Virus record (IMG/VR): IMGVR_UViG_3300042892_002827
Span: 1-29,336 of that record
DNA from: a virus
Direction: 5' to 3' (one strand)
DNA length: 29,336 bases
In this document: positions 1 through 29,336 of the stretch, piece by piece
Numbering within the stretch: the first letter of the stretch is position 1
Layout of the letters: each line of letters starts with the position of its first letter
The notes under the pieces: generated by a model
What the model saw: the letters and a program-made list of their open reading frames with translations, nothing else
What the model was told of the DNA's origin: nothing
The model's database searches: none
Program-made: the position numbers and the translations under genes

Positions 1-855
1 CGTCAAACCGCCCTGGATAGTTTGCAAGGACGTGGTCCCAGTCAAATCTTCACACCTGTGGTGTCAATTCCAGAACTAGAAGCCTTGGTCTACAACTGGA
101 CATTCTTTGAAACTAACATTCACTCACGTAGTTACAGTCACATCATTCGCAACATCTACAATGTGCCCAAGGATGTGTTCAACACAATTCACGACACACA
201 AGAGATTGTAGACATGGCATCCAGTGTGGGTAACTACTATGATCGACTGCACATGATCAACTGTCGCAAAGAGTTGCTGGAAGAGTTTCCTGAACATGAA
301 CACATCCGAGCCATCTGGCTAGCACTCAATGCAAGTTATGCTCTAGAAGCATTCCGATTCATGGTTTCATTTGCCACCAGCCTGGCCATGGTAGAGAATC
401 GTATCTTCATTGGCAATGGCAATATTATTCAATTGATCCTGCAAGATGAGGTGTTGCACAAAGAATGGACCGGTTGGTTGATTAATCAAGTGGTCAAAGA
501 AGATGCTCGTTTTGCCGCGGTCAAGGCCGAATGTGAAGGCGAAGTATATCAAATGTACCTAGATGTGATCCGTGAAGAAAAGGCCTGGGCTGACTATTTG
601 TTCAACAAGGGTCCAGTGATCGGACTCAACGCAAACATTCTCAAAGACTTTGTGGATTTCACAGCATTCAACGCACTCAAAGAAATTGGGATCAAGTACG
701 CAGAAGAACATCCACGTTCAACACCTATTCCTTGGTTTACCAAACACGTGGACACCAGCAAGAAACAAACTGCACTCCAGGAGAATGAATCAACTAACTA
801 TGTTATTGGTGTCATGAGTGACAGTATTGATTACGACGAGTTACCAGAACTATAA
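1..855 (+). CDS. nrdB: Ribonucleoside-diphosphate reductase class Ia small (beta) subunit, 5'-truncated by window
   Basis: The frame is open from base 1, so the gene begins upstream. The TTG at 22 is internal. NrdB carries the diiron-tyrosyl radical centre that reduces NDPs to dNDPs together with NrdA. Visible family marks are the SLQGRGP and SIPELE segments, the HSRSYSHIIRN helix with the radical tyrosine codon at 133-135, the VENR glutamate, the second diiron pair in QDEVLH, and the WADYLF segment. The C-terminal tail ending DYDELPEL is the NrdA-docking peptide. The first carboxylate and histidine ligands read E-T-N-I-H, one residue longer than the E-T-I-H of E. coli and T4. A glutaredoxin follows after 12 bases, so this is the end of a dNTP-synthesis operon. 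Confidence 0.96.
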   Translation, partial: RQTALDSLQGRGPSQIFTPVVSIPELEALVYNWTFFETNIHSRSYSHIIRNIYNVPKDVFNTIHDTQEIVDMASSVGNYYDRLHMINCRKELLEEFPEHEHIRAIWLALNASYALEAFRFMVSFATSLAMVENRIFIGNGNIIQLILQDEVLHKEWTGWLINQVVKEDARFAAVKAECEGEVYQMYLDVIREEKAWADYLFNKGPVIGLNANILKDFVDFTAFNALKEIGIKYAEEHPRSTPIPWFTKHVDTSKKQTALQENESTNYVIGVMSDSIDYDELPEL

Positions 856-867
856 CAAGGAGAAAAT

Positions 868-1089
868 ATGAAAGCCATTGTATGGAGCAAATATCACTGC
901 CCTTACTGCGACCAGGCCAAGGCCTTGCTCACACAAAAAGGTATTGCGTTTGAAGAAAAGAAAATTGGTGATGGATACACCAAAGAAGACCTATTAGAAG
1001 CAGTTCCAAATGCTCGCACCGTGCCACAAATATTTCTTGGTGAAGAGCTAGTGGGAGGCTTTAATGAGCTTAGACAACGTCTCGCTTGA
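868..1089 (+). CDS. Glutaredoxin
   Basis: This 73-aa protein is a complete small glutaredoxin. It has the CPYC active site at residues 11-14, the cis-proline TVP motif at about 51-53 and the GG pair at about 62-63. It probably supplies electrons to the phage ribonucleotide reductase, the role of T4 NrdC, and the gene directly follows nrdB. A strong AAGGAGAA ribosome binding site lies just before the ATG. Its 3' end overlaps the methyltransferase start by 26 bases, so the three genes are probably co-transcribed. Confidence 0.95.
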   Translation: MKAIVWSKYHCPYCDQAKALLTQKGIAFEEKKIGDGYTKEDLLEAVPNARTVPQIFLGEELVGGFNELRQRLA

Positions 1090-1729
1090 CAGTATCACAA
1101 TAGACTGGTTTCAACAAAATATTCCGGACTTTGAGACCAAGCCATTTTTTACTGCTGATTGGTTTTCAAACGGCTTGGTAAATTTTAACTTTGTCAAAGA
1201 ACACGCTGAACAAAAGCTATCTAGTATCTTGGAGATTGGTTCGCACGAAGGTCGTGCCACTTGTTGGATGCTGGAAAACTTACTGGCTGAAGATGGTACT
1301 ATCACTTGCATTGATCCGTTTGGGAACACGCCATTGAATGCATACAAGAATGATCAATTGCCTGAACAGCGTATCATACAAGAAATACACAAGCACAACA
1401 CAGATTTAACAAAGTTGCCCACACAGTCGGTTGAAGTCATGCCTGTCATGAGTTATCATGGCCTGGCACAATTAATTGTGGACCGTCGCGAGTTTGATTT
1501 GATATATGTAGACGGAAGTCATTGTTCTGACGCTGTGTTGGCAGATGCTACTATGGCATTTGGTTTGCTTAAAAAAGAAGGCTACATGATCTTTGATGAT
1601 TACTTGTGGAACGAGTCCCCGGATGTGCTGGACCATCCTAAAATGTCCATTGATGCTTTTGTTAACATGTTCCGTAAGCAAATCGCTATTGGCATGATTA
1701 ACTACCAATACGTTATACAGAAAGTTTAA
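1064..1729 (+). CDS. Class I SAM-dependent methyltransferase
   Basis: The 221-aa protein has a Rossmann methyltransferase core. A glycine-rich SAM-binding motif (LEIGSHEGR, residues 56-64) is followed by an acidic strand end (CIDPFG, about 82-87). Further on come IYVDGSH (about 147-153) and a post-strand IFDDY segment. This layout fits the Methyltransf_24 / O-methyltransferase type. The substrate cannot be read from sequence. A glycan or small molecule is plausible because DNA methyltransferase target-recognition motifs are absent. A GGAGG inside the glutaredoxin gene, about 8 bases before the ATG, supports this overlapping start. Confidence 0.8.
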   Translation: MSLDNVSLDSITIDWFQQNIPDFETKPFFTADWFSNGLVNFNFVKEHAEQKLSSILEIGSHEGRATCWMLENLLAEDGTITCIDPFGNTPLNAYKNDQLPEQRIIQEIHKHNTDLTKLPTQSVEVMPVMSYHGLAQLIVDRREFDLIYVDGSHCSDAVLADATMAFGLLKKEGYMIFDDYLWNESPDVLDHPKMSIDAFVNMFRKQIAIGMINYQYVIQKV

Positions 1730-1730
1730 A

Positions 1731-2036
1731 ATGCAATTCGAACCAAATCAAGTGTACACCTTCAAACTCAACTCCGGAGAAGAGTTGATTGCCCGTGTTG
1801 AAAAACAAGAGTTCAACTTAGGATGGCTGGTCGTCAGCGACCCTGTGAGCGTGGCTCCGGGCCCACAAGGCATGGGACTTGTGCCCTCAATGTTCACCGC
1901 AGATATCAAGCGAGAAATCCAACTAAATATCAACAGCATATCACTTTATGCCTATGCTGAAGACGCTGTCAAAATGAAATACATCGAAGCAACCACAGGC
2001 ATCAAAGTTCCAGAGAAAAAACTTATATTGGGATAA
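1731..2036 (+). CDS. Small Sm/SH3-like beta-barrel protein, unknown function
   Basis: The 101-aa product begins with alternating hydrophobic and polar strands (VYTFKLNSGEELIARVEK, then GWLVVSDPVSVAP). This resembles the small beta-barrel (LSm-like) proteins of T4-like phages. The middle QLNINSISLYAYAE segment would be a further strand. No catalytic motif is visible. The start lies one base after the methyltransferase stop and the PAAR gene follows after one base, so it belongs to this operon. The LSm comparison rests on pattern only and may be wrong. No specific function is claimed. Confidence 0.75.
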   Translation: MQFEPNQVYTFKLNSGEELIARVEKQEFNLGWLVVSDPVSVAPGPQGMGLVPSMFTADIKREIQLNINSISLYAYAEDAVKMKYIEATTGIKVPEKKLILG

Positions 2037-2037
2037 A

Positions 2038-2322
2038 ATGCCAGCAGTACAACGAGATGGTGATGCAAATGGCGCAGGGGGAGTGGTCTCTGGCGGTGTT
2101 GCATCTGTGCGTGTGAATGGCAGTCCAGTTACTGTGAACGGTAATCCTGTGAGTGCCCATGCACCTTGGGCTCGTCGTCAACATCCACCACATGCGGCTG
2201 CAAGCACCACAGGCGGCAATGGCTCTGTGAGAGCCGGCGGCGTTCCTGTTGTTACTACTGGATGTTCAGACACCTGTGGACACGCTCGTGCTGGTGGTAG
2301 TGCTGATGTAAGGGCAGGATAA
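2038..2322 (+). CDS. PAAR-motif tail spike tip protein
   Basis: The 94-aa protein is glycine, alanine and valine rich. It has repeated G-x-V-x-V-N-G-x-P strands (VRVNGSPVTVNGNPVSAH) and His/Cys residues near the middle and end (SAHAPW, PPHAA, CSDTCGHARAGG), as in PAAR proteins. These fold into a small zinc-binding cone that caps the spike of contractile tails (T4 gp5.4) and of type VI secretion systems. The stop codon overlaps the next start (TAATG), so the 679-aa neighbour is translationally coupled and is probably a tail or baseplate partner. This gene is a direct indicator of a contractile-tailed phage. Confidence 0.9.
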   Translation: MPAVQRDGDANGAGGVVSGGVASVRVNGSPVTVNGNPVSAHAPWARRQHPPHAAASTTGGNGSVRAGGVPVVTTGCSDTCGHARAGGSADVRAG

Positions 2323-4361
2323 TGCCCAGTATTCTCAGCCCACTACAATTGACTGCGTCTGTTGCCTTGTTGCAGAATCAAGGACTAAAATCTTTTCCAG
2401 CCGCTTTGGCCACTGCTATCCAGTCTTTTAATGCCACCACAGTGATCAGCAATTTTCTTGCGGCAGTGAGTTTTTACAAAGCACAGTCGTTTGCCACCGA
2501 ATCCACGCTGACCAGTTTGTTGACTATTGGGTCTAGTGTGTGCCCGGCCCTGGGCAACAGTATACCTGAAACACCTTTGGGAAGCTATCCTTACTTAGAT
2601 AGCGAATACCTCATCGACTATCTTGGTGCTGTAGATGGCAGTACCATTGACCCATCAGGATTTTCAAATCTAATAGAACAAACTTGTGCGGCCTATCTTG
2701 GCAACGGTGATGCTGGTCAATTCGGTCAAGGTTTTGTGGCTGTGCAAGGCTATATTGCCAGCACCAATCAGTATATCAACAGTTCAGTAAATGTCAACCA
2801 GTATCTTGGACCCTTGTTTACTAACATGGACAATTTGGTAACAGCCAACATAGCCAGTATGACTACAGACTTGCCTAATTTTGGAGTTGACCTGGCCAAC
2901 CAAGGCAACTTGTGGAACATGGGCAAGTTGGATTTGTATGGCACTCCTGCTGGACTCTTACAACAAATATCTGCATTGGCCGGCATCCGAGGACGCACAG
3001 TGCCTGATTTACAAAATGCCTTGATCAGTATGGGGCTGTCGGCTACCAACATTGCTGACCTAGTGAATGACAATCGTGTGGGCTTGAACAATCCCACTGG
3101 CCTCACACAAAACGAATTTGATAAACTACAATTGCTGGCGTATAGTGCTACTACCATGATCTCAGGAGATGCGTTAACACAGATCTTGGACATACTGGGA
3201 GTGACCACTCCCAACATCAACAGTCTTGATGACTTGTTGAATCCTGTGATCATGTTTCCATTGAGTTATGCTTCTTTGCAAACTCCCAGTCCTGACGGCG
3301 CTGTGCCTATTTTTGATTCAACTGGTGCAGTAAATTCCAGCATCACCGCAATAGTCAACAGTTACTTGCCCACAGCGTCGGGTTGTGATGAACTGGGCAA
3401 GATAATTCCACCTGCACAGGCCACTGCCAATAAAGCCATACAGGTAGCCTTTCAACAAATCAACAACATACCTGTCACTACTCTACCACGGTTGGCCGAC
3501 GCAGTATTAGGCAATATTGATAATCCCTGGAACGCGACACAACCATATCTGGCCAATGCTGTTGTGGCCAATGGTGATCCTGTGCCCTCTTACTATCGTG
3601 CCACAGATGATGTACCTGCTGGCACAGACATCAACAACACTGCCTACTGGACACCAACAACATTGGGTGGTCTTAGCACCATGGCCGACTTGCCATTGAT
3701 TGAAGCACAGACCACACCAGTGGATAGTTCAGTTACTGATTATATTTCAACCACTATGGCCACAGGCACAGGACCCAACGGTACTGTTACCACGTATGAT
3801 GTACTTGGTTTAGCATTAGACACAGACGATTTTGCTACTAGACTTATTGACGTGGCTGATATTATTGACGGTCTTGGCACCGGCCTAGATGATCTATCTC
3901 AAATCTACATTGATATGTTGAGTTCAGCAAACGATGCTGCCATGATCACACTCATTGCTAGTGCTAATGCAGAAATAGCAAGTATCAGTTCGGTACATCC
4001 TGCTCAAGTGACCACATTGAATACCGATTGGGTCTACATGGCCAATCTCATGAACTTGAGTGCCAAGTACACTACTGAGGCTGGTATTGACTATTTCCTC
4101 TTGCAACCCGGTGATAAGAATAGTGTGTACTCGTTTGTACAAAACTTGCCCAATTACGGACTACTCACAGCAGAAGGCGATGCGGCTGAGTTTTTAGAGA
4201 ACATCGCCGATACCACAACCCTGGGTGGACAAGCCATTGTGGGTGTGATGCGTGAAGGTCGCAACAATGCAAGATTGAGCACGGCTGGCCTGTACAATAC
4301 TAATCAAATACCCAGCAACCCAGAGATAGCACCAATTCCGGTGATCGATCCAGTTACTTGA
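2322..4361 (+). CDS. Probable virion structural protein (tail/baseplate), 679 aa
   Basis: I cannot assign this large protein to a named family. It is rich in Ala, Thr, Ser and Asn, low in Cys and has no signal peptide, a composition typical of phage structural proteins. It is coupled to the PAAR gene through TAATG. Residues about 401-445 contain spaced aromatic and glycine residues (PWN..., then Y, NGDPVPSYYRA, AYW). This pattern resembles the small carbohydrate-binding modules (CBM5/12 type) inserted into phage adhesins. The C-terminus is proline rich. A role in tail-tip assembly or surface-glycan contact is an inference from position and this segment. It is followed by a promoter region and a change of gene theme. 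Confidence 0.72.
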   Translation: MPSILSPLQLTASVALLQNQGLKSFPAALATAIQSFNATTVISNFLAAVSFYKAQSFATESTLTSLLTIGSSVCPALGNSIPETPLGSYPYLDSEYLIDYLGAVDGSTIDPSGFSNLIEQTCAAYLGNGDAGQFGQGFVAVQGYIASTNQYINSSVNVNQYLGPLFTNMDNLVTANIASMTTDLPNFGVDLANQGNLWNMGKLDLYGTPAGLLQQISALAGIRGRTVPDLQNALISMGLSATNIADLVNDNRVGLNNPTGLTQNEFDKLQLLAYSATTMISGDALTQILDILGVTTPNINSLDDLLNPVIMFPLSYASLQTPSPDGAVPIFDSTGAVNSSITAIVNSYLPTASGCDELGKIIPPAQATANKAIQVAFQQINNIPVTTLPRLADAVLGNIDNPWNATQPYLANAVVANGDPVPSYYRATDDVPAGTDINNTAYWTPTTLGGLSTMADLPLIEAQTTPVDSSVTDYISTTMATGTGPNGTVTTYDVLGLALDTDDFATRLIDVADIIDGLGTGLDDLSQIYIDMLSSANDAAMITLIASANAEIASISSVHPAQVTTLNTDWVYMANLMNLSAKYTTEAGIDYFLLQPGDKNSVYSFVQNLPNYGLLTAEGDAAEFLENIADTTTLGGQAIVGVMREGRNNARLSTAGLYNTNQIPSNPEIAPIPVIDPVT

Positions 4362-4392
4362 TCAAATCGGCTACTTTGAGGTTGATTTTGTA

Positions 4393-4421
4393 TTGACTTA
4401 GTACAAATACGCATATATAAT
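4393..4421 (+). promoter_or_regulatory. Strong sigma70 promoter for the porin gene
   Basis: TTGACT at 4393-4398 and a perfect TATAAT at 4416-4421 are separated by 17 bases, close to the host housekeeping consensus. Transcription should start near 4428, giving a leader of about 37 bases before the porin ATG. This isolates porin expression from the upstream tail genes. Confidence 0.85.
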
Positions 4422-4425
4422 ATGT

Positions 4426-4441
4426 AATGACTCGCGTCATT
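4426..4441 (+). promoter_or_regulatory. 5'-terminal mRNA hairpin or operator of the porin transcript
   Basis: AATGAC (4426-4431) and GTCATT (4436-4441) are perfect inverted arms around TCGC, located exactly at the predicted transcription start. It may act as a stabilising 5' stem-loop or as a repressor site overlapping +1. Similar hairpins sit at the predicted starts of the hsp20, clpS and phasin transcripts. Confidence 0.6.
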
Positions 4442-4464
4442 CTACTTTTAAAAGGATAAACTAA

Positions 4465-5562
4465 ATGAAGAAAATCTTCGCAATCATGATTGCACTTGCG
4501 GCCACCTCTGTGTTTGCTCAAAGTGCTGTCAACATCACTGGCTTGGTTGATACCGGCCTGTTGTTCACCAATGCAGCCACTGGTGTCAATACCAAAGGTC
4601 TTGCTGCCAGTAATTCAGCCACCACAGTGCTGACCATTGGCGGCACAGAGGATCTAGGCGGCGGACTCCGTGCCAACTTCCGACTGCAACTCACACCAGA
4701 TTTTATCAATGGTGCCGGAGTTGAAGGAACCTCATACAACTCAACCACAGCAGGCACTGTGGGCCTAGGTCAAGAAGCCTTTATCGGCACAGAAGCCAAC
4801 TGGGGCACTGTGAAACTTGGTCGTGTGAATTCCAACATCCTGGATGCCTGGGGCAACGGATCTGTGTTTGGTACAGCCATTGGATCAGGTTATGGTTCAA
4901 ACGGCAACATCTTGACAAGATATAGTGCCACAGCAACTCACACAGCACAAACAGCACCAACACGTTTCAATGGAGCCATTCGTTATGAGTCTCCAGCAGT
5001 GGCAGGTGTAAGTGGTTCTTATTTGTATGTGCCACCAAGTGCCAGCGTCAATGCTCAGAGTGTGGTTGACTATGGTGTGAAATATGTGAATGGTCCCGTG
5101 AGTGTGCAGTATGCCTCTCAGCGTATCGAACAGTCAGGCACTTTGGCCACTACCACTGCATCATTCATTGCCACTGGTTCACAGGCCTTGACTGATGGTA
5201 CCAACAACACTCTCAGCATGTTGTCGGCCAACTACAAGATTGGTGCCGCAACTGTGTATGGTGGTCGTTGGACAGAAAAACAAAACACAGCCACCGCTAT
5301 CGACCAGACTGGACAAATGTTTGGTGCCAAGTACACCGTTGGTGCTACAAGCATCATGTGGTCAACTGGTTCTAGCAACGAAAAGAGCACAGCCAATGTA
5401 GACAAGAAAATTCTTGGCTACGGTGTGGATCATGCGCTCAGCAAGAGAACCAACTTGTATGCACGTTTTGACACTCGTGATGCTGACACCAACACAGCAG
5501 GTGCTACTTCCACTGCTGGTGTAACAAAGCGCACCGCAGTTGGCTTACGTCACACGTTCTAA
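4465..5562 (+). CDS. Outer-membrane general porin, Burkholderiales type
   Basis: The 365-aa product has a Sec signal peptide (MKKIFAIMIALAATSVFA, cleavage predicted after residue 18). A mature chain follows with the beta-barrel pattern of betaproteobacterial trimeric porins: VNITGLVDTGL at the start, LTIGGTEDLGGGLRANFRLQ, the GTVKLGR strand, YGVDHALSKRTNLYARFDTRD near the end and the closing strand GLRHTF. The terminal phenylalanine is the signal for BAM-mediated insertion. The length fits the gram-negative porin family. It has its own promoter, 5' hairpin, AAAGGA ribosome binding site and terminator, so it is an independent cargo gene. Why a phage carries it is unknown. Candidate roles are altering nutrient permeability or replacing the receptor porin to block superinfection. 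Confidence 0.93.
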   Translation: MKKIFAIMIALAATSVFAQSAVNITGLVDTGLLFTNAATGVNTKGLAASNSATTVLTIGGTEDLGGGLRANFRLQLTPDFINGAGVEGTSYNSTTAGTVGLGQEAFIGTEANWGTVKLGRVNSNILDAWGNGSVFGTAIGSGYGSNGNILTRYSATATHTAQTAPTRFNGAIRYESPAVAGVSGSYLYVPPSASVNAQSVVDYGVKYVNGPVSVQYASQRIEQSGTLATTTASFIATGSQALTDGTNNTLSMLSANYKIGAATVYGGRWTEKQNTATAIDQTGQMFGAKYTVGATSIMWSTGSSNEKSTANVDKKILGYGVDHALSKRTNLYARFDTRDADTNTAGATSTAGVTKRTAVGLRHTF

Positions 5563-5576
5563 TACCAAAGTATTAC
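5560..5576 (+). repeat. 17-base repeat starting at the porin stop codon (copy 1)
   Basis: TAATACCAAAGTATTAC begins with the TAA stop. It is a short inverted repeat (TAATAC / GTATTA) and is identical to 28445-28461, which begins with the stop codon of the phasin-like gene. A second inverted pair, AGTATTACT and AGTAATACT, follows up to about 5595. Confidence 0.85.
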
Positions 5577-5604
5577 TGATCAAAAAGTAATACTCAAGTA
5601 CTAC

Positions 5605-5636
5605 AAAAGCCCTGCAAGTTTGCGGGGCTTTTTTTT
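5605..5636 (+). terminator. Rho-independent terminator after the porin
   Basis: AAGCCC(T)GCAA pairs with TTGC(G)GGGCTT around a two-base GT centre, followed by an eight-base T run. It directly precedes the next promoter. Confidence 0.92.
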
Positions 5637-5638
5637 GG

Positions 5639-5667
5639 TTGACCAATAATTGCCCTTTTGCTATAAT
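5639..5667 (+). promoter_or_regulatory. Sigma70 promoter, TTGACC-17-TATAAT with extended -10
   Basis: TTGACC (5639-5644) and TATAAT (5662-5667) are spaced by 17 bases, with TGC before the -10 hexamer (extended -10). An ATG begins exactly seven bases after the last T, the expected transcription start. The element is nearly identical to 28495-28523. Confidence 0.85.
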
Positions 5668-5673
5668 TAGAAC

Positions 5674-5799
5674 ATGAAAACAAAAAAGGAAAAGAAGATG
5701 ACAAAAAACAAAAAGCCAACCCTGGGTGAACTGTTTCGTAAGAAACTAGGGCTCAAACCAACCTTGCATCAGTTGCTGATGAAGCGTTTGAATGGTTGA
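5674..5799 (+). CDS. Small basic protein, 41 aa (or 33 aa from ATG 5698)
   Basis: ATG 5674 would make a leaderless 41-aa protein that is extremely lysine rich at its N-terminus. The in-frame ATG at 5698 is preceded by an AAGGA at good spacing and gives 33 aa ending LHQLLMKRLNG. The overall charge is strongly positive and no family is recognised. A small nucleic-acid or polymerase-binding early protein is possible but unproven. The next promoter overlaps its stop codon, so the gene is a monocistronic early-type unit. Confidence 0.6.
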   Translation: MKTKKEKKMTKNKKPTLGELFRKKLGLKPTLHQLLMKRLNG

Positions 5800-5824
5800 C
5801 TAGAAATTCCCAATTTGCTATAAT
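5796..5824 (+). promoter_or_regulatory. Sigma70 promoter for the 5855 operon
   Basis: TTGACT (5796-5801), a 17-base spacer and TATAAT (5819-5824), with TGC before the -10. A conventional leader of about 25 bases with AAGGAG follows. Confidence 0.85.
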
Positions 5825-5854
5825 ATACACATAGACACTAAAAAGGAGCCCAGA

Positions 5855-6166
5855 ATGGAAAAACTTACATCAATTCAGCAAGTGAACTCTGCTATCATGT
5901 TTGGCACGTGGACCGACGTGGAACTTCGTAGCATGGCTGATGCTATTCGTTTCAATCAGATCAGTCTTCGCAAGCAGGTCAAACGTAGCCTGGACGTGGG
6001 CGTTCGAGTGCGTTGGATCAGTTCCAAGAATCCCGCAGGTGCCACAGGCACAGTGAAAAAGATTGCCATCAAGTATGTCACAGTTCGCAATGACCGAGAC
6101 GGCGGCTTATGGAAGATCCCGGCCAACATGCTGGAGGTAGTTGAAGGACAGATGAGGACAGCATGA
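5855..6166 (+). CDS. Hypothetical phage protein with KOW/SH3-like C-terminus
   Basis: The 103-aa protein has a helical N-terminal half (EKLTSIQQVNSAIMFGTWTDVELRSMADAIR). The C-terminal half reads VGVRVRWISS..., then GATGTVKKIAIKYVTVR..., then WKIPANMLEVV. This resembles the small KOW/SH3-like barrels of ribosome or polymerase binding proteins, and such two-part proteins are common in T4-like phages. Function is unknown. AAGGAG lies before the start, and the stop overlaps the next start (ATGA). Confidence 0.85.
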   Translation: MEKLTSIQQVNSAIMFGTWTDVELRSMADAIRFNQISLRKQVKRSLDVGVRVRWISSKNPAGATGTVKKIAIKYVTVRNDRDGGLWKIPANMLEVVEGQMRTA

Positions 6167-6393
6167 AATTATACACACCACGAAGTTTTACATTCGATGT
6201 CATAGTTAGAGAAACTGCCGATGGCCGTGTCACTAGAACCTCCAAGGGCGGACCATGGTTGCGATTGGCTATGAAAATGGCCAAGGCTGGCAAGGCCCGG
6301 TTGATCTGTGAGGGCAAAGGATTTTACGGATACGGGCGTTCGTATGATGTTGGTTATACTTGTTTGAGTTATACAGTAACGGAGATTGTATGA
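6163..6393 (+). CDS. Hypothetical protein, 76 aa
   Basis: A 76-aa basic protein that I do not recognise. The first part is beta-like (FTFDVIVRETADGRVTR). A Lys/Ala-rich helix (RLAMKMAKAGKAR) and a Gly/Tyr-rich stretch (GFYGYGRSYDVGYT) follow. It is joined by ATGA overlaps to both neighbours, which supports real translation within this operon. Confidence 0.75.
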   Translation: MKLYTPRSFTFDVIVRETADGRVTRTSKGGPWLRLAMKMAKAGKARLICEGKGFYGYGRSYDVGYTCLSYTVTEIV

Positions 6394-6545
6394 ACTTCCG
6401 TTCTTGGTGCAGAGAAAAGTGGTACGAGCATATGGACGAACTGATCAGTTATGGCCTTAAACCACAGTTAACCGCACAGGAATATTTTTACCAATATAAA
6501 TTTTGGCTCAAACGTGAATATAGACATCAACAAGGAGTGAAATAA
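6390..6545 (+). CDS. Hypothetical protein, 51 aa
   Basis: The ATG at 6390 overlaps the previous stop (ATGA) and has GGAG six bases upstream, so it is preferred over the TTG at 6360. The 51-aa product is aromatic and charged (NFRSWCREKWYEHMDELI, YFYQYKFWLKREY). No family is recognised. It is coupled to the next gene by TAATG. Confidence 0.72.
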   Translation: MNFRSWCREKWYEHMDELISYGLKPQLTAQEYFYQYKFWLKREYRHQQGVK

Positions 6546-6901
6546 TGGGTCTCGACATGTATGCATACACTGCCGCCAAAGAACAGGCAGATTACGAAAC
6601 TGGTCAACGTGAACTTGCCTACTGGCGTAAACATCCTAACCTGCACGGTTGGATGGAACGGCTTGCCGAATCTAAAAATGTCAAGTACGGCTCATTCAAC
6701 GGTGTTGAACTAGAACTCACCTGGCAGGATCTGGATGAACTGGAACGTGCAATAACACATGACCAACTGCCGAGTACGCAGGGATTCTTTTTTGGTAACG
6801 AGTCAGATGACTTTTACAAAGAACAAGATCTTGAATTCATCAAAAAAGCCCGAGCAGAATTGTTCATGGGACTTAAAGTGTTTTATAACTCTTCATGGTA
6901 A
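6545..6901 (+). CDS. Conserved phage/bacterial MGLDMY-family protein, function unknown
   Basis: The 118-aa protein starts MGLDMYAY. It contains an AYWRKHPNLHGWME segment and a PSTQGFFFGNESDDFY segment followed by a helix. These are the marks of a widespread small uncharacterised family found in phages and prophages (MGLDMYL start, YWRK, GFFFG). Its activity is not established. The ribosome binding site AAGGAG lies in the end of the previous gene, and the stop is 12 bases before the ligase. Confidence 0.88.
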   Translation: MGLDMYAYTAAKEQADYETGQRELAYWRKHPNLHGWMERLAESKNVKYGSFNGVELELTWQDLDELERAITHDQLPSTQGFFFGNESDDFYKEQDLEFIKKARAELFMGLKVFYNSSW

Positions 6902-6913
6902 CCACTTAAATAT

Positions 6914-8287
6914 ATGAATGAAACAGACTTTTCCAACACAAGGTTTGACAGCATAGTGGCGGCAGGATGGATCCGTGATCTAGAAAGTTCAGACAGTCGC
7001 ATACACAAAGAAAAAACAATTGAAAAAGCCCTGATGGCCGCCAAACTGGGCAGTGCCGATGCACAATGTTTTCTCTTTAATTGCTACCAGGCTTACAATC
7101 CTTTCTACACTTTTAACATCCGTCAGGTACCCGAAACACAGGGGCTGACTGGTCGGCCCAACCCTTGGACAAAATTTTGGGGGTTATTGGAAGCCCTGCG
7201 TACAAGGTCTACTACAGGTAATCGTGCTAGAGAAGCCATCGAATCGATGAGTCAACTGTTTGATTCAGACGAATGGAACAACTTGGCTCGACGTGTGATG
7301 ATCAAGGATCTGCGTTGTGGCATTTCGGAAAAAACACTGAACAAAGTACTGGGCAAGACTGAGTACAAGATTCCTGTGTTTACTTGTCAGCTGGCGCAAG
7401 ACTCCACAGATCAGCCCAAGAAACTGAAAGGTATCAAACGCCTGGAAGTCAAACTTGACGGTGTGCGGGTACTAGCAGTGGTTGACGGTGCCAATGTCAC
7501 CCTGTTCAGTCGCAATGGCAAAGAGTTTGCAAACTTTCCACAGATTGCAGATGCCATTGAAGATGCCCGCAAGCACTTTCAGTGGGGTCGCGGCACAGGT
7601 GGACGTTTTGTATTAGACGGCGAAATTGTGGGCGAGAGTTTCCAGAAACTCATGAAGCAGGCACATCGCAAGAGTGATGCCCGAACTGATGGTATGGTGT
7701 ATCACATTTTTGATATCCTTCCATTAGATTCATTACAAGAAGGTCATTGTAACATACAACAGTACAAACGTATTGAGTGGCTCGAAAGTGCTCGAGATCG
7801 TTTGTTGGAAACACCTTGCCTACGTATCATGAATGGCCTAGAAGTAGATTTGGACACAGCCGAGGGACACGACATCATGCAACGGTTCGCCGAAGCATCG
7901 GTAGCCGAAGGCTTTGAAGGCATCATGATCAAGAGCCTGGATGCACCTTATGAGTGCAAACGCAGTGATTTTTGGATGAAATGGAAACCTACTATCTCAG
8001 TTGATCTCAATATAGTGGGTTTTGAAGAAGGAACTGGTCGCAATGCAGGCCGGTTGGGTGCTATAATATGTGAAGGAGAAGACAATGACCGTAGAATTTG
8101 TGTTAATGTTGGTACTGGCTTTAGCGATACTGTTCGTGATGAGTATTGGGCCAGTAGGGATCAGCTACTTGGTCACTTGGTTGAAGTCCAAGCGGACGCA
8201 GTCACCCAAAATCAAGACGGAACCTACAGTCTCCGATTCCCGAGATTCTTGAGATTCCGAGACTTTGCCGCAGGAGAAAAAGTTTGA
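6914..8287 (+). CDS. ATP-dependent DNA ligase (T4 gp30-like)
   Basis: The 457-aa enzyme should seal nicks in phage DNA. The N-terminal helical region contains RRVMIKDLRCGIS (about 126-138), like the corresponding stretch of T4 ligase. The adenylation motif K180-x-D-G lies in EVKLDGVR. LDGEIVG (234-240), FDILP (266-270), EGIMIK (335-340) and WMKWKP (354-359) follow as the later nucleotidyltransferase motifs. An OB-fold region completes it. No clear Shine-Dalgarno precedes the ATG, and a TTAAATA motif sits one base upstream. The 3' third contains a second open frame with its own expression signals. The stop overlaps the next ATG (TGATG). Confidence 0.95.
   Translation: MNETDFSNTRFDSIVAAGWIRDLESSDSRIHKEKTIEKALMAAKLGSADAQCFLFNCYQAYNPFYTFNIRQVPETQGLTGRPNPWTKFWGLLEALRTRSTTGNRAREAIESMSQLFDSDEWNNLARRVMIKDLRCGISEKTLNKVLGKTEYKIPVFTCQLAQDSTDQPKKLKGIKRLEVKLDGVRVLAVVDGANVTLFSRNGKEFANFPQIADAIEDARKHFQWGRGTGGRFVLDGEIVGESFQKLMKQAHRKSDARTDGMVYHIFDILPLDSLQEGHCNIQQYKRIEWLESARDRLLETPCLRIMNGLEVDLDTAEGHDIMQRFAEASVAEGFEGIMIKSLDAPYECKRSDFWMKWKPTISVDLNIVGFEEGTGRNAGRLGAIICEGEDNDRRICVNVGTGFSDTVRDEYWASRDQLLGHLVEVQADAVTQNQDGTYSLRFPRFLRFRDFAAGEKV
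8059..8067 (+). promoter_or_regulatory. Candidate extended -10 promoter inside the ligase gene
   Basis: TGCTATAAT is identical to the extended -10 at 5659-5667, 5816-5824 and 28515-28523. No good -35 box is visible at 16-18 bases upstream, so it would act as an extended -10 promoter. It precedes AAGGAG and an ATG in another frame. Confidence 0.4.
8085..8252 (+). CDS. Candidate nested small membrane protein in the +1 frame of the ligase
   Basis: ATG 8085 is preceded at six bases by a perfect AAGGAG (8073-8078) and by TGCTATAAT. The 55-aa product starts MTVEF. It has one long hydrophobic helix (about residues 4-32, LMLVLALAILFVMSIG...), then a basic KSKR cluster and a polar tail ending SDSRDS. 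This N-out or N-in single-pass plan is common among small phage membrane proteins. The ligase frame is conserved here, so the second frame could be chance. The combined signals make it worth testing. Confidence 0.4.
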   Translation: MTVEFVLMLVLALAILFVMSIGPVGISYLVTWLKSKRTQSPKIKTEPTVSDSRDS

Positions 8288-8478
8288 TGACACCTTTACA
8301 TGACATTGTATTAGTAGCGGTCATGGTAGCACATAGTGCTTTTGGCCCTGCACAATTAGAGTACCAATCAGTTGAGTACTATAATTCTTGGTCAACGTGC
8401 CGCCAGGAACAAAAGCGATTGAGTCAAAAACAAGATAAAAGAACAGCATACATTTGTTTGAAAGTCGATAGATCATAA
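8287..8478 (+). CDS. Small putative exported protein, 63 aa
   Basis: The ATG at 8287 overlaps the ligase stop and has AGGAG about ten bases upstream. The N-terminus is hydrophobic (HDIVLVAVMVAHSAFGPA) and may be a signal or anchor. The rest holds two cysteines (STCRQEQ and YICLKV) that could form a disulfide in the periplasm. No family is recognised. The next gene starts directly after the stop. Confidence 0.72.
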   Translation: MTPLHDIVLVAVMVAHSAFGPAQLEYQSVEYYNSWSTCRQEQKRLSQKQDKRTAYICLKVDRS

Positions 8479-8706
8479 ATGACAGCACGATCAGCCAATG
8501 GTGTTCGTGGACACTTGTTAAATTTTATAGACGGAACTGTGGTGTTTCGTGTGTATGATGCTGAACATAACTTTGTGGACTACAACATACATCACAGTGA
8601 CTTGTGCGTCACAATTGACGATCCAGATGCATATTTTTATAACCGAGATGGCCAAGAGATATTAGATCATGCACCTATGACATTGGGGATGACAGATGAT
8701 AATTGA
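8479..8706 (+). CDS. Hypothetical phage protein, 75 aa
   Basis: A 75-aa acidic protein with alternating beta pattern (HLLNFIDGTVVFRVYDAEHNFVDYNIHHSDLCVTI), followed by a loop rich in Asp and Tyr. It resembles small uncharacterised proteins of T4-like phages with an FRVYD...DY.I.HSDL pattern. No function is assigned. Its 3' end overlaps the next small gene by 11 bases. Confidence 0.78.
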   Translation: MTARSANGVRGHLLNFIDGTVVFRVYDAEHNFVDYNIHHSDLCVTIDDPDAYFYNRDGQEILDHAPMTLGMTDDN

Positions 8707-8815
8707 AATATTTTTATACGGCTTTATCACAGCCTTTGGTTGGTGGACTGCTACACACTATGTGATTGAACCACACTTTCCGCCGCCTATTGAAAAGAAA
8801 GCAGAACAAAAATGA
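8696..8815 (+). CDS. Small single-pass membrane protein, 39 aa
   Basis: ATG 8696 opens a 39-aa frame. A hydrophobic aromatic helix (IIEIFLYGFITAFGWWTATHYV) leads into a proline-rich stretch (EPHFPPPIEKK) and a basic end. GGGG lies about ten bases upstream. It overlaps both neighbours (11 bases upstream, ATGA downstream), the packing expected of a real operon gene. Its role is unknown. A small inner-membrane protein is the only supported statement. Confidence 0.75.
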   Translation: MIIEIFLYGFITAFGWWTATHYVIEPHFPPPIEKKAEQK

Positions 8816-9252
8816 AAATTGGACTGAGCTACAGTCGATGCGTTCGCGACATTGTGGATGGGGTAGTAGATATCAACGATGTTTTGATTCTCATTACTCG
8901 CACAGATTTTGATCCGCACGATGATGAACAGTGGCGGGGTATTTGGATTGGCTACGGTGGTGGTACAGAAAATGCATACAGTCGTGGCTTCTTCAGTCAA
9001 AGTAATCCTGAATGGGCTGGCTATCACGATGAAGATCGTTTCCGTAGTGTGAGTATTGAACTTTGGGAAACTGGCAAACTACACCAGCCACGCAAGTTTG
9101 GTTTCCATCCTAGTCGTCGTCCTGAAATATGGTTGGAAACTGTGCTACCTGATTCAGAGATGATGAATCGTCCCGCGGTGAAAGATGCATGGGATCAGTT
9201 CCAGACCATTGCAGGTTTGACCAACACTAAACTGAATCGAGAATACCGATGA
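8812..9252 (+). CDS. Hypothetical phage protein, 146 aa
   Basis: The 146-aa protein starts MKIGLSYSRCVRDIVDGVVD, continues DVLILITRTDFDPHDDEQW and has a WIGYGGG segment and a YHDEDRFRSVSIELWETGKL segment. I have no named family for it, although proteins with an IGLS.SRCVRDI start are known as uncharacterised phage proteins. It is soluble and acidic. It overlaps the genes on both sides by ATGA, so it is co-translated. Confidence 0.8.
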   Translation: MKIGLSYSRCVRDIVDGVVDINDVLILITRTDFDPHDDEQWRGIWIGYGGGTENAYSRGFFSQSNPEWAGYHDEDRFRSVSIELWETGKLHQPRKFGFHPSRRPEIWLETVLPDSEMMNRPAVKDAWDQFQTIAGLTNTKLNREYR

Positions 9253-9707
9253 AAAAAATCTACTATGAAAAACGTGGTCGCAGGTATATTCCCGTGGCTG
9301 AAAACGACTACGACATGTTTGATGCCTTTCCCAAAGGATCACATCTTGTGATGTGTTACCCAGGCGGGCAAAGCAAACGCTACAACATCAATCCCAATCA
9401 CGCGGCCTTGCTTGCGGCCAGTCGTGTGGCTGAGTTTGCCATGTGTGATGCTCTGCGCAAGGCCAGCGAGGTACAGCCAAGTCGTACTCCTCTTACACCA
9501 GAGCAACGGGCGGCTTGGAATCACTTGATTGAAGTGTTTGGTGAAGATGCTAGATCACTATCTCGGGCCAGTGCCCACGACATTGCTCAAGCAGGATTGA
9601 AAGCATTACAAACAGAAGCAGATCGATTAATGAAACACAAGAGCGTAAAACGTGCATACGAACAATTCCTGTTGGTATGTGAACTGACCCGGAAGGAGAA
9701 CGCATGA
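9249..9707 (+). CDS. Hypothetical phage protein, 152 aa
   Basis: The protein opens with a charged, aromatic segment (KKIYYEKRGRRYIPVAENDYDMFDAFPKGSHLVMCYPGG). It then becomes helical (AALLAASRVAEFAMCDALRKA, EQRAAWNHLIEVFGEDARS, DIAQAGLKALQTEADRL). The first part looks like a small beta domain joined to a helical bundle. No catalytic motif is visible and I know no function. It is coupled to the previous gene by ATGA and its end supplies the AAGGAG for the next small gene. Confidence 0.8.
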   Translation: MKKIYYEKRGRRYIPVAENDYDMFDAFPKGSHLVMCYPGGQSKRYNINPNHAALLAASRVAEFAMCDALRKASEVQPSRTPLTPEQRAAWNHLIEVFGEDARSLSRASAHDIAQAGLKALQTEADRLMKHKSVKRAYEQFLLVCELTRKENA

Positions 9708-9817
9708 TATGTATCTCATCCAGGAATCTTGAAATACAGTTACCATGGGAACCAGGCCTGCTGGAATGGTTGCAACAACATTACCCGGCTTCGGGATATT
9801 TTTTAATAGAGGATTGA
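9704..9817 (+). CDS. Hypothetical protein, 37 aa
   Basis: ATG 9704 overlaps the previous stop (ATGA). It has AAGGAG five bases upstream, an excellent initiation site. The 37-aa product reads MICISSRNLEIQLPW..., then LLEWLQQHYP, ending YFLIED. No family is recognised. It is accepted because of its start signals and tight packing, the next ATG being two bases after its stop. Confidence 0.65.
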   Translation: MICISSRNLEIQLPWEPGLLEWLQQHYPASGYFLIED

Positions 9818-9818
9818 T

Positions 9819-11024
9819 ATGGCCACCATTGAAGAACAAAAAAAACTCATTGAAGTTCTGAAATTTACGCCAAGAACCTACAAAGTCAGCCTATGGGGTT
9901 ATGGCGGTGAAAAGGTCATGGGCACCGTAGATCGGAAAGTCTGGGACTATTGCATGGCCAACCAAGTTGACTTGTCGGACATTGCCTGGGGCGATGAGGA
10001 TACTGTGGCCAGCATGGGACTTGATCCTGACATGTTGCCGTTCTCTGCAGGGTCGTGGTATGAATGTGATGACCTAGCACACGTTAATGGTACAAGTCGC
10101 GATGCAGGTACGCTACAGATTGAAGATGAAAATCTCAATACAGTTTTTGCAAAAAGCCTAGAGGAATGTGACAATGACGAGGAAGACAACCCCAAATGGG
10201 CATGTGGAGAAACAGTATGGGTTGGTCAGATCAAACCTGGCAAGGTAGTGTTTGTTGGAAATTCAAATGAAAAAGGCACGTTCTTTGAAGGACATATTGA
10301 ACTTACGCAACCATTCGACATTACCAAACTAACTCTGTGCTACGATGACATTGACAGTGAAGAAATTGTCAATGGCGTACAATACGATGGTGAAGACATT
10401 GACAACTGGGGCGGTAGCACAGACGGCAAGAGTTCGGACTTTACCATGTGCAGGATCAAAAAGGGTGGTGATTGGGAACGCTATGAACCCAAAGAAAAAG
10501 ACTGGGGACATCCTCCACATGGAACCAGTCCCAGTAGATGGGAACAGACAGAAACATTTAAGTTTAAGAAACTAAAACCTACTATTCCAGGTTACTATAG
10601 TGTGAACTGGGGTGGCGGTAGTTCCTTTGGCAGTTTGTACTGGAACGGCACTGCATTTGGTGACTGGGAATATGGCAAGTTCAATCCTGTGCGTCAAGAA
10701 GGTGTCAAGTGCTGGAGTGGCTATAGCTGGGACACAAGTGACTGGGCCAACCAACCTCCAGAACCTGTAGATGTCAGTTGTGATAATAAAAAATGCGGTT
10801 GGGTCGGACACGGTGAACAGCGCAGACGTGATGATGAGTACAACGATTATTGCCCCGAATGTAATGGCACAGAGTTTACCTGGATTGATTATGATCCCAA
10901 TACAGCACTGGGACGCAAGAATCGTGCTAAGTATTGTTTGGAGTGGGATCCAGCAGTGGCACTAGAACACATTGTAGTGCCTGCAAACAATGTACGGGCC
11001 AGGTGGCCAACCAACAGACCTTAA
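9819..11024 (+). CDS. Large hypothetical protein with C-terminal zinc ribbon
   Basis: The 401-aa protein is acidic and rich in Trp, Gly and Asp. Residues about 20-50 and 255-310 have repeated aromatic-glycine strands (YKVSLWGYGGEK, YYSVNWGGGSSFGSLYWNG), suggesting beta-sandwich parts. Near the C-terminus four cysteines, C321-x4-C326 and C345-x2-C348, form a probable zinc ribbon. The family is not recognised and the function is unknown. A role in nucleic-acid binding is only suggested by the ribbon. A YccA-like gene follows after 11 bases. Confidence 0.8.
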   Translation: MATIEEQKKLIEVLKFTPRTYKVSLWGYGGEKVMGTVDRKVWDYCMANQVDLSDIAWGDEDTVASMGLDPDMLPFSAGSWYECDDLAHVNGTSRDAGTLQIEDENLNTVFAKSLEECDNDEEDNPKWACGETVWVGQIKPGKVVFVGNSNEKGTFFEGHIELTQPFDITKLTLCYDDIDSEEIVNGVQYDGEDIDNWGGSTDGKSSDFTMCRIKKGGDWERYEPKEKDWGHPPHGTSPSRWEQTETFKFKKLKPTIPGYYSVNWGGGSSFGSLYWNGTAFGDWEYGKFNPVRQEGVKCWSGYSWDTSDWANQPPEPVDVSCDNKKCGWVGHGEQRRRDDEYNDYCPECNGTEFTWIDYDPNTALGRKNRAKYCLEWDPAVALEHIVVPANNVRARWPTNRP

Positions 11025-11035
11025 AGGAGAAAACT

Positions 11036-11725
11036 ATGAATGATACACTTATTTTTAATGATGAACAATACCGTTCAGCAGAACAAATCAACTCGGCCAT
11101 GGGCCGTGTTTACGGACACATGAGTCTAGCAGTGATTGTGAGTATGCTGGTCAGTTACTGGGTGGGAACCACACCAGAGTTGCTACAATTGTTTTTCACA
11201 GGCATAACAAAATGGATTGTGATTTTTGCCCCGCTTGTGGCAATCTTTGGCATTTCTGCGGTACTGGCTAACAATCCCAGCAAGGGCGTGGCACAGTTAT
11301 GCTTGCATGGCTTTGCCGCTCTGATGGGTCTAAGTTTTGCCACCATCTTTGCCATATTCACCATGGGCAGTATAGTATCCGCATTTATGGGTGCGGGTGT
11401 GCTGTTTGGTGTCATGAGTTTTTATGGATACTTTACCAAACGTAGCCTAGACAGTGTTGGCAAGTTTATGTTTGTGGGATTGATCGCCATCTGTATTGCC
11501 AGTATTGTGAACATCTTTATTGGCAGCACCGTGATGCAGATGGTGATCTCTGCACTGGCTATCATTATCTTCTTGGGTCTCACTGCCTATGACACACAAC
11601 GGATCCGTGAAATGGTCAGTGTTGAAACTAGCGATGCAGTTGAGGTGTCGGGTGCGTTGACCTTGTACATGGACTTTATCAACTTGTTCTTGAACTTGTT
11701 GCAATTGTTTGGCGATAGGAAATAA
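11036..11725 (+). CDS. BAX inhibitor-1 / YccA-like integral membrane protein
   Basis: The start is taken at ATG 11036, behind AAAGGAG. The open frame extends upstream but without support. The 229-aa protein has about seven hydrophobic helices and the family marks: FGISAVLANNPS..., GLTAYDTQRI near the end, and a LTLYMDFINLFLNLLQLFG final helix with a basic tail. These belong to the UPF0005/TMBIM family (E. coli YccA, YbhL). YccA binds and inhibits the FtsH membrane protease, so a phage copy may protect membrane or phage proteins from FtsH. That role is an inference. Confidence 0.93.
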   Translation: MNDTLIFNDEQYRSAEQINSAMGRVYGHMSLAVIVSMLVSYWVGTTPELLQLFFTGITKWIVIFAPLVAIFGISAVLANNPSKGVAQLCLHGFAALMGLSFATIFAIFTMGSIVSAFMGAGVLFGVMSFYGYFTKRSLDSVGKFMFVGLIAICIASIVNIFIGSTVMQMVISALAIIIFLGLTAYDTQRIREMVSVETSDAVEVSGALTLYMDFINLFLNLLQLFGDRK

Positions 11726-11727
11726 TC

Positions 11728-12111
11728 ATGTCAACTTGGGTATTGACCACACTGGAAAAGAAAAACGTTGTAGAAACTGAGTTCTGGACCAAGGATGGAA
11801 ACACTATCAAACGAAGTACCGGCTTCAGATGGGGCACAGTCTATTGTGAAAGCGATGAACGGCCCGACATTGACTTAGAAAATCCTGATGGACTTGAAGT
11901 GTTTGCCACTGACTACGACTTTGAACTAGACAATCTAGATGATGGTTGCTGGGCAGAGGTTGAGTATCCTGAAGACATGACTCAAGAAGAACAAGAACGC
12001 ATGGACGAACTGTGGGAAGAAGAAGGTTACGATGCCTGGGAAGCCGAAGGTTGGGCCAACAGTGACACAGAAACTTGGTTCAATGGTCCACTGGGTTTAG
12101 AACAACAATAA
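11728..12111 (+). CDS. Acidic hypothetical protein, 127 aa
   Basis: A very acidic protein (TTLEKKNVVETEFWTKDGN, then long Asp/Glu stretches such as DMTQEEQERMDELWEEEG). The N-terminal half has a beta pattern and the C-terminal half is helical. Such acidic proteins are common in phages as DNA mimics or structural chaperones, but nothing here proves either. The start is two bases after the BAX-like gene stop. A strong promoter lies just past the stop, ending this transcription unit. Confidence 0.78.
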   Translation: MSTWVLTTLEKKNVVETEFWTKDGNTIKRSTGFRWGTVYCESDERPDIDLENPDGLEVFATDYDFELDNLDDGCWAEVEYPEDMTQEEQERMDELWEEEGYDAWEAEGWANSDTETWFNGPLGLEQQ

Positions 12112-12112
12112 A

Positions 12113-12142
12113 TTGACACCGCCACCACTTTCTTTGTATAAT
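12113..12142 (+). promoter_or_regulatory. Sigma70 promoter TTGACA-18-TATAAT
   Basis: A perfect -35 TTGACA (12113-12118) and a perfect -10 TATAAT (12137-12142) have an 18-base spacer. The predicted start is near 12149. It begins a long untranslated segment of about 195 bases before the next gene. Confidence 0.88.
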
Positions 12143-12342
12143 GTACATGTGCATGAGCAAGGAGATTGGTGGCGATCTAATGGTATGAGCGGGGTGATCG
12201 ATTCGCCCGGGCCCGACATAACCGTGGCAGGTAGATATAATGCCCACAAGGTTGAGACACTGTCCAAGATCTAGCAATAGGTCAAAACCGGCTGGTACCC
12301 GGTGTATGCTCAAGTTGGAAATCACAGTGAAAGGAAGTTTAA
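12143..12342 (+). other. Untranslated leader or small RNA region with hairpins
   Basis: There is no credible gene here. A 13-codon frame begins at 12147 and stops at about 12188. Structure visible: GGGTG/CGCCC closing a seven-base loop (about 12192-12208), a GC-rich GGGCCC palindrome after it, GTGG/CCAC around 12224-12246, and ACCGG/CCGGT closing a seven-base loop (12287-12303). A second promoter lies inside. It may be a structured leader controlling the 12343 gene, or a separate small RNA from the first promoter. No T-rich terminator is visible to prove the latter. Confidence 0.45.
12213..12241 (+). promoter_or_regulatory. Second candidate sigma70 promoter
   Basis: CCGACA (12213-12218), 17 bases, and TATAAT (12236-12241). 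The -35 matches four of six positions. It would give a shorter leader of about 95 bases before ATG 12343. Confidence 0.5.
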
Positions 12343-12660
12343 ATGTCTGTTAAAATAGAAGCCTCTGATTCCATGCTTCCGTCCCTTGACTCTCTTAGAA
12401 CAACGGCTTTGCCCATGCACAAATTATATTTCGAACTGTCCAGTGTGGACACATGGTACACTATCATGCGAGAAGCACGAGCACAGTTTGGTAAAAACTG
12501 GCGCAGTCAGGCACATGTCAAACGACGACTAGAACATGCCGGTCTTTGGCGACTAGGAGGCTCCACAGAACGTGTGTGGTTTGAAGTGCCAGATCCCAAG
12601 TTCGGAACCTGGATAGCAATTAAACATGCTGTTAGACAAGTCGAACCCACCGGTAAATAA
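12343..12660 (+). CDS. Hypothetical protein, 105 aa
   Basis: The ATG follows GAAAGGAAGT. The 105-aa product has a helical middle (MHKLYFELSSVDTWYTIMREARAQFG), then a basic segment (NWRSQAHVKRRLEHAGLWRLGG) and a final VWFEVPDPKFGTWIAIKHAV. No known family. Aromatic-basic composition might suit nucleic-acid contact, but this is speculative. It is the first gene after the long structured leader, so its expression may be specially controlled. Confidence 0.75.
   Translation: MSVKIEASDSMLPSLDSLRTTALPMHKLYFELSSVDTWYTIMREARAQFGKNWRSQAHVKRRLEHAGLWRLGGSTERVWFEVPDPKFGTWIAIKHAVRQVEPTGK
12652..12659 (+). promoter_or_regulatory. Late-promoter-like motif (GGTAAATA)
   Basis: TAAATA ends seven bases before ATG 12667, close to where late transcription would start. 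The next ATG has no Shine-Dalgarno. The motif overlaps the previous stop codon, so it could be fortuitous. Confidence 0.35.
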
Positions 12661-12666
12661 TACTCT

Positions 12667-14172
12667 ATGATATTTGGTTTCAGCATCCTGGCCACAGCAA
12701 TCTTACTCAGTTGCGTGGCCGCTTATTACTCTGTAGCAGGGTTAACTGCCATCTTCAGCGCGGCAACTATTCCTGTGATCATCATGGGCGGTAGTCTTGA
12801 ACTTGGCAAAATCGTTGCCACGGTTTGGTTGCACAACAACTGGAAACGTGCAGGGTTCTTGTTCAAGGCATATCTAGTACCTGCGGTCATGTTCTTGATG
12901 CTGTTGACAAGCATGGGCATCTTTGGCTACCTTTCCAAGGCCCACTCAGATCAAAGTCTAGTATCTGGAGACTCAATAGCAAAGGTAGCAATCTACGATG
13001 AAAAGATCAAAATATCTCGTGACAATATTGATGCCAACCGCAAAGCACTTAAACAGATGGATGAGGCAGTGGATCAAGTTATGGGCCGAAGCCAAGATGA
13101 AAAAGGTGCCGACAAAGCAGTTGCAATCCGAAGAGGCCAGCAAAAAGAACGGGCTAGGATACTTGTTGACATTGAAGCCGAACAGAAAAAAATTACTAGC
13201 CTTAATGAAGAGCGGGCACCACTAGCGGCCGAGTTCCGCAAGGTTGAGTCGGAAGTTGGTCCAATCAAATACATTGCGGCCTTGATCTATGGAGATAACC
13301 CTGACTCAAATGTACTAGAACGTGCTGTGCGTCTTGTTATTATCATGATTGTGCTGGTGTTTGACCCACTGGCCTTGACACTAATTCTGGCAGCAAACAA
13401 ACAATTCCAATGGGCCAGAGAAGGCACAGGCGGATTTATACATGATGAGCCCCGGTATGAACCCGATGATGGTCCACTAACTGAAGACCAAGTTGATCAA
13501 CTTGACAAATCTGCACAAGCATTTCGGGCGGACCCACATCCGTCAGGTTGGATGTTTGAAAAATTCCCGTACCTCACTGCCGGCAAAGAAATGTTTTTTA
13601 AAGACACACCTCCAATGGTGGCTCGGCCAGATAACGACCAAGCAGCCATGAACATTGTTGCAGAACCGCCTGGGGTAGAAACACGTCCATTTACAGCTGA
13701 AGAATTAGAGGCATTGGAGTCTGCGGACTTGGAAGAAGATTTTGACGAAGATGATGACACACTCAAGACTGCTATTACAAAATGGAAAGCGGCAAATCCC
13801 AACGATACTTTAAAAAATCAACGTTATAAATTCATACGCGGCGAAATCTCTCAGTTGCCTTGGATGGGTCTATTGGCTGATAATGAATCGAGAAAAGAAA
13901 TAAAAAGCGGATTTGGCACACAGTTTCCATCACATGCTGAACGAGGAGATACCTTTGTAAGAGTTGACCGTCTACCCAGCATGGTCTATAAGTACAATGG
14001 TAAAGACTGGATGGAAGTTGACAAAAATCTAACAGACAGTTATACTTACGATATTGCTTATATTGATCACTTGATAGAACGCATTGCATCTGGTGAATAC
14101 GATGCTGAACTATTGAGCGAAACTGAACAAGAGCAAGTGGCCCAACGTTTACAATCAAATACAAACACATGA
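12667..14172 (+). CDS. Four-helix phage membrane protein with coiled coil and soluble tail, 501 aa
   Basis: Three N-terminal hydrophobic helices (about residues 4-27, 29-50 and 70-92) are followed by a charged coiled coil (about 100-195, DEKIKISRDNIDANRKALKQMDEAV...). A fourth helix (about 219-245, IIMIVLVFDPLALTLILA) and a 250-residue acidic soluble tail follow. The tail ends in a conserved-looking module (GDTFVRVDRLPSMVYKYNGKDWMEVD, then YTYDIAYIDHLIERI). Similar membrane proteins are recurrent in aquatic T4-like phages, but their role is not known. A structural or envelope-remodelling function is a guess. ClpX begins inside its stop (ATGA). Confidence 0.82.
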   Translation: MIFGFSILATAILLSCVAAYYSVAGLTAIFSAATIPVIIMGGSLELGKIVATVWLHNNWKRAGFLFKAYLVPAVMFLMLLTSMGIFGYLSKAHSDQSLVSGDSIAKVAIYDEKIKISRDNIDANRKALKQMDEAVDQVMGRSQDEKGADKAVAIRRGQQKERARILVDIEAEQKKITSLNEERAPLAAEFRKVESEVGPIKYIAALIYGDNPDSNVLERAVRLVIIMIVLVFDPLALTLILAANKQFQWAREGTGGFIHDEPRYEPDDGPLTEDQVDQLDKSAQAFRADPHPSGWMFEKFPYLTAGKEMFFKDTPPMVARPDNDQAAMNIVAEPPGVETRPFTAEELEALESADLEEDFDEDDDTLKTAITKWKAANPNDTLKNQRYKFIRGEISQLPWMGLLADNESRKEIKSGFGTQFPSHAERGDTFVRVDRLPSMVYKYNGKDWMEVDKNLTDSYTYDIAYIDHLIERIASGEYDAELLSETEQEQVAQRLQSNTNT

Positions 14173-15383
14173 AATCAACTGAACAAATCACAACTTGCAG
14201 TTTTTGCGCAAAACACAAAGACGCCGTGGCCAAATTAATAGTAGGAGAAGATGTTGCTATTTGTAATGAGTGTGTGGAATTGTGTGAAACTTTGCTAAAA
14301 GATGAAAACATCACCAGCCAGGTTAGTCCTGTTGTGATGGATCCTGAACACATAAAAAAACATTTAGATCAATATGTGATTGGTCAAGATCGTGCCAAAC
14401 AAGTGCTTAGTGTGGCAGTTGTAAATCACTACAAACGTATTACCAACCCCAACCCAGACATAGAAGTTGAGAAATGTAATATTCTTATGCTTGGCCCCAC
14501 AGGCTCGGGCAAAACACTGCTGGCCAAAACTGTGGCACGTTACTTGGATGTACCGTTTGTGATTGCAGATGCCACCAGTCTGACCGAAGCAGGATATGTT
14601 GGTGATGATGTTGAGAGTTTGATATCCAGATTGTTTGCTGCCGCTGGCGGCGATGTTGCTAAAACACAGCGTGGTATTGTGTTCATTGATGAAATTGACA
14701 AGATCAGCCGGCGCAGTGAGAGTGCCAGTATCACCAGAGATGTATCAGGAGAAGGTGTACAGCAGGCCTTGCTCAAACTGGTAGAAGGCACCAAGTGCAG
14801 AGTCACTCCCACAGGTAATCGCAAGCACCCGACAGGAGAGATGATTGAGATTGATACCACCAACATCTTGTTTATTGCTGGTGGTGCGTTTGTTGGTCTA
14901 GACAACGTAGTGAAGAATCGTGTGCGCGGAACTTCAATTGGGTTTGGTGCTCAGGTAAATTCAGATACCAACGCTCATCTTGATCAAACCACACCTGAAG
15001 ACTTGATAAAGTTTGGTATGATTCCTGAGTTTGTGGGTCGTTTTCCTAGCTGGGTAGCATTGCAAGAACTTGATAAAGAAGATCTAATACGTATTTTGTT
15101 GGATGTCAAACACAGTTATATTGCACAGTATTCATGGTTGTTTGAGCAAGATCAAGTGGAGCTGGAATTTAGCCCTGACGCTTTGGAAACAATTGCAGAT
15201 CGCACTATTTTGAACAAAACTGGTGCCAGAGGCCTACATTCTGAACTTGAACGTGTGTTATTGCCCCATATGTTCTATTTGGCCAGTTATCGCAAGCAAG
15301 GAATAAACCGTGTATATATTGACGCAGATCAGGTAAATACCCCTACAGAACTAAAGGAAGCAAATGGAAAAGCTAAGGGGTAG
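14169..15383 (+). CDS. clpX: ClpX, AAA+ unfoldase of ClpXP
   Basis: The 404-aa protein is close to full bacterial length. It has the N-terminal zinc-binding domain (C10, C13, C32, C35), Walker A GPTGSGKT (109-116) and Walker B VFIDEID (171-177). The GYVG pore loop (142-145), RKH loop (218-220), arginine finger in EFVGRFP and sensor-2 GARGL are also present. The IGF tripeptide (257-259) that docks into ClpP is kept, so it should pair with host ClpP because no clpP is present here. It unfolds tagged proteins for degradation and may redirect host proteolysis. It is coupled upstream by ATGA, overlaps rpsU by 20 bases, and lies near hsp20 and clpS. Confidence 0.97.
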
Positions 15384-15588
15384 ATCAGTACTGGTCACAG
15401 ACGGCAACATAGACAAAGCACTACGCAAATTCAAAAAGAAAATTCAAACGTCAGGCATTTTAGACGATGTGCGAGCCAAAGAATTCTACGAAAAACCCAC
15501 AACCGAACGCAAACGCAAAAAGTCAGCGGCTGCTAATCGTTGGCGCAAAAAACTAGCCGAACAGGCTTTGCCAAAGAAACTTTATTGA
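15364..15588 (+). CDS. rpsU: 30S ribosomal protein bS21
   Basis: The 74-aa basic protein carries the bS21 pattern: [20 protein letters not shown], then [22 protein letters not shown] and a basic end. bS21 sits at the decoding-side platform near the anti-Shine-Dalgarno of 16S rRNA and takes part in initiation. Phage-borne bS21 is known from marine and huge phages and is thought to favour phage mRNA translation. The gene starts within the end of clpX behind AAAGGA. This genome appears to have leaderless genes, which makes a phage-specific initiation factor of this kind notable. Confidence 0.93.
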
Positions 15589-15603
15589 TAATAAATTTTC
15601 GTG

Positions 15604-15614
15604 TATAATAAATA
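15604..15614 (+). promoter_or_regulatory. hsp20 promoter: TATAAT fused to AATAAATA
   Basis: TATAAT (15604-15609) overlaps a late-type AATAAATA (15607-15614). The -35 region is poor (TTTATT at 15581-15586 with 17-base spacing). Both an early and a late start are possible here. Confidence 0.6.
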
Positions 15615-15618
15615 AACA

Positions 15619-15642
15619 TGTAGTGCCCATGGTGGGGCTACA
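15619..15642 (+). promoter_or_regulatory. 5' hairpin of the hsp20 transcript
   Basis: TGTAG and CTACA form the base and CCC pairs with GGG above, with one bulge. The hairpin starts about three bases after the predicted +1 and ends 37 bases before the ATG. It could stabilise the mRNA, or sense temperature as heat-shock leaders do, though the ribosome binding site AAAGGAG lies outside the stem. Confidence 0.5.
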
Positions 15643-15679
15643 CTAAACGTCATACTTGCTTATATAAAGGAGAAAACAA

Positions 15680-16138
15680 ATGACAAAAACTCTCACCCTT
15701 CGTTCTTTCGACATTCCCGCACTTCACAAATTTGGTATCGGTTTCGATAACATGTTTGATGATCTCATGCGTGTGAGTACTCAACAATCCAATTCAAACT
15801 ATCCACCTTACAACATTGTACAAATCAATGACGACGAGTACATGATTGCTGTGGCAGTGGCCGGTTTTGGCCACGATAATCTTTCAGTGACCAAGGACAA
15901 AAAGTTCTTGATTATTGAAGGTAAACACGCCGCAGAGAATGTAGAAGTCGAAGATCCCACTGCCATTTATTTGCACAAAGGCATTAGTGAAAGAAGTTTC
16001 CGCAGAGAATTCCAACTTGCGGATCATGTGGAAATCAGCAATGCACATCTTGAACTTGGTATTCTAAGTGTTCACTTGCGACGTGAAGTACCTGAAGACG
16101 CCAAGCCAAAGACTATTGCTATCACATACACTTCGTAA
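15680..16138 (+). CDS. Hsp20 / IbpA-like small heat-shock protein
   Basis: The 152-aa protein has a short N-terminal arm with FDNMFDDLMR, then an alpha-crystallin domain (about 44-135): YNIVQINDDEYMIAVAVAGFGHDNLSV, KKFLIIEGKH, then LHKGISERSFRREFQLADHVEI and the LELGILSVHLRREVPE strand carrying the conserved I/L-S-V/I end motif. It is a holdase that keeps misfolded proteins soluble. Hsp20 is common in T4-like aquatic phages and may aid capsid assembly. It has its own promoter and leader, and clpS follows under another promoter. Confidence 0.95.
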   Translation: MTKTLTLRSFDIPALHKFGIGFDNMFDDLMRVSTQQSNSNYPPYNIVQINDDEYMIAVAVAGFGHDNLSVTKDKKFLIIEGKHAAENVEVEDPTAIYLHKGISERSFRREFQLADHVEISNAHLELGILSVHLRREVPEDAKPKTIAITYTS

Positions 16139-16144
16139 TATAAT
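16116..16144 (+). promoter_or_regulatory. Candidate clpS promoter
   Basis: TTGCTA (16116-16121), 17 bases and TATAAT (16139-16144). It lies over the end of hsp20. The predicted start, about 16151, is just before the large hairpin. Confidence 0.6.
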
Positions 16145-16154
16145 AGTGTAAATA

Positions 16155-16179
16155 CAGTAGGGACACAGTGTCCCTGCTG
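16155..16179 (+). promoter_or_regulatory. Long perfect hairpin in the clpS leader
   Basis: CAGTAGGGACAC and GTGTCCCTGCTG pair over 12 positions (one T-G) around a single A. No T run follows, so it is not a good terminator. The AAGGA ribosome binding site is six bases downstream. A 5' stabiliser or a protein-binding site is likely. Confidence 0.7.
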
Positions 16180-16195
16180 CTAACAAGGAACTAAA

Positions 16196-16507
16196 ATGGC
16201 ACAAAGTGACACAAAAACACGTATTAAACCTCTAGAGGCCATAAAAGAGCCGCCTATGTATCGTGTGGTATATCTCAATGACAATCAAACCACATACGAA
16301 TTTGTGATTGAAAGTTTAATTGAGTACTTCAACTACACAGTAGAAACCGCAGAACAAATCACAGTAGACATCCACGATGCAGGTTCAGCTGTGGTGGCAG
16401 TGTTGCCATATGAGATTGCCGAACAAAAAGGTGTGGAAGTGACCATGCTGGCGCGAGCTCAAAGTTATCCATTACAGATCAAACTAGAGCCAGAAACTGT
16501 CGACTAA
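16196..16507 (+). CDS. clpS: ClpS-like adaptor protein
   Basis: The 103-aa protein has the ClpS core PPMYRVVYLNDNQTTYEFVIESL, with IHDAG later and a PLQIKLEPE end. In E. coli ClpS, N34, D35 and H66 hold the alpha-amino group of N-degron substrates. The equivalents N28, D29 and H60 are kept. The second Asp (D36) is Asn30 and the gatekeeper Met40 is Tyr34, so specificity may differ. ClpS normally delivers N-end rule substrates to ClpA, which would have to be the host's. It converges with the minus-strand phosphoesterase, with stops overlapping by three bases. Confidence 0.9.
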   Translation: MAQSDTKTRIKPLEAIKEPPMYRVVYLNDNQTTYEFVIESLIEYFNYTVETAEQITVDIHDAGSAVVAVLPYEIAEQKGVEVTMLARAQSYPLQIKLEPETVD

Positions 16508-17292
16508 AAGTCAATCACAATGCGTTGTGGATAGTACACATGCCGTGAATATTTGGTGTGTTGTCGTCCACGACAATGGTTGACAAAACGTATGCCCGAC
16601 CGTGTTTGATCCACTGATCCATGATAGTGACCAAAACACCAGGTATGAATTTTGTTTTCAGTATCTGCGGCCATGGCCTGCATCATGAGTCTGTTGCCCA
16701 TGGTGTTGAATCTCAGACTACCATCCAGTTCAATATCATGAGCAATCAAGGCAGGATCGGGCACAGTATGAGTAACCATCACAATCTTTTGCACATCTTT
16801 GTGCCTTTGAAGTTTTTGTACACTACTGATCATGTAACTGGCATCGTTGTTGCTGAGTCTCGCTATGTTTTTGGTGACTGCCGCGCTAAGATTGTATTTT
16901 TCCTGCAACCATTGATCAACTTGTTCAGGATTTATTCCCAGATCAAAATCAAATCCCCACCAACCGTTTGTGCCCAAAATAGCCACCCCATCAACAATTA
17001 CCACGTTGTCTTGTAAATACACTATATTGGGTATGCGCTTGATACGCCGCACAAGATCACTGTAACTGGCACCAAGATCATCAAAATAATTGAAATGCTC
17101 ATCATTTCCGTCAATATAGAACACAGCCTGGTAGCATTTTCCAAGATGTCTAAGAGTACGTGTGACAGTGTCACGATCTCGAGCAATATCCCCGGCTACC
17201 ACACACACCGGACTGGTGGCTTGGTAATGCCAGTCAAATTGATCCCAGGTTTCTACGTGTAGGTCAGAAATTAAATCAAATGCAAAACTCAT
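16504..17292 (-). CDS. Calcineurin-like metallophosphoesterase
   Basis: The 262-aa protein has the dimetal motifs in order: SDLH (D10, H12), AGDIARD (D35), DGNDEH (about 61-66), VTHTVP and GHYHG near the C-terminus. The third block reads GNDEH, where GNH(D/E) is usual, so one ligand is altered or shifted. The substrate is unknown; cyclic nucleotides, 5'-ends of nucleic acids or phosphoesters are all possible. The ATG lies six bases after a TTAAATA motif and lacks a Shine-Dalgarno, suggesting a leaderless mRNA. It is transcribed opposite to most of the window. Confidence 0.88.
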   Translation of the reverse strand: MSFAFDLISDLHVETWDQFDWHYQATSPVCVVAGDIARDRDTVTRTLRHLGKCYQAVFYIDGNDEHFNYFDDLGASYSDLVRRIKRIPNIVYLQDNVVIVDGVAILGTNGWWGFDFDLGINPEQVDQWLQEKYNLSAAVTKNIARLSNNDASYMISSVQKLQRHKDVQKIVMVTHTVPDPALIAHDIELDGSLRFNTMGNRLMMQAMAADTENKIHTWCFGHYHGSVDQTRSGIRFVNHCRGRQHTKYSRHVYYPQRIVIDF

Positions 17293-17298
17293 GATACA

Positions 17299-17305
17299 TA
17301 TTTAA
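17299..17305 (-). promoter_or_regulatory. Late-promoter-like TTAAATA (minus strand)
   Basis: TTAAATA on the minus strand is followed by TGTATC and then the phosphoesterase ATG at 17292. The A of the ATG is where transcription would begin. Confidence 0.5.
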
Positions 17306-17316
17306 AAGGAAACGAC

Positions 17317-17667
17317 ATGAACATAATATTTGGCGACGCTGTCAAGGAGATTCCAGATAGTTTTACTGTGTTGGAGTTGGATACATTTCGCACAATTGAC
17401 AACCACAACACGACCACAGTGTATTGTGTTGTAGAAAAAATTCCCGCTACAGAGCTTGCCACTCTGGATGCTTATAAGAAAATTCATGCTGATGTTATAA
17501 AATATTATAAACAACGCGAATTTCACTACTGTGAAACTGCTCTAAATGCTCTCATGGGAAGATGGAACAAAGAATTAGATACATTTTATACAGATTTGCT
17601 TGATCGTGTGAAGAAATACAAAGAGATCGGGGTGTCAGATGATTGGGAACCAACACTGATCAAGTGA
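17317..17667 (+). CDS. Hypothetical protein, 116 aa (AT-rich)
   Basis: The 116-aa product is preceded by AAAAGGAAACGAC. It starts MNIIFGDAVKEIPDSFTVLELDTF with a beta pattern (TVYCVVEKI). A helical, Lys/Tyr-rich half follows (KKIHADVIKYYKQREFHYCETALNALMGRWNKELDTFYTDLL). Uncharacterised proteins of this kind occur in T4-like phages. No function is visible. It diverges from the phosphoesterase and converges with the glycosyltransferase-like gene (eight-base overlap). Its base composition is richer in A+T than the genes around 1-12000. Confidence 0.78.
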   Translation: MNIIFGDAVKEIPDSFTVLELDTFRTIDNHNTTTVYCVVEKIPATELATLDAYKKIHADVIKYYKQREFHYCETALNALMGRWNKELDTFYTDLLDRVKKYKEIGVSDDWEPTLIK

Positions 17668-18994
17668 GAGAGTTTTTGGCTTTGAGCCATTGCGCAAGTT
17701 TTTTCCTGCATTCCATTGTTGGGCTTCCGGGCACAGCACTATCGGTGGATCTGTTGTGTGCAATTATTGGGTCCGAGAGCGCCAATCTCTCCATCTCTTT
17801 TTGATATTTTCCTGTGGCTGTCATTTGAGACATTGCAGAGTCAAAATTTTGTTTGAATTCTTTTATAATATTATTCTGCCAGTCAACGGAAAAAAATAAT
17901 TTTTTGTTGTGTTCAGCAATTTTATATAATTCAGTCCATAATGATTTTTTTGTTTTGCGATCAAGGTTGTGTATTCGTTTCATCTCTTGAACTATTGCTG
18001 TCAACCGCATGCGTGGGTCAGTGACAAGATCATAAGATTCATCTATTAATCCGTGGAATGTACCAAATCCATATTGCTTCAGGTATTGTAAACTGCCAGC
18101 AGTTGAGGCCAACATAAACGGGCGGCCACATGCAATTGGACGAAGTATTTTTTCAGTCAGATGGTGACGTGAATCGTCAAACATTGTCTCCAGTACAACT
18201 TCTATTGCACTTGAACCATAGTCTTGTGAATTGTAGTCGGCACTGGAAGAGGAATCATGTGTGTTTGCCTTGTATATTTTGTGTAGGTCGTTGCGATTGA
18301 TACCAAGATCAGAATTGGCAAACATGTGCTTGGTGTAATGAGACTGCTGATCGAATTCTGAAAATGATGTGTTGCAACATGATATCAAATTGTTATTTGC
18401 CAGCATTTCTGCCAAGGTCAAGCGATATTCTCTAGTGCCGGACCAGGCACGATTGTAGATTAAAAAATCATGTACAATTTCATCAAAATTTGGTTGCAAC
18501 ATAGGATCAAGTTTGGCAAATCTAAACCAGTCTCGAGCTATAAGTGCATGACTCCAATAGTACACTCCAATGAATCCATTACGTTGATATAGCTCTAGAT
18601 CTTTACTATGTTGCTCAGAATGGCATAATAACACTTGGTCATATACACTGAGAGGCCTTGTTATACATGCTCGTAGATGCATGCTGGCAATAAGGTTTTT
18701 CTCATTTTGTGATTTACAGTTTACAGTTTCATGGTGTGTGTCAACATAATCTTTAATTTTTTCTTTAGTATACAAGTTGTAGTGCAATGGTTCTTGATCA
18801 TGAAATATCAATGAAGGCACGGTCATACGTGCTAGCCAATCTTTAGCTATCCAATCTTTATTTTGAATATCTTGTAAAATTCTAATGTCCTCTAGTTTTC
18901 TTGAGCCATGTGGAAAAAAGACATAAATTATTAAGTCATTACGATTGCAAATATTGCTTAAAAAGTTGTATAATCTATCTAAAGGAACACTCAT
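17660..18994 (-). CDS. Exostosin/GT-B-like glycosyltransferase family protein
   Basis: The start is taken at ATG 18994 (MSVPLDRLYNFLSN). An upstream in-frame ATG at 19066 would overlap the dehydrogenase. The 444-aa protein has a C-terminal block, SAIEVVLETMFDDSRHHLTEKILRPIACGRPFMLAST..., then YLKQYGFGTFHGLIDESYD. This is the pattern (ITEKTxKPI, GF.TF, DESYD) of phage and bacterial glycosyltransferase-like proteins of the exostosin type. The N-terminal half has FHDQEPLHYN. Donor and acceptor are unknown. The adjacent sugar dehydrogenase suggests work on a surface glycan. Composition is distinctly AT-rich, which suggests recent acquisition. Confidence 0.72.
   Translation of the reverse strand: MSVPLDRLYNFLSNICNRNDLIIYVFFPHGSRKLEDIRILQDIQNKDWIAKDWLARMTVPSLIFHDQEPLHYNLYTKEKIKDYVDTHHETVNCKSQNEKNLIASMHLRACITRPLSVYDQVLLCHSEQHSKDLELYQRNGFIGVYYWSHALIARDWFRFAKLDPMLQPNFDEIVHDFLIYNRAWSGTREYRLTLAEMLANNNLISCCNTSFSEFDQQSHYTKHMFANSDLGINRNDLHKIYKANTHDSSSSADYNSQDYGSSAIEVVLETMFDDSRHHLTEKILRPIACGRPFMLASTAGSLQYLKQYGFGTFHGLIDESYDLVTDPRMRLTAIVQEMKRIHNLDRKTKKSLWTELYKIAEHNKKLFFSVDWQNNIIKEFKQNFDSAMSQMTATGKYQKEMERLALSDPIIAHNRSTDSAVPGSPTMECRKKLAQWLKAKNSLT
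18945..18974 (+). promoter_or_regulatory. Candidate promoter for the dehydrogenase
   Basis: TTGCAA (18945-18950), 18 bases and TATAAT (18969-18974), lying inside the 5' end of the minus-strand gene. AAAGGAA precedes ATG 18995. Confidence 0.6.
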
Positions 18995-20233
18995 ATGAAG
19001 AAAATTGGATTTATTGGTATCGGCAAACTGGGGCTTGAATGTGCCGAAGTTATGGCAGAAAAGCACGAAGTGCGCGGTTACGATATTTACCCACGTGTCA
19101 GCAACTCAGTAAAAGTTTGTGATATTGATGAATTGGTCAATGAAAGCGAATGGATTTTTATTGCTGTGCCTACTCCACATGCTGAGGGCTATGATGGCTC
19201 GGTACCTAGCTCACACATGGAGCCCAGAGACTTTGGACATGACGCTGTGATTAGTGCTATCGCCAATGTCAACCGGTACGCAAAATCATCAAAGAAGGTT
19301 GTGTTAATTTCCACAGTATTGCCGGGAACCACACGCCGCAAGTTTTTCCCACTATTAGATAAACAACATCAGTTTTTGTACAATCCTTATTTGATTGCCA
19401 TGGGCTCGGTCAAGTGGGACATGGTCAATCCTGAAATGGTCATGATTGGTACCGAAGATGGCAATCCCAATGCTTTAGCAGCCGAACTGATTGATTTGTA
19501 CAAGACCATGATGGTAAACGATCCCAGGTATGAGATTGGTACCTGGGACGAATGTGAAGCAATGAAGATATTCTACAACACATTTATTTCAGCCAAGGTA
19601 GGCCTTGTGAACATGATTCAAGACTTTGCGCTGAAGATTGGCAATATCAATGTTGACGTTGTAACAGATGCCCTGGCACGAAGCACCATGCGTATCATGG
19701 GCCCCAAGTACATGACTGCGGGCATGGGCGATGCAGGTGCATGCCATCCACGTGACAACATTGCACTGCGTTGGTTGGCCAAAGAATACGACATTGGCTA
19801 CGACTTTTTTGACACAGTGATGCATGCTAGAGAAATGCAAGCCCGAAATCTTGCCATGTTCCTGGTTGACCAAGCCAAACAACACGGCATGAGTATTGTG
19901 ATTCACGGCAAGGCCTACAAACCTGATGTTGAATATTGTATTGGATCATACTCTACGCTGGTGGGACATTATGTCAAACAAGCAGGACATGATGTGAGAT
20001 ATCTTGATCCCTTGGCAGATGATCCTGCTGAAGTTATTACAGAACTAACCGGTCCTGCGGTCATCCTTTGGGCACACAATCGCAAGATCACTTATGAGTA
20101 CACCGGTGATCAACCGGACACATTGCCGTATTACCCAATTCCACATGGTAGTGTGGTGGTTGATCCATGGCGTAAACTCCCACAGATTGAGAACTTGACT
20201 GTGGTACATTATGGCAACACACGAAATTCTTAA
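18995..20233 (+). CDS. UDP-glucose/GDP-mannose dehydrogenase family protein
   Basis: The 412-aa protein starts with a Rossmann NAD motif (GFIGIGKLGLE, residues 5-15). The AVPTP segment follows at 57-61. The helix with K191 and N195 (KIFYNTFISAK) and the catalytic cysteine C250 in DAGACHPRDN come next. A C-terminal domain ends with ILWAHNRK. It should oxidise the C6 hydroxyl of a nucleotide sugar to a uronic acid. Its length and order match the family. It forms an overlapping run with the oxygenase-like and amidinotransferase genes. Its start abuts that of the divergent glycosyltransferase-like gene in the hexamer CATATG. Confidence 0.9.
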   Translation: MKKIGFIGIGKLGLECAEVMAEKHEVRGYDIYPRVSNSVKVCDIDELVNESEWIFIAVPTPHAEGYDGSVPSSHMEPRDFGHDAVISAIANVNRYAKSSKKVVLISTVLPGTTRRKFFPLLDKQHQFLYNPYLIAMGSVKWDMVNPEMVMIGTEDGNPNALAAELIDLYKTMMVNDPRYEIGTWDECEAMKIFYNTFISAKVGLVNMIQDFALKIGNINVDVVTDALARSTMRIMGPKYMTAGMGDAGACHPRDNIALRWLAKEYDIGYDFFDTVMHAREMQARNLAMFLVDQAKQHGMSIVIHGKAYKPDVEYCIGSYSTLVGHYVKQAGHDVRYLDPLADDPAEVITELTGPAVILWAHNRKITYEYTGDQPDTLPYYPIPHGSVVVDPWRKLPQIENLTVVHYGNTRNS

Positions 20234-20729
20234 ATATCATATTCCCAAATTTTGGGATGATGAGTTTAAGCAACTCAACTACATCAACGAACAATTCAAT
20301 GATGCGGAAAGCCTGCGGCGATGGACGGCTTTAGGTTACGCCAACCGGTTTACCGGAGACATGTGCGACATGCGCAGTCCCCAGCCCACATGGAATCAGC
20401 AGTTTGTGAACATTTATCGTGAACTGGGCTGGAAAGACATTGGCACCAGTTACTATAGAATGGACACAGGTACCATTCTTCCCACACATGGTGACTTGTA
20501 TCTTCGTTATGTTGACTTGTTCAACCTTCAAAACCAAGAGCAACGCATACGCAGAGCCATTGTGTTCTTGGAAGATTGGAAACCTGGTCATTATGCAGAA
20601 TACAACAGCACGGCCAAGGTTGATTGGCGAGCAGGAGATGTAGTCGAGTGGTGTTACGATGCGCCACACATGGCCGCCAACATGGGAATTGAACCAAGAT
20701 ATACCTTGCAAATAACAGGACATTTATGA
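20211..20729 (+). CDS. 2OG-Fe(II) oxygenase-like protein
   Basis: The 172-aa protein has an H-x-D pair in THGDLYLRY (H93, D95) and a distal histidine H153 in DAPHMAANM. An arginine in EPRYTLQITG (R163) is suited to bind 2-oxoglutarate. Before H153 the WRAGDVVEW strand also fits the double-stranded beta-helix fold of aspartyl-hydroxylase-like oxygenases. The substrate is unknown. It overlaps the dehydrogenase by 23 bases and the next gene by ATGA, so it may hydroxylate the same small molecule or glycan these enzymes handle. Confidence 0.72.
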   Translation: MATHEILKYHIPKFWDDEFKQLNYINEQFNDAESLRRWTALGYANRFTGDMCDMRSPQPTWNQQFVNIYRELGWKDIGTSYYRMDTGTILPTHGDLYLRYVDLFNLQNQEQRIRRAIVFLEDWKPGHYAEYNSTAKVDWRAGDVVEWCYDAPHMAANMGIEPRYTLQITGHL

Positions 20730-21643
20730 TATCAAGTTACGACGAGTGGAGTCCACTAAAACGCATAATAGTAGGTTCGGCCACCGATGCTAACTGGCCT
20801 GTAAACGATCCTGTATTCTCTCAGGAGAGTGAAAAGACAACCTGGAAAGAAACATCGGTGCCGCGTGGACCTGTACCACAGCGCATAATTGAAGAAACTA
20901 ATGAAGATTTAGATGTTCTAACAACCACACTGATCGGCCTAGGCGTAGAAGTAGTGCGTCCGGATCCACTCAACTTCCAGGTCCACGATGGAATGAGTTG
21001 TTACTGTCCACGTGATCGGCTGTTGGTGTTGGGATCCACCATAATTGATCCAGCCATGCTGTATCCCTGTAGAGACATGGAACTACAATGTTATCATGAC
21101 ATCGTGGACGAAGCCGACCATTATTTGTTCATGCCTCGAAATGAAGGCTTGGTGTTGGATGCTGCCAACATACTACGACTTGGCCCCGACAAACTGTTGT
21201 ATTTAGAAAGCGCCAGCGGTAACAAAGCCGCTTATCATTGGTTGTTGGCCAACTTGCCAGCCCACACCAGCATTGAACTATGTAATTTTTATGCTGGCGT
21301 ACACATTGATTCTACCATCATGCCATTACGTGAAGGCCTGGTCATGCTCAATGCCAGCCGAGTAAACTTTGACAAGGTACCGCAAGCATTTGATGGTTGG
21401 CACAAAATTTGGGTAAACGATGTAGTAGTACAAGGATTCCACGAATATCCTTATGCATCAAAATGGATAGCAATGAATATGTTGGTGGTGGATCCACACA
21501 CAGTCATATGCGACCGAAATCAAACCGAATTGATCAAAACACTCAAGAGTTATCGATTCGAAGTGATACCTTTGGAACTGCGCCATAGTCGCACGTTGGG
21601 TGGTGGGTTTCATTGTGTGACATTGGACCTAGAACGCGGTTGA
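20726..21643 (+). CDS. Glycine amidinotransferase (AGAT)-like enzyme
   Basis: The 305-aa protein keeps the AGAT triad in context: D in LVLDAANILR, H in GVHIDSTIMPL and the nucleophilic C in GGGFHCVTLD, 7 residues from the end, as in human AGAT (D254, H303, C407). Family members move an amidino group from arginine to an amine such as glycine. The N-terminus (SYDEWSPLKRIIVGSA) is also typical. It is shorter than the human enzyme. The natural acceptor is unknown; an amino sugar, amino acid or polyamine are possibilities. It is ATGA-coupled to the oxygenase-like gene. Confidence 0.88.
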   Translation: MISSYDEWSPLKRIIVGSATDANWPVNDPVFSQESEKTTWKETSVPRGPVPQRIIEETNEDLDVLTTTLIGLGVEVVRPDPLNFQVHDGMSCYCPRDRLLVLGSTIIDPAMLYPCRDMELQCYHDIVDEADHYLFMPRNEGLVLDAANILRLGPDKLLYLESASGNKAAYHWLLANLPAHTSIELCNFYAGVHIDSTIMPLREGLVMLNASRVNFDKVPQAFDGWHKIWVNDVVVQGFHEYPYASKWIAMNMLVVDPHTVICDRNQTELIKTLKSYRFEVIPLELRHSRTLGGGFHCVTLDLERG

Positions 21644-21668
21644 CCATTAATTTCAAATGCTGTATAAT
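21640..21668 (+). promoter_or_regulatory. Sigma70 promoter of uvdE, TTGACC-17-TATAAT
   Basis: TTGACC (21640-21645) overlaps the previous stop. TATAAT is at 21663-21668. The ATG at 21675 begins exactly six bases after the hexamer, as in the 5639 and 28495 promoters. Confidence 0.85.
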
Positions 21669-21674
21669 TACAGC

Positions 21675-22706
21675 ATGACTACACCTCGAATTGGCTTTTG
21701 TTGCAAATGGCTTAATGATCCCTCAGAAACAGGGGGTATGAAAGTCAATGCAAAGGACCGTGAATTAAACGGCAGATCAACTACCATGAGGTGGCTTCGC
21801 GAACACAAAGACGAAGCGGAACAACGTCAGTGGGACATCATGAATCACAATACCACAGCCGCAGTCAAGATGATTGAGCGTGTGGCCACATTACCCAAAG
21901 GCAGACGCATGGTACGCCTGGGCAGTGAAATGCTACAAGGCTACACTGAGAAAGATTGGATTGATTGGTGGCAACGAACAGAGATCCAAGATCACTGTGA
22001 GAAGATATTTGCTCCTGTAGGTGAAACAGCAAGACGTCTTGGTGTGCGACTGAGTTTTCATCCTGGACAGTTTTGTGTGCTGGCCAGTGAGAGCGACGAG
22101 ATTGTAGAACGCAGTGTGTTAGAGTTTGAATATCATGCAGACATGGCTCGTTGGATGGGCTATGGTGCCACATGGCACGATTCGGGATTTAAAATTAATG
22201 TGCATTTATCGGGTCGAGGTGGTCCCGCTAAATTCCTGAAGACCTTGGGTCGCCTCACTCCAGAGGCCAGGAATCTGATAACCATCGAGAATGATGAGAT
22301 GACAAATGGATTGGACACTACTTTGGCTGTGGCTCAGCATGTGGCTCTTGTGTTGGATGTACACCACCACTGGATCAACACGGGCGAATACATCGAACCG
22401 CAGGACGTTCGTACAAGTCGGGTTGTTGACAGCTGGCGCGGCGTTCGCCCTGCAATGCATTTTAGTACTAGTCGCGAAGATATTCTGGTCGACCATGATC
22501 CAGGAGTTCGACCAGACCTTGCTGAACTTCTTGCTAGAGGTTATAAAAAGCAGAAGCTCCGGGCACACAGTGACTTCTGTTGGAATCACGCTGTGAACGC
22601 ATGGGCACTGGGCTTTCGTGATCAGTTTGATATACAAGTAGAAGCCAAGGGCAAAAATTTGGCCAGTGAACAACTTTATGAACAATATATTTCTCAACAT
22701 CTTTGA
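21675..22706 (+). CDS. uvdE: UV-damage endonuclease UvdE/UvsE
   Basis: The start is set at ATG 21675 (MTTPRIGFCCKWLND) because the -10 box covers the upstream in-frame ATG 21657. The 343-aa TIM-barrel enzyme nicks 5' to UV photoproducts in an excision pathway. Family marks are RIGFCCKW, LSFHPGQFCVL, TIENDE, LDVHHHWIN, MHFSTSR and HSDFCWNHA, which supply the His, Glu and Asp metal ligands. It would repair phage DNA in sunlit water. The mRNA is predicted leaderless. Its end overlaps the next membrane gene. Confidence 0.94.
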   Translation: MTTPRIGFCCKWLNDPSETGGMKVNAKDRELNGRSTTMRWLREHKDEAEQRQWDIMNHNTTAAVKMIERVATLPKGRRMVRLGSEMLQGYTEKDWIDWWQRTEIQDHCEKIFAPVGETARRLGVRLSFHPGQFCVLASESDEIVERSVLEFEYHADMARWMGYGATWHDSGFKINVHLSGRGGPAKFLKTLGRLTPEARNLITIENDEMTNGLDTTLAVAQHVALVLDVHHHWINTGEYIEPQDVRTSRVVDSWRGVRPAMHFSTSREDILVDHDPGVRPDLAELLARGYKKQKLRAHSDFCWNHAVNAWALGFRDQFDIQVEAKGKNLASEQLYEQYISQHL

Positions 22707-22965
22707 TTGGATTCATAGTGATTACAAAACTAACCCGCTTAGGTTTTTCGTGGAAGTACTGGCTTGGGCTGTGTCTATTGGGTGCAGTATTACGATGGCT
22801 GCCACTGTACCTAATCCCCCTCTCGTGGTACTTTACCCTATATGGATTAGTGGTTGTGCTATGTATGCTTGGGCTAGTTGGACTCGTAAATCGTTTGGTA
22901 TGTTGGCCAACTACATCTTGTTAGTCACCATTGATACTGTGGGTTTACTACGTATGATTTTGTAA
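22666..22965 (+). CDS. Small integral membrane protein, 99 aa
   Basis: Three hydrophobic helices can be seen: RFFVEVLAWAVSIGCSITMAA, LVVLYPIWISGCAMYAWAS and MLANYILLVTIDTVGLLRM. The N-terminal stretch is FDWIHSDYKTNPL. The start may be GTG 22666 or, with an overlap of 29 bases, ATG 22678. Similar small membrane proteins occur in T4-like phages without known function. The 5' end overlaps uvdE and its stop lies inside the first repeat of the candidate Pho box. Confidence 0.75.
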   Translation: MNNFMNNIFLNIFDWIHSDYKTNPLRFFVEVLAWAVSIGCSITMAATVPNPPLVVLYPIWISGCAMYAWASWTRKSFGMLANYILLVTIDTVGLLRMIL

Positions 22966-22977
22966 CAAAATTGTAAC
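22960..22977 (+). promoter_or_regulatory. Candidate Pho box upstream of pstS
   Basis: TTGTAAC-AAAA-TTGTAAC is a perfect 7-4-7 direct repeat, the layout of PhoB sites (E. coli CTGTCAT-N4-CTGTCAT). Each half keeps TGT and A. It ends 11 bases before TAAATA, where a -10 element would lie in Pho promoters. Confidence 0.65.
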
Positions 22978-22986
22978 ACAAATTGG

Positions 22987-22996
22987 CCTAAATAAT
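22987..22996 (+). promoter_or_regulatory. pstS -10 / late-type motif CCTAAATAAT
   Basis: TAAATA (22989-22994) overlaps AATAAT (22991-22996). It can serve as a late-type element or as the -10 of a PhoB-activated promoter. It is followed by AAGGAG and GTG 23018. Confidence 0.5.
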
Positions 22997-23017
22997 TGTC
23001 TAACAAGGAGACTTCGA

Positions 23018-24022
23018 GTGAAACAATTATTTGCAATCTTACTAACAGCAATATCAATCTCAGCATCAGCACAGACCATAACAGGTGCTGGTGCAACATT
23101 CCCATACCCTATCTATTCCAAGTGGTCAGAACTTTACAACCGAGAAACTGGCGTGGCGCTCAACTATCAATCAATTGGCTCCAGTGGCGGCATTCGTCAA
23201 ATTGATGCCCGTACAGTGACCTTTGGTGCAACTGATGCACCTGTGCCAGGCGACAAACTAGACAAGAACGGTCAAGTACAATTCCCTGCCATCATCGGCG
23301 GCACAGTTCCTATTGTGAACTTGGATGGATTTAAACCTGGAGAGTTGCGTATTACAGGTCCTGTAATGGCAGAAGTGTTCTTGGGTGAAATCTCCAAATG
23401 GAATGATCCAAAACTGGTGGCACTCAATCCAGGCAAGAAGTTACCAGATACATTAATTACTATTGTACATCGTGCAGATGGTTCAGGAACCACATTTAAC
23501 TGGACAGACTATTTGTCATCTACCAGTGCCAAGTGGGCTGATAAGGTTGGCAAGGGTGCCGCAGTCAAATGGCCAGCTGCCTCATCAGTAGGTGGCAAAG
23601 GCAATGAAGGTGTTGCGGCTAATGTACAGCGAGTGAAAGGCTCAATAGGCTATGTTGAATATGCTTATGTTAAAAAGAACAACTTGACTTTCTTGCAGTT
23701 ACAAAACAAGTCGGGCAAATATGTCAGTCCAGATGATCTAACATTTGCGGCAGCCGCGGCCGGTGCTGATTGGTTCTCAGTCCCTGGTATGGGTGTGAGC
23801 ATTGTGGATCAACGGGGTGATGCAGTATGGCCTGTAAGCACAGCCAGTTTTATCATCATGTACAAAGATCCCACAGACAAGAAAGCCAGCCAAGACACAT
23901 TGAAGTTCTTTGATTGGGCATTCAAGAACGGTAAAAAAGCCGCAGAGGAATTGGACTATGTTGCACTACCAGACAGTTTGACTAAACAAATTCGCGAGCG
24001 GGTTTGGAGTCAGATCAAGTGA
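23018..24022 (+). CDS. pstS: Periplasmic phosphate-binding protein PstS
   Basis: GTG start with AAGGAG at 23004-23009. The 334-aa protein has a Sec signal peptide (about 18 residues, ending ISASA) and the PstS core: ITGAGATFPYPIYSKW, NYQSIGSSGGIRQI, FGATDAPVP and HRADGSGTTFNWTDYL. These include the Ser, Asp and Arg residues that bind phosphate. It would feed the host PstCAB transporter. Phage pstS is known from cyanophages, where host PhoB controls it. Here a candidate Pho box precedes it. A small gene follows with GTGA overlap, then a terminator. Confidence 0.96.
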   Translation: MKQLFAILLTAISISASAQTITGAGATFPYPIYSKWSELYNRETGVALNYQSIGSSGGIRQIDARTVTFGATDAPVPGDKLDKNGQVQFPAIIGGTVPIVNLDGFKPGELRITGPVMAEVFLGEISKWNDPKLVALNPGKKLPDTLITIVHRADGSGTTFNWTDYLSSTSAKWADKVGKGAAVKWPAASSVGGKGNEGVAANVQRVKGSIGYVEYAYVKKNNLTFLQLQNKSGKYVSPDDLTFAAAAAGADWFSVPGMGVSIVDQRGDAVWPVSTASFIIMYKDPTDKKASQDTLKFFDWAFKNGKKAAEELDYVALPDSLTKQIRERVWSQIK

Positions 24023-24222
24023 TAAACGTTAGAGAGATGTTTAAGCCCATTGGATGGACCAGACAGAGCAATCTAGACGGTTATCGCAAAGGCACTTATG
24101 ATGTTCTTGCTGTGTGGCCTCAAGGACCTGCACAAGAAGTTTGGTCAAATGTGGGCATCTATAGCGAAGATCAAGTGCAAGAAATAGTTAAGCATCTAAC
24201 AGAAAATCGACCACAACGATAG
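24019..24222 (+). CDS. Hypothetical protein, 67 aa, in the pstS operon
   Basis: GTG 24019 overlaps the pstS stop (GTGA). ATG 24037 is an alternative start. The product contains FKPIGWTRQSNLDGYRKGTYDVLAVWPQGPAQEVW, then SEDQVQEIVKHL. Alternation of strands and one helix suggests a small alpha-beta protein. No family is recognised. Co-transcription with pstS suggests expression under phosphate limitation. A terminator follows 27 bases after its stop. Confidence 0.68.
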   Translation: MINVREMFKPIGWTRQSNLDGYRKGTYDVLAVWPQGPAQEVWSNVGIYSEDQVQEIVKHLTENRPQR

Positions 24223-24249
24223 AGTGGCGCTGGAACTCGTAACCAGCAG

Positions 24250-24277
24250 ATACCCCAAATTTTTGGGGTATTTTTTT
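24250..24277 (+). terminator. Rho-independent terminator of the pstS operon
   Basis: ATACCCCAAA pairs with TTTGGGGTAT and is followed by seven T. A small GCTGG/CCAGC hairpin lies just before it. Confidence 0.93.
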
Positions 24278-24295
24278 GTGTCATAAAACTGTCAA
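24278..24295 (+). promoter_or_regulatory. Candidate Pho box upstream of the amidotransferase gene
   Basis: GTGTCATAAAACTGTCAA aligns with the PhoB consensus CTGTCAT-N4-CTGTCAC, with six of seven matches in each half and a four-A spacer. It starts directly after the pstS terminator. Confidence 0.7.
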
Positions 24296-24307
24296 AAAAT
24301 CACGGTC

Positions 24308-24315
24308 AATAAATA
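24308..24315 (+). promoter_or_regulatory. Late-type promoter motif AATAAATA
   Basis: AATAAATA is followed by CTGC and ATG 24320. There is no Shine-Dalgarno, so transcription would begin at the start codon. Confidence 0.6.
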
Positions 24316-24319
24316 CTGC

Positions 24320-24982
24320 ATGAAACCCACCATAGCCCTGTTCTTGCACGATCCCAAATGTAGTGTACAAAGTGGTAATGGACTCATGCGAGCTCTGGGT
24401 GACCATTACAAATTTAAAATATTTGCTAAAAGCAAATTAGAAGATGTGTTCTTTGATGATGTGGACATGATCGCTGTGCCCGGTGGGTTCGGTGATGCTG
24501 ATTCGTTTGACGGACTGTTCAAGCACAACGCTGAACCTGTGCAACAATTTATTGCTCGTGGTGGTCGATACCTGGGCATTTGTATGGGTGCCTACTGGGC
24601 CGGCAGTGAATATCTCAACATTCTAGATGACGTAGATGCTGTGCAATACATACGTCGTCCTGGCACAGACACACATAGACCACATGCCAAGAACTTGCCT
24701 GTACTATGGCGCGATCGTTGGGGAAATATTGAACCTTGGAGCATGTACTTTTACGATGGCTGTGCTCTGGTAGGTGACAAAACCAAGTTTCGAACCATGG
24801 CCACATACATGAACGGTGATGCCATGGCCATCATACAAAACAACATTGGCTTGATAGGATGCCATCCTGAAAGCGAACAGTTCTGGTACGACAGCTACTC
24901 TTGGATGCGTGGTCGATATCACAGAGGCCAGCATCACACACTATTGTTGGACTTTGTGGATCAAATGTTTGCAACAAAATAG
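24320..24982 (+). CDS. Class I glutamine amidotransferase-like (BPL_N type) protein
   Basis: The 220-aa protein has IAVPGGFGDADSF (51-63) and a nucleophile elbow GRYLGICMGAYWAGSEY with C88. Further on come WYD... and a histidine-rich C-terminal part (IGCHPESEQ and RGQHHTLL). This is the pattern of the biotin-protein-ligase N-terminal-like (BPL_N) class I GATase fold. The CHPESE segment can supply the His and Glu of the triad. Substrate unknown. It lies behind a candidate Pho box and a late-type motif and is probably leaderless. Confidence 0.78.
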   Translation: MKPTIALFLHDPKCSVQSGNGLMRALGDHYKFKIFAKSKLEDVFFDDVDMIAVPGGFGDADSFDGLFKHNAEPVQQFIARGGRYLGICMGAYWAGSEYLNILDDVDAVQYIRRPGTDTHRPHAKNLPVLWRDRWGNIEPWSMYFYDGCALVGDKTKFRTMATYMNGDAMAIIQNNIGLIGCHPESEQFWYDSYSWMRGRYHRGQHHTLLLDFVDQMFATK

Positions 24983-25015
24983 TCAGCCTAAAATTTTATC
25001 ATCCAAAAACCATTC

Positions 25016-25023
25016 TATAAATA
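25016..25023 (+). promoter_or_regulatory. T4-type late promoter TATAAATA
   Basis: An exact match to the T4 late consensus octamer. A CTGCCT/AGGCAG stem-loop (about 25025-25048) follows and ATG 25055 is preceded by AAAGG. Confidence 0.75.
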
Positions 25024-25054
25024 TCTGCCTAAGGCAACTAAAAGGCAGCATAAA

Positions 25055-26731
25055 ATGGATAGATATATAGAACTCAAACAATTAGTAAATCAATTTAGAA
25101 GAGAATTACCCCAAGATCAATGTTACGCAGACAGACTGGCAGAAGAATTAGAACTCATAAGAGATCAAAACTTTTCAAGACACTTTTTACGTGTGAGAGA
25201 AATACTAGATCTCACTACAGACATACCACACATCACCCGAGGCTCAGCAGGATCTAGCCTGGTATGCTGGCTCATGGGCATCAGTGATCTTGATCCTGTG
25301 GCAGAAAACATTCCCATAGCACGTTTTATGAATCCCAAACGTGACGACCTTCCTGACATTGATCTAGACTTTCCGCACTGGCAACAACTCACTGTGATGA
25401 ATCGCATATTCAAACGCTGGCCAGGACAAAGCGCCAGAGTCTCAAACTATGTGATGTACAAAGAAAAGTCAGCCAAACGAGAAGCAGCCAAACGACTTGG
25501 CGCCAAAGGCACACTCAAACGTGGATTTGAATTCAGTCAAGTATTACCTCCGGAAGAAATAGCCGAGGCCGAACGAGTCACAGCCAAACTTATGGGCAAA
25601 AAACGTTGTATATCTAAGCATTGTGGCGGCATCTTGATATTTGACCGTGCAGTACCCCGGAGTCTGATCAATGGTGAGAATCAGATCTTGTTGGACAAGT
25701 ACGAAACTGAAGATCTTGAGCACTTTAAAATCGACATCTTGGCCAATAGAGGACTAAGTCAGTTATGGGAAATAGATCAACGTCCGTTGACAGACTATCC
25801 CGAACATGATGAAATGACCAGTGCCTTGTTGGGTCGTGGTGACGTGTTGGGAGTAACACAAGGCGAATCACCTGCTATGAAAAGATTGTTCAGAGCACTC
25901 AAAGTCAAAAGCAAGAGTGACTGTACCTTGGCCACGGCACTGATACGTCCAGTGGCCACACAAGGGCGTCGCAAGGCTAGTGCTTTTCAGGACTGGTCAG
26001 CAGACACCATACAGCAAGACACAGTGGTGTTTGAGGACGACGCCATAACCATGATAGCAGATATTTTAGAATGTGACATGTACACCGCAGACATGTGGCG
26101 CCGTGCATTTGCCAAACGCAATGAAGAAAAGATCTATGAATTCATGCAGTTGATTGGAGATCATCCCAAAAGAGACACTGTGTTGGCTGCCTTGCGAGAA
26201 CTCAGTCATTTTGGTCTTTGTCGTGCTCATGCCACCAACCTGGGTCGATTGATCTGGGCGCTGGCTTATCAAAAGGCACACAATCCCAAAAAGTTCTGGC
26301 AAGCCTGTTTGAAACATTGCGAAGGCAGTTACAGTCGTTGGGTATACTGGCAAGAAGCCAAACTGGCCGGCGCTGTGCATGCCCCATTAGAGGGCGGCGA
26401 ATGTGAAGAATTGGCTCGAACTGGTCGTTGGACCAGCGGCAGATTTATTCCGGCCTGCACAGAAATACGACGCCCGGGCGAAGTAGAATTCCTGGGACTG
26501 GTGGCCAATTATCGTGTGTTCAAAAGCGGTGCCAAAGACTACATAACCTTTGCTACTCTGGGCACAGGCAACGGACGTTATCTGGATGTGATAATACCAC
26601 ATGCTATCAGTTTTGCAGATCAACCAATTTTGTGGGGAAAAGGTCGATTGGACTTTACAAACAGCAGTGAATGTGTTAAAGTATACAAAAGCAAACGCAT
26701 GAAACTACAAGACATAGCACACATTGACTGA
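25055..26731 (+). CDS. C-family (DnaE-like) DNA polymerase core without PHP domain
   Basis: The 558-aa protein begins at the position equivalent to about residue 330 of E. coli DnaE. It keeps the palm and fingers: TRGSAGSSLV (61-70), RFMNPKRDDLPDIDLDF with catalytic D101 and D103, and the third Asp D227 in EHFKIDIL. KHCGGILIF, GVTQGESPAMKRLFRAL, RAHATNLGRLIWALAYQKAHNP and an OB-like end are also present. The N-terminal PHP domain and the C-terminal tail are missing. It could be a translesion or repair polymerase, or a distinct replicative enzyme needing a partner. A hypothetical gene follows with one shared base. Confidence 0.88.
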   Translation: MDRYIELKQLVNQFRRELPQDQCYADRLAEELELIRDQNFSRHFLRVREILDLTTDIPHITRGSAGSSLVCWLMGISDLDPVAENIPIARFMNPKRDDLPDIDLDFPHWQQLTVMNRIFKRWPGQSARVSNYVMYKEKSAKREAAKRLGAKGTLKRGFEFSQVLPPEEIAEAERVTAKLMGKKRCISKHCGGILIFDRAVPRSLINGENQILLDKYETEDLEHFKIDILANRGLSQLWEIDQRPLTDYPEHDEMTSALLGRGDVLGVTQGESPAMKRLFRALKVKSKSDCTLATALIRPVATQGRRKASAFQDWSADTIQQDTVVFEDDAITMIADILECDMYTADMWRRAFAKRNEEKIYEFMQLIGDHPKRDTVLAALRELSHFGLCRAHATNLGRLIWALAYQKAHNPKKFWQACLKHCEGSYSRWVYWQEAKLAGAVHAPLEGGECEELARTGRWTSGRFIPACTEIRRPGEVEFLGLVANYRVFKSGAKDYITFATLGTGNGRYLDVIIPHAISFADQPILWGKGRLDFTNSSECVKVYKSKRMKLQDIAHID

Positions 26732-27030
26732 TGGCCCGACTACACATATACCCACACAGCGAACCTCAACATGATCTACACATAGTGGCAGATCCTGCCG
26801 CATTGCGAGCATTGGCAGAAGCGTTAACAAGTGTGGCTCGAAATCCCAACAGTTTCGAGAGAGTAAAATTACACACCAGTGATGGCCACGAATATACTGC
26901 CATGATTGTGTCTGGTGTGAGTGAGGACGAATGGCAGAACATACCGCCGGCTTATGCTAAATCAACTGTTCCTGTAATATCTACGTTGGAAGACTATCAC
27001 AGTCTACGCAAAGAGTTGACTAAATCTTAG
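26731..27030 (+). CDS. Hypothetical protein, 99 aa, coupled to the polymerase
   Basis: The start overlaps the polymerase stop (TGATG). The protein reads MARLHIYPHSEPQHDLHIVADPAALRAL..., then VKLHTSDGHEYTAMIVSGVSEDEW and VISTLEDYHSLRK. The beta-alpha-beta pattern with a HDLHIVAD strand and the C-terminal helix suggest a small globular partner. No family is recognised. Translational coupling hints at a polymerase accessory role, which is unproven. Confidence 0.72.
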   Translation: MARLHIYPHSEPQHDLHIVADPAALRALAEALTSVARNPNSFERVKLHTSDGHEYTAMIVSGVSEDEWQNIPPAYAKSTVPVISTLEDYHSLRKELTKS

Positions 27031-27034
27031 CAAA

Positions 27035-27742
27035 CTAATTCCGGCGAAGCCTAGCAAGCCCTAGCATTCTAAACAAACCAAGCCACATCCAGCCTATATC
27101 AAACTCCCACCACTTTTTAGAGAGGCGGGCACTCGCTGGGTCCAAGTGGTGGTTGTTGTGCAACTCTTCACCGCCAACGACAATACCCCAAGGCACAATA
27201 TTACGACTATGATCTTTAGTTTTGCCATTTCTATATCCAATCCAATGTCCAACGCCGTTTATGACCCCGGCAGCCCAGAAAGGTATCCATATCATCTGGA
27301 TGCCCCAGATAACCGGACCCCACCATCCAAACACCAAGACGTCTAGCACAAAGAGAATGCCAATGCCAAGTCTAGAGTGAGGCTGGTATACGTGAAGCTC
27401 CATCCAATCAACAGGAGTACCACGACCGTATGTATCAACCATAGTTTTATCTTTTGATGCTGCATGATATAACACTGCTCCTTTAAACAACACATGCCAA
27501 ATACCGTACACGTGAGGGGTATGCGGATCACCTTCCACATCACTGTATCTGTGATGCTTGCGATGTATGGCCACCCATTGTCGGGTTACCATGCCTGTTG
27601 TGAGCCACAGCCAGGCACGCATGAAATGTTCAAGGATAGGATGAAACTCTATGCCCTTGTGAGCCTGGCCACGATGCAAATACAATGTGACACAGATGAT
27701 AGTAATGTGTGTCATTACCAGTGTTGCTATTAATTCTGTCAT
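27035..27742 (-). CDS. Fatty-acid (acyl-CoA delta-9 type) desaturase
   Basis: The 235-aa membrane enzyme carries three histidine boxes: HRGQAH (23-28), HRKHH (60-64) and HNNHH near residue 196. They lie between hydrophobic segments as in membrane desaturases with a diiron centre. It inserts a cis double bond in acyl chains, so the phage may raise membrane fluidity. The gene lies on the minus strand. Its ATG follows a TTAAATA by four bases and directly after the terminator of the next gene, so the mRNA is leaderless by prediction. Electron donors must come from the host. Confidence 0.93.
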   Translation of the reverse strand: MTELIATLVMTHITIICVTLYLHRGQAHKGIEFHPILEHFMRAWLWLTTGMVTRQWVAIHRKHHRYSDVEGDPHTPHVYGIWHVLFKGAVLYHAASKDKTMVDTYGRGTPVDWMELHVYQPHSRLGIGILFVLDVLVFGWWGPVIWGIQMIWIPFWAAGVINGVGHWIGYRNGKTKDHSRNIVPWGIVVGGEELHNNHHLDPASARLSKKWWEFDIGWMWLGLFRMLGLARLRRN

Positions 27743-27746
27743 TGTA

Positions 27747-27753
27747 TATTTAA
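27747..27753 (-). promoter_or_regulatory. Late-type TTAAATA before the desaturase
   Basis: TTAAATA, then TACA, then ATG 27742 on the minus strand. It directly follows the T run of a terminator, so no other leader is possible. Confidence 0.55.
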
Positions 27754-27754
27754 C

Positions 27755-27775
27755 AAAAAAGCCCCTGTCGGGGCT
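27755..27775 (-). terminator. Terminator of the H1-like gene (minus strand)
   Basis: On the minus strand AGCCCC, GACA loop, GGGGCT and six T. It ends the 28030-27779 transcript and lies just upstream of the desaturase promoter. Confidence 0.93.
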
Positions 27776-27778
27776 GAT

Positions 27779-28030
27779 TTATTTTGCAGGAGTTTTCCGT
27801 GATCGAGGCGTTTTGACTGCCACTGCTGGTTTTGCCGCAGGCACCGCTTTGGGTTTGGCCGGTGCTCGGGGCTTTTTGGCAGGAACAGTTGTGGCCACTG
27901 TAGCAGGCTCCGGAACAATTTCAGTTGCCTTGGGAAACGGCCAATCAGTGCTGGGTGCCTCAACTTTGTACGGTGCTAACGTATCTGGATGTTTTGGTTT
28001 GGCAAAAAAGCCTTTTAGAAATCGTAACAT
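27779..28030 (-). CDS. Histone-H1-like Ala/Pro/Lys-rich basic protein
   Basis: The 83-aa protein begins MLRFLKGFFAKPKHPD. The C-terminal half consists of Ala-Pro-Lys repeats (AKKPRAPAKPKAVPAAKPAV), like bacterial H1-like and AlgP tails that bind DNA non-specifically. The minus-strand start has CAGGAGA upstream and AATAAATA further up, a good T4-type late promoter. A long plus-strand frame in the same place (27687-28058) is regarded as a shadow. It might condense DNA at packaging; unproven. Confidence 0.75.
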   Translation of the reverse strand: MLRFLKGFFAKPKHPDTLAPYKVEAPSTDWPFPKATEIVPEPATVATTVPAKKPRAPAKPKAVPAAKPAVAVKTPRSRKTPAK

Positions 28031-28048
28031 AATATTCTCCTGTACAGT

Positions 28049-28056
28049 TATTTATT
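28049..28056 (-). promoter_or_regulatory. T4-type late promoter AATAAATA (minus strand)
   Basis: AATAAATA on the minus strand, 18 bases before the start codon at 28030, with a Shine-Dalgarno between. This is the clearest late promoter with a normal leader. Confidence 0.7.
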
Positions 28057-28081
28057 AGTGACAGCTCACTAGAGAAAACCA

Positions 28082-28111
28082 TTGATTTGTGGTAATAAGA
28101 TCATATATAAT
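28082..28111 (+). promoter_or_regulatory. Sigma70 promoter of the phasin-like gene
   Basis: TTGATT (28082-28087), an 18-base spacer and TATAAT (28106-28111). Transcription is expected near 28118, at the base of a hairpin. Confidence 0.7.
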
Positions 28112-28115
28112 ACTA

Positions 28116-28145
28116 TATAGGACGCTGGATAGGCCGGGTCCTATA
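28116..28145 (+). promoter_or_regulatory. 5' hairpin of the phasin-like transcript
   Basis: TATAGGAC (28116-28123) pairs with GTCCTATA (28138-28145). An inner CTGG/CCGG stem caps it. Position at the predicted 5' end suggests transcript protection. AGGAGAA precedes the ATG 26 bases downstream. Confidence 0.7.
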
Positions 28146-28171
28146 GTAAACTCGCTTTATAGGAGAACCAA

Positions 28172-28447
28172 ATGTTTACAGCAGACGCAATCATCGACAC
28201 CGTTCAAACCGGTAAAAAAACTTTCGTTAATACATTCGTCACAAACGAAACAGCCAAAGAATCAATGATCAAGTTCATTGACGCACAAGCTGATTACACC
28301 AAACGAGCCACCAAGGTTGGTATGGACACTTTCACTTCACTTTCCAGTGAAGCAATCAAACAGGTGGAAGCAGTGGCAAAGTTTGACTATGTCAAGGCAG
28401 GTCAAGACTTCTTCAAAGCATTCCAGCCCACAACTGCTAAAAAGTAA
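28172..28447 (+). CDS. Phasin-like small protein
   Basis: The 91-aa protein is helical with phasin-like text: FIDAQADYTKRATKVGMDTFTSLSSEAIKQVEAVAKFDYVKAGQDFFKAF. Phasins coat polyhydroxyalkanoate granules, common in Burkholderiales. A phage copy might alter carbon stores or be reused as an amphipathic coat. It has its own promoter, leader hairpin and terminator. The family call is only moderate because short amphipathic helices look alike. Confidence 0.6.
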   Translation: MFTADAIIDTVQTGKKTFVNTFVTNETAKESMIKFIDAQADYTKRATKVGMDTFTSLSSEAIKQVEAVAKFDYVKAGQDFFKAFQPTTAKK

Positions 28448-28461
28448 TACCAAAGTATTAC
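28445..28461 (+). repeat. 17-base repeat starting at the phasin stop codon (copy 2)
   Basis: TAATACCAAAGTATTAC is identical to 5560-5576 after the porin and again begins with the stop codon. It lies upstream of a terminator and a near-copy of the 5639 promoter. Confidence 0.85.
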
Positions 28462-28471
28462 CTTTTGCATG

Positions 28472-28494
28472 GCCCCATAATTTGGGGCTTTCTC
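28472..28494 (+). terminator. Terminator after the phasin-like gene
   Basis: GCCCCA pairs with TGGGGC around TAATT. The T run is short (TTTCTCTT), so it may be weaker than the others. Confidence 0.7.
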
Positions 28495-28523
28495 TTGACC
28501 AATAATTCGTCATTTGCTATAAT
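28495..28523 (+). promoter_or_regulatory. Sigma70 promoter TTGACC-17-TATAAT, near-copy of 5639-5667
   Basis: The TTGACCAATAATT and TTTGCTATAATTA blocks are identical to those at 5639-5669. The six-base discriminator TACAAC leads straight into ATG 28530. Confidence 0.87.
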
Positions 28524-28529
28524 TACAAC

Positions 28530-28682
28530 ATGAAAACACTTAGTCTCGTTATACAACTACCAAAGCAACGGCGTCGTGCGGTTGAGTTGTACAGTCGCGA
28601 CACTCCATTCCGGCCCAAAGTAGAGCAATCTAAATTGGCGTACAAACGCAAGTCCAAACACCCCAATCACAATGATTCGTAA
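28530..28682 (+). CDS. Small basic protein, 50 aa, leaderless
   Basis: The ATG is seven bases after the -10 hexamer and no Shine-Dalgarno exists, so the start is judged by promoter position. The 50-aa product is MKTLSLVIQLPKQRRRAVELYSRD..., and is strongly basic (KLAYKRKSKHPNHNDS end). It is not recognised. The N-terminal MKT is shared with the 5674 gene behind the near-identical promoter. It overlaps the lipoprotein gene by 11 bases. Confidence 0.65.
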   Translation: MKTLSLVIQLPKQRRRAVELYSRDTPFRPKVEQSKLAYKRKSKHPNHNDS

Positions 28683-28917
28683 ATTATTACCTGTGTTGTT
28701 GCTGACTGGATGTGCATCAACAGTGAGTTATACTCCTCCCACCAGCGTCACAGTCATGCCCAACGACTGTGCCAATCAGGTGGCCATGATCAATTGGTTG
28801 GAATCTCAAGCTCGTGTTCCTCGTCACTCTATGGAAAGGCAAGAAGATTATGAACGTAGCCGTGCATCGTTCCGTCATCGCATTTGGCATGTGCGTTATG
28901 TGTGTCGTCCTGTTTAG
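28672..28917 (+). CDS. Putative lipoprotein, 81 aa
   Basis: The N-terminus is a lipoprotein signal (MIRKLLPVLLLTGCAST, lipobox LTGC with Cys14). Three more cysteines may form disulfides. The mature part has NDCANQVAMINWLESQARVPR and ends RYVCRPV. Its product would be anchored in the envelope. Overlap with another lipoprotein gene in a different frame resembles the Rz/Rz1 arrangement of lysis spanins, though the first partner lacks a transmembrane Rz pattern. Surface exclusion is another option. Confidence 0.78.
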   Translation: MIRKLLPVLLLTGCASTVSYTPPTSVTVMPNDCANQVAMINWLESQARVPRHSMERQEDYERSRASFRHRIWHVRYVCRPV

Positions 28918-29176
28918 TGGGTGTGCCAGTCAGATTGATCCAGGCCGTATACCCATGAACACCCGAGATCTCAATCATTATCAAATTAGTTGTCGGTTCA
29001 AAGAACAACAGGTGGCAATGCTACAAAGCATGAGACAGAGCCGTGATGAACAGTTTGCAGCCAGCATGCGCAGTTGGTTGAGACCATTTTCGTGGACTCC
29101 GGACCATGACATTGCACACAACAACCCCAACAAGTACATCAATTACCATCTTAACCAATTGAGCTATTGCCCATGA
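28850..29176 (+). CDS. Second putative lipoprotein, 108 aa
   Basis: ATG 28850 (MNVAVHRSVIAFGMCVMCVVLFSGCAS) gives a lipobox LFSGC with Cys25. The open frame extends to 28814, but the later start makes a proper signal peptide. The mature part is charged and helical (HYQISCRFKEQQVAMLQSMRQSRDEQF) and ends LSYCP. It overlaps the first lipoprotein gene by 68 bases in another reading frame. The next gene is coupled by ATGA, so three exported proteins are co-transcribed. Confidence 0.78.
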   Translation: MNVAVHRSVIAFGMCVMCVVLFSGCASQIDPGRIPMNTRDLNHYQISCRFKEQQVAMLQSMRQSRDEQFAASMRSWLRPFSWTPDHDIAHNNPNKYINYHLNQLSYCP

Positions 29177-29336
29177 AACGACTACTACTAGCGGCCCTGA
29201 TTCCTATCCTGGCACAGGCCGAATGTGTGATGACTGATCGAACTACCACTGCCGCCACAGTGAGAATTGAAGAACGCAGTGACGTTCGCAAGGATATTGT
29301 GCCCAGTCCCACACAAGGATATCGCAGATGTCAGGT
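29173..29336 (+). CDS. Exported protein, 3'-truncated by window
   Basis: ATG 29173 overlaps the previous stop (ATGA). A short Sec signal peptide (MKRLLLAALIPILAQA, cleavage about residue 16) is followed by ECVMTDRTTTAATVRIEERSD..., which runs to the window edge. Two cysteines are visible (Cys18 and one near residue 53). It is a periplasmic or secreted phage protein of unknown function and the third envelope-directed gene in the row. Confidence 0.78.
   Translation, partial: MKRLLLAALIPILAQAECVMTDRTTTAATVRIEERSDVRKDIVPSPTQGYRRCQ

Follow-up and report, generated by a model that had tools for sequence, protein, structure and literature searches.

A complete host-type porin at a phage locus where outer-membrane barrel candidates are exchanged beside a probable tail gene

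The porin gene and its surroundings

The DNA considered here, referred to as the window (the whole stretch that was analysed, 29,336 nucleotides), is a 29.3-kb linear virus record. On its plus strand it carries a porin gene with a promoter before it and a terminator behind it, in a position referred to below as the slot. The features of this region are the following.

2038-2322, plus strand: small PAAR-like protein, upstream (phrog_281 'PAAR motif', E 7.6e-8)
2322-4361, plus strand: probable tail or virion protein of 679 aa, judged from its PAAR neighbour; fixed left neighbour of the slot
4393-4421, plus strand: sigma70-type slot promoter TTGACT-N17-TATAAT (-35 at 4393-4398, 17 nt, -10 at 4416-4421)
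4427-4440, plus strand: inverted repeat ATGACTCGCGTCAT (ATGAC-TCGC-GTCAT), near the expected 5' end of the transcript
4447-5638, plus strand: mobile cassette of ribosome-binding site (RBS), porin ORF and terminator (94.3% nucleotide identity to L010/G005, flanks unalignable)
4465-5562, plus strand: porin gene, 365 aa, PF13609 outer-membrane porin, terminal Phe
4465-4518, plus strand: signal peptide MKKIFAIMIALAATSVFA, judged by eye from the sequence, with putative cleavage before Q19
5605-5638, plus strand: intrinsic terminator, a 12-pair stem (5605-5632) plus T-run
5639-5667, plus strand: promoter of the next unit, from the promoter scan; right border of the slot, remaining in the empty site L184

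The porin of 365 residues begins with MKKIFAIMIALAATSVFAQ and ends in Phe; on inspection by eye its N-terminus (MKKIFAIMIALAATSVFA, then Q) resembles a Sec signal peptide, and the start MKKIFAI is common to this protein and to slot proteins of about 180 aa. The match to Pfam Porin_4 (PF13609) has an E-value of 2.9e-32 and 113.1 bits; it lies above the curated cut-off of 27 across the whole domain, residues 8-342 being aligned with profile positions 4-309 of 310. A sequence search of the PDB returned PorB (E 1.9e-7) and Omp32 (E 2.6e-7). The AlphaFold2 (AF2) model has a mean pLDDT of 75, with 17 strand segments, long low-confidence loops and an eyelet region that is likewise of low confidence, and its top Foldseek match was Omp32 (1e54, E 1.6e-20, TM 0.79 by target length). 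No match to the window porin was found in INPHARED, PA-2 included, in PHROG or with the Ail/Lom Pfam model. A sequence-only reading of this DNA had proposed a complete porin, and by sequence and predicted fold the ORF is confirmed as a real, complete, host-type porin on a phage contig. The same reading had named two findings that would speak against it. The first, a best match to a tail protein, was ruled out, since the best matches in Pfam, in the PDB sequence search and in Foldseek are all porins. The second, a host contig, was ruled out together with an assembly error, as the same arrangement recurs on many viral contigs from different assemblies and a phage-type DNA polymerase, ligase, ClpX and PstS surround the gene.

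The phage-type genes of the window comprise those for ribonucleotide reductase, ATP-dependent ligase, a ClpX-like ATPase, a DnaE-like polymerase, a PstS-like protein and UvdE. The best match of the polymerase among annotated phages is to an uncultured phage of 484 kb (37%). Relatives found via ClpX lie on contigs of up to 349 kb, and hence the source is probably a very large phage. No tyrosine integrase was found in 17 long relatives, which are fragmentary records, with a control positive in 14 of 14 cases; the lineage looks virulent as far as such fragments go, which argues against lysogenic fitness as the reason for the slot.

Other genes of the window were recorded as well. Among them are a Bax inhibitor-1 family membrane protein (10934-11725, plus strand; PF01027, E 1.4e-52; no PHROG match), a UDP-glucose dehydrogenase-like gene (18995-20233, plus strand), the UV-endonuclease gene UvdE (21657-22706, plus strand) and, on the opposite (minus) strand, a fatty-acid desaturase-like protein (27035-27742; PF00487, 43 bits). 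The ClpX-like ATPase (14169-16138, plus strand) has a zinc finger and lies near an Hsp20 small heat-shock protein, and the two may form a phage protein quality-control pair. The PstS-like phosphate-binding protein (23018-24022, plus strand) reaches only 50% identity in G003, against 80-90% for most of its neighbours, and its gene may therefore also be an exchanged one. An ORF of about 39 aa with one hydrophobic segment (MIIEIFLYGF..; 8696-8801 in the window, 9164-9269 in L010) shows 87-90% nucleotide identity between otherwise diverged phages; the copy in G005 is some 0.8 kb upstream of the porin.

The slot promoter of the window matches the consensus at 11 of 12 positions. Five exact TTGACY-N17-TATAAT sites are present in the window, where 0.01 would be expected, and the next two downstream of the porin begin at 5639 and 5796; this stretch of the genome is therefore a series of small units that have promoters of host type. 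The inverted repeat could be an RNA hairpin or an operator. The leader folded by itself gives nothing out of the ordinary (z -0.63), but relatives of slot classes A-F (defined below) keep the repeat at this place, in weaker form in L132, while the distant L139 lacks it; the stem of the repeat is conserved and its loop variable, which says little. The RBS lies at about 4450-4456, and the terminator has a predicted energy of -18.3 kcal/mol (z -3.7). The near-consensus promoter, 5' inverted repeat and strong terminator of the proposed self-contained unit are thus all present. The porin had also been placed between tail genes and early-type genes. It does lie after the 679-aa gene and ahead of a DNA ligase and small genes that have promoters of their own; the term tail gene is probable only, since the 679-aa gene had no match in Pfam, PHROG or the PDB and is assigned from its PAAR neighbour, whose own Pfam PAAR score (19.3 bits) is below the cut-off of 27.

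Occupants of the slot, their origins and their exchange

The 679-aa protein was aligned with relatives (20 sequences, 56-91% identity to that of the window), and homologues down to about 30% identity still precede an outer-membrane protein. In nearly all close relatives the slot protein starts about 80-120 nt past the stop of the 679-aa gene. Where the tail protein is at least 60% identical, the slot is occupied in 48 of 50 loci, not dereplicated and with some contigs near copies, by a protein with an MKK/signal-type start and a terminal Phe; 27 distinct slot proteins occur among 52 loci. They were sorted into classes named by length: A (365 aa, the window), B (386 aa) and G-J (293-309 aa), and the small classes C (about 179-186 aa), F (182 aa) and E (149 aa). 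The Porin_4 cut-off is passed by A, B and the three G-J proteins scanned. One C-group protein reaches 25.7 bits against this cut-off of 27, and another matches only a generic barrel model (E 0.02). For a class C protein of about 180 aa the model (pLDDT 85) shows ten strands and is similar in structure to KdgM/NanC and to designed ten-strand barrels. Class E comes to 22.8 bits with YfaZ, where the cut-off is 23; class F has no Pfam match and may be counted as a barrel from its 30% similarity to class C. Eight slot proteins gave no Ail/Lom Pfam match at E 0.1, and searches of INPHARED and PHROG with a 179-aa slot protein gave no match.

A clade whose tails are about 50% identical has nothing in the slot. 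L184 shows the empty site: terminator and next promoter come straight after the tail gene, with no barrel. The window porin has the make-up of a moron, a self-contained unit that has a promoter and a terminator and lies between genes which, as L184 shows with its retained terminator and next promoter, can also be neighbours. G019 and G050 have no slot protein and carry a porin elsewhere in the record. In the more distant L109-L112, in which the tail gene is split, a porin of another Porin_4 family (373-384 aa) lies at a different place and adjoins a glutamine-amidotransferase-like gene. A contig search with a single porin sequence gave no match; an alignment-based search did.

Across classes A-F (the distant L139 apart) the promoter matches the consensus at 11 or 12 of 12 positions whatever protein follows, and the leader belongs to the slot and not to the window porin. 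The leaders of classes G-J have other promoters, with 10-11 matches. In the loci read, slot proteins are followed by a G+C-rich terminator-like hairpin with a T-run and usually by another TTGACC..TATAAT promoter. In the leaders of L165, L169, L181, L364 and L377, just past the tail gene, ATAAATACT-like motifs were seen that recall T4-type late promoters; should these be genuine, some of the slots would have late expression too.

As had been suggested for this porin, a protein search and a phylogeny against Burkholderiales porins were made. In this quick tree, which has long branches, Limnohabitans porins are the sister group of class A (SH-aLRT 98), class B falls elsewhere among Burkholderiales with a deep placement that is unsure, and G-J, joined by two porins that related phages encode at other positions, make up a phage-only clade (support 100). 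The porin genes in the slot accordingly go back to three origins or more, the small proteins not counted. Porin matches were present in 89 of 399 Burkholderiales genomes, and the best identity of class A to any bacterial porin was 37%; this rules out recent capture from a sampled host, so class A would be either old in phages or derived from an unsampled host. Among 300 Burkholderiales the 149-aa slot protein had one, weak, match and the 179-aa protein none, the latter in a search run without a positive control. As far as its porin indicates, the phage probably infects a freshwater betaproteobacterium related to Limnohabitans.

Place and promoter of the slot remain the same, and its content is what is exchanged. 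Across the 45 rows of the tail-gene tree the slot class changes 14 times, where 6 changes would be the minimum. Slot class differs even between near-sisters: the tails of L152 (class A, 365 aa) and L154 (class C, 180 aa) are 93% identical, and their leaders and terminators are near-identical; the proteins between them differ. Synonymous divergence (dS) between the window and L175 is 0.357 for the porin versus 1.49 for the tail gene.

The borders of what moves were indicated by two comparisons. G005 is 94.3% identical to the window over exactly 4447-5638 and no further, the flanks being unalignable; its promoter region differs and contains another hairpin, its other proteins are mostly 45-80% identical to those of the window and rearranged, and no copy of the tail gene was found in this record, which may be a fragment. 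The slot protein of L377 is that of L154 (dN 0, dS 0.164), with 95.2% nucleotide identity over 583 nt, from 19 nt before the ORF to just past it, despite a tail that is only 31% identical. The mobile unit is thus the RBS and ORF with the following hairpin region, and it may have moved by homologous exchange within the similar RBS/signal-peptide and terminator ends. The view of the porin as an autonomous unit with its own promoter therefore needs to be divided: the unit is self-contained and the promoter is there, but the same promoter serves other proteins and so belongs to the slot, and the part that moves lacks it.

Possible roles of the slot protein

Values of dN/dS are 0.04-0.14 for class A and about 0.1-0.2 for C and E among the small classes; ratios this low, indicating purifying selection, show that the slot proteins are used. 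Passive cargo, that is, a host porin gene picked up by chance and without a role, can be set aside almost entirely, common as related porins are in Burkholderiales, given dN/dS of about 0.1, the conserved promoter and terminator, the high occupancy and the repeated replacement by other barrels. The low ratios within a class are not the pattern of a surface diversifying in an arms race, which is a point against the explanation favoured below, as is the empty slot in the clade with tails of about 50% identity; variation comes by replacement of whole genes instead.

The explanation that we favour is that a large, virulent-type freshwater phage keeps an 'outer-membrane slot' beside its probable tail gene. 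Transcription of the barrel gene in the slot would start from the strong host-type promoter, and the protein would take the Sec route and become inserted in the outer membrane of the host. It would there alter the surface of the infected cell, by displacing or masking a host receptor, so that further phages, of its own kind or rivals, adsorb less well, which would amount to superinfection exclusion or receptor camouflage. Several unrelated barrels would have been recruited, and, since rivals and receptors vary, phages would trade the barrel alleles in the form of RBS-ORF-terminator cassettes. Surface remodelling is favoured from the neighbouring probable adsorption gene, as with lambda lom by J, and from the precedent of T5 Llp. 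With moderate confidence, the slot protein is proposed to remodel the outer membrane, with superinfection exclusion or receptor camouflage as the most likely purpose; for the window porin, blocking superinfection is the best guess at its putative function.

A role in envelope maintenance or lysis is the alternative that survives best, and we consider it unlikely. Any abundant barrel might stabilise, load or weaken the outer membrane over the long infection by a very large phage, by occupying the barrel-assembly machinery, by envelope stress or through vesicles, and the identity of the protein would hardly matter. This would account for the swapping of unrelated proteins of 149 to 386 aa under one promoter; however, purifying selection in each class and whole-allele exchange over long distances suggest that sequence matters, and no lysis gene was recognised beside the slot.

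It had further been suggested that the porin might help phosphate uptake alongside the phage PstS. As an auxiliary metabolic gene it would admit phosphate or other anions and work with the PstS-like protein encoded at 23018-24022, and its structural relative Omp32 is indeed an anion-selective porin. The PstS-like gene, however, is about 18 kb away in another unit, and in many relatives, close ones included, the same place and the same slot promoter serve proteins of 149-186 aa, one of them modelled with 10 strands. That barrels of such different size replace one another speaks against one shared channel task, and uptake of phosphate or another nutrient is not supported as the common role of the slot; as an explanation it is rather improbable. 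In this way the natural replacements (porins, a 10-strand barrel, 149-aa proteins) separate the hypotheses and make import of a single nutrient unlikely as the main role.

A component of the virion, with the barrel in or on the particle or acting as a chaperone for the neighbouring tail protein, is more doubtful still. The fixed position after the same probable tail gene, down to about 30% identity, would fit it, and certain genes near tail spikes that were annotated as 'outer membrane' have been reinterpreted as parts of the virion (PMC12309495). The signal-type N-terminus, the terminal Phe and the real porin fold point to the outer membrane instead; moreover, slot classes differ where the tail proteins are still 93% identical, and G005 has the porin in a record, possibly a fragment, in which the tail gene was not found.

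Returning to surface remodelling, the locus might be described as 'coat-changing', with one expression site, kept by very large virulent phages beside a probable adsorption gene, at which one of several unrelated barrels is expressed and the barrels are traded as cassettes that define exclusion groups; this is put forward tentatively. If it is true, co-infecting phages would fall into exclusion groups, much as temperate phages fall into immunity groups. Should the slot set which later phages adsorb, virulent phages would possess in it a modular exclusion system, and it would be a marker predicting co-infection partners in freshwater bacterioplankton.

Comparison with known systems

Phage-borne porins have usually been noted singly and labelled as lysogenic conversion or metabolic genes. 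The literature accessible to us, mostly outside subscription journals, contained no description of a slot swapping unrelated barrels in a virulent-type lineage, no paper on Limnohabitans phages with porins and none with the phrase 'phage-encoded porin'.

The porins of PA-2 (Lc) and of OmpC/NmpC-like lambdoid phages resemble the window porin in being host-type porins encoded by a phage, and 42 phage records, PA-2 lc (J02580.1) among them, match E. coli OmpC. Lc changes the porins of the lysogen and its adsorption of phages. These are temperate coliphages, with porins about 65% identical to E. coli OmpC, and no interchange of unrelated barrels was seen among them; in phage 3W, the single record of this type that was read, the porin lies between holin/lysozyme and Q and not by a tail gene. 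The window porin, with no INPHARED match and no integrase in the 17 long relatives, is not of this type. Another parallel is gp042 of the marine Pelagibacter phage HTVC008M (NC_020484.1), annotated 'outer membrane porin', a porin-like gene in the baseplate/tail region with a signal-type start and a terminal Phe; 58 viral loci encode it or a relative. It belongs to a different phage lineage, is about 26% identical to a slot protein (E 0.02) and, as far as seen, is the one family at its place.

The lom gene of lambda, which encodes the Lom barrel, is the immediate neighbour of the tail host-specificity gene J, with tail spike and tail fibres on either side (PMC12309495). An outer-membrane barrel by a tail gene is common to both, but no scanned slot protein matches the Ail/Lom Pfam model, and Lom is expressed in lysogens. 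Llp of T5 is an early-expressed outer-membrane superinfection-exclusion factor, from which it follows that virulent phages do spend early expression on this task (PMC9586334); it differs in being a small periplasm-facing lipoprotein that blocks FhuA and not a barrel. On the bacterial side, Omp32 has the closest solved fold and the Limnohabitans porins are the closest sequences (37%), but these genes are bacterial, and the distance is too great for the porin to have been captured recently from a sampled host. Phage-borne porins as such are known (PA-2 lc, HTVC008M), and the allele-swapping slot is the new part.
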